In this document: positions 1-33,863 of the stretch, in pieces
Position numbering within the stretch: the first letter of the stretch is position 1
How the letters are laid out: each line of letters starts with the position of its first letter
Assembly: GCA_011523305.1 (NCBI GenBank)
Contig: WTHB01000069.1
Coordinates: forward strand, 1-33,863
Direction: 5' to 3'
Length of the DNA: 33,863 nt
Source: Planctomycetaceae bacterium
GTDB lineage: Bacteria; Planctomycetota; Planctomycetia; Pirellulales; UBA1268
The notes under the pieces: model-generated
Database searches by the model: none
Told to the model about the DNA's origin: nothing
The model's input: the letters and a program-made list of their open reading frames with translations, nothing else
Translations under genes and position numbers: made by a program

Positions 1-188
1 GCAGGCACCACAGGCAGGCACCACAGGCAGGCACCACAGGCAAACACCACAGGCAGGCACCACAGGCAAACACCACAGGCAGGCACCACAGGCAGGCACC
101 ACAGGCAAACACCATAGGCAGACACCATAGGCAGGCACCATAGGCAGGAACCACAAGCAGACACCACAGGCCACAGGCAGAAACCAGA
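1..188. repeat. 13-bp tandem repeat array (GGCAGGCACCACA), cut by the window edge
   Basis: About thirteen head-to-tail 13-bp units, mostly GGCAGGCACCACA with variants GGCAAACACCACA, GGCAGACACCATA and GGCAGGAACCACA, plus one 7-bp partial unit at 169-175. The first unit lacks its first base, so the array probably continues outside the window. The period is not a multiple of three and no gene covers it. The last unit (176-188, GGCAGAAACCAGA) already carries the GAAACCAGA end of the next repeat family. Confidence 0.97.
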
Positions 189-189
189 G

Positions 190-429
190 ACCCCGACCGT
201 AGAAACCAGAACCCCGACTGACGAAACGACACCCCCGACCGTGGAAACCAGACAACCCCGACCGACGAAACCAGAACATGTGGTGCCCGGTAGCCTTTTC
301 CCCGGTGGGCGAAACCACAAAATGTTGTCTGCTAAACTTATGGGTTGACTCCGCCGATACCAATGCTATGATGATTGACAGTCGATCACCGGATCGGCGA
401 AACGATGACCCCGAAGGAGGAAACGAGAG
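190..429 (+). repeat. GAAAC-type repeat cluster upstream of the first gene
   Basis: Copies of a roughly 20-23 bp unit (consensus ACCCCGACCGNNGAAACCAGA) begin at 190, 211, 231, 255 and about 299. Two degenerate copies lie at 383-406 and 407-429, and the last ends directly at the ATG at 430. Similar units sit before the genes at 841, 1522, 1844, 2165 and 2622, where the CGGAG part doubles as a Shine-Dalgarno sequence. Single units and side-by-side pairs occur (1478-1521, 1800-1843). The function is not known. Confidence 0.85.
345..372 (+). promoter_or_regulatory. sigma70-like promoter for the rightward early gene cluster
   Basis: TTGACT (345-350) and TATGAT (367-372) are separated by 16 bp, close to the bacterial sigma70 consensus. 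It lies 58 bp before the first gene of the + strand cluster and after the repeat arrays. GATC half-sites at about 384 and 393 just downstream could be an operator, but this is weak. Confidence 0.7.
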
Positions 430-798
430 ATGAGCACCAAGTCCTGTGGCGGCCGTATAGTCCGCCCTAGCAAAATACCCGGCGTCAGAATAAACCAGCG
501 ACGCAAAATTGAGCGGATGGAAGGCAGCAACGCATTGATCGTCCGCAAGCGATGCGGGTGGGTCCACGTCTCGACGCCCCCGATGCAGGCCGTGCGGGAG
601 GTGATTGGCAAGGCCAAGTGGCGGCAGTTTCCGCCGGCATTCAAGCGTGGGTTGATTCACTGCATCCTCAAAACACACCATGCGAACCTAGCAGAATTCG
701 GGCTGGTGATGGGCCACAACCCGCCCCCGTCCGAGGCAATGGTCACCGCTGCCATGCTGGGCGACACTGCCATGCGGCGGCGGCTGTTGTCCGAATAA
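430..798 (+). CDS. hypothetical protein, first gene of the early cluster
   Basis: I do not recognise this 122-residue protein. It is strongly basic in its first half (KIERMEG, VRKRCGW) and has a central stretch PPMQAVREVIGKAKWRQFPP that reads as a helical segment, which could suit nucleic-acid or phosphate binding. No signal peptide or membrane segment is seen. The ATG at 430 is preceded by the leader repeat GGAGGAAACGAGAG, so the start is well supported. It is the first gene after the promoter at 345-372, a position often used for host-takeover functions, but that role is inference only. Confidence 0.75.
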   Translation: MSTKSCGGRIVRPSKIPGVRINQRRKIERMEGSNALIVRKRCGWVHVSTPPMQAVREVIGKAKWRQFPPAFKRGLIHCILKTHHANLAEFGLVMGHNPPPSEAMVTAAMLGDTAMRRRLLSE

Positions 799-840
799 AA
801 CACTACCCACCACCAATAACCCCGAACGGAGAAACGAGAG

Positions 841-1449
841 ATGAACGATTACGCGGAACAATGCAAGCGAGCAGCCGACGCTCAGGGAGTCACTGCCGTG
901 CAGGAGGCAGTGTTGGCACGAGGCATCCCCTGCCAAGTCTGGCAGACAGGCGGATTCACGATGGCATGCGCCGTCCCACTGATCAGTGATGGCGAAACAG
1001 CCACCCACTGGCTGCAATTCGGTGTCGACGGTCTCGGTGGAGGCATTGCTGTGATCTGCCCCAGCGACAAAGAGGGCGAGGACGATCAATTGTTCGCAGG
1101 ATGGGGCAGCGACGATCTGACGACACTCGCGGACAAGGTCGAGGGTCTGTGGCAGTGGTTTCATCGTTGGCGTGGCAGTTTCACGGCCCTTGATGGCCCC
1201 GCTCGTGAGAATGCCGTCGACAATATCGGAGACCTTGCCGACGACATTGAAGAGGTCTATGGCAACAGCGTCGACGGTGCCGTTTTCGCGCTGACTGATC
1301 GCGATACCTATTTCACGGCGGTCGGCAACCACCCCGGCATCGAGACGGCTGACGAGGATGCTGTGATCGGCTACCTGTGGCGGGAACACTCGCGGTATGA
1401 GGCACTCTCTGATCTTGGGTTCTGCCGTGATGATCTGATGAGGCCGTGA
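841..1449 (+). CDS. hypothetical acidic protein
   Basis: This 202-residue protein is acidic, rich in D and E, soluble and unrecognised. It has no obvious signal peptide or membrane segment. The first 90 residues read as a mixed alpha/beta fold with GGFTMACAVPLISDG and LQFGVDGLGGGIAVI as beta-rich stretches; the rest is more helical. The ATG follows the leader repeat CGAACGGAGAAACGAGAG at 821-840, which supplies GGAG at normal spacing. A long antisense frame over 688-1389 is a composition shadow. It is the longest gene of the rightward cluster. Confidence 0.8.
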   Translation: MNDYAEQCKRAADAQGVTAVQEAVLARGIPCQVWQTGGFTMACAVPLISDGETATHWLQFGVDGLGGGIAVICPSDKEGEDDQLFAGWGSDDLTTLADKVEGLWQWFHRWRGSFTALDGPARENAVDNIGDLADDIEEVYGNSVDGAVFALTDRDTYFTAVGNHPGIETADEDAVIGYLWREHSRYEALSDLGFCRDDLMRP

Positions 1450-1521
1450 TCGAACAGGCTACCCCGCAGGAATAACCAACCCCGTGCATCGAAACCTTAA
1501 CCCCCAGCGAGGAAACGAGAC

Positions 1522-1800
1522 ATGACAACCACCCCGCGATCCTGGCGAGTCGACACCCACGGCATCGACGAAGACCTCGAGACCGTCAGATTCGCCAGCA
1601 GGCAGGAGGCCGAGGAGGTGGCAGATGCCACCGAGGCAGTCAGCGAGGAGTATTTCCCGCCCCAGGTGCTGCCATCGGACGACGCCCCCGGCGATCTGAC
1701 TGCCCACGATTTTCTGACGGCCGCGTGGGCCGATTACCCCGGCCCGAGGCCCGAGGGAATGTCGTGGCTGGATTGGCTCGAAGCGAACGGATTGGACTGA
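1522..1800 (+). CDS. hypothetical small acidic protein
   Basis: A 92-residue, strongly acidic protein of unknown family. The N-terminal part (WRVDTHGIDEDLETVRFAS) looks like a beta hairpin, followed by a helix rich in E and A (RQEAEEVADATEAVSEE) and a tryptophan-containing tail (SWLDWLEANGLD). The highly negative charge would suit a DNA-mimic or protein-binding role, but this is speculation from charge alone. The start at 1522 is set by the GAGGAAACGAGAC leader. A side-by-side pair of repeat units fills 1478-1521. Confidence 0.7.
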   Translation: MTTTPRSWRVDTHGIDEDLETVRFASRQEAEEVADATEAVSEEYFPPQVLPSDDAPGDLTAHDFLTAAWADYPGPRPEGMSWLDWLEANGLD

Positions 1801-1843
1801 CCCCCGAGTATCGAAACCTTAGAACCCCGAACGGAGAAACGAG

Positions 1844-2119
1844 ATGAGCGCAACGAAACGATGGTATGAGGCAGCCGCCGAGGCCGGGTGCTGCCCGATC
1901 AGCCGGGAAACGTGGAAATACCTCGACCGGCTGGAGCAGGCCGACCCGGCTCTTGATTGGATCGGCTATACGGAGTTCGACCACATTGGCCGAGACGGTC
2001 GGCTACACGTCTATGACTGCATCACCGTCGCTTCAGCCCGCCGGCTGGCGGACGAGCGGCTGGAAAACATGGAGATCGCGGAATTCTTGGAATGCTTCGG
2101 GGAGTACTGCCCCGCCTGA
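1844..2119 (+). CDS. hypothetical small protein
   Basis: A 91-residue protein of unknown family. It is mainly helical, with cysteines at the start (GCCP) and end (ECFGEYCPA) and aromatic residues in the middle (DWIGYTEFDHIG). There is no signal peptide or membrane span. The ATG at 1844 directly follows CGAACGGAGAAACGAG, nearly identical to the leader of the gene at 841, which fixes the start. A preceding repeat unit at 1800-1821 overlaps the stop region of the upstream gene. Confidence 0.7.
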   Translation: MSATKRWYEAAAEAGCCPISRETWKYLDRLEQADPALDWIGYTEFDHIGRDGRLHVYDCITVASARRLADERLENMEIAEFLECFGEYCPA

Positions 2120-2164
2120 CCGCCCGCCGCTACCCCCGGCCGGCGAAAACTAGGAGACAAGAAA

Positions 2165-2530
2165 ATGATGGGCGTAAACATTAACGATAAGCGGCTGCCA
2201 TTTACAGAGATGATCCTGGCTGGAGAGAAGACCGTCGAGACACGCCGGTCGCGATCGCTCGACAGTGTCATCGGGCAGCGTGTTGGACTCGTCAAAACCG
2301 GATGCGGGACGGCAACGCTGGTTGCCTACGCGACGATAGGTGAGCCAGTGTGCTACCAGGGTAGGCGGGCATTCCGGCGAGGCTACCAGCAGCACCGGGT
2401 GCCGGCCGGGTCTGAGTTTGACTGCGAGGCCGGCGGCGTTAAATGGGGCTATCCGCTGAAAGATATCGAGCGGGTAACTCCGAAGGTTGTCACGTCAAGA
2501 GGCATTGTCCTGCGACGTTTAACCCAATAG
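2165..2530 (+). CDS. ASCH-domain protein
   Basis: The opening KRLPFTEMILAGEKTVETR matches the first helix of ASCH domains (ASC-1 homology, PUA-like fold), where the K.VE.R pattern lines the presumed RNA- or nucleoside-binding cleft. The strand GQRVGLVKTG and the later WGYPLKDIERVTP fit the same fold. At 121 residues it is a normal length for a stand-alone ASCH protein. Phage ASCH proteins are usually taken as RNA-binding or nucleotide-modifying; the substrate here is unknown. Start: ATG at 2165 or 2168, after TAGGAGACAAGAAA. Its stop codon TAG is the first base triplet of the AGGCTACCCG element at 2528. Confidence 0.75.
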   Translation: MMGVNINDKRLPFTEMILAGEKTVETRRSRSLDSVIGQRVGLVKTGCGTATLVAYATIGEPVCYQGRRAFRRGYQQHRVPAGSEFDCEAGGVKWGYPLKDIERVTPKVVTSRGIVLRRLTQ

Positions 2531-2542
2531 GCTACCCGACAC
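2528..2542 (+). promoter_or_regulatory. TAGGCTACCCGACAC element, junction copy
   Basis: This is a full match to a 15-bp element that recurs in other gene junctions (21799-21813 and 32052-32066 on the - strand). It overlaps the stop codon of the ASCH gene and lies 79 bp before the next start, in the direction of transcription. A promoter part or RNA signal is possible; nothing here proves either. Confidence 0.45.
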
Positions 2543-2621
2543 AAACAACACCAGCACCGGGAGGCCAGCCGCCACCCCCCGGTGCATCGAAACCCAGAGC
2601 GGCGAAACCATAGGAGATTGA

Positions 2622-2855
2622 ATGATGCACGCGACAATCGAACTGGAGTCTGGCGAGAAAATCACGCCTTTCAGGGTCTACCGGGTCAGAGGTGGCTACC
2701 GATTGCTGGTGACCGCCGAGAGGAGTGTCTGGCAGGAGTTCCAGGGGCGTTACCTGAAACTCGCAACCAGGCAGGACTGGTGCGACAGATGCCCCCTGGA
2801 TGACACGATCAACCGTACAAACGTCTGCCAGGCTGCAAACTTCTGGGGGTATTGA
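2622..2855 (+). CDS. hypothetical small protein with a CxxC pair
   Basis: A 77-residue protein of unknown family. Its first two thirds are beta-rich (IELESGEKITPFRVYRV, YRLLVTAERSVWQEF); the tail has cysteines in DWCDRCPLDD and NVCQA that could hold a metal. The start may be the ATG at 2622 or the next one at 2625; TAGGAGATTGA lies just upstream. The gene follows a 91-bp gap that carries the AGGCTACCCG element and two degenerate leader-repeat units. Its stop overlaps the next start (TGATG). Confidence 0.65.
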   Translation: MMHATIELESGEKITPFRVYRVRGGYRLLVTAERSVWQEFQGRYLKLATRQDWCDRCPLDDTINRTNVCQAANFWGY

Positions 2856-3067
2856 TGCCCATGACAACCAACGAAAAGATCGATGCCCTCGCGGCTGCCG
2901 TCGCCGGCCTGTTGCACCAAGTTGGCACGGATGCCGTGAGGCTGGGCAGCGATGGCTACATCATCGGCTACCACGACGGAGCGATCGACATAGACGGTGA
3001 ACCAATCGTGCCGGGGGTGACCCCGGCAGAAATCCACTACCTGGGAGAAGAGGAGGCCCGACCGTGA
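2855..3067 (+). CDS. hypothetical small protein
   Basis: About 70 residues, acidic and unrecognised. A helical start (NEKIDALAAAVAGLLHQV) is followed by GYIIGYHDGAIDIDG, which reads as beta strands. I chose the ATG at 2855 because it overlaps the previous stop (TGATG); a TTG at 2852 and an ATG at 2861 are alternatives. It ends in a GTGA overlap with the next gene, so these genes are probably translated in a coupled way. Confidence 0.65.
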   Translation: MPMTTNEKIDALAAAVAGLLHQVGTDAVRLGSDGYIIGYHDGAIDIDGEPIVPGVTPAEIHYLGEEEARP

Positions 3068-3249
3068 AAACGAACAGAATTACCCCCTACGAATCCGGCT
3101 GGCTCCAGATGCTGGTCGACCGGCAGATTTGCAGCGAAGCTGACGCCAAAGCCGCGATGCGGCGGGTGGCCCTGGAGGCTCTCGCAGAGATCGAGAGGCT
3201 GGCCCCCCGGAGGGCGAAACGAAAACGGAGGCGAAAACCCAAAGAATAG
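3064..3249 (+). CDS. hypothetical small basic protein
   Basis: A 61-residue protein with a GTG start that overlaps the stop of the upstream gene (GTGA). The middle is helical (SEADAKAAMRRVALEALAEIERL) and the C-terminus is extremely basic (RRAKRKRRRKPKE), which suggests nucleic-acid contact. No family is recognised. A copy of the CCCCCGGAGGGCGAAACG repeat lies inside the coding sequence near 3202-3220, so the basic tail may itself derive from repeat insertion. Confidence 0.6.
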   Translation: MKTNRITPYESGWLQMLVDRQICSEADAKAAMRRVALEALAEIERLAPRRAKRKRRRKPKE

Positions 3250-3299
3250 ACTACACGGCAGGACACTAGAAAACCGAAACAACTACTCAGGAGAGAACA

Positions 3300-3569
3300 A
3301 TGCAAGGATACGAAGCCTATGTGTTCGCGGGGCAGACAACAGCCTACGCGACGATCACCCCGGTCGAGATAATCGTCGTGGACACGGACGACGCGACCAT
3401 CGTCCGTGCCGGCGGCAAAATCCGACAGGGGGCCGACCGGATCTATGCGAGCGAACGGGAGGCGTGGCGGGCTGCCCGCAGTGGGCTGGTGGCCGCTGCC
3501 GCCAGGGCAACAGCCGAGGCCCGGCGGATCAGTGTCGAGATTCTGGGGGAGGAGGTGCCGTCATGCTGA
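3300..3569 (+). CDS. hypothetical small protein
   Basis: An 89-residue protein of unknown family. A beta-rich N-terminal half (YEAYVFAGQTTAYATITP, VEIIVVDTDDATIV) is followed by an alanine- and arginine-rich helix (REAWRAARSGLVAAAARA). The ATG at 3300 has a clear AGGAGAG Shine-Dalgarno. The 50-bp gap before it has no GAAAC leader copy of the usual form. The stop overlaps the next start by 7 bp. Confidence 0.65.
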   Translation: MQGYEAYVFAGQTTAYATITPVEIIVVDTDDATIVRAGGKIRQGADRIYASEREAWRAARSGLVAAAARATAEARRISVEILGEEVPSC

Positions 3570-3913
3570 GAGATATCATGCGAGCCGGTCTGGTGATGGT
3601 GGTGATCGCATTCGCCCGAGGTGATCTGCGGATGCCCCGGCAGGCAGAACCGGCACCCCCGGTCGTCGAAACGCCGGCACCCCGCCCGTGGCAACCAGTG
3701 GCACCTCCGGTGGCTCCCGAGCCGCCGCCGATGCCGCAGCAGTGGATCAATCAGAGTGGCCGCCAGCCAATGCCAGCGGTACAATGGCAGCCCCCGGCAG
3801 TCTCGTGGCAGCCGCCACAGATCGTGATCCAAGAAGAGACGAAACGGCCGCTGCGCCGCGTGGCGACAGCGATGACCGATCTCGGCGATGCACTGATTGG
3901 AGTAATTCGATGA
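3563..3913 (+). CDS. proline-rich protein with hydrophobic N-terminus
   Basis: About 116 residues from the ATG at 3563, which has a good GGGAGGAGGT upstream; the frame is open further upstream but without a comparable ribosome site. A short hydrophobic segment (AGLVMVVIAFA, residues about 8-18) may be a signal or anchor. It is followed by a long proline-rich stretch with repeated PP, PAP and WQPP motifs (residues about 26-85) and a basic end. The pattern resembles envelope-spanning or linker proteins such as TonB-like or spanin-like stalks, but no family is recognised. A copy of the CCCCCGGTCGTCGAAAC repeat lies inside the gene near 3656. Confidence 0.65.
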   Translation: MLRDIMRAGLVMVVIAFARGDLRMPRQAEPAPPVVETPAPRPWQPVAPPVAPEPPPMPQQWINQSGRQPMPAVQWQPPAVSWQPPQIVIQEETKRPLRRVATAMTDLGDALIGVIR

Positions 3914-4299
3914 AATACGTTCTGAGTGATATTGCCGGCGAGCATTACCGGCTGGCGACCGGCGAGTGGACGACTGAAATTGATGAGGGCGAGCGGTTTG
4001 GTCACGATGCCGCCAAGGTTCGGCAGGAGGAGCTGCTGGCCCAGGGGGTGCATACCCAGATCGTAGAAACCCACGGCAGGAAACGGCATACCAGCGAGGC
4101 GATGGTCAAACGGACTGCCGCTGCCCTGGCTGCCCTGGAAGAGGCGTGGGTCGGGAAAACGGTTGGGATCGGCTACGAAGTTGATGTTGAGGCTGGCCGG
4201 TTCAATCTGACATTTGAGCCGATCGACCACCCCGAGTACGCGGTTCAGGTGAACGTAGACGTTGCCAACATCCTCGTTGGGGAAGGAGATGAAAACTAA
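3910..4299 (+). CDS. hypothetical protein
   Basis: 129 residues from the ATG at 3910, which overlaps the previous stop (ATGA). It is acidic, soluble and unrecognised. It reads as an alpha/beta protein with a helical centre (RTAAALAALEEAWVGK) and a beta-rich C-terminal half (GIGYEVDVEAGRFNLTF, YAVQVNVDVANILVG). It is coupled to the genes on both sides (ATGA before, TAATG after). Confidence 0.65.
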   Translation: MKYVLSDIAGEHYRLATGEWTTEIDEGERFGHDAAKVRQEELLAQGVHTQIVETHGRKRHTSEAMVKRTAAALAALEEAWVGKTVGIGYEVDVEAGRFNLTFEPIDHPEYAVQVNVDVANILVGEGDEN

Positions 4300-4595
4300 T
4301 GAACACCGACAACCTCCTCACCCCCGATGAAGCAATCGCCGAGATCGGCTGCTCGAAGCAGACCTTTTGGCGAGCCTTGAAACGGGCAGGCCGCGACGAG
4401 ATCGTGGTCTACCTGTTCAACAAAATGCTGATCCGAAAGGACCGGCTCAACAGAATCAGGAAGCACTACTACCAGCGTGGCAGCGAGGCGGCTCATAGAG
4501 TGGCCGTTGAGTCAGGCCGGGCCGGGGGAACCGCAAAGGGAATCAACGCTCGGAAGCGTGCCGCCGGGCGTGGCAAGGCAGGCAGCAAAGCCTAA
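4299..4595 (+). CDS. helix-turn-helix DNA-binding protein
   Basis: The segment LLTPDEAIAEIGCSKQTFWR (residues 6-25) is a MerR/excisionase-type helix-turn-helix, followed by a beta-wing-like stretch EIVVYLFNKMLIRKDRL and a very basic glycine-rich tail (GRAGGTAKGINARKRAAGRG) suited to DNA. Total length is 98 residues. As the last gene of the rightward cluster it may be an excisionase or a regulator of the cluster. The start overlaps the previous stop (TAATG). Its 3' end overlaps the converging HNH gene by 53 bp; no terminator is seen between them. Confidence 0.7.
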   Translation: MNTDNLLTPDEAIAEIGCSKQTFWRALKRAGRDEIVVYLFNKMLIRKDRLNRIRKHYYQRGSEAAHRVAVESGRAGGTAKGINARKRAAGRGKAGSKA

Positions 4596-4827
4596 GATTG
4601 TCGAGGGCGTCGGTGCCCCCCTTCGATTTTTCGACGATGTGGTCGACCTGCGCCTTCTCGGTGATCACGCACCCGCAGAAGCAACAGATACCCCCGTCCC
4701 TAGCAATCACAGCGAGCCGCGTCCGCCGCCAAGCCGCAGAGCAATAGCCTCGGGCGGCAGCGGTGGGCCGGCTCTCTTTCTTTGGCCGCCTGCGATCGGC
4801 CTGCCAACTAGCGATTCGCTTCGGCAT
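4543..4827 (-). CDS. HNH endonuclease
   Basis: The core CCFCGCVITEKAQVDHIVEK, followed by GG..AL.NL.L.C.PCH..RH, is a typical zinc-supported HNH (beta-beta-alpha metal) nuclease. Cysteines at C-x2-C and C-x2-C would hold zinc, and DH with the later N and H form the active site. The 94-residue protein has a basic N-terminal arm (KRIASWQADRRRPKKES). Phage HNH proteins of this size sit beside terminases or act as homing-type nickases; no terminase is in the window. It is the last gene of the long leftward run and overlaps the upstream gene by 20 bp. Confidence 0.88.
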   Translation of the reverse strand: MPKRIASWQADRRRPKKESRPTAAARGYCSAAWRRTRLAVIARDGGICCFCGCVITEKAQVDHIVEKSKGGTDALDNLRLCCLPCHARRHASER

Positions 4828-5119
4828 TCCAGACTCGCATCAGCACCTGATTCGTTCGCCGCTCCAGCCACCACTTGATTGCGAGCTTGATCAACTCGGT
4901 GAGCAGCGGTGCCAAGATCAGAAGCAAAACCGAGCCGTACTCAGCCTTGATCCGCTCGCGACCACGCTGTCTCAGAATCTCCTCGATCCTGGTTGTCTCG
5001 TTCACCCTCTCCGGCCAATCGGCGACGATGCCCTCCAGCATCCGGTTGCGGATGCGGCCAGGGAACAGTCGCCAGCGGACAGACTTGGCCTCGCAGAACT
5101 CAGTCAGCGCAGTGTGCAT
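4808..5119 (-). CDS. membrane-anchored hypothetical protein
   Basis: 103 residues: a basic helical N-terminal part (residues 1-60), then one strong hydrophobic segment YGSVLLLILAPLLTELIKLA at about 61-80 and a basic tail WWLERR. One membrane span with a cytoplasmic basic region is likely. Its place beside a lipoprotein and a protease-like gene would fit a lysis or envelope cluster, but no family is recognised. It overlaps the upstream lipoprotein gene by 16 bp. Confidence 0.7.
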   Translation of the reverse strand: MHTALTEFCEAKSVRWRLFPGRIRNRMLEGIVADWPERVNETTRIEEILRQRGRERIKAEYGSVLLLILAPLLTELIKLAIKWWLERRTNQVLMRVWNAEANR

Positions 5120-5460
5120 GTGCCGTCCTTACAAATCACGCTCTTGGTTTTGGTCGTTGGTGGTGCCGCCTCGGGGAGGTCGTCGAGGTCGACGGCAATC
5201 GGATCATGCTCCGCGGCCTGATCATCGGCGTCCATGACCCCGTCCCCGCCGCAGACAGGACAGTCAATGAAGACGCGACCGTCACCGATCTTTCCGGTGC
5301 CAGAGCAATTCGAGCACTCCCCCGCGTCGGGTTTGTCTGGCGAGTTGCTGGCGGTCAGCATGGTGTACGCACCGTAGGCTGCGACCACCGGCTGGAGATC
5401 ACGCGGCTGCTGCTGGCAGCCGACAAGCAGAACCGCGAGGGCAATCAATGCGAGCCTCAT
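5104..5460 (-). CDS. lipoprotein with CxxCxGxG zinc-finger-like motifs
   Basis: I place the start at 5460, where the ATG overlaps the previous stop (ATGA) and gives a classical lipoprotein signal, MRLALIALAVLLVGC, with lipidation predicted at Cys15. Two CxxCxGxG motifs follow (CSNCSGTG and CPVCGGDG, about residues 49-75), the pattern that binds zinc in DnaJ-type fingers and in related small proteins. The rest is acidic, ending in ICKDGTCTLR. 118 residues in total. It is likely exported and membrane-anchored; a spanin-like or protein-folding role would be a guess. Confidence 0.8.
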   Translation of the reverse strand: MRLALIALAVLLVGCQQQPRDLQPVVAAYGAYTMLTASNSPDKPDAGECSNCSGTGKIGDGRVFIDCPVCGGDGVMDADDQAAEHDPIAVDLDDLPEAAPPTTKTKSVICKDGTCTLR

Positions 5461-6476
5461 AGGTTCCCCTCGGCCCCGTATGTTGGAAGTTTTCGACGAG
5501 GCCACCCCGCGACTGAAGAGAGGGCGATGCAGGAGCAGCGGCTCAGGATGCTTGCCTTCGTCCAATACGCACCATGAGGAATCTCAAGGTTGGTGCCGAG
5601 CACTTTGCGTGGCCCGCGATTCCACCTCGCCCATGAATTGAGGATGCAAATCAGTGGCTCGCCATACTTGCGAACAACCTCGGGACGCTGGTCACTTCCA
5701 ATCAGCGATTGGCTGTGGGCCCAGGAGCCCCTGGGTGAACTTACGCCGTCTTCATTTCTGGTGGATTCCCAGCCAACCCCACTACAGAAGAACACGCCAT
5801 ACCCGGCAGCGAGGAAATCTCTCACTTGTTCAAAACCGCTGACCTTGGTTGCCGTGCGGATCAGGTGCTGCCGGCCAAAGTCGCGAACGCTGTCGGGAGG
5901 GTTTCTTCCAAGGTACTTCCTGATGTTCCCAGCGGAGTACTTCGTCAGGTCGAAGCCGAACTCCGGGTAGTCTTTTCTAAGCCATAAACCCGCGTTTGTT
6001 GTGACGTGCTTCGCGGCATCGGGGCACGTCCAGCCATCCATCGACCGCGACCCCATCCGCTCATATCGCCACCAGTAGATCGCCTCTGTTGAAAGAACAC
6101 CCTGCTTGATGCCCTCGGCGGGAACCTCGGGGCGACCTTCGATCTTGCCAGTGACTTCGTCGGGCTGTTCGGCGGTTAGCTCGCAGCCGAGCGTTGTCAG
6201 GCTGGCGTTCTTGCAGCCGTGACTGACACAGTCACCAACTTGCTGTGCCGGTCCCGGCCAGCAGCCAGGGAACTGGCTTTCAACGTGCATCCACGTTGCT
6301 GTCAACTTGTCCTTCCCAATGCCTGCCCACTCCCACTGGTGAGCAACAGCACCACCATCGGGATTACCCCCGGCCCGAATTATGGAGTCCTCAAACTCCT
6401 CGGCAGCACGCGGGTCATGGCGAGCCCCAACGAGCCCGTCTTCATAGGCTTTCTTGGGGTTGAACTCAGCCGCCAT
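5457..6476 (-). CDS. papain-like cysteine peptidase homologue
   Basis: 339 residues with the three hallmarks of the papain fold in the right order: QQVGDCVSHGCKNA with Gln79 (oxyanion) and Cys83, then SWAHSQSLIG with His254, then CILNSWARWNRG with Asn280 followed by Ser-Trp, as in C1 peptidases. No signal peptide is seen, so it may be a virion or cytoplasmic protein. It could be a virion-linked protease or a peptidoglycan-targeting peptidase; the substrate is unknown. It is coupled by ATGA to the lipoprotein gene and overlaps the upstream gene by 11 bp. Confidence 0.75.
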   Translation of the reverse strand: MAAEFNPKKAYEDGLVGARHDPRAAEEFEDSIIRAGGNPDGGAVAHQWEWAGIGKDKLTATWMHVESQFPGCWPGPAQQVGDCVSHGCKNASLTTLGCELTAEQPDEVTGKIEGRPEVPAEGIKQGVLSTEAIYWWRYERMGSRSMDGWTCPDAAKHVTTNAGLWLRKDYPEFGFDLTKYSAGNIRKYLGRNPPDSVRDFGRQHLIRTATKVSGFEQVRDFLAAGYGVFFCSGVGWESTRNEDGVSSPRGSWAHSQSLIGSDQRPEVVRKYGEPLICILNSWARWNRGPRKVLGTNLEIPHGAYWTKASILSRCSCIALSSVAGWPRRKLPTYGAEGNL

Positions 6477-6936
6477 GAATCGAGAACCTCCACGCCAAAG
6501 CGTTGCAGGCCGCGATCAGGATGTCGTGTTCGTCGTCCCCCAGGACGACAACGTCATCGCCGAGGCAGTCGACAAACACCTGATCGATGGCCTTGCCGAG
6601 GCCGGGGTACTTGCCGACCTCCTTGCGATCGATGGCAAGTTGCAGCGTGCCGGCATGGAACCGGACGAAGTCCTCGTTGGTCTTGAGGACGGGGGCTGTC
6701 CGCAGCCGATCGCGAGTGATCACCCAGGCCATCGCGTCATACAGATCGGCCAGATAGAGCCGGTCCTTCGGAAGCATCTGGTTGACTTTGACATTTTCGA
6801 CCCAGCGGAGTGTCTCAGGCTCGGGCTCCACCACGGAACGACCACCGCCATCCGGCGGCCACGGGAGGTCGAGAGCATCACCTTTCCACGCGAAGAACAG
6901 CAGAGTCGCAGCCACGAGCATCCTCCATTGGGCCAT
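6466..6936 (-). CDS. hypothetical exported or membrane-anchored protein
   Basis: 156 residues. The first 20 (WRMLVAATLLFFAWKGDALD) form a signal peptide or signal anchor, followed by a proline- and glycine-rich linker and a helical globular domain. The C-terminal part (DDVVVLGDDEHDILIAACNA) is acidic. No family is recognised. The ATG overlaps the preceding stop (TAATG) and has GGGAGCG upstream. It is probably co-translated with the peptidase gene that follows. Confidence 0.7.
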   Translation of the reverse strand: MAQWRMLVAATLLFFAWKGDALDLPWPPDGGGRSVVEPEPETLRWVENVKVNQMLPKDRLYLADLYDAMAWVITRDRLRTAPVLKTNEDFVRFHAGTLQLAIDRKEVGKYPGLGKAIDQVFVDCLGDDVVVLGDDEHDILIAACNALAWRFSIHGG

Positions 6937-7205
6937 TACTTATCGCTCCCGGCAAGCAGGGCATGTGTCAACACCTCGATCGCGGACTCGGCGTCTTTCG
7001 GCACGCCGCCGGTATCGATGAGCCGCTGGCGAACAGCCGCGAGGCTGTTCAGTGAGGCGGTGAACCCGATCCCCTTGACCGACGATTCCTTGTTTCTCCT
7101 GAGCATCTCCCACGGAACCAATGCCTTGACGAATTCAAGGATCTGCGGGCCGGCGAGAAGAAACGCGGCCCCAGCGACCAGGGCGTAGGTCATGTAATCA
7201 TTCAT
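6936..7205 (-). CDS. small membrane protein
   Basis: 89 residues with one N-terminal hydrophobic segment (YALVAGAAFLLAGPQILEFV, residues 7-26) followed by a soluble helical domain with basic patches (MLRRNKESSVKG). The size and single N-terminal span would allow a holin-like or envelope role, but no family motif supports this. It overlaps the upstream gene by 8 bp. Confidence 0.65.
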   Translation of the reverse strand: MNDYMTYALVAGAAFLLAGPQILEFVKALVPWEMLRRNKESSVKGIGFTASLNSLAAVRQRLIDTGGVPKDAESAIEVLTHALLAGSDK

Positions 7206-7455
7206 CTGTCGTCACCCCCAGTTTCTTGACAAACCAGTGGAAGAAATCCCGCCCCTGTGGCGTGATCAGAATCGCCTCAAGGTGACCGAGGGCTTCGTCG
7301 TCAATCGGTGTCTCTGTTCGACCGGCGGCCCACTTTGCAGCATTGACCAGAGCCAACGCCTGTTTGTGTGGATCTTCCTGGGTGAACGCCGCTTGCAGCC
7401 GGCCCAGCAGCGGACCGAGTTCTGCAATCAGTTGCAGCTTGTCGAGCCATGACAT
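7198..7455 (-). CDS. hypothetical helical protein
   Basis: 85 residues from the ATG at 7455 (MSWLDKLQLIAELGPLLGRL); largely helical, soluble and unrecognised. A GTG at 7479 is an alternative start and has the better Shine-Dalgarno (GGAGG, nine bases upstream), which would add eight residues and overlap the upstream gene by 11 bp. The C-terminal motif GRDFFHWFVKKLGVTTDE is conserved-looking but not one I can name. Confidence 0.65.
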   Translation of the reverse strand: MSWLDKLQLIAELGPLLGRLQAAFTQEDPHKQALALVNAAKWAAGRTETPIDDEALGHLEAILITPQGRDFFHWFVKKLGVTTDE

Positions 7456-7468
7456 CGAAAATTCCGCT

Positions 7469-7720
7469 TCAGTTTCCACGCTTCTTCGCCTCCTCAATCC
7501 TGGCATTCTTGTGTCGCTCCACAAACGCGAGGTAACTCGCCGAGTTCGTTCGTCCGGTGCTCGTCAACTTGCCCCATGTCTCATGCTTGTCGATGACCTT
7601 TGCCCACAGCGGCAGGCTGTCTTCGCCACTGCTCAGATTGGCCCAGACCCCGCCGATATCGACGAGATCAATGTCATCCCGGTGGTGCGTCATCGGCCTC
7701 TTCTTCTTCGCCGGTCTCAT
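7469..7720 (-). CDS. hypothetical small basic protein
   Basis: 83 residues, with basic ends (MRPAKKKRPMTHH and KNARIEEAKKRGN) around a more hydrophobic centre. No family recognised and no membrane segment. It overlaps the upstream gene by 47 bp in another frame, which is large; the start could be the internal ATG at 7693 (MTHHRDD), which reduces the overlap to 20 bp. Confidence 0.55.
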   Translation of the reverse strand: MRPAKKKRPMTHHRDDIDLVDIGGVWANLSSGEDSLPLWAKVIDKHETWGKLTSTGRTNSASYLAFVERHKNARIEEAKKRGN

Positions 7721-7931
7721 CGCCGTCTTCGACGATCGCCTCGGGGTCGCCGTGAACGCACATGTTCAAAAAGTCATAGGCGTCGTCGAAAATAGTCCGT
7801 GCTACTTCCTTCGCCTCGGTTTTACTTATGAGGTCGTATGTCCAGACCTCTTGGTCTCTGACCGCCTCGCCGAGTCGCATGACCAAGGTCATCGATTTCT
7901 TGCTGATCGCGATGTTAATCTCGGCGAGCAT
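7674..7931 (-). CDS. hypothetical protein with acidic tail
   Basis: 85 residues from the ATG at 7931 (MLAEINIAISKKSMTLVMRL), which has GGAAG close upstream; an ATG at 7949 would add six residues. A compact alpha/beta-looking domain is followed by a very acidic C-terminus (EDGDETGEEEEADDAPP). Acidic tails like this occur in proteins that bind basic partners or regulate assembly. It overlaps the upstream gene by 17 bp. Unrecognised. Confidence 0.6.
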   Translation of the reverse strand: MLAEINIAISKKSMTLVMRLGEAVRDQEVWTYDLISKTEAKEVARTIFDDAYDFLNMCVHGDPEAIVEDGDETGEEEEADDAPPG

Positions 7932-8220
7932 CGTCTTCCTTCGTACCATTTAGTGTACCACCCCACGCTGCCCTGATGCGCTCTTCCCGCTCACTTTGTG
8001 ACCACCGCGACCGGATCTCGGCAGTGGCGATCCTGATCTGCTCTGGCGTCGGTAGGTAAGCTTTACATTCTCGATCCTCATCTCGCGGCAACCCCAGAAA
8101 AACGCGAGCACTTTCGAGTTGCTCCGGGGTAAATCCAAGCTCGTCGAGGATCTCTTCAATTGTGGAATCTCCCTTCCACAGGTGCCGCAGCTTGCGCTTT
8201 TCGTTGGCTGTAAGTATCAA
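7915..8220 (-). CDS. HTH-like small protein with a PTPEQIR motif
   Basis: 101 residues. The N-terminal half (STIEEILDELGFTPEQLESA) reads as a helix-turn-helix. The C-terminal half carries LPTPEQIRIATAEIRSRWSQ, a motif shared with the protein at 9925-10398 (PTPEEIRQRAADIREG). The only start that keeps the N-terminus is TTG at 8220, which overlaps the previous stop (TTGA) and has no clear Shine-Dalgarno, so translation is probably coupled. Likely a DNA-binding accessory protein; the target is unknown. Confidence 0.65.
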   Translation of the reverse strand: MILTANEKRKLRHLWKGDSTIEEILDELGFTPEQLESARVFLGLPRDEDRECKAYLPTPEQIRIATAEIRSRWSQSEREERIRAAWGGTLNGTKEDDARRD

Positions 8221-9047
8221 GAGAACTGTGTGGCGAACCGGCTCCCAGAATTGAAATACATATATCGCCCCGTCGCCTGATGGATCGAGCGGTGGAATGT
8301 CACATGCTCACAGTCCCCCCCTCGGTATTCACCCAGGAAGTAATCCCTGGCCCGGTAGACCGCGAGACCGCCAAAGCAACTGTAAAACCGCACCGGCTCG
8401 GACCCCACGGGAGGCATCCACACGTGATACCACTTATGCAAGCCAAGGCGTACTCGGTCGCTCCAGTGGTTCAGCCTTGCTGCCCAGGCATCATACTGAG
8501 CAAACTTCGGGGTGCCGTCCGCGTCGGTCATGCGGAACAATGAGTAACTTCCCATTCCGAACGCCTCGTCGATTTCGTCGAGCCAGGCGATTGAGTTGAG
8601 CACGCCGTCCACGCTAAACCCGCCGTCTGCGTCGAGATCGACGACCACGACGTAATCGGCGTCTTTGGCGTTAGTAAACGCCCACTGCTTGCACACATTC
8701 CGGTACTCAGCGAGAGCGTCGGTTCGTTCTTTCTCAAACAGTTGGAGGTGCGGCCTGCCGTTGGAGTCGCTGCGAAAAAGCAGCCACGGCGGTCGCTGCC
8801 CGGTCAGCAGCGGCACCGTGTTGTCGTCGGAATCGTTTTCAAAGACGAACCCCTTCGGCCAGGCGAAGTGGGTGCCAAGGAACCCGAGCAGTTTCAGGCT
8901 GTTCGCCAAATTCTTCTCTGCGTTCCTGGCGAGGCCCAGCACCACCACCTTTGACTTGGCAGCGATGGCTCGGCCAGCATCCACCTTCTCAGCGTAGAGG
9001 CCGGAGAACTCAGGATCGACGGCCCAGAAGTCTTCAGGTCTCTTCAT
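8217..9047 (-). CDS. glycosyltransferase, CAP59/GT69-like
   Basis: 276 residues. The order of motifs fits the CAP59-type mannosyltransferase family as I remember it: VVVLGLARNAEKNLANSL near residue 34, FENDSDDNT at 69-77, EYRN at 114-117, DYVVVVDLDADGG at 131-143 (the DxD metal and sugar-nucleotide site), then FYSCFGGLAVYR and a CEHVTFH end. It should transfer a sugar from a nucleotide donor in the cytoplasm. It overlaps the FkbM methyltransferase gene by 14 bp and lies close to the GDP-fucose pathway genes, so GDP-mannose or GDP-fucose are plausible donors (inference). Confidence 0.78.
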   Translation of the reverse strand: MKRPEDFWAVDPEFSGLYAEKVDAGRAIAAKSKVVVLGLARNAEKNLANSLKLLGFLGTHFAWPKGFVFENDSDDNTVPLLTGQRPPWLLFRSDSNGRPHLQLFEKERTDALAEYRNVCKQWAFTNAKDADYVVVVDLDADGGFSVDGVLNSIAWLDEIDEAFGMGSYSLFRMTDADGTPKFAQYDAWAARLNHWSDRVRLGLHKWYHVWMPPVGSEPVRFYSCFGGLAVYRARDYFLGEYRGGDCEHVTFHRSIHQATGRYMYFNSGSRFATQFS

Positions 9048-9657
9048 CGAGTGGCTCCAAATAAACCCAAATGTGACCAGGGTGGGCTCCCGGCATCGGG
9101 TGCCGCATCATCTGCACGGCCTCCCAGCCGAGGCGTGCTAGCTCCAGGCCAACGTCATTCGCCGTGTCGTGAATCTCGATGAGCCAGCGAGCCTTGGTCA
9201 CCGCCGGCATCGTCGCCCCCGCCAGAACCAGTGCCTCGGCCCCCTCCACGTCAACCTTGATGAAGTCGGGCTCGCCGTACTTCACGATCATGTTGTCGAT
9301 CGTCGTCGCCTCGACGAATTCGACGCTTTCCACGGGAGCGTCGGCCTGCCTGGCCCCACCGATCGGATGCACTTCGAGGATCGATGTCTGCTCGGCGGCT
9401 GGACGGCGGTAGACGCTGACTCGTCCAGGCTCAGAGGTCACTGCCGCGTTGACGACCGTCACCTTCGAGTGACCGCTGAACTGCTTTGTCAGCGTCGAGA
9501 TCGCCCGCTTGTCGCAGTCGACGGCCACGACGCGATCAAAGTGCCCGCACCCCCAGAGCGTCCAATCGCCAGCGTTCGCGCCGATGTCGAACATCAGCGA
9601 GGTCTGGCCGGCGGTGGCCTGCTCGCGGTAGGTGTCGAGCCACGGTTCACTGTTCAT
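9034..9657 (-). CDS. FkbM-family SAM-dependent methyltransferase
   Basis: 207 residues. FDIGANAGDWT (residues 23-33) is the SAM-binding glycine loop, VVAVDCDKRAIS contains the acidic residue after strand 2, and DFIKVDVEGAE (131-141) is the signature of the FkbM family. Members methylate oxygen atoms on sugars, peptides or polyketides and are frequent in glycan clusters. The start overlaps the previous stop (ATGA) and its end overlaps the glycosyltransferase. A role in capping or decorating the same glycan is inferred from context. Confidence 0.88.
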   Translation of the reverse strand: MNSEPWLDTYREQATAGQTSLMFDIGANAGDWTLWGCGHFDRVVAVDCDKRAISTLTKQFSGHSKVTVVNAAVTSEPGRVSVYRRPAAEQTSILEVHPIGGARQADAPVESVEFVEATTIDNMIVKYGEPDFIKVDVEGAEALVLAGATMPAVTKARWLIEIHDTANDVGLELARLGWEAVQMMRHPMPGAHPGHIWVYLEPLDEET

Positions 9658-9965
9658 CCGATTGCCTCAAGAAAGTGCCTCGCATCTTGCGCCGAACAGA
9701 CAACGCACACCGGGCATCTTGCCTTTGCGAGTTCTCGCATCCGGTGCTCTTGTGCTTTGGTCGGTGTCTCCCCCGGCCGTTTAACTTCCATCCAGGCGGC
9801 CTTGCCTTCCTTGATCACCAGCACGTCAGGGATGCCGCGAAGCGAGTAAGTGGTGCCGTGTGTCTTCATCACCCACCAGCCCATCGTCTTCGCCTGATCC
9901 ATGACCTTCTTGGTAATCGTCGATTCAAGTGGTGGCTTCCTCCCGCCATCGTCTCCTCTGGGCAT
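9654..9965 (-). CDS. VRR-NUC domain nuclease
   Basis: 103 residues from the ATG at 9965, which has a strong AGGGAGG Shine-Dalgarno. YSLRGIPDVLVIKEGKAAWM (residues 40-59), then EVKRPGETPTKAQ, gives the PD-(D/E)xK core: Asp47, Glu60-x-Lys62 and Gln72, as in VRR-NUC proteins. The length is normal for the phage stand-alone form. These cut branched or damaged DNA and act in replication or recombination. The gene starts 41 bp inside the upstream gene and ends in an ATGA overlap with the FkbM gene, an odd place for a DNA enzyme amid glycan genes. Confidence 0.9.
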   Translation of the reverse strand: MPRGDDGGRKPPLESTITKKVMDQAKTMGWWVMKTHGTTYSLRGIPDVLVIKEGKAAWMEVKRPGETPTKAQEHRMRELAKARCPVCVVCSAQDARHFLEAIG

Positions 9966-10398
9966 GAACCTCCCTTTCGCTGGTGAGCTCGGCCTCCATG
10001 TAGGAGGGCACATTGCCCTCTGAGAAAATTGGATCATTGAGTTCGCCGTGAATGCACAGAAACCCTCGTGCTCCACTGCTCTTGACCACTCGGCGAGCCT
10101 CTTCGTCTTCAGCCGACCAGCCTGGGTGGCCGTTGCGGCCCTCGCGGATGTCGGCGGCTCGCTGGCGGATTTCCTCGGGCGTCGGGTCGAACTCTCGCTG
10201 GAAACGTCCTGTCCGGTAGCCACTCTTGCGGCGAGGCAGACCAATGTGCTGACCATATGCGGTCACCATGTCTGCCGTCACGCCGAACTCCTGAGCCATT
10301 TCCATCCTAGTTGTCAGGCTGTCGTTCCACATCGACAGAAACTTTGCCTTCCGGCTGCTCATTCGCTTGTAAATGTCTTCGATCTTCTGCTTACGCAT
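9925..10398 (-). CDS. HTH-like protein with a PTPEEIR motif
   Basis: 157 residues from the ATG at 10398, which overlaps the end of the fucose synthase gene by 8 bp. RMEMAQEFGVTADMVTAYGQ (residues about 31-50) reads as a helix-turn-helix followed by the basic HIGLPRRKSGYRTG. PTPEEIRQRAADIREG (about 72-87) matches the motif in the protein at 7915-8220. A likely DNA-binding accessory protein. The C-terminal part is charged and has no recognised motif. Confidence 0.65.
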   Translation of the reverse strand: MRKQKIEDIYKRMSSRKAKFLSMWNDSLTTRMEMAQEFGVTADMVTAYGQHIGLPRRKSGYRTGRFQREFDPTPEEIRQRAADIREGRNGHPGWSAEDEEARRVVKSSGARGFLCIHGELNDPIFSEGNVPSYMEAELTSEREVHAQRRRWREEATT

Positions 10399-11347
10399 TG
10401 GTAGCCTCCATGCTTCGTTGCTTCCTGTACCACTCCACCGTCGCTGTGAGACCGTCCTCGAAATCCGTGGTGGGCTCCCAGCCAAGTTCGTCCTTCGCCC
10501 GCCGGCCATCGACCGCTCGTCGGGGCTGACCATCGGGCTGTGTTGTGTCGAACGTGATCGCACCACCAAACCCGCAGTGGCGAGCGATCTTGTGTGCCAG
10601 CACCTCGATCGTCACTTCGCCTGAGCCACCGAGGTTGATCGGGTGCGGTGTCTCGACGACCTCGGCGGCCTTAACGATTGCAGCGGCCGCGTCGTCGGCG
10701 TAGAGAAACTCGCGAGAGCAGCGGCCAGTGCCCCAGAGGGAAACGTGCTCCTCGCCGTTCTCGACGGCCTCGACGAATCGACGAATCATGGCCGGGATGA
10801 CGTGACTGTCATCGATGTCAAAATTGTCGGCGGGACCGTAGAGATTCGTCGGAATCAGGTAGGCGGCGGGGATGCCGTACTGCTCGTGAATCGCCTGGAG
10901 GCCGACGCCGATGGCCCGCTTGGCGATGCCGTATGGGGCATTGGTCTCCTCGGGGAAGCCGCTGAATAGGTCGGCCTCGATGAACGGCATGCGGTCGACA
11001 ACCTTTGGGTAGGAGCAGACCGTGCCGACATAGACGATCTTCTCGACGCTTGCGGCCACGCTCATCTCCAGCACATTGACGGCCATTGCCATGTTGTCGA
11101 GCCAGATCCGGCCGGGCATTCGGCGGTTCTTACCGATGCCGCCGACGTTGGCCGCGAGGTGAATGACCACCTCGGGCCGATACATTGCCCAGAGTTCTGC
11201 CACCTCATGCACTACCGTCAAATCGAGGTGGTGCCGCTGCGGAGCGTGAACGCCTTCACAGCCGGCCTGGTAGAGTTTCGCCAGCACATTGCGGCCCAGG
11301 AAGCCGTTGCCGCCGGTCACCAGAATGCGTTTTGAGGTCAGGTCCAT
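10391..11347 (-). CDS. fcl: GDP-L-fucose synthase
   Basis: 318 residues, the usual length. It makes GDP-L-fucose from GDP-4-keto-6-deoxy-mannose by epimerisation and NADPH reduction. GGNGFLG (12-18) binds the cofactor. GTVCSYP carries Thr109 in place of the usual serine and Cys111; YGIAK gives Tyr139 and Lys143; SHVIPAMIRR gives His182. This is the full set known from E. coli WcaG, with one Ser-to-Thr change. It follows gmd by 31 bp, and the gap contains an AGGCTAC element and no good Shine-Dalgarno. The two enzymes together complete the pathway from GDP-mannose. Confidence 0.95.
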   Translation of the reverse strand: MDLTSKRILVTGGNGFLGRNVLAKLYQAGCEGVHAPQRHHLDLTVVHEVAELWAMYRPEVVIHLAANVGGIGKNRRMPGRIWLDNMAMAVNVLEMSVAASVEKIVYVGTVCSYPKVVDRMPFIEADLFSGFPEETNAPYGIAKRAIGVGLQAIHEQYGIPAAYLIPTNLYGPADNFDIDDSHVIPAMIRRFVEAVENGEEHVSLWGTGRCSREFLYADDAAAAIVKAAEVVETPHPINLGGSGEVTIEVLAHKIARHCGFGGAITFDTTQPDGQPRRAVDGRRAKDELGWEPTTDFEDGLTATVEWYRKQRSMEATNA

Positions 11348-11362
11348 GATGGATACTATTGT

Positions 11363-11377
11363 GAGGTGAGTAGCCTA
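11363..11377 (-). promoter_or_regulatory. TAGGCTAC element before fcl
   Basis: TAGGCTACTCACCTC on the - strand lies in the 31-bp gap between gmd and fcl, 16 bases before the fcl ATG. It matches the first eight bases of the recurrent junction element, then diverges. The fcl leader has no clear ribosome site, so the element may mark a short-leader transcript; this is inference. Confidence 0.35.
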
Positions 11378-11378
11378 A

Positions 11379-12410
11379 TCAGGCAAGAGCAGAACCTTCA
11401 GGTTTTCCGTTGAGGGCGATCAGCATCTCCATCTTCGCGACCGACTTGTCATGCTCGACCATCATGTCAACGAGGTCGCCGAATGTGTGGGCCGGTTTCC
11501 AGCCGAGGGTCTGGGCAGCCTTGGCAGGGTTGCCAAGCAAGAGGTCGACCTCTGCTGGCCTCTGCTGCGATGGATCGAATGCAACGTGTTCGTGGGCGAG
11601 CATCCCCAGCCGGCTGAACACCGCATCACAGAACTCAGCGACTGAATGTGTCTCGCCGCTGGCGACGACATAGTCGTCTGGGGACTCCTGCTGGAGCATC
11701 AGCCACATCGCCTCAACGTAGTCTCCGGCAAAGCCCCAGTCCCGTTTGGCGTCGAGGTTGCCGAGGTAGAGTTTGTCTTGCAGGCCGAGCTTGATGCGGG
11801 TGGCGGCCCTGGTGATCTTCCGCGTGACAAACGTCTCGCCTCGGCGTGGGCTCTCGTGGTTGAACAGGATGCCGCAGGAGGCGTGGAGGCCGTATGCCTC
11901 GCGGTAATTGACCGTGGCCCAGTGGGCGTACACTTTCGCCACGCCGTAGGGGCTGCGAGGGTGAAACGGCGTGGCCTCAGTTTGCGGCGTCTCGACGACC
12001 TTGCCGAACATCTCTGAACTAGACGCCTGGTAAAAGCGGATCTGCCGGCCTGTGACATCCTGAACTTCGCGGATGGCCTCTAGCATCCGCAGGGTGCCGA
12101 GGGCAGTCACGTCCGCGGTGTAGGTTGGCTGGGCGAAGCTGACGCTAACGTGGCTCTGGGCGGCGAGATTGTAGACCTCGTGCGGCTGTATTTCGCGGAG
12201 TAGTCGCATCAGGCCGTTGCCATCCGACAGATCGCCGTAGTGGAGCGTCACCCCCGGCGGATCGCTGAACATCAGGTGCTCAATGCGTTGCGTCGAGAAC
12301 GTGCTCGACCGGCGGATCACACCGTGAACGTCATACCCCTTGGCAATCAGCAGTTCGGCCAGGTAGGAGCCGTCCTGGCCGGTGATCCCGGTGATCAGTG
12401 CGCGCTTCAC
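11379..12410 (-). CDS. gmd: GDP-mannose 4,6-dehydratase
   Basis: 343 residues from a GTG at 12410 that overlaps the stop of the small upstream gene (GTGA) with AGAGG upstream. It converts GDP-mannose to GDP-4-keto-6-deoxy-D-mannose. GITGQDG (8-14) is the NADP-binding loop; QASSSEMFG gives Ser132 and Glu133; RSPYGVAK gives Tyr155 and Lys159, the SDR catalytic set. The [14 protein letters not shown] segment is typical of the family and takes part in cofactor binding and tetramer contacts. It is the first sugar-nucleotide enzyme of the cassette. Confidence 0.96.
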
Positions 12411-12556
12411 GTTGCAGCGACCTCTTTCCACATGCGGAGAAGTTCTCGCAGCCGCTCGATCTCATCGGCGGCCTCTTCCCGTAGGCCACCCTTGCCGGCG
12501 ATGCCGTGCCGCAGGCGGGCAACGAGGTCGGTTTGTTCAATTTCTTGTTCAGCCAT
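12407..12556 (-). CDS. small helical protein upstream of gmd
   Basis: A 49-residue gene ([18 protein letters not shown]...) that ends in a GTGA overlap with gmd. The centre, [20 protein letters not shown], is a charged heptad-like helix of the type common in very short phage proteins. It starts 2 bp after the previous stop, without a clear Shine-Dalgarno, so it is probably translated by coupling. The tight joins on both sides are the main evidence that it is real. Confidence 0.65.
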
Positions 12557-12558
12557 GT

Positions 12559-12774
12559 TCAATTGTGGTTTCGGTGGTCGACAAAATCTTTCTCCATACG
12601 TTCAACCAGCCGGCTGCCAGCCCGCTCGAAAAACATTGGCAGCGTGGCGTGAATCAGCAGGTAGGCAGCGGCTCGCAGACATCGCAGCCCGTGGCCGGCG
12701 GCAAACGCGAAGTGCTCCCGGTAGGTCTGCTTGTTGTTCCGCAGGTGGCTGCGGGCCTTCGCGATTAGTGTCAT
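12559..12774 (-). CDS. small membrane-associated protein, DUF6356-like
   Basis: 71 residues from the ATG at 12774, which overlaps the previous stop (ATGA). The pattern HLRNN..TYREH.AFA, a hydrophobic helix (CLRAAAYLLIHATLPMFF) and AGSRLVERM matches the DUF6356 pattern I recall: a His-containing first helix, a span with IHA..P, and a GS end. One membrane span is likely. Function unknown; it lies directly before the glycan genes. Confidence 0.65.
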   Translation of the reverse strand: MTLIAKARSHLRNNKQTYREHFAFAAGHGLRCLRAAAYLLIHATLPMFFERAGSRLVERMEKDFVDHRNHN

Positions 12775-12917
12775 TGGCCCGCTGCCATGTAGAGGCCGAC
12801 ATTCGCGGCGGCGTAGGCCGCATACGTTATCGCCAACCCTGTCTTCCCGGCGAAGGCAAGGTCGATCGCAACGGCCACATAGATCAGGCCGGTTACTGCT
12901 ATTAGCCATGCTGACAT
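12771..12917 (-). CDS. small two-span membrane protein
   Basis: 48 residues: hydrophobic segments WLIAVTGLIYVAVAIDLAFA and GLAITYAAYAAANVGLYMAA are joined by GKT. The ATG at 12917 has GCAGGAGAA directly upstream, the same leader (GCAGGAGAAATGTC) found at the start of the gene at 12902-13147. It overlaps both neighbours. A holin-like size and topology, but no family is recognised. Confidence 0.65.
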   Translation of the reverse strand: MSAWLIAVTGLIYVAVAIDLAFAGKTGLAITYAAYAAANVGLYMAAGQ

Positions 12918-13147
12918 TTCTCCTGCCCCCATTCGTAAACGGCTTGCGATTCGCTTCCGTGGTTCACAAACCCCTGAAGTGAGTAGAAACAGTCGCAACG
13001 AGGTTGCCTCATGAAAGTCCCTAGGACATCCCTCCTCGTTTTGCCACGGATAACGTCCCCGTCCATCGGCCCGCCAACAAAAACAAAAGCGACATCATCT
13101 GGGTACTGAGCCTCTGGAGTGAGGGCTGTGTAATCGATCAGCGACAT
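12902..13147 (-). CDS. hypothetical small protein with a GGPMDG motif
   Basis: 81 residues. VAFVFVGGPMDGDVIRG (residues 19-35) is a motif I have seen in short phage and actinobacterial hypothetical proteins of unknown role. The C-terminal half has cysteines (QPRCDCFYSL, EKCQHG). The start has GGCAGGAGAA upstream at close spacing. It overlaps the upstream DUF3310 gene by 10 bp. Confidence 0.65.
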   Translation of the reverse strand: MSLIDYTALTPEAQYPDDVAFVFVGGPMDGDVIRGKTRRDVLGTFMRQPRCDCFYSLQGFVNHGSESQAVYEWGQEKCQHG

Positions 13148-13461
13148 TTCTCCTGCCTCTCAATCTCGCGAGCCAGATACCACTGAGCCTTCTTCAAATC
13201 CTCGATTTGCTTGCCCTTGTAGGGTGCTCGCATCACATACTTGATGACGTTGCCCAAGCAGAAACCCATGTGCTCGGTGATTTCGATGGCCTCGACGCCA
13301 CTGGGATGACTCGTGTAATGCGAAGGATGATTGACGTTGTCCTGCTGCTCCTCAACGGCTCGGTGCCACTCCGCAGACTTGTCTTCGCCGGTCTCTGTGA
13401 CCGTCGCATCGTCGAGCCAGTACCCGCCGCAGAACGCTTGTTCAATCCACCGCTGCATCAT
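13138..13461 (-). CDS. DUF3310 protein
   Basis: 107 residues. NHPSHYTSHPSGVEAIEITE (residues about 43-62), followed by GFCLGNVIKYVMRAPYKGK and LKKAQWYLAREIE, is the DUF3310 domain, common in phages and sometimes annotated as a nucleotide-kinase-like protein. The first 40 residues are an extension. The exact activity is not established. The start may be 13461 or 13458 (two ATGs in tandem); it overlaps the upstream gene by 20 bp. Confidence 0.9.
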   Translation of the reverse strand: MMQRWIEQAFCGGYWLDDATVTETGEDKSAEWHRAVEEQQDNVNHPSHYTSHPSGVEAIEITEHMGFCLGNVIKYVMRAPYKGKQIEDLKKAQWYLAREIERQEKCR

Positions 13462-13666
13462 CGCCCTCCAGTTCCATGATGATCGCGTACTCGTCCTTCA
13501 CATCCGCGATGGCCTCGGCAACCATGTGGGCAAGAAACGCGAGCTTGGTCTGGTTTATCGAACTCATGTAGCCGCCGATTTCGTGGCACGGCTGCTGTAG
13601 CCTCGACAGCGGCACGACCATCGCGGTCAGGACTGCACGTTGATGTCTGTTGAGTGGCTTGGTCAT
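13442..13666 (-). CDS. hypothetical small protein
   Basis: 74 residues, basic at the start (MTKPLNRHQRAVL) and acidic at the end (ELEGDDAAVD), mainly helical. No family recognised. The ATG at 13666 overlaps the stop of the methyltransferase gene (ATGA), and an AGGCTACCCAGCCC copy of the junction element lies just upstream, within the end of that gene. Confidence 0.65.
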   Translation of the reverse strand: MTKPLNRHQRAVLTAMVVPLSRLQQPCHEIGGYMSSINQTKLAFLAHMVAEAIADVKDEYAIIMELEGDDAAVD

Positions 13667-14733
13667 GTGGGCTGGGTAGCCTTTTTGATCCGGTCACCGA
13701 TCCACCACATGCATGGCACGGCCATCGAGTTGCCGAGTGCCTTGTATCTCGGCCCGTCCGCTGCTGGTTTGTTTCGGTAGGGTACGGCGGTGTAGCCTGT
13801 TGGGAAGCCTTGTAGAGCCTCGCACTCAGAGGGGGTAATCCTCCGTGCAGCACCACCACGAGAGTTGCATATGGCGATCACCGTCGCCCGAACGTCGCCG
13901 CCGTCAAACTGGTTTTGAGTCGGCGCAACAGGCGACTCAACCCACGTCTCATAGTCAGCCACAGACTGGGCTCTCCTTGATTTCCTGAACACCTTTACTG
14001 GTGGGTGATCGCCTTCCTCAGTGCGTTCTCCAATGCAGCCGGAAGTTTCCCTGGTGGACGGTTCCCTCGGAGCAGAACCCCCAAGCACGCTTTCTCTGAT
14101 AGACAGTATCGCTGATGGACAGGCCCTCTCTCCAAAACGCTCGGCAAGTTCACCAGGCACGGCAACGAGAAAGACTCGCCGACGCCTCTGAGCCACGGCA
14201 AAGTATTGGGCGTCGAGGATTCGATAACCCACTCGGCTGGTTTCGCTACTGAGAAAGCCTGCGTTGTCCCATCTCCCTTTTTCAGTTTCAGGGGTTTCAT
14301 TGGTCCCAAGCAGTCCTCCGAGCAGGCACCCGAAGGCGTTGTCTTTGGTCGACAATACTCCAGGCACGTTCTCCCAAACAACAATTGCTGGTGGCCTTCC
14401 ATGACGCCTCCGTACCTCGTTGATGTATTTGTGGAGGTTGACAAACGTGAGGCTCAAGTTGCCGCGTTCATCTGCAAGGCTTGTCTTGAGCCACCCGATG
14501 CTGAACGCCTGGCACGGAGTACCTCCGACTAATAGGTCAACCTCCGCGAGAATCGCTTCAGGCCAATCCCGATAAAGCGTCATGTCTCCGAGGTTCGGTA
14601 CTTCGGGGTAGTGGTGCGCCAGCACAGCCGCAGGGAACTTTTCAATCTCAGCAAAGGCCACGGGCTCCCACCCGAGGCCGTGCCAAGCAACAGTCGCGGC
14701 CTCAATGCCGCTGCATACAGAGAGGTATTTCAC
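13663..14733 (-). CDS. DNA (cytosine-5) methyltransferase
   Basis: 356 residues from a GTG at 14733, two bases after the stop of the mini-gene upstream and preceded by GAGGGGGTGAGC. Motif I is LSVCSGIEAA (4-13); the catalytic loop GGTPCQAFS has Cys74; motif VI is WENVPGV (120-126); motif VIII is QRRRRVFLV; motif X is YKALGNSMAVP near the end. All are intact. No restriction enzyme is seen beside it, so it is probably a solitary phage enzyme that masks DNA from host restriction or marks phage DNA. The recognition site cannot be read from sequence. Confidence 0.95.
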   Translation of the reverse strand: MKYLSVCSGIEAATVAWHGLGWEPVAFAEIEKFPAAVLAHHYPEVPNLGDMTLYRDWPEAILAEVDLLVGGTPCQAFSIGWLKTSLADERGNLSLTFVNLHKYINEVRRRHGRPPAIVVWENVPGVLSTKDNAFGCLLGGLLGTNETPETEKGRWDNAGFLSSETSRVGYRILDAQYFAVAQRRRRVFLVAVPGELAERFGERACPSAILSIRESVLGGSAPREPSTRETSGCIGERTEEGDHPPVKVFRKSRRAQSVADYETWVESPVAPTQNQFDGGDVRATVIAICNSRGGAARRITPSECEALQGFPTGYTAVPYRNKPAADGPRYKALGNSMAVPCMWWIGDRIKKATQPT

Positions 14734-14735
14734 GC

Positions 14736-14828
14736 TCACCCCCTCATGTGCGGAATCAGCGACAGGTACGCGACACAACCAGCCGCAGCCAGTGTGACGA
14801 ACATTTCAATCGGCGAGATCACGACCAT
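14736..14828 (-). CDS. 30-residue membrane mini-protein between csrA and the methyltransferase
   Basis: An ATG at 14828 follows a strong GGGAGGGC Shine-Dalgarno placed at the very end of csrA. The product MVVISPIEMFVTLAAAGCVA continues as YLSLIPHMRG and is one hydrophobic helix. It begins 2 bp after csrA stops and ends 2 bp before the methyltransferase start. Placement and the ribosome site are strong, but the length alone could arise by chance. Confidence 0.55.
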   Translation of the reverse strand: MVVISPIEMFVTLAAAGCVAYLSLIPHMRG

Positions 14829-14830
14829 GA

Positions 14831-15034
14831 TCAGCCCTCCCTGTCTGCGGCAACACAAGCCGCAGCAGAACGCTGCTCATCAGTGAGCAGCTCGCTGCGA
14901 AGAATCTTCGTCTCGTCGGGGGCGTCGAACCCGAGGCGGATTCGGCCATCTGCACGAATGCTGGCGACGGTCACAACCACGCCGGTGCCAAGCAGGTGGA
15001 CCGACTCGCCCTCTTTCCGCGTGAGTATCAGCAT
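14831..15034 (-). CDS. csrA: CsrA-family carbon storage regulator
   Basis: 67 residues beginning MLILTRKEGESVHL, the invariant CsrA start with Leu4 and Arg6. The core strand VVVTVASI, then RIRLGFDAPDETKILRSEL, carries the arginine equivalent to E. coli Arg44 that contacts GGA motifs in RNA. CsrA dimers bind GGA in hairpin loops, often over ribosome sites, and change translation. The DAP...ILRSEL end is typical of planctomycete forms. The ATG has AAAGGAG upstream. An AGGATAC element lies 25-39 bp before the start. Confidence 0.94.
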   Translation of the reverse strand: MLILTRKEGESVHLLGTGVVVTVASIRADGRIRLGFDAPDETKILRSELLTDEQRSAAACVAADREG

Positions 15035-15058
15035 GGAGCACTCCTTTGCCCGTGTAGC

Positions 15059-15073
15059 GTGGTGTGTATCCTA
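15059..15073 (-). promoter_or_regulatory. TAGGATAC element before csrA
   Basis: TAGGATACACACCAC on the - strand. Its TAG is the stop codon of the upstream gene (15071-15073), the same arrangement as at 2528 and 32064. It lies in the short gap before csrA. It contains an AGGA core, so self-recognition by CsrA is conceivable, but other copies read AGGC, which argues against it. Confidence 0.35.
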
Positions 15074-15541
15074 CTCAGCGGAGCCAGCGGCGTCCAGCCC
15101 AGATTTCACGGCGTCCCGAACGAACCCGCTGGGGTGGTTGTCTCGGCACCACTCCAGATACCGCCGGCCACCGCGAACTGCTAGCACCTCGGCGATCGTT
15201 GACCCCGCATGCTGACCGCTACGGAAGGTGAACTCCTTCCCCGACGATCTCGACGCATCCTTGGGTGCTGTGATCCATCGGCCAGTGCCGCAGAACGAGC
15301 ACGCCACCAGCCAGAGCCAACCGTCGTCGACGACCACGTCGCCCACAGTGGCCGCACAGCGAGCGTCACCGCAGACGAAGCCCGAATCGCAACGACCGAC
15401 GAATTCAGGGTCTATATGGGCCGCAGGAGGCCGCAGGAGGCTCTCTGAGGCCACTGGGCGGTCATATGCGGCTGGTGCCGCCTTCCGGCTCCTTTTGCCT
15501 GCGAGAGGGGCGTCCTCGGCCCCGAATAGCGTGCTGCTCAT
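15071..15541 (-). CDS. protein with ExoX-like C-terminal domain
   Basis: 156 residues. The C-terminal FTFRSGQHAGSTIAEVLAV, then RRYLEWCRDNH, resembles the small domain found after exodeoxyribonuclease X and in stand-alone phage proteins (pattern F.FG.H.G.T...V......YL.W). A middle cysteine group (RCDSGFVCGDARC and CSFCGTG) could bind zinc. The N-terminus is basic and probably flexible. The exonuclease domain itself is absent, so a DNA-binding or accessory role is likely. The start overlaps the stop of the helicase gene (ATGA). Confidence 0.7.
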   Translation of the reverse strand: MSSTLFGAEDAPLAGKRSRKAAPAAYDRPVASESLLRPPAAHIDPEFVGRCDSGFVCGDARCAATVGDVVVDDGWLWLVACSFCGTGRWITAPKDASRSSGKEFTFRSGQHAGSTIAEVLAVRGGRRYLEWCRDNHPSGFVRDAVKSGLDAAGSAE

Positions 15542-17178
15542 ACTGAGACCCTCATGCGAAATTGCGACTCTGGGTTACGTCCCAGGATCAGCCGGCGACG
15601 AGCCCTGGTGATCCCCACATACTCCACTCGCCGCTCCTCGTCATGTCGCTCGTTTGACCGAAGTTGCGACTCATCGATTTTCTGTGTCGTCTCAGTGGAC
15701 ATGACGACACAGTCGGCCTCCATCCCCTTTGAGGCGTGAATCGTGCCTATGCGAATGTTGGGGTCGGTAGCCTTCTCGGCCCCGTATTTCTCGGCGGATT
15801 TTCTCCAGTACTTTCCCCCTGGGACGAGGTCGGCCCAGCCACCGGCCTTGATTCGCTCGATCAGCGATTCTTTGAGGCCGATCTCCGGCAGTTGCTCTGG
15901 AAATACCACGTCCCACTGCCTGACCATCTCGCGGCTCTGCCAGGCCGTCTTGGTTCCTCGAACCATGTTGCCCGTGGCTGGCAGTTTTCCGATGGCAGCG
16001 GCCATCTCGTCGCCACTGACCGGCTCGCCATGCTCGATCTGCCAGAGAGCCTTGCAGGCCGTCAGGGCCGATGACCCGGCCTTCGCCTTCAGCCGCAGGA
16101 ACGGCAGACCAACCTTTCGCAGGTGCTCGATGTAGGCGTCGAGCTGATAGTTGCATCGTGCGATGATCAGCGTCTGCTCGCTTGGGTCAATCATCCGCAC
16201 GCAAGCCCCGGCGTGGCCGCCGAACTCGACGGCTCCCTCGTGGTCGGCTGGACTGATGCCTCGGTCGAAATACCCCTCCCGCATCCGCATCAGGCACGAC
16301 TCGCCCAGTTTCAATACGGGTGCAGGACATCGCCATGTTCTGTCCATGATTCGTGTTTTGTCCGCCTCCCAGTTCATAAAGTGCCGCGAGTCGCTGCCGC
16401 CAAATCCGAAGATCGACTGCATGGGGTCACCGCTCAGGTAGACCCACTTCACGTTCTCGCCGGCTGCCAGCCGCTCGCAGCAGCGATGCACGAGGGCCGA
16501 GGCGTCCTGCTGCTCATCGAACACCCACGCCTTCACCTCCTCAGGCACGTCCCCCTCTGGTTCGACGCTCTCGACGCCTTCGACGGTAAATCGCACGCCG
16601 CCAAATCGAGCCAGGAGATCGCTGAAGTCGACGCGGTCGTCGTCCATCTTCGCCCGCTCGAACCGCTCGACATATTGCTTGACCGTGGCCCACGGCAGCG
16701 ACTCACCCGTGATGGTCGCCAGCGTTCGCACAACCTGCTTCAGCGGCTCCATCCTCGCCCGCGACAACTGCCAGCAGTTCAGGGCCGCCGCCGCCACCTT
16801 GTCGCCGACGTATCGCGTGGTATTTGCCTCGTCGTCGGAGACGGCCCCGATGGGCACGCCCAGGGCATCAGCGATCCAGGCGACTGACTCTTTGTTGTCT
16901 GTCAGCAGTTGGCCGCTCTCGACGCCCAGTTGGGTGTAGGCGATCGAGTGGACCGTTCGGAACCACCCCTGCTTGCTCAGAACCTCATCTGGCACCTGCC
17001 ACGCCTCTGCGGCTCTGGAGACCGCCTCGGCCCTGGCGGCCCGGGTGAACGAACTGAAACCCACGGAGAACGGGCTACCGCCTAGCCTATCCTTCGCAGA
17101 TTCCATAGTCGCCATCATCTCCCGCGTCTTACCAGTACCAGCCCCTCCGATGAGCTTTGCTACCAGTGCTCGTGTCAT
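15538..17178 (-). CDS. UvrD/Rep-like superfamily 1 helicase
   Basis: 546 residues, shorter than UvrD. GGAGTGKT (11-18) is Walker A; VFDEQQDAS (219-227) is motif II; YLSGDPMQSIFGFGGS (about 247-262) is motif III; RIGTIHASKGMEADCVV is motif V; RRVEYVGITRARRRLIL is motif VI. It unwinds DNA 3'-5' with ATP and should serve phage replication, repair or recombination. No nuclease domain is attached. The leader carries two TACCGCGNN repeats and no clear Shine-Dalgarno. It lies between prim-pol and the ExoX-C-like gene. Confidence 0.95.
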   Translation of the reverse strand: MTRALVAKLIGGAGTGKTREMMATMESAKDRLGGSPFSVGFSSFTRAARAEAVSRAAEAWQVPDEVLSKQGWFRTVHSIAYTQLGVESGQLLTDNKESVAWIADALGVPIGAVSDDEANTTRYVGDKVAAAALNCWQLSRARMEPLKQVVRTLATITGESLPWATVKQYVERFERAKMDDDRVDFSDLLARFGGVRFTVEGVESVEPEGDVPEEVKAWVFDEQQDASALVHRCCERLAAGENVKWVYLSGDPMQSIFGFGGSDSRHFMNWEADKTRIMDRTWRCPAPVLKLGESCLMRMREGYFDRGISPADHEGAVEFGGHAGACVRMIDPSEQTLIIARCNYQLDAYIEHLRKVGLPFLRLKAKAGSSALTACKALWQIEHGEPVSGDEMAAAIGKLPATGNMVRGTKTAWQSREMVRQWDVVFPEQLPEIGLKESLIERIKAGGWADLVPGGKYWRKSAEKYGAEKATDPNIRIGTIHASKGMEADCVVMSTETTQKIDESQLRSNERHDEERRVEYVGITRARRRLILGRNPESQFRMRVSV

Positions 17179-17182
17179 TTTC

Positions 17183-17283
17183 TACCGCGCTTACCGCGCC
17201 TCCGTGCTGACCGTGGTTGTGACTGACCCCTATTTTTCTAGTACTTTCGTTACCTCTACCGCGATTACCGCACTTACCGCGAA
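17183..17283. repeat. TACCGCGNN 9-bp iteron-like repeats
   Basis: Two direct 9-bp units lie at 17183-17200 and three more at 17257-17283 (one reads TACCGCACT), with a half unit TACCTC at 17251. They sit in the 138-bp gap between prim-pol and the UvrD-like helicase, one of the largest gaps in the leftward region. An AT-rich stretch (CCTATTTTTCTAGTACTTTCG) separates the two groups. Iterons next to an AT-rich tract and replication genes suggest an origin or an initiator/operator site. Confidence 0.65.
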
Positions 17284-17316
17284 ATTTTCCAGGTGAAAAC
17301 ACGCTCCCCACGCACG

Positions 17317-18972
17317 TTATATAGTGGTTTTTGCGGTAGCCGGTGCCGGCGTGAACGAAGAGGTGCTTTTCGTCTCCTCTTCACCGCTGGCGATGGCCTC
17401 CAACTGCTCAAGGTGCCGCAGGCTGAATCGGACAAACCGGCGGACGATGCCGCCCTCGCCCTCGGAGCGACCGATGATGAACTGCTTCTCGCCGGTACGC
17501 TCCAAGAGCGACCGCTTGAGCCGCAGCTTCTCAACGTCCGCGATGGCCCGCTTGCCTGAGTTGGCGATCTCCCAGGCTCGGGTCCACGAGAACCAGAGTT
17601 CCCATACACCGTCGCGGTTCCTGACCCATGACGGCATACCCTGAATGTCCGGCTGCCCCGGCTCGGCGTCTTCGTCGTCCACGTCGGGCCGAGGGCACAT
17701 CGAGAGGGCGTCGAGGAACCAGCCGGCCACCGCCGCGTACCGGCAGTTCTCGGCTGTCGCGGCCTCAGAGACCTTGGCGTCCATCAACTTGGCCTTCATG
17801 CCAATCACGGCCTCCTGGCCTCGCCGTTTGCCTCGACCGTTCCAGATAACGGTCCACTCATCTGGGTTCGCATCGACGACAACTGTGTGGGTGGCCTCCA
17901 GAATCGCCTCGGCCACCTTCGACGCGGATCTGTACTGCTCGGCATTCAGGGTCACGCCGATTCGCCGCGTCTCCTTGAGGTCGTCGCGGTACACGGGCAG
18001 GGTGACGACATAGGTGACAGGGTCGCCGTGAATGACCTTCAGCGTCCACTCGCCCGGCCACCACTCCCCATCGCGGTACTCCAGGCCGTTCACCGCCACG
18101 CGGCCTTCTGGGGTCTTGCCTGCCCGCTGCCGCTTGGCCCACGCCACGGCATCCTGCCAGATTTGATCAATCTCGGCGAGCGACTTCGGAGGATTGCAGA
18201 ACCGAAGATTCGCCCCGATTAGTTGGCACAGCAGCGTCTGCTGCTGATCGGGGTCTTCAATGTTTTGCAGTTGCATAGCGTGGGCATTCGCATGCTGGAG
18301 CAGGTGGTCATGCCGACCGCCTGCCGAGATGCCACCCTTCAGTATGTCATTGCCGCGAGGCTTCCCTGTGCCTCCGGTCCTCTCGGCCTCATCAACGATT
18401 CGCTGCATCAGCGGCTCGGGAATGTCAGCCGGCTCGCAGTCGTCGGGTGTCATGCCGTTGACCCACGAGTAAGACACGCCGCTGGCGTGAGTGCTCGGCG
18501 GGAACACCGACTGGTTTCCTTTCTCGCCGCCCCCAATGCGGATCTCTAACTCGTCAACCTTGATGACGGCGCAGTCAGGCAGCCGCGAGTTCCAGCGAAA
18601 GACGCGGTGCGTCGATCTCTTGCTGGTGAACGTCGGCGTGTCTATGGTGTCGAGCTTGTAGCGATTGGCCGTCTCGCGGCCCTCTTCGTTGTCGAACTCG
18701 ATGTCGATCACGCCCGAGTCGGGGCCGTTCTGGACGCCGACGTTTCGCTTGCCGCTCACATCGAGCGTCTCATAGATCGCCTCCTCATCAGTAGTTGCGT
18801 TCGTCTGCCACGCCTTGCCCACGGGGTGCTTGCCAGGGCTGCGACACTCTTTCCGCTGGTAACAGGTGCAAACGCCGTTGGCGTCGACGCCGTAGTTGAC
18901 GACGACTCGCCACTCCAACGCGGCATATTTCGCCGCCCACTGAAACGCATCTTCATTGACCGATCTGCTCAT
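17317..18972 (-). CDS. bifunctional prim-pol domain protein (primase/polymerase)
   Basis: 551 residues. The N-terminal 200 match the prim-pol (archaeo-eukaryotic primase) family: WAAKYAALEWRVV, a cysteine-containing insert CTCYQRKECRSPGKHPVGKAW, GVQNGPDSGVIDIEFD with Asp90 and Glu92 as the metal site, STHRVFRW, and NQSVFPPSTHASGVSYSW. The rest (about 200-551) is a helical region and a C-terminal domain that I cannot name, with no helicase Walker A. It should prime and extend DNA at the phage origin. The ATG has AAGGAT upstream. Confidence 0.9.
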   Translation of the reverse strand: MSRSVNEDAFQWAAKYAALEWRVVVNYGVDANGVCTCYQRKECRSPGKHPVGKAWQTNATTDEEAIYETLDVSGKRNVGVQNGPDSGVIDIEFDNEEGRETANRYKLDTIDTPTFTSKRSTHRVFRWNSRLPDCAVIKVDELEIRIGGGEKGNQSVFPPSTHASGVSYSWVNGMTPDDCEPADIPEPLMQRIVDEAERTGGTGKPRGNDILKGGISAGGRHDHLLQHANAHAMQLQNIEDPDQQQTLLCQLIGANLRFCNPPKSLAEIDQIWQDAVAWAKRQRAGKTPEGRVAVNGLEYRDGEWWPGEWTLKVIHGDPVTYVVTLPVYRDDLKETRRIGVTLNAEQYRSASKVAEAILEATHTVVVDANPDEWTVIWNGRGKRRGQEAVIGMKAKLMDAKVSEAATAENCRYAAVAGWFLDALSMCPRPDVDDEDAEPGQPDIQGMPSWVRNRDGVWELWFSWTRAWEIANSGKRAIADVEKLRLKRSLLERTGEKQFIIGRSEGEGGIVRRFVRFSLRHLEQLEAIASGEEETKSTSSFTPAPATAKTTI

Positions 18973-19007
18973 CCTGAAATCCTTTTCGTGTGTGATGTCA
19001 TAGAAAT

Positions 19008-19041
19008 CCCCGGCCCGCCGCTAACACTCGGCGGGCCGGGG
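19008..19041. terminator. perfect 13-bp GC hairpin in the gap before prim-pol
   Basis: CCCCGGCCCGCCG and its exact complement flank an 8-base loop (CTAACACT as read on +). On the - strand it is followed by ATTTCTATG, a weak U-tract, so it could be a leaky terminator, an attenuator or an mRNA-stability hairpin in the 165-bp gap between 19138 and 18972. No gene is seen in that gap. Confidence 0.65.
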
Positions 19042-19137
19042 CACAAGTGGCCGCACAGCCGGGGGTACGCGGAGAGAAGAACGCGACCGGCCGGCGACTT
19101 CCGGCGTTACGACGCCACCGCCGGCTGGGCGTGTCTC

Positions 19138-19902
19138 CTAGCCTTCTCCTCCGTTGCCAAGAGGTCGCGCCTCGAACATCGCCATCAGCGGCTCGTGGTA
19201 GGTAACGCGAGCCACCTCACCCTGCTCCTCGCTGATTGTTCCGACCAGACGCGGCACGATCACCGAGTACGGCTGACCGGCCTTGCTCTTGGTCTTCTCC
19301 AGGCGAAGCCCAACAACGGCCTCCCACGGGAAGCAGGGCAACCGCTTCATGAATGGAGCGAGCCCAGCCAGTGACCCCGGCCCCACTGTGACCAGCAGCG
19401 GCCAGACATCGCCCTCGCGGAGGATCGCCAGGATTCGGCTTTCCTTCGCCTTGCGGCCAGTGCCGTTTCGAGCCGACCCATAGCCAAACTCCTTTGAGCC
19501 TGAGAGGGCAACCCAGTCATAGGTGTCATCACCGGTGCGGAACTTCTCCAGGGCATCGGGATCGATGCTCCCGAGGTCATTGCCGACACGATGACCAACC
19601 TTGAGGTCGTGGCTTATCAACACAGGCCGCATATCGGACGGGTCGTCCTGCGGCCACAGCACGCCTCGTTTTCCCACGGCAACCAGCAGACCGACGATCT
19701 CGTCGCACGTCTCCTCGTTCCCGTTGAAATCGAACGACCACGTTGTCCCGCCACCCAGCGGTGTGCGGACCTTCACGAGATCACGTTCGCTCATTGGCTC
19801 GCCGTTTAGGTTCGCCCTGAGAATCGCCGCCTGCCGCGAATTCGGCGAGAGCGACGAGTAGGAGAGTTCACCGCCCGTGGCGGTACTAATAGCAGTGCTC
19901 AT
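19138..19902 (-). CDS. hypothetical protein of the replication block
   Basis: 254 residues, unrecognised. N-terminal residues 1-35 are low-complexity and polar. The rest reads as a mixed alpha/beta globular protein with notable stretches TPLGGGTTWSFDFNG, VALSGSKEFGYGSAR, LVTVGPGSLAGLAPFMKRLP and PYSVIVPRLVG. No catalytic motif is clear. Its place between prim-pol and a SNF2-like helicase suggests a DNA-metabolism role such as single-strand binding or annealing. AGGAGGAAGAC before the ATG at 19902 is a strong ribosome site. Confidence 0.75.
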   Translation of the reverse strand: MSTAISTATGGELSYSSLSPNSRQAAILRANLNGEPMSERDLVKVRTPLGGGTTWSFDFNGNEETCDEIVGLLVAVGKRGVLWPQDDPSDMRPVLISHDLKVGHRVGNDLGSIDPDALEKFRTGDDTYDWVALSGSKEFGYGSARNGTGRKAKESRILAILREGDVWPLLVTVGPGSLAGLAPFMKRLPCFPWEAVVGLRLEKTKSKAGQPYSVIVPRLVGTISEEQGEVARVTYHEPLMAMFEARPLGNGGEG

Positions 19903-19923
19903 GTCTTCCTCCTGGGGTGAGCA

Positions 19924-19960
19924 ACAAAAAAAGACGCGACATCACACGCTGCGATGCCGC
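19924..19960 (-). terminator. rho-independent terminator
   Basis: On the - strand GCGGCATC and GATGTCGC pair (one G-U) with a possible inner G-U and C-G, followed after GTC by seven T residues. It covers the stop codon of the gene at 19942 and lies just before the ribosome site of the gene at 19138-19902, so it should cut or attenuate readthrough from the helicase operon into the prim-pol operon. Confidence 0.75.
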
Positions 19961-20415
19961 AATTTGCTCTGAGTGAACTCGCTCACGAGTCCCTCGAGAG
20001 CAGTTCCCTCTGAGAACGGCCGGCGGGTGTCCTTCCCCGCCTCGTTGGCCGCCTCCCGCAGCACGCTTTTTAGGCGTGCTGTGTTGACCTGGGTGAGAAC
20101 GTCCGTGTCCAAACCCATGCCACGCGCTGCCTCCAGCACCGCGTCTCGCCGGTCCATCGGCACCGAGAGGTGGTGATCCATCTCCACCCGCCATGACCGA
20201 CCAGCGACCTTGACTCCATCGATGCCGCTGGCCGTCAGCTCTTCCACAGCCAGATCCTCCAGCCGCGATCGTCGTGCCTCGATTCGCTTGAGTTCGATCT
20301 TGAGTTCGTCACGCCGCTTATCGAGCGCGGTGACCTCTTCAAGCGTTGCTGCCAGCCCCGTGGGCATCGGCGGCTCGTCGATTTCGGAATCCTTCCAGAA
20401 CTCGTGTGATGACAT
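19942..20415 (-). CDS. hypothetical coiled-coil phage protein
   Basis: 157 residues from the ATG at 20415 (AGGAGAAGG upstream). Residues about 25-60 (LEEVTALDKRRDELKIELKR) form a coiled coil, followed by VEELTASGIDGVKVAGRSWR and a domain with SVPMDRRDAVLEAARGMGLD. The layout (coiled coil, beta hairpin, small helical domain) resembles small phage proteins that accompany replication genes, but I cannot name the family. It starts 77 bp inside the helicase gene and ends in a terminator hairpin. Confidence 0.7.
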   Translation of the reverse strand: MSSHEFWKDSEIDEPPMPTGLAATLEEVTALDKRRDELKIELKRIEARRSRLEDLAVEELTASGIDGVKVAGRSWRVEMDHHLSVPMDRRDAVLEAARGMGLDTDVLTQVNTARLKSVLREAANEAGKDTRRPFSEGTALEGLVSEFTQSKLRHRSV

Positions 20416-21766
20416 CCTTCTTCTCCTTGAGGGCTTCGTAGACTCCACGCTCTACGGTTGGCTTTGTCCTGCCGGGTATCCTTGCCACCAGCGAATAGAA
20501 TCGCGTGGCGTTTTCCTGCCCAGGTCGGTGCAACCGTGCGACCGCCTGGAGGAACTCTGAGAGAGAGTGGCCGACTGAGTAGAAGACGCCGAGACTGGCC
20601 CGCGTCAGGTCGATGCCGATGCCGCCGCTCTGAATCTGTGCAACCAATGTGCTCGTCTTCCCCGACTGCCATTCGCAAAGGTCATTCATCTTACCCGAGA
20701 GTTCGCTCACGCTGCGGCCATGCGATTGACATTCTGCCCTGACACTATCGATGTCGTCGCGGAAGCGGCAGAACACGACCAGCGGCTCATCGACTGGAAT
20801 ATCGGTCAGTAGTTCGCCGAGGCGAGCCTGCTTGGCTGGCCGATCGACAAGCCGGTACGGCGTGCTGTCCTCATCGAGCCGGCAGAAGCCGCCGCACACT
20901 TGCAGCAACCGGAGTACACCGACCATCGCGTTGGCCGGCGTGATCGTGCCGTCGTCGACATCAGCGGCGAACTCGCTGACCAACTCGCGGTAGACGCGGG
21001 CCTCCTCGGTGGTCAGGTCGAACTCCAGCGACTCGTGGGTCAGCTCGGGCAGCCACTTGATCACCTGCGCGGTGGTTCGTCGAAACGTGGTCTCGGCAAT
21101 GATGCGGCTCATCTCGGCCTGATTCCGCCAGCCGATGACCATGCCGGGAATGGCCGGATTTGACACGCTGTACCGCGCTCGGAACGCCGTGAATGATTTG
21201 CCCCATATGGGGCTCCCTACGGCCCACCAGACGCCGTATGCGTCCAAGAGGTTCTGAGCCAGCAGGGTGCCGCTCATGCCCAGAAATCGCGTCTCAGGGG
21301 CTCCCTGGGCCATCTTCTTGGCCCACTTGGCCGCCCGGCCACGGTGGCTCTTCAGTCGGTGAACCTCGTCCCAGACTACCAGTGACCACTTGGTTTTCCC
21401 AATTTCCGGAATTCGCCAAAGCGATTCGTAATTCCCCACCACCACTAGGGGGGTGGTGTCAGCGAGGGCAGCGGTCAGAGCCTCGCCCTTCTTTTTGCTG
21501 GTCGCCTGGGTCAGCGGCAGCACGCGGATTCCAGGCAGCCACATTGGCAACTGCTTCTCGGTCCACGCCTCAATCACCGCCTTGGGGCAGCCGACCAGCA
21601 CTCGGAAGTGAGCCGGGTAGCCTATTTGGAGCGACCGAAGTGTTTCGATCGCCACGCGGGTTTTCCCTGTGCCCATGCCCATGTCGAGCAGGGCCGGCTC
21701 GCCGGAATCAAAGCGGTCGAGCACCCACTCGTGGGCCTCCCGCTGATGCTGCCACATCTCGCTCAT
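20339..21766 (-). CDS. SNF2-like superfamily 2 helicase/ATPase
   Basis: 475 residues from the ATG at 21766 (AGGAGGCAGGTG upstream; a start nine codons earlier is possible). LLDMGMGTGKT (about 26-36) is Walker A; VVWDEVHRLKS is the DExH box (133-136); FLGMSGTLLAQN is motif III; QIQSGGIGIDLTRA and FLQAVARLHRPGQ are motifs V and VI. The combination is typical of phage SNF2/DEAD-type proteins. It probably remodels or unwinds DNA during replication. Two copies of the AGGNTACCCG element lie inside the coding sequence (20469-20483 and 21610-21624). Confidence 0.93.
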   Translation of the reverse strand: MSEMWQHQREAHEWVLDRFDSGEPALLDMGMGTGKTRVAIETLRSLQIGYPAHFRVLVGCPKAVIEAWTEKQLPMWLPGIRVLPLTQATSKKKGEALTAALADTTPLVVVGNYESLWRIPEIGKTKWSLVVWDEVHRLKSHRGRAAKWAKKMAQGAPETRFLGMSGTLLAQNLLDAYGVWWAVGSPIWGKSFTAFRARYSVSNPAIPGMVIGWRNQAEMSRIIAETTFRRTTAQVIKWLPELTHESLEFDLTTEEARVYRELVSEFAADVDDGTITPANAMVGVLRLLQVCGGFCRLDEDSTPYRLVDRPAKQARLGELLTDIPVDEPLVVFCRFRDDIDSVRAECQSHGRSVSELSGKMNDLCEWQSGKTSTLVAQIQSGGIGIDLTRASLGVFYSVGHSLSEFLQAVARLHRPGQENATRFYSLVARIPGRTKPTVERGVYEALKEKKDVITRVLEGFRNRRAADAHGAGSNA

Positions 21767-21798
21767 CACCTGCCTCCTTGCTGGTGCGGTCAATATAG

Positions 21799-21813
21799 GT
21801 GTCGGGTATCCTA
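21799..21813 (-). promoter_or_regulatory. TAGGATACCCGACAC element before the SNF2-like helicase
   Basis: A full match on the - strand, in the 84-bp gap between the HTH gene (21851) and the helicase start (21766). It is identical over all 15 bases to the copy at 32052-32066 and differs by one base from that at 2528-2542. A normal Shine-Dalgarno follows 20 bp further on. Confidence 0.5.
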
Positions 21814-21850
21814 GGCGTCAACTTCAGTTTTTTCGCGTCTCTCGGTGTCC

Positions 21851-22396
21851 CTACCCCTCGTAGAATTTGCGGATGCCCCGCTTGGTGCCATCGAGCTCTT
21901 TCTCGATGATGTTGCCCCGGCGGGCCTTGGCTGAATCCAGCGAGTAGATCCACCACCGCGACTGCGACTGCTGACTGCCCCTTGCGTCGTCGATGGGCTT
22001 CCGTGCCCGAATCACGCCTTCTTCGGCATATCTGACGGCCAGTTTTGGGTCGATTCGCAGCAGATCGGCGACCTCACCGGTCCCGATAGCATCCTTGAAA
22101 GTGATCGGCTCGACCTTCGCCAGTTTCTTCAGCATCGGCCTTCGGTCGTCAACCTTTGTTCGGGGCCGCCGCAGCCAAGGGTCGTCGGCGGCCCGCATCT
22201 CCAGGTACTCGGCGAACTCTCGCTCGCAGTCGTGGAGCGAGTAGATTTTGATCGAGCGGCTCTTCGGCCCCCAGCCTCCCTCGATCTCTTTGTACTTCAG
22301 TTGGCCGGCTGCGGCCATCTTCGCGATCCGCGTCCAATGGACGCCGATCACGGCTGCGGCCTCACCTGTCGAAAGTGCCAGGTCTGGTAGGTGCAT
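21851..22396 (-). CDS. twin-HTH regulatory protein
   Basis: 181 residues with two excisionase/MerR-type helix-turn-helix segments: LALSTGEAAAVIGVHWTRIA (6-25), followed by a wing with KYKEIEGGWG, and DAIGTGEVADLLRIDPKLAV (about 102-121), followed by EEGVIRARK. It is divergent from the promoter at 22433 that should drive the integrase operon, so it may act as repressor, excisionase or both. The C-terminus is charged. The ATG at 22396 has AGGTGATTC upstream. Confidence 0.75.
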   Translation of the reverse strand: MHLPDLALSTGEAAAVIGVHWTRIAKMAAAGQLKYKEIEGGWGPKSRSIKIYSLHDCEREFAEYLEMRAADDPWLRRPRTKVDDRRPMLKKLAKVEPITFKDAIGTGEVADLLRIDPKLAVRYAEEGVIRARKPIDDARGSQQSQSRWWIYSLDSAKARRGNIIEKELDGTKRGIRKFYEG

Positions 22397-22432
22397 GAAT
22401 CACCTGTTTTGCTTTCCGCCTTTTAATCGTCC

Positions 22433-22461
22433 TTGACAACGGGCTCGGAGTGGAGGATAGT
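22433..22461 (+). promoter_or_regulatory. sigma70-like promoter for the integrase operon
   Basis: TTGACA (22433-22438) and GATAGT (22456-22461) are 17 bp apart. It lies in the 136-bp divergent region, about 70 bp before the first + gene. Confidence 0.65.
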
Positions 22462-22471
22462 GGACTCGAAC

Positions 22472-22494
22472 TTTGCACGCACGACGCCTGCAAA
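22472..22494. promoter_or_regulatory. possible operator, TTTGCA-N11-TGCAAA
   Basis: A perfect 6-bp inverted repeat with an 11-bp centre lies just after the expected transcription start of the promoter at 22433. Spacing of half-sites by 17 bp (about 1.6 turns) fits a dimeric repressor. The binding protein is not known; the divergent twin-HTH protein is a candidate. Confidence 0.4.
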
Positions 22495-22532
22495 ACAAGA
22501 GTCTCACGATCTGAGGAAGGAGTCAAGCACCC

Positions 22533-22877
22533 ATGAAGCATCTCATTTACATCGAGTGGACCGATCGAAAAACGACCGACACAGACGAGCGTGTCATCGA
22601 CGCGGAAAACGAGCGAGACGCGATGCTCTTCGCCGTCGCAGAGTGGTGGCACGAGATCGGTAATCGCTACCCCACCTGCCGCATTCTCTCTGTCGCCTTT
22701 GCCGATTTTGAGGCCATGCCTGATGCCGCCGTTTCAATTACGCCGGAACTTGCGGTCTGTGCCGTTTCTGACAGCAGTCCCAGTCGTGCAGGGCCGTGGT
22801 GGAAAAAAGTTGGCCTGCCGTTCAGAGGAACGGTTGACGGTGATGGTTTCATCCCCAGTTTTGGTGGAACACCATGA
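22533..22877 (+). CDS. hypothetical protein, first gene of the integrase operon
   Basis: 114 residues. It begins MKHLIYIEWTDRKTTDTDER, a beta strand followed by VIDAENERDAMLFAVAEWWH, a helix with paired tryptophans, then CRILSVAFADFEAMPDAA. The C-terminal 45 residues look disordered (SDSSPSRAGPWWKK). No family recognised. The ATG has GAAGGAG upstream. It ends 22 bp before the integrase start and is probably co-transcribed with it. Confidence 0.7.
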   Translation: MKHLIYIEWTDRKTTDTDERVIDAENERDAMLFAVAEWWHEIGNRYPTCRILSVAFADFEAMPDAAVSITPELAVCAVSDSSPSRAGPWWKKVGLPFRGTVDGDGFIPSFGGTP

Positions 22878-22899
22878 CCCACAGAACGGAGGGCTTGCC

Positions 22900-23751
22900 A
22901 TGCTTCTCGCTGATCTACTAGTCGACCTGTACTGGCCGCTTCGAGGCATCGGCGACCGCACGGTCACTCTTTACCGCTACTCGCTCGATGCATGGGCCGA
23001 GATGCTCGGTCGCCCTCCATGCCTCGACGATTGCGACGAGACGGCGGTGGCTCGGTTTCTGTCTTACCGCGGTCGTCACCGATCGCCAGCCACTGTCGCG
23101 AAGGATCGTGCTCAGATCGTCGCCTTGTGGTCGTTCGCTGCGAAGCGCGGCCTGGTCACGAAGTGGCCCGAGGTTCGCCGAATCAAGGTGCCTGAGCGAG
23201 TGCCCGAGGCGTGGACCGCCGAGGAGTTTCGTCGGCTGCTGGCCTCGGCCTCGCTGGAGGTCGTGACCATTGGCCGCGTGCCTGCCGCGTGCTGGTGGCG
23301 CGCGTTCTTGCTGCTGGCCTATGACACAGCGGAACGTGTGTCTGCGATGCGCCATCTCCGCTGGTGCGACGTTCGAGACGAAGACGTGATCTTCAGGGCC
23401 GAGACGCGAAAGGGGAACACTCGGGACATCTGCCGCCAGATAGGGGACCACACCCGCGATGCCATCGACGCGATCAGGGAGCCGAGGCGAGATCTAGTCT
23501 TCCCTTGGGACCGTGGCGAGTCTTATTTGTGGAAACGGCTGGGCATCATTCAGAGGAGGGCCGGGCTGCCCGATGACCGCCGCAGCAAATTTCACCGCAT
23601 CAGGAGAACGACCGCTTCTTTTTACGCAGCCGCCGGCCACAGTGCCCAGCAGTTGCTTGATCACTCATCGCCGGCTGTCACTCGGCGGTATCTCGACCCC
23701 AGGATCGTCCGGTCGATCGCCGCCCCCGATGTCCTTCCGAAGGTCGGATGA
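22900..23751 (+). CDS. int: tyrosine recombinase / phage integrase
   Basis: 283 residues from the ATG at 22900, which has ACGGAGGG upstream; the open frame reaches further back but overlaps the preceding gene. An N-terminal core-binding domain (about 1-95) with TVTLYRYSLDAWAEML is followed by the catalytic domain. All expected residues are visible: Arg146 in AERVSAMRHLRW, Lys171 in ETRKGNT, His232 and Arg235 in FHRIRRT, His255 in LLDHSS and the nucleophile Tyr264 in TRRYLDP. It catalyses site-specific integration or excision. No att core could be identified. Its 3' end overlaps a small antisense gene. Confidence 0.94.
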   Translation: MLLADLLVDLYWPLRGIGDRTVTLYRYSLDAWAEMLGRPPCLDDCDETAVARFLSYRGRHRSPATVAKDRAQIVALWSFAAKRGLVTKWPEVRRIKVPERVPEAWTAEEFRRLLASASLEVVTIGRVPAACWWRAFLLLAYDTAERVSAMRHLRWCDVRDEDVIFRAETRKGNTRDICRQIGDHTRDAIDAIREPRRDLVFPWDRGESYLWKRLGIIQRRAGLPDDRRSKFHRIRRTTASFYAAAGHSAQQLLDHSSPAVTRRYLDPRIVRSIAAPDVLPKVG

Positions 23752-23829
23752 GTAGGGGCAATTCGTACAATCGAGGTGGCAGCACCTGCCGCGAGCCAGC
23801 AGCACTTCGCGGGGGATCGGCTCGCTCAC
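23665..23829 (-). CDS. small cysteine-motif protein, DUF5522-like
   Basis: 54 residues from a GTG at 23829 that overlaps the previous stop (GTGA). LLARGRCCHLDCTNCPYSSD (residues 10-29) matches the CC...C..CPY signature I associate with DUF5522, probably a metal site. The last 87 bp lie opposite the end of the integrase gene, so the C-terminal 28 residues may be constrained by that overlap. Function unknown. Confidence 0.55.
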   Translation of the reverse strand: MSEPIPREVLLARGRCCHLDCTNCPYSSDLRKDIGGGDRPDDPGVEIPPSDSRR

Positions 23830-23903
23830 CGGCAACCGTCGACAAGCAGGATCAGCGAGATCGTCGAGGCGAAGACGATCAGCGAAACAAAGAGTTCCTT
23901 CAC
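23826..23903 (-). CDS. 25-residue membrane mini-protein
   Basis: GTG at 23903 overlaps the stop of the upstream gene (GTGA), and its own stop overlaps the next start (GTGA). The product MKELFVSLIVFASTISLILL plus VDGCR is a single hydrophobic helix ending in Cys-Arg. The two exact overlaps support it; the length alone would not. Confidence 0.5.
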   Translation of the reverse strand: MKELFVSLIVFASTISLILLVDGCR

Positions 23904-24349
23904 TTTACAGTCTCCATGCGGAAGCACTCGCACATGGTGCCGTGAGTGTGCGAGTTCTGCTCGCTGTAAATGATGTCTTCTCCGTTGTTCACCGCCCAGT
24001 TTTTCCAGCGAACCCAGATGCGGATCAACTTACGTTCAGGCTTGCCGTCAGGCCCGGTCAACTCAATGCGAAACTCGCGGGCCTCCTGGCCGAAGTCCCT
24101 CCAGTCGATGAGCGTGAATCCAGGCTTGTGGCTCCAGTGAGCCATCAACTTCATCGTCGCAATCCGCGTGACCGCTTCGGCGTCATAGGGTGCAGGGTAA
24201 AATATTGAACGGTAAGCCCAAGAGATCAGCCAGATTTTGTGACCGATTATTTGGGGGTAAGCCGCGAAGCCGAGGCCGCCTCCGACCACCAAAAACACGA
24301 GGGGATAGATGATCACTCGAGCCAGTGTCTTTAGTTGAATTGTGCTCAT
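23900..24349 (-). CDS. membrane-anchored hypothetical protein
   Basis: 149 residues. One strong N-terminal span (VIIYPLVFLVVGGGLGFAAY, residues 13-32) is followed by an exterior-type domain with several tryptophans and beta strands (FRIELTGPDGKPERKLIRIW). The C-terminal stretch SHTHGTMCECF has cysteines and histidines that might hold a metal. Family not recognised. It is coupled to the sulfotransferase-like gene by ATGA. Confidence 0.7.
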   Translation of the reverse strand: MSTIQLKTLARVIIYPLVFLVVGGGLGFAAYPQIIGHKIWLISWAYRSIFYPAPYDAEAVTRIATMKLMAHWSHKPGFTLIDWRDFGQEAREFRIELTGPDGKPERKLIRIWVRWKNWAVNNGEDIIYSEQNSHTHGTMCECFRMETVK

Positions 24350-24894
24350 GCCTTCACCTGCCGCCAGAGTGCAACATCAGCCGCGTAATAATTACGCACC
24401 GCCTCGGCCTGGTCTTGCGTTATTGCGGGTCGTCGTGCCGGGTCGCTCGCATTGAGCCGGAGCGGTCGCCTCACGCCGAGTTCTGCCGCCGCGTCGGCGA
24501 TGCGGCTGATCGGAAAGTATTTGAGCTGTCCAGTAAATCGAGATTGCGGCAGAAAATGCACGTCTTCCGAAAGCAGGCCGCCGCCCTCGTGAGACTCAAC
24601 TAGGCCAGCCTCTGTTTGCAACTCATCGATGACTGCTGCAACATCATCTAGGCCTGTCTGCACCATCGCTGAGAGAAACCGCTGCACCGGATCGCGGAGC
24701 ACGACGACCACCGGGCGGTCTGGCTCGCTGAGTTTATCAACGCAGCCGTGATGCCTCACGTTGTCTCCAAACGTCAACCCGCTCTCGTGCTCGGGGTAAT
24801 ACCGGCGAATAATCTCACGGACGAGCGAACTGCTGCCAGCCTTCGCATTGAATCCGAGCAGACGGTCGCCCGCGACAAAGTACGGGCGACGCAT
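24346..24894 (-). CDS. sulfotransferase-like protein
   Basis: 182 residues. NAKAGSSSLVREII (16-29) fits the 5'-phosphosulfate loop of sulfotransferases (K.G.SSL), and VVVVLRDPVQRFLSAM (62-77) fits the 3'-phosphate site (RDP..R..S). The end, NYYAADVALW, is also seen in the Sulfotransfer_2 family. It is shorter than most members, but the two PAPS-binding elements are present. It should transfer sulfate from PAPS to a sugar or protein. It starts directly after the LamG-like adhesin gene, so a virion or surface glycan is a possible target. Confidence 0.75.
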   Translation of the reverse strand: MRRPYFVAGDRLLGFNAKAGSSSLVREIIRRYYPEHESGLTFGDNVRHHGCVDKLSEPDRPVVVVLRDPVQRFLSAMVQTGLDDVAAVIDELQTEAGLVESHEGGGLLSEDVHFLPQSRFTGQLKYFPISRIADAAAELGVRRPLRLNASDPARRPAITQDQAEAVRNYYAADVALWRQVKA

Positions 24895-25710
24895 TTACAG
24901 ACCCCATTTTGTCCGCAGGTAGCCCTCGACAGCTTGTCGGTCTGAGCTGCTAAGGACCGAGTCATAGACAAGCCATTCGCAAAATGTCGCCCCCGTGACA
25001 GAACCGCCTCCATAGCCCAGTTTCGTAAAGCCGTCAGAGGTCGTCGGCGTTGTGTCTGCTGTCGCTGTTGCGACCTGCGTTCCGTCAAGGTATATGGTAG
25101 TCGATCCTGGCTGTGATCGCGTGACTGTTAACAACTGCGGGCCGGTCATTCCCGACTGGTTGCCAAACGTCAGCATTTCACCTGCCGCCATGCCGTACCA
25201 TTCAAATCCCTGAGCCTGCCCGCTGCTGGTCACATCGTAACCGGACAGTATGGCGGGTCTTGTGCCGCTAGCATTGCCACCGAGCCAGTAATCGTTGGTC
25301 CCTGATGTCGTTGAGGCAACAAAGAAAATAGTGCAGTTTGGAACATAGGGCACAAAGCTGCTGTTGATATTGTAGCCATCATTGTCAAAGTAGAACGTGT
25401 CGAGACTGTTCTGGCTCGCCGAGCTTACAGTCGCCCCGTACTGACCAGGGTAATACGCGATCGTCTTTTCGTCGAATTGGTGCGCGTTTGTACTCTTGTC
25501 GTTGATGTACTGAATGAATCCGTTGCTCGTGGTGTAAGACGACGAGTCGCTCGCATCGATCCAGAGTTGCAAGCCGCTAATAGTAGACGGGTCAGAGAGA
25601 CTACCACCGCCAGCAGTATAGACCTCTGTCGAACCAAGAATCAACTTTGCTACGTCGGTCGAGCCGATCTTCGCGGCTGAGATTGCACCGCTTCCAAGAT
25701 TGAGTGCCAT
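24895..25710 (-). CDS. LamG-like virion adhesin
   Basis: 271 residues. The start MALNLGSGAISAAKIGSTDV with LGSTEVY is common at the front of phage tail-appendage proteins. From about residue 45 a concanavalin/LamG-like domain runs to the end: LQLWIDASDSSSY, TIFFVAST, LLTVTRS, TTIYLDGTQVAT and CEWLVYDSVLS, closing with QAVEGYLRTKWGL, the ending typical of this family. It likely binds a sugar or surface component of the host. No signal peptide. GTAGGAGCACTC gives the ribosome site. Confidence 0.85.
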   Translation of the reverse strand: MALNLGSGAISAAKIGSTDVAKLILGSTEVYTAGGGSLSDPSTISGLQLWIDASDSSSYTTSNGFIQYINDKSTNAHQFDEKTIAYYPGQYGATVSSASQNSLDTFYFDNDGYNINSSFVPYVPNCTIFFVASTTSGTNDYWLGGNASGTRPAILSGYDVTSSGQAQGFEWYGMAAGEMLTFGNQSGMTGPQLLTVTRSQPGSTTIYLDGTQVATATADTTPTTSDGFTKLGYGGGSVTGATFCEWLVYDSVLSSSDRQAVEGYLRTKWGL

Positions 25711-25722
25711 GAGTGCTCCTAC

Positions 25723-25965
25723 TCAGGTGATTACGTAAAGCGTCGAGGCGTCTGGCGTGATCGCGTCATACTCAGCCTGAGTCAGGCTCATCACGTTCGT
25801 GATCGCATCAGCACCAGTAACCCCGCTGGGATCAGAGAAAAGCCTAGCAATAGCAACAAGTTCAACCTTGTTTGTGGCGGTCGCCGCAGAATTACTGACA
25901 GCGGCAACATCGTTCGCCGCTGGTGACGTATTCGCTGTCAGTTCCGAGATTTTGACATCAGCCAT
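25723..25965 (-). CDS. small tail/collar-type virion protein
   Basis: 80 residues. MADVKISELTANTSPAANDV is a typical start of phage fibre or collar proteins, and the ending LTQAEYDAITPDASTLYVIT is the Q.EYDA...D.NTLY.I motif found in many such proteins. Together they suggest a short fibre or adaptor. Ribosome site AGAGGTG before the ATG at 25965. Confidence 0.75.
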   Translation of the reverse strand: MADVKISELTANTSPAANDVAAVSNSAATATNKVELVAIARLFSDPSGVTGADAITNVMSLTQAEYDAITPDASTLYVIT

Positions 25966-25967
25966 AC

Positions 25968-26213
25968 TTACACCTCTAAAAGATAATTGTCTTCGGTCAC
26001 GATCCTGTCGCCAGCCTCCGATGCCAGCGTGTTAAAGTGTCGTGCGATATTCACGCCGGCCTCTGTGACCAGGGTGTCGCCAAGTTCTGTAGTTATTCGG
26101 TATGTCTCGGCAGCCGGTGCTGTCGGTGAGACTATGCTTGCCGGCGTCACCACACCCACTGGTGTGATCGCCGCAATCATGCCTAGGCCACGACCAACGA
26201 ATGCAACACCCAT
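25968..26213 (-). CDS. small virion-associated protein with TE-G repeats
   Basis: 81 residues. After a hydrophobic start (MGVAFVGRGLGMIAAITPVG) the second half has short repeats TTELGDTLVTEAG and ASEAGDRIVTEDNYLLEV. The same type of motif occurs in the large fibre protein (LLSETGDVITTESGSQL), so the two probably belong to one structure. It lies 3 bp after the gene at 26217 and has no own Shine-Dalgarno. Confidence 0.6.
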   Translation of the reverse strand: MGVAFVGRGLGMIAAITPVGVVTPASIVSPTAPAAETYRITTELGDTLVTEAGVNIARHFNTLASEAGDRIVTEDNYLLEV

Positions 26214-26216
26214 CGA

Positions 26217-26495
26217 TCAAAACGCCTGAACGCTGATTGTCGTTGTGCCCGTGCCCACAATGGCCGACGCCCCCGCGTCAAACATTTCCCGCTGGGCGTC
26301 TTGGTCGACGACAAACGCCGCTCCGGCAGCCAGGGGTATACCGTTTGTCACGTCGACCGCCGTGGCCCCAGGAACCACCTTGATGTAGGCAGTTTCGTTT
26401 CCGACGTTGCTGATTGCGACAAACTTGTACGCTGCGCCGGAGGGGGCTGCAAGGATTGAAGTGGCTGCGGTTCCGACAGAAACTGATGTAATCAC
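26217..26495 (-). CDS. small beta-rich virion protein
   Basis: 92 residues. GTG start at 26495 with a very strong AAAGGAGG site. The protein is beta-rich and low in charge (YKFVAISNVGNETAYIKV, TNGIPLAAGAAFVVDQ), like head or tail decoration proteins, but no family can be named. The 37-bp gap upstream holds an inverted repeat ACTGTT-N9-AACAGT. Confidence 0.65.
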   Translation of the reverse strand: MITSVSVGTAATSILAAPSGAAYKFVAISNVGNETAYIKVVPGATAVDVTNGIPLAAGAAFVVDQDAQREMFDAGASAIVGTGTTTISVQAF

Positions 26496-26532
26496 GCGAT
26501 CCTCCTTTACTGTTAGTTTAGCAAACAGTGGG

Positions 26533-29346
26533 TTACGGCATTGCCACTAGTTCTTCAAAAACGCGGCCTCTGCCTGCGGAGGAGTTACTCGCAGAACTTC
26601 CTGGCGAGCCGATGGCTACTACAGCCCCTGAGCCACTGAGTTGGACTGAACTTCCGCTGTAATCCCCTGTCGCCTCGCCTGGTATGTCGTCACCGACTTG
26701 AACCCAAAACGAACCGCTCCACTCATAGATCCTCGTAGTCCCCGAGTTGCTGCCATTTGGGTCGCTGCCACGAATGCCGACAGCCAGGCGAGAGCCGTCA
26801 GCTGAAAGTGACACAGACCACCCAGCGTAATCGTAATTGGTGGACCCTGTGATATCTGCACCCAGTTGTGACCACGCGGACCCGCTCCATGAGTACACCC
26901 GTGCATACCCCGTGTCGGTCCCCGCGGTGTCGTCCTGTGGCGAGCCCACTGCCAGCCTTGTGCCATCGCTGGAGAGCGAGATGTCATAGCCAAACAGGCC
27001 GCCTGAGGCGGCGGGCTCGATCGTCGTGCCTCTTGGGGACCAGGCAGACCCGGTCCACTCCTTCACTTCGACTGCGTAGAAAGAATCGCGTCCGATTGCG
27101 GAACCTTGCAGGCTTACCGCTGCGACAGTCCCGTCACCATTCACGGCAACTTTGTTGCCGTAGTAGACCCACGTTCCGCTTCCAACATTCGAGACAGCCA
27201 CGTTCCCGCCGATCTGCGAGAAACTCCCTGATGAGATATCAAACGCCGTGACGGCAGCTTGGTAGTTAGTTCCGGGCGTCCCTCCAGCGAATGGCACGCC
27301 GACGACGACGGTCGAACCGTCACGCGAAATGGCAGCGTCACCCCGGTCTGCCGAGGGCTCGCTGCTCCAGTAGAAGCTCACGGGACTGTTTACACGCGAC
27401 CAAGTTCCGTTTGAGTTCGTGAACAACCGCAGGCCAGACGGGATGCCGCTTCCAGTCTGACGACCAAGTGCTACGAACTTGTCACCTGTGTCGCTAACGG
27501 AAACCGCAAAGCCAAAGCGATCATTCCCTGTCGACATGATGCTTGAATTGGTGGCCTCAGACCACACCGACCCGTTGTTCGAGAACACCCTGGTCGTGTT
27601 GCTGCCAGGCTCACCAAGAACAAGCGTGGTTGCGTTGTAGTCAAGAGCGACCGCCGAACCAAGCTCGGCAGATGCCACCGTGCCGTTGATCGCGCTGTGA
27701 ACAAGTGACCAACTATAATCATAGGTGGTCACAATGTAATCTTGATTCAGCTGACTGCCACTCTCGGTGGTGATCACATCACCCGTCTCAGAGAGTAGAT
27801 CATATGAGTCTGAGACTGTCAGGGTGGCTATGTTACTCGTTACGTTGAGTGCGCCTGGCGCAGAAACAATCGCGCGATACAGCGTGCCATTCTGGCTCGC
27901 CGGTACGCCGCTGAGAGCGTATGACGTAGTGTTTGCCCCAGTGATTGTGTCCCAAGTGACTCCGCTGTCGCTGCTGTCCTGCCACTGATACGAGGGAGAC
28001 GAACCGTCGCTGACCGTGGCCGCGACGGTGAAGTTCCCACTGCCGCCGATTCCAACCGAGAGGTTTTGCGGCTGGATGGTGACCGTGATCTCGGGGTTCC
28101 ATGACCCCAACGCTGATCGCCGCCAGCCTTGCGAAGTGTGTACATACAGGTAGTTGTCGTCGTATGCCATGTCGCCGGGATCGCCGGGATCACCAGGATC
28201 ACTTGGCGGGTTGGCCCAACTAATCCCTCCCTGGTTTGTCGCCGAGACGGTAATGGCGTTGTCCACCGTCGAGACGGATATACCCTGGCCGCCGACGAGG
28301 GACAGCGACCCCGACTCACCGTTGAGCGTCGAAAACGTCTGAGTCGACGAGATCGTCAACGCGCTTCCAACCTGAGTTATCTGCACGTTGTTTCCGCCGG
28401 CTAACGTGACTAACCCACTAAGGCCATTCACTGAGTTGACAATGGATGTCGGTATGCTGTCGCTATCGGCCAAACGAACCCATTGTCCTGCGTGTGCGTA
28501 GTATGCTGCACCTGTTCCTAGCCCATCATAGTTGTGGACATGAGCAAACATCCCGTGATAACTTGCCGCATCAGGGAGGTCTGTCAGCGTGTTATAGATG
28601 TTGCTGTACAGAATCTTGCCAGTGCCCAGGTCGAGCGTCGTGCCGTTTGACACAAGCGCGGTGACCGAATCCGCAGTCCACGCCGATCCATTCCAGACGA
28701 GAGCCTGGCCGTTCGCCGGAGACATCGTCGTGTTGACATCAAGAAGGTCGGTGACGTTTGCGATGCTTGCCTGACCGATTGTTCCGATGGTCAGGTTTTG
28801 CCCGTCGGACGATATGTTGATGTTTGTTCCGCCGACCAGACTAATATTTCCTGACAACGTGTTTACGGTTGTGCCGGCTGTCGTGTTAGCCGCTACCCAC
28901 GCTGTTCCGTTCCACGACAGTGTCTGCCCGACCGTTGGCGACACATTCGACACATCAGAGAGGTCTGAGAGGTTTGACACATCGTCGGCGGCAGCCCACA
29001 CGGTTCCGTTCCACGACAGTGTCTGCCCGACCGTTGGCGACACGTTCGATACATCAGCGAGGTCAGCGATGTTTGCCACATCGTCGTCGGCCGCCCACAC
29101 TGTTCCGTTCCACGACAGTGTCTGCCCGACCGTTGGCGACACATTCGACACATCAGAGAGGTCTGAGAGGTTTACTGGGATGGAGAGTTCGGCGACATTC
29201 GCCGAGATTGTCGAGACGCCGCCACTGCTGTTGATTGAGATGCCGGTTCCAGCCGCAATCTGGAGTTCCGGCAGTGGCCCCACGACCGTTCCTGTGCTGA
29301 CGTTTATCGTCTGCCCGTCAACTGATGTTACCTGTATATCGCTCAC
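26533..29346 (-). CDS. large tail-fibre/adhesin with internal repeats, Ig-like and propeller-like domains
   Basis: 937 residues, GTG start overlapping the previous stop (GTGA). Order: an N-terminal segment with VDGQTINVSTG; three nearly identical 33-residue repeats (VSNVSPTVGQTLSWNGT, residues about 56-150) and a diverged fourth; a region ending in SDPGDPGDPGD and YDDNYLYVHTSQGWRRSALG; an Ig-like domain (VTIQPQNLSVGIGGSGNF, YRAIVSAPG); then from about 540 to the end FG-GAP-like or WD-like blades (SGSAWSQLGADITG, SADGSRLAVGIRGSDP). It should form the host-binding fibre. Confidence 0.88.
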   Translation of the reverse strand: MSDIQVTSVDGQTINVSTGTVVGPLPELQIAAGTGISINSSGGVSTISANVAELSIPVNLSDLSDVSNVSPTVGQTLSWNGTVWAADDDVANIADLADVSNVSPTVGQTLSWNGTVWAAADDVSNLSDLSDVSNVSPTVGQTLSWNGTAWVAANTTAGTTVNTLSGNISLVGGTNINISSDGQNLTIGTIGQASIANVTDLLDVNTTMSPANGQALVWNGSAWTADSVTALVSNGTTLDLGTGKILYSNIYNTLTDLPDAASYHGMFAHVHNYDGLGTGAAYYAHAGQWVRLADSDSIPTSIVNSVNGLSGLVTLAGGNNVQITQVGSALTISSTQTFSTLNGESGSLSLVGGQGISVSTVDNAITVSATNQGGISWANPPSDPGDPGDPGDMAYDDNYLYVHTSQGWRRSALGSWNPEITVTIQPQNLSVGIGGSGNFTVAATVSDGSSPSYQWQDSSDSGVTWDTITGANTTSYALSGVPASQNGTLYRAIVSAPGALNVTSNIATLTVSDSYDLLSETGDVITTESGSQLNQDYIVTTYDYSWSLVHSAINGTVASAELGSAVALDYNATTLVLGEPGSNTTRVFSNNGSVWSEATNSSIMSTGNDRFGFAVSVSDTGDKFVALGRQTGSGIPSGLRLFTNSNGTWSRVNSPVSFYWSSEPSADRGDAAISRDGSTVVVGVPFAGGTPGTNYQAAVTAFDISSGSFSQIGGNVAVSNVGSGTWVYYGNKVAVNGDGTVAAVSLQGSAIGRDSFYAVEVKEWTGSAWSPRGTTIEPAASGGLFGYDISLSSDGTRLAVGSPQDDTAGTDTGYARVYSWSGSAWSQLGADITGSTNYDYAGWSVSLSADGSRLAVGIRGSDPNGSNSGTTRIYEWSGSFWVQVGDDIPGEATGDYSGSSVQLSGSGAVVAIGSPGSSASNSSAGRGRVFEELVAMP
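28898..29180 (-). repeat. three 99-bp direct repeats inside the fibre gene
   Basis: Copies start at 28898, 28997 and 29096 (plus coordinates), exactly 99 bp apart, sharing GTTCCGTTCCACGACAGTGT and the following 20 bases without change. Each encodes a 33-residue unit, so copy-number change keeps the frame. The third copy ends at about 29180 where it runs into unique sequence. Confidence 0.95.
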
Positions 29347-29708
29347 GGGTTCCTCGTAGTAAGTGTTCCAGAGAGAACCGTTCGTGTATAGCCGCTAGTA
29401 TCAGCCCACTGAAAATACCATCTGTATCGAGTGCCAGGAGAGAGGGCCTCCGTCTGCGTTTCCGTGAGACCAAGGGCAACTGTCCCGTTTGCAGCGTCGG
29501 TTACAGATATCGTCCAGTTGTCGACAACGTCGCCAACAGACTCGGAACGCCCAGTGCCACCCACTCCGGTCGCAAAAATTTTTGAGACGTAGATCGGGGC
29601 GGCCAGAGAGTAATTTGTAATGTCTCGGTCGAAGTCGACTGACATTGCGACCTCATCAGAGGCAACGAATTCAACGTCCAGCGTGCCGGGTAGTTGCTCA
29701 AACTTCAT
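29343..29708 (-). CDS. beta-sandwich virion protein
   Basis: 121 residues from the ATG at 29708 (GAGGGAACGAACTA upstream; overlaps the previous stop, TAATG). VEFVASDEVAMSVDFDRDIT, then NYSLAAPIYVS and RYRWYFQWADTSGYTRTVLS with GTLTTR, reads as an immunoglobulin-like beta sandwich of the type in baseplate or tail proteins (BppU-N-like). The family assignment is from pattern only. Confidence 0.7.
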   Translation of the reverse strand: MKFEQLPGTLDVEFVASDEVAMSVDFDRDITNYSLAAPIYVSKIFATGVGGTGRSESVGDVVDNWTISVTDAANGTVALGLTETQTEALSPGTRYRWYFQWADTSGYTRTVLSGTLTTRNP

Positions 29709-30010
29709 TAGTTCGTTCCCTCGACCCGTTTCTTCCATTCCAGATTCAGGGCGTGTCGGATCTCTGCCTGACCCTGGCACAATTCCTGCATCGTCTCAGC
29801 CTGCTTCTCTTGTGCCCGTCCGATCTCAATCAGAGTCTCTTGAGTAGCGTCGAGGAACTCGGCGTGGCTGTGAACCACCGGCACGAGGACCGTCTGGTGC
29901 AGGGAGATCGCCGCTTCACGGGCGAAAAAGAGAATGACAGCCAGGATCGCCACGGGAACGCCGAAACGCTCCAGAAGGGCTAATACATGGCCGCGAGCCT
30001 CGTCCATCAT
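29708..30010 (-). CDS. membrane protein with coiled coil
   Basis: 100 residues: one membrane span (FGVPVAILAVILFFAREAAI, 16-35) and then a long helix (FLDATQETLIEIGRAQEKQA) likely to form a coiled coil. The layout resembles BhlA/XhlA-type holin or anchor proteins, but no diagnostic motif is present. The start may be either of two adjacent ATGs (30010 or 30007). It follows a 43-bp gap with an inverted repeat. Confidence 0.7.
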   Translation of the reverse strand: MMDEARGHVLALLERFGVPVAILAVILFFAREAAISLHQTVLVPVVHSHAEFLDATQETLIEIGRAQEKQAETMQELCQGQAEIRHALNLEWKKRVEGTN

Positions 30011-30029
30011 GGGTGAGGGTCCAGCGGAG

Positions 30030-30056
30030 TAGTAATAGTGACAGTGCCTATTACTA
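30030..30056. promoter_or_regulatory. 9-bp inverted repeat TAGTAATAG, possible operator
   Basis: TAGTAATAG at 30030-30038 and CTATTACTA at 30048-30056 form a perfect inverted repeat with a 9-bp centre. It covers the stop codon of the DUF6378-like gene and lies 20 bp before the start at 30010. There is no poly-T tract, so a protein-binding site or mRNA hairpin is more likely than a terminator. Confidence 0.5.
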
Positions 30057-30569
30057 TTCTACCTGCTCGGAAAGTGCCGCGTGGGCCATCGAGAGGCATG
30101 CCAAATATCCGCAGGCGTCGACCACACTGTCACTGTGCCAACCGTCGTGGCCGCTGAATGTGTTTGTGCGAATCCTCGCCAACTTCATTGCCAGCGGGAA
30201 CATGATCGCCTGCTTCACCGTCAGTTTAACGCCGGTCATCGCAGTAAACAGTTCGGCCACTTTTGCGTAGTCCTCGTGCGGCGGGCCGTACTGTTCGCCT
30301 CGGTCTTGGTTGACCAGCCGGTGGGCCTCCAGCAGGATCTCACTGCCCGACCTGGTGGCCTGCGGCTTCGCCTCGTCGTCTTGACGGCTAATCACATCAC
30401 CCCTCTCGTTCAGGTTCATCTTGTCTTCCATCTCCTCTATTTTCTTGAGTGCCCGCCCCAGAGCCGCAGCCAGCGTCCCGTTGGATGCTGTCCACGAGTT
30501 CGACGGGCCAAACTTGTTGACTAGTAGCCAAGCCTGCCGGCGTTCGTCGAGTGTCATTGTTTCTTTCAT
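30054..30569 (-). CDS. DUF6378-like protein
   Basis: 171 residues. The C-terminal half ILLEAHRLVNQDRGEQYGPP, with EDYAKVAELFTAMTG, MFPLAMKLARI and DSVVDACGYLACL, matches the DUF6378 pattern (R..YG.P...F..IA, K.AR, D...D..GY). This phage family resembles MazG-type all-helical nucleotide hydrolases but has no proven activity. Residues 1-80 are a separate charged helical extension. The start overlaps the metallophosphoesterase stop (ATGA). Confidence 0.8.
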   Translation of the reverse strand: MKETMTLDERRQAWLLVNKFGPSNSWTASNGTLAAALGRALKKIEEMEDKMNLNERGDVISRQDDEAKPQATRSGSEILLEAHRLVNQDRGEQYGPPHEDYAKVAELFTAMTGVKLTVKQAIMFPLAMKLARIRTNTFSGHDGWHSDSVVDACGYLACLSMAHAALSEQVE

Positions 30570-31630
30570 TGCACGAAGACAGGCAGTACCTTGGTCACCC
30601 TCCGATGGTTATGGTCAATGACTATCAGTGATTGGCTCGGTGGCTGATACTCAGCCTTGATGCGGTCGGCGTAGGCGTTGTGTCCGCATAGGCATGAGTT
30701 AGCAACGAACCGATACGGGACGTGGATGAACTGGTGCCAATGGCCGAACACGTCGAGGTCAGCTCGCTGTGCTGAATTCCACTGGGCGATGGCCTTGTTG
30801 GTCGGCACTGTCAGGCCACCCACGCCGCCTCCGTAGGACAGGGCGTGACCGTGATGCGCCCGCAGGATGAACCCGTCGAGATCGACGATGTTGTGGTAGC
30901 CGACCCCCACCTGCCAGGCGACGTTCTTCCGCCGTTCAGCGGCTGCCAGGGTGAGGTAGAGGTTCTGTTCGTAAGAATGGTCGTTCTCGGTGCTGACCCG
31001 AGGTTTCTTGGTCGTGCGGCCGTGGTTGCCCGTCGCTGTCGCCACTAGCACCGGAGCAATTTCGGCCATGCGGTCGATCACGCCGTTTAGTCGCTCGCCA
31101 GCCCAGCGGGTGGCTGCCAGAGGCGGCAACTGGCAGCGTTCTATGCAGTCGTCGTGAATGTGGCCCGTGATGAAGTCACCGATCGCAGCGACCACAATGC
31201 GTCGGATGTCGGTGAGGTGCTTCTCGTGCTCAATGAGCATCGCCGCCTTCGAGGCCAGCGTCTGAATCCGCCGGTCGGCAATGTCGAGGGTGTACTCGTT
31301 CAAACCCCGGCAGTCCTCTGGCCGGATCAGTTCCTCGACGTGCCAGTCGCTCAACACAAGCACGGCGGTTGCCTGCGGACGCTTGCCCTTGCGAGCGACC
31401 GGTTTGAGCTTCTTCAGGCCGACGCCTGCCAACTCGTGATGCTTCCTGATCTCAGCGTCCGCGACATCCAGGCGTGCCAGTGCCGCCTTGTACTTTGCCT
31501 TTGTCTCGGAGAGTTCGGCTCGGAGCCGAGCCTCTACGCTGTCGCGTTCGACTGCCGCTGCGACTGTTTGAGCCAGCGAGCGATTTGCTCTGGCGACTTT
31601 GGGGCTGGCTGTTTTTGCTCGACGAGCCAT
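30566..31630 (-). CDS. calcineurin-like metallophosphoesterase
   Basis: 354 residues. A charged N-terminal region of about 88 residues with a probable coiled coil precedes the enzyme core. Metal-binding motifs: LVLSDWHVEE (92-100), IGDFITGHIHDD (about 150-161), TGNHGR (200-205), HHGH (259-262) and FGHWHQ (295-300), all in order. It likely hydrolyses phosphodiester bonds in DNA, RNA or a nucleotide. AGAGGA nine bases upstream supports the ATG at 31630, although this is 97 bp inside the upstream frame. Confidence 0.9.
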   Translation of the reverse strand: MARRAKTASPKVARANRSLAQTVAAAVERDSVEARLRAELSETKAKYKAALARLDVADAEIRKHHELAGVGLKKLKPVARKGKRPQATAVLVLSDWHVEELIRPEDCRGLNEYTLDIADRRIQTLASKAAMLIEHEKHLTDIRRIVVAAIGDFITGHIHDDCIERCQLPPLAATRWAGERLNGVIDRMAEIAPVLVATATGNHGRTTKKPRVSTENDHSYEQNLYLTLAAAERRKNVAWQVGVGYHNIVDLDGFILRAHHGHALSYGGGVGGLTVPTNKAIAQWNSAQRADLDVFGHWHQFIHVPYRFVANSCLCGHNAYADRIKAEYQPPSQSLIVIDHNHRRVTKVLPVFVQ

Positions 31631-31809
31631 TCAAGGATTCCTCTGGCTACGGCGGTCGCGTTGATGCCTTCCACCGTGACGACATCGGCGGCGAACGCTT
31701 CTACCTGTGCTCGGTGCTCTGGCGAGAGACGTTCAAGCCAGTTGAGTGGTGCGTTTTTCGGTGCTGCGGCTAGTGCTCGCTCGACTGCTGCCTGTAGCCC
31801 AGAGCCCAG
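31534..31809 (-). CDS. HTH-like small protein with no standard start codon
   Basis: The frame encodes LQAAVERALAAAPKNAPLNW, LSPEHRAQVEAFAADVV, INATAVARGILEWLVEQ and KSPEQIARWLKQSQR, which looks like a real small DNA-binding protein (final helix IARWLKQ). No ATG, GTG or TTG lies at its natural front; the nearest is a TTG at 31998, well inside the neighbouring gene. I use a CTG at 31809 as a provisional start. AGAGGA at about 31826-31831 is far from it. A -1 shift from the upstream frame is an alternative. Confidence 0.5.
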   Translation of the reverse strand: MGSGLQAAVERALAAAPKNAPLNWLERLSPEHRAQVEAFAADVVTVEGINATAVARGILEWLVEQKQPAPKSPEQIARWLKQSQRQSNATA

Positions 31810-32042
31810 AGAATTTTGCTTAGATCCTCTGACTGATTGACGACGGCCTCCTCGCTCATATTGGGGTTGGCCGCGTGCAGAAACTCGTGAATCTCGGTGC
31901 AAAGTTTTGCCCTCTTTTGGAGACGCTCTTCGATCAGCACTTTTTCTCCGTGGTACGTCCACCCGTGGGCCTTGCCACGGAGCCGGGTGTACCGCCAAAG
32001 GAATTTAACCCCGCCGATCAGAAAGTGGTGGTCGCGTGGCAT
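31770..32042 (-). CDS. small HExxH putative metallopeptidase
   Basis: 90 residues. KLCTEIHEFLHAANPNMSEE contains His-Glu-x-x-His (HEFLH), and the downstream acidic residues (NQSEDLSKILWALGYR) fit a family of very small phage and bacterial proteins with this zinc motif. The N-terminal half is basic and beta-rich. The ATG at 32042 has no Shine-Dalgarno, but a full AGGATACCCGACAC element lies 9 bases upstream. Activity unproven. Confidence 0.75.
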   Translation of the reverse strand: MPRDHHFLIGGVKFLWRYTRLRGKAHGWTYHGEKVLIEERLQKRAKLCTEIHEFLHAANPNMSEEAVVNQSEDLSKILWALGYRQQSSEH

Positions 32043-32051
32043 TGTAATATT

Positions 32052-32066
32052 GTGTCGGGTATCCTA
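32052..32066 (-). promoter_or_regulatory. TAGGATACCCGACAC element before the HExxH gene
   Basis: A full 15-bp match on the - strand. Its TAG is the stop codon of the upstream gene (32064-32066). The next gene begins after AATATTACA, so the leader is short and has no ribosome site. Confidence 0.5.
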
Positions 32067-32507
32067 AGCGGCGTCCAGAGCAGATTTTCGTGCAATTTTG
32101 ATAGCACGCTTTACTATCATCCTGCCGACAGCATCGATAAAGGGGAGGCGTCGTTTCGTCGCCTCTTCGCGGAGCCAACCGACGATCTCGTCGATACGTT
32201 CTTCGCATTTATCACAGCCCCACTGATCCATCGTTCTTGCCCTGGCATTGCAAGAGCAGTTTGGCGAGGCAGTGATGCCGACTCTTTTCAACAGTTTCTT
32301 CAGTTCGGTGCCGGGGCCGTGCGTAGGGGCTGGTTCAGGCGTTTTTGGCGTGAACCCAGGCTTCGGGTGGCGAGGGTAGGCGGGGTGGTCAACGTCAACC
32401 GTGACAGTGTCGCCGTCGCGGGAGACAATGCATGCGGCGACCTCGTCGAGGGTGTAGCCCCGTTGACGGCAGCGGGCTTCGAGGTTCTTGATGTTGGTGG
32501 TGGTCAT
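32064..32507 (-). CDS. conserved hypothetical protein with a CxC..C..C cluster
   Basis: 147 residues. The N-terminal 60 residues form a small domain ending in a proline-rich linker (GFTPKTPEPAPTHGPG). The C-terminal half, GTELKKLLKRVGITASPNCS, then CNARARTMDQWGCDKCEERI and DEIVGWLREEA, carries four cysteines that could bind zinc, and a basic end (RAIKIARK). I have seen this pattern (GPGTELK...CSC..RA..MD..G) in planctomycete sequences without a named function. The start overlaps the previous stop (ATGA). Confidence 0.75.
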   Translation of the reverse strand: MTTTNIKNLEARCRQRGYTLDEVAACIVSRDGDTVTVDVDHPAYPRHPKPGFTPKTPEPAPTHGPGTELKKLLKRVGITASPNCSCNARARTMDQWGCDKCEERIDEIVGWLREEATKRRLPFIDAVGRMIVKRAIKIARKSALDAA

Positions 32508-33301
32508 GGGAGGGGGTTCAAGTTTTCGATCGTCACTGAGCTGCTTGCTGTTCCGAGCCCGTGCGCTGTCCTGCGGCCGGTAAGGGGGTCGACATAATAT
32601 CCTATCAGCGACCAGTGCAAGTTAAGAGAAACCCCGATCGGCGTGCCTGCAACCATTCTCAGAAACTCTCCAGAATTGTGTGATTTATAAAAAAATCCCC
32701 AGCGAATGCTCTCCGGGTCTGCATAGACCGAGCTGCCTTCATCGGCGCCAGGCACCATCATGCCTTTGATGCAATTAGGCAGTGGTGGGATAATATCAAA
32801 GGATAGCAAATAATATTGGCCGCAAAGAAATGCAATCAAATTCTGAAAATTGCCTGACAGGACGTTGCCATCAGACCACAACGCTGTGAAGAGCGGCGGT
32901 GAGGATGCGTCAATCTGTGCAAAAGGTTGACTGATCTCGCTCGGGATTAGCGAAAGCAGTTGTGAGTGGTCGCAGTCTTCTATCCCTTCGTAGTACATTT
33001 GCTCGGCAGCGAAACTGAGAGGGCTGAATGTGGCTTTCAGCGTCGTTCCGTTATAGATTTGACTATCAGACCCGCCAAGGTCGGGGCACGACTCGCACGC
33101 CGCACACGCCTCCCCGTCTCCGGCGAAGACCGCTCCGTTCTCCGTGTCGCACTCACACTGCTGCTTAATGCTGCACGAGCCGTCGGCTTCGCAGCACGCG
33201 CCCTCGGCGCAGGCTTTGAGGCAGTCGGCCTCGGTGCGGTAGACCGAGCGACCCGTGGCAGAAAAATTATCTGGCAGGTTTTTGATTTGATAACAGGCCA
33301 T
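32504..33301 (-). CDS. cysteine-rich virion-like protein
   Basis: 265 residues from the ATG at 33301 (overlaps the previous stop, ATGA; a TTG codon precedes it). The N-terminal 80 residues are cysteine-rich: EADCLKACAEGACCEADGSC followed by SIKQQCECDTENGAVFAGDG and EACAACESCP. The rest is a beta-rich domain without cysteines except near IEDCDHS, FLCGQYY and PNCIKG. Modules of this CC..DG.C kind occur in exported planctomycete proteins. A virion surface or adhesion role fits the neighbours but is inferred. Confidence 0.7.
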   Translation of the reverse strand: MACYQIKNLPDNFSATGRSVYRTEADCLKACAEGACCEADGSCSIKQQCECDTENGAVFAGDGEACAACESCPDLGGSDSQIYNGTTLKATFSPLSFAAEQMYYEGIEDCDHSQLLSLIPSEISQPFAQIDASSPPLFTALWSDGNVLSGNFQNLIAFLCGQYYLLSFDIIPPLPNCIKGMMVPGADEGSSVYADPESIRWGFFYKSHNSGEFLRMVAGTPIGVSLNLHWSLIGYYVDPLTGRRTAHGLGTASSSVTIENLNPLP

Positions 33302-33863
33302 CAAGACACCGTTACAGAGTAACCGGAAAACACCTTTTCCGAGTTTGTTCCCTGAACGCCGTGGAACAAAAGCCCACTAGCCGGCAGATTGAACTGAAAC
33401 GGCGATTCTCCTAGTCCAGGCGTTGACACATACCATATTCCAGAACGCCGCGAAAACGTGGCGGAAAGAGTGCCGGTGAAGTCACCATCGGCATAACCCT
33501 GAACATCGGCTGAAAAATGCTGGATTCGATCCTTGCCGGGCGAACCTTGACCGCCGGTGCCAGAGCCAATGGCAACACCGGACACAGCGTAATTAAAGGG
33601 GGCTGCACCAAACGGTGAAAAAGAGTTGGGAAAAGAACCTATACCAACATGGGCGGTTGCTGAACGCAAAGGCTCATTGGCAATAGATGCAGTTATGGTA
33701 ATCGACAGGTCACCGTCGTTATTTATCGCCAAGCATCGCGAAATATAACCTGTTGAAAAAGTCAATGGGTTCGTTGAGCCACCTGGCCCTAAGTAAGAAG
33801 ACCAACAACCGTCGGAAAAGGCTTCTGTTGAATACCCCGACGGAGTGATTGTCTCACATTCAA
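33301..33863 (-). CDS. beta-rich virion-like protein, 5' end outside the window
   Basis: The frame is open from the stop at 33301 to the window edge at 33863, with no stop codon, so the true start lies beyond. At least 187 residues are seen: an upstream part with ETITPSGYSTEAFSDGCWSS, then RCLAINNDGDLSITITASIA, FSADVQGYADGDFTGTLSAT and an end VFSGYSVTVS. The sequence is typical of beta-sandwich tail or fibre proteins. A TTG at 33765 is an internal codon, not the start. It is coupled to the cysteine-rich gene by ATGA. Confidence 0.75.
   Translation of the reverse strand, partial: ECETITPSGYSTEAFSDGCWSSYLGPGGSTNPLTFSTGYISRCLAINNDGDLSITITASIANEPLRSATAHVGIGSFPNSFSPFGAAPFNYAVSGVAIGSGTGGQGSPGKDRIQHFSADVQGYADGDFTGTLSATFSRRSGIWYVSTPGLGESPFQFNLPASGLLFHGVQGTNSEKVFSGYSVTVS

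Follow-up and report, generated by a model that had tools for sequence, protein, structure and literature searches.

A candidate iteron-type replication origin between the prim-pol and helicase genes of an uncultured planctomycete phage

Results

A candidate origin in a phage contig

The 138-bp non-coding gap at 17179-17316, between the prim-pol and helicase genes of an uncultured phage, is probably the replication origin of that phage and appears to be of the iteron type. The element keeps its place in dozens of related uncultured phages though the repeat sequence changes, suggesting that it is a probable start of phage DNA copying. The window, meaning the whole stretch of 33,863 nucleotides that was analyzed, is a 33.9-kb phage contig within a 3.49-Mb planctomycete MAG. 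It corresponds to the viral contig IMGVR_UViG_3300033112_000221, which is equally long and whose prim-pol and helicase are identical to those of the window. Related loci were also found in relatives named as Planctomycetota and Pirellulales bacteria, suggesting that the host is probably a planctomycete of the order Pirellulales. No similar DNA was found in deposited phages. Deposited relatives of the helicase were less than 30% identical or partial, and the match to deposited prim-pol relatives was confined to about the N-terminal half.

Several other features of the contig were observed. An integrase gene on the plus strand adjoins an excisionase-like HTH gene (21851-23751), which suggests a temperate phage. 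Two neighboring nucleotide-sugar epimerase/dehydratase genes lie at 10391-12431, and a 99-bp tandem repeat of 2.8 copies (28896-29173) lies within a 937-aa tail/FG-GAP-like gene. The 5' end of the contig (1-276) is a tandem 13-bp array of GCAGGCACCACAG in 13 copies followed by a 21-bp array. A CsrA-family gene (PF02599; 14831-15034, minus strand) lies downstream of the helicase, and 25 related loci have a relative of this gene in a comparable position.

Iterons in the gap

The gap runs from the helicase start (17178) to the prim-pol stop (17317) with both genes on the minus strand, and the placement of the repeats by a sequence-only reading of this DNA, in a non-coding gap between two replication genes, was borne out. 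The gap contains five TACCGC(G/A)NN units, two and then three, with exact 9-bp spacing within each group and 65 bp between the two groups (17192 to 17257; Table 1). On the minus (gene) strand the unit reads NNCGCGGTA. The same reading had described one motif occurring twice and then three times at 9-bp spacing. The five units and their spacing hold, but exact TACCGCG occurs four times, the middle unit of the triplet being TACCGCACT.

Table 1. Coordinates of the gap features and of the replication genes in the window
Feature	Position	Strand	Sequence or description
Helicase, UvrD/Rep-type SF1, 546 aa	15538..17178	-	
Right iteron group	17181..17198	-	CGCGGTAAG CGCGGTAGA; ends 2 bp before the helicase start codon
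Unit 1	17183		TACCGCGCT
Unit 2	17192		TACCGCGCC
Possible degenerate half-repeat	17207..17215	-	CACGGTCAG; read from sequence, weak
Central 29-bp element	17221..17249	-	CGAAAGTACTAG-aaaaa-TAGGGGTCAGTC; degenerate copy of the conserved dyad, AT-rich stretch
Left iteron group, prim-pol side	17255..17281	-	CGCGGTAAG TGCGGTAAT CGCGGTAGA; three units, 9-bp spacing
Unit 3	17257		TACCGCGAT
Unit 4	17266		TACCGCACT
Unit 5	17275		TACCGCGAA
Prim-pol, 551 aa	17317..18972	-	PF09250; pRN1 primase match, SaPI-Rep-like domain (293-405), wHTH-like domain (about 409-530)
254-aa protein, phrog_23155	19138..19902	-	Replication-module member, conserved
SNF2-type helicase	20339..21793	-	Conserved in module

The repeats are real and beyond chance. 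Exact TACCGCG occurs 12 times in the window as compared to 2.9 expected, and none of 2000 dinucleotide shuffles of the gap reached both its 6-mer count and its tandem count. Among 3373 stretches of 138 bp in the window, both repeat measures were reached solely by the gap locus and the 5'-end tandem array, and no tandem copies of the 9-bp unit of the gap were found elsewhere in the window. We therefore give almost no weight to the repeats being a functionless product of chance or slippage. Simple tandem repeats do occur elsewhere in the contig, as in the 5'-end array, but the shuffles argue against this explanation and the conservation among relatives already contradicts it, as diverged relatives have the same position and layout with a different repeat sequence.

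A conserved dyad in the AT-rich core

The AT-rich stretch that had been noted between the repeats is indeed AT-rich, at 30-35% GC (20-bp steps, 17224 to 17258) as compared to about 60% for the window. It is not merely so, however, but is a degenerate copy of a conserved 29-bp dyad. In the gaps of relatives the consensus dyad is CGTAAGTNNTTG-n5-CAANNACTTACG, and in most cases it lies 40-65 bp ahead of the helicase start. The core of the window is identical to the element of one relative (L030) at 21/29 positions, an identity equalled by 3 of 20000 shuffles, and the two lie 42 and 41 bp from the start codon, respectively. The dyad model R1, built from sequence only, found no match to the window's own core, which is too degenerate.

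A dyad of at least 13/20 was present in 45 of 66 gaps (68%). The corresponding share was 1.3% for 3769 stretches taken elsewhere in the same loci and 3.6% for shuffles. At least 15/20 was reached by 36% of gaps and by no controls. The consensus was read from these same gaps, so the controls are the fair measure of its enrichment. About a third of the gaps had no recognizable dyad. When 24 viral records (28-75 kb) were scanned with R1, a match was found in 23 and always at the gap, giving one locus per genome, with two matches within the gap in some records. The R1 E-values are biased for sequences used in the model, and the telling point is that there were no matches elsewhere. In four loci (L056, L070, L073 and L090) the gap apparently contains two dyad copies about 75-85 bp apart.

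Conservation of the gap and its repeats across related phages

A search with the helicase alignment A1 yielded about 80 viral loci. In nearly all of them prim-pol was directly upstream of the helicase, in the order prim-pol, gap, UvrD-type helicase. The module was conserved, with the helicase in 86 loci, prim-pol in 81, the 254-aa protein in 74, the SNF2 protein in 71 and a 168-aa protein in 63. Most gaps hold a clustered short repeat around the dyad, and its sequence varies by lineage: GCGGTA in L003 and L021, GTGGTTTT in L028 and L029, GGTCATCC in L030, GCGGGTTT-type in L036 and L050, CCGTCCA in L062 and L068, GTAGCCT in L101 and AGAGGTATT in L085. By a motif-free count, 52% of 67 gaps and 10% of control stretches had a 6-mer in four or more copies, and the figures for 6-mers in tandem at 7-10 bp were 58% and 26%, respectively. 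Several gaps showed no clear repeats in the simple repeat count.

In the window, and in about half of 10 whole records, the gap was the locus with the densest repeats and tandem pairs. Repeat cores picked by eye were densest at the gap locus in G432, G436, G440, G442 and G446, and for one core in G439. The chosen cores showed no clear clustering in G424, G426, G433 and G434, making the repeat claim in these four weaker than the dyad claim.

Two further observations concern the prim-pol end of the gap. In seven loci (L015, L062, L065, L068, L069, L072 and L096) the left repeats fall within the end of the prim-pol coding sequence, where they code for a portion of the C-terminal tail (..SPSTV..); in this clade the DNA signal apparently shapes a protein end. 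A TATATA motif occurs near the prim-pol stop (window 17317-17323) in 14 of 64 loci as compared to 0.8% of control stretches.

The element goes with prim-pol

In three loci other genes separate prim-pol from the helicase, and in each the repeats were found close by on the 3' side of prim-pol. L091 has, 82-108 bp past the prim-pol stop, a long inverted repeat together with a dyad match, and its helicase lies at a distance of 2.2 kb. In L018 a repeat array lies at 4353-4668 with the prim-pol stop at 4250, and in L092 copies of TGTGCGCGAGC lie at 4165-4427 around the prim-pol stop at 4203. Four distant planctomycete prim-pols were also tested. Repeats were found 3' of the gene in two of them, each in a fetched locus without a UvrD homologue: L142 has three GGGACACGT-type units spaced at 9 bp, and L137 has six copies of GGACAC. 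In the other two (L139 and L140) repeats 3' of the gene were unconvincing. As the repeats lie by the 3' end of prim-pol in L091, L092, L018, L142 and L137, the element goes with prim-pol, a placement that an operator of whatever gene comes after prim-pol would share.

Prim-pol as the candidate initiator

The prim-pol matched PF09250 with an E-value of 1.2e-20. For its full model (pLDDT 90), Z was 12.6 against the pRN1 primase (9aam), 9.2 against the NrS-1 prim-pol and 6.1 against RepB'. In the model of the C-terminus, with a pLDDT of 93, one domain is like SaPIBov1 Rep (Z 6.8, 2.6 A over 87 residues). The C-terminus is a helix-helix-beta-hairpin-helix in a confident model, with wHTH-like matches at a middling Z of 3-5.6 to a relaxosome protein bound to oriT, CRP-type and PadR regulators and ORC2. 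These domain matches come from a VIA-align second look; with Foldseek by itself, neither the full prim-pol model nor the C-terminus had a significant match in the PDB, and a profile search of PDB sequences gave no match. The Z values of the C-terminal domains are middling and would speak at most for their fold, not for binding.

No recognized DNA-binding domain was found in the 254-aa protein at 19138, which the sequence-only reading had named alongside prim-pol as a possible binder, and the prim-pol C-terminus appears to be the better binder candidate of the two. A fused helicase domain was absent from 49 prim-pols by Pfam. In a partial Mantel test of repeat sequence against prim-pol domain the wHTH domain gave 0.386 and the catalytic domain 0.352. 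Repeat similarity therefore tracks both domains about equally, and the binder is not singled out.

The origin reading and its rivals

The gap has three of the features looked for in an iteron origin: at least three clustered short direct repeats at one locus (five units), an adjoining AT-rich segment, and a place next to a replication protein gene, here between prim-pol and the helicase with synteny in relatives. The proposal of an origin in the sequence-only reading was strengthened by the single locus, the place beside prim-pol, the core dyad, the lineage-specific repeats and the pRN1-like prim-pol with a predicted winged helix. GC skew, which had been put forward as a check with a lack of skew change counted against an origin, spoke against it: neither the window nor any of 10 relatives showed a change at the site. 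This test has little power because the flanking genes on either side are on one strand and skew follows gene strand. In the mechanism that we propose, an initiator, for which the best candidate is prim-pol through its predicted C-terminal winged helix, or a partner, would bind the 9-bp iterons flanking the 29-bp core. The AT-rich core would then open, the bubble would be widened by the UvrD-type helicase, possibly helped by the SNF2 protein, and prim-pol would lay down the first strands. Iteron binding, core opening, priming and origin activity are what we infer from this arrangement.

The main rival, which we regard as unlikely, is that the repeats are an operator through which a phage regulator controls transcription of the helicase or of the operon after prim-pol, the dyad being a dimeric repressor site. 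Operators usually have dyads and short repeats, and in the window, as in many relatives, the right repeats reach up to the start codon of the helicase. With all genes involved on one strand the element always precedes a gene, and the TATATA motif near the prim-pol stop would also suit an operator. However, there is one locus per genome with no second tandem array at other promoters, and where genes are inserted between the two, the element stays by prim-pol and not by the helicase. Between 16900 and 17700 no sigma-70-like promoter or terminator was found by consensus, a negative that carries little weight when the host is a planctomycete.

Highly improbable, in our view, is that the core acts as RNA or ssDNA, either as a helicase-leader hairpin or as a priming hairpin like the ssi of RSF1010, with the repeats as accessories. 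The arms do form near-perfect hairpins with compensatory changes in the L023-L028 clade, and mismatched pairs (69 G.T vs 38 A.C) together with better folding of the sense strand in 30 of 46 are suggestive only. Pairing over all relatives was barely above shuffles, however (72.8 vs 70.2%, 17/500), the window core scarcely folds (-0.8 kcal/mol), and Rfam gave no match. The dyad as a conserved hairpin overall was rejected, as pairing over all relatives was near shuffle level and a per-column test gave the same result.

If the gap is an origin, a large phage group without cultured members gains a defined candidate of 138 bp, together with a protein that can be named as its candidate initiator. The related loci would also provide a natural series of about 60 diverged origin/prim-pol pairs in which repeat sequence can be compared with the DNA-binding domain. 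A more specific reading, which we put forward tentatively and with some doubt, is a two-part origin in widespread uncultured planctomycete phages. In such an origin a shared factor would read the conserved 29-bp dyad, and the fast-changing, lineage-specific iterons that frame it would be read by the prim-pol winged helix, so that the same enzyme would recognize the origin, prime and synthesize DNA while the helicases are separate. Such an origin may not have been described before; we found no paper describing this element, or iterons with a phage prim-pol of this kind.

Comparison with known replication systems

Short direct repeats just 3' of a replication gene are also found in SaPI and SCCmec, where the initiator helicase binds iterons that lie 3' of its own gene (PMC7581432). 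Residues 293-405 of the phage prim-pol resemble SaPIBov1 Rep, but the repeats follow the initiator helicase there and prim-pol in the phage. The satellite phage P4 has a multidomain replication protein, alpha, whose winged helix binds origin repeats (as described in PMC4234260). The phage prim-pol is likewise multidomain and may have a winged helix, as predicted from its model, whereas in alpha the primase is of the Toprim type and the helicase is fused. RSF1010 oriV combines iterons and inverted-repeat elements with a separate primase and helicase (as described in PMC4234260), as the phage element does, and RepB' is structurally related to the phage prim-pol. RSF1010 differs in its dedicated iteron protein, RepC, and in ssi hairpins that lie apart from the iterons. 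NrS-1 has a phage prim-pol of the same fold, which primes at TTTGGTTA or GTG sites (PMC8718748); 5'-TTTGGTTA-3' had 0 matches in the window. Winged helices of prim-pols have been suggested to recognize origins (PMC5862659).

The closest studied relative is pRN1 of Sulfolobus, with the ORF904 prim-pol. This plasmid depends on a cis element that directly follows its prim-pol gene and takes the form of a stem-loop, with no iterons (PMC4234260). Its replication protein has a C-terminal winged helix, and similar systems in phages were proposed in the same paper (PMC4234260). The phage resembles pRN1 in the element 3' of the prim-pol gene, in a prim-pol of the same fold (PF09250; 9aam) and perhaps in a C-terminal winged helix, predicted in the phage protein with matches at a middling Z. 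However, pRN1 has a 100-nt stem-loop and no iterons whereas the phage has iterons flanking a 29-bp dyad, and the fused SF3 helicase of pRN1 is replaced by separate SF1 and SNF2 helicases. The gap contains no strong inverted repeat and no pRN1-like stem-loop of about 100 nt. Since the fused SF3 helicase and the large stem-loop are absent, we class the element as an iteron origin variant and not as a pRN1-type replicon. If this is correct, the phage would have a prim-pol replicon that uses iterons where pRN1 uses a stem-loop.
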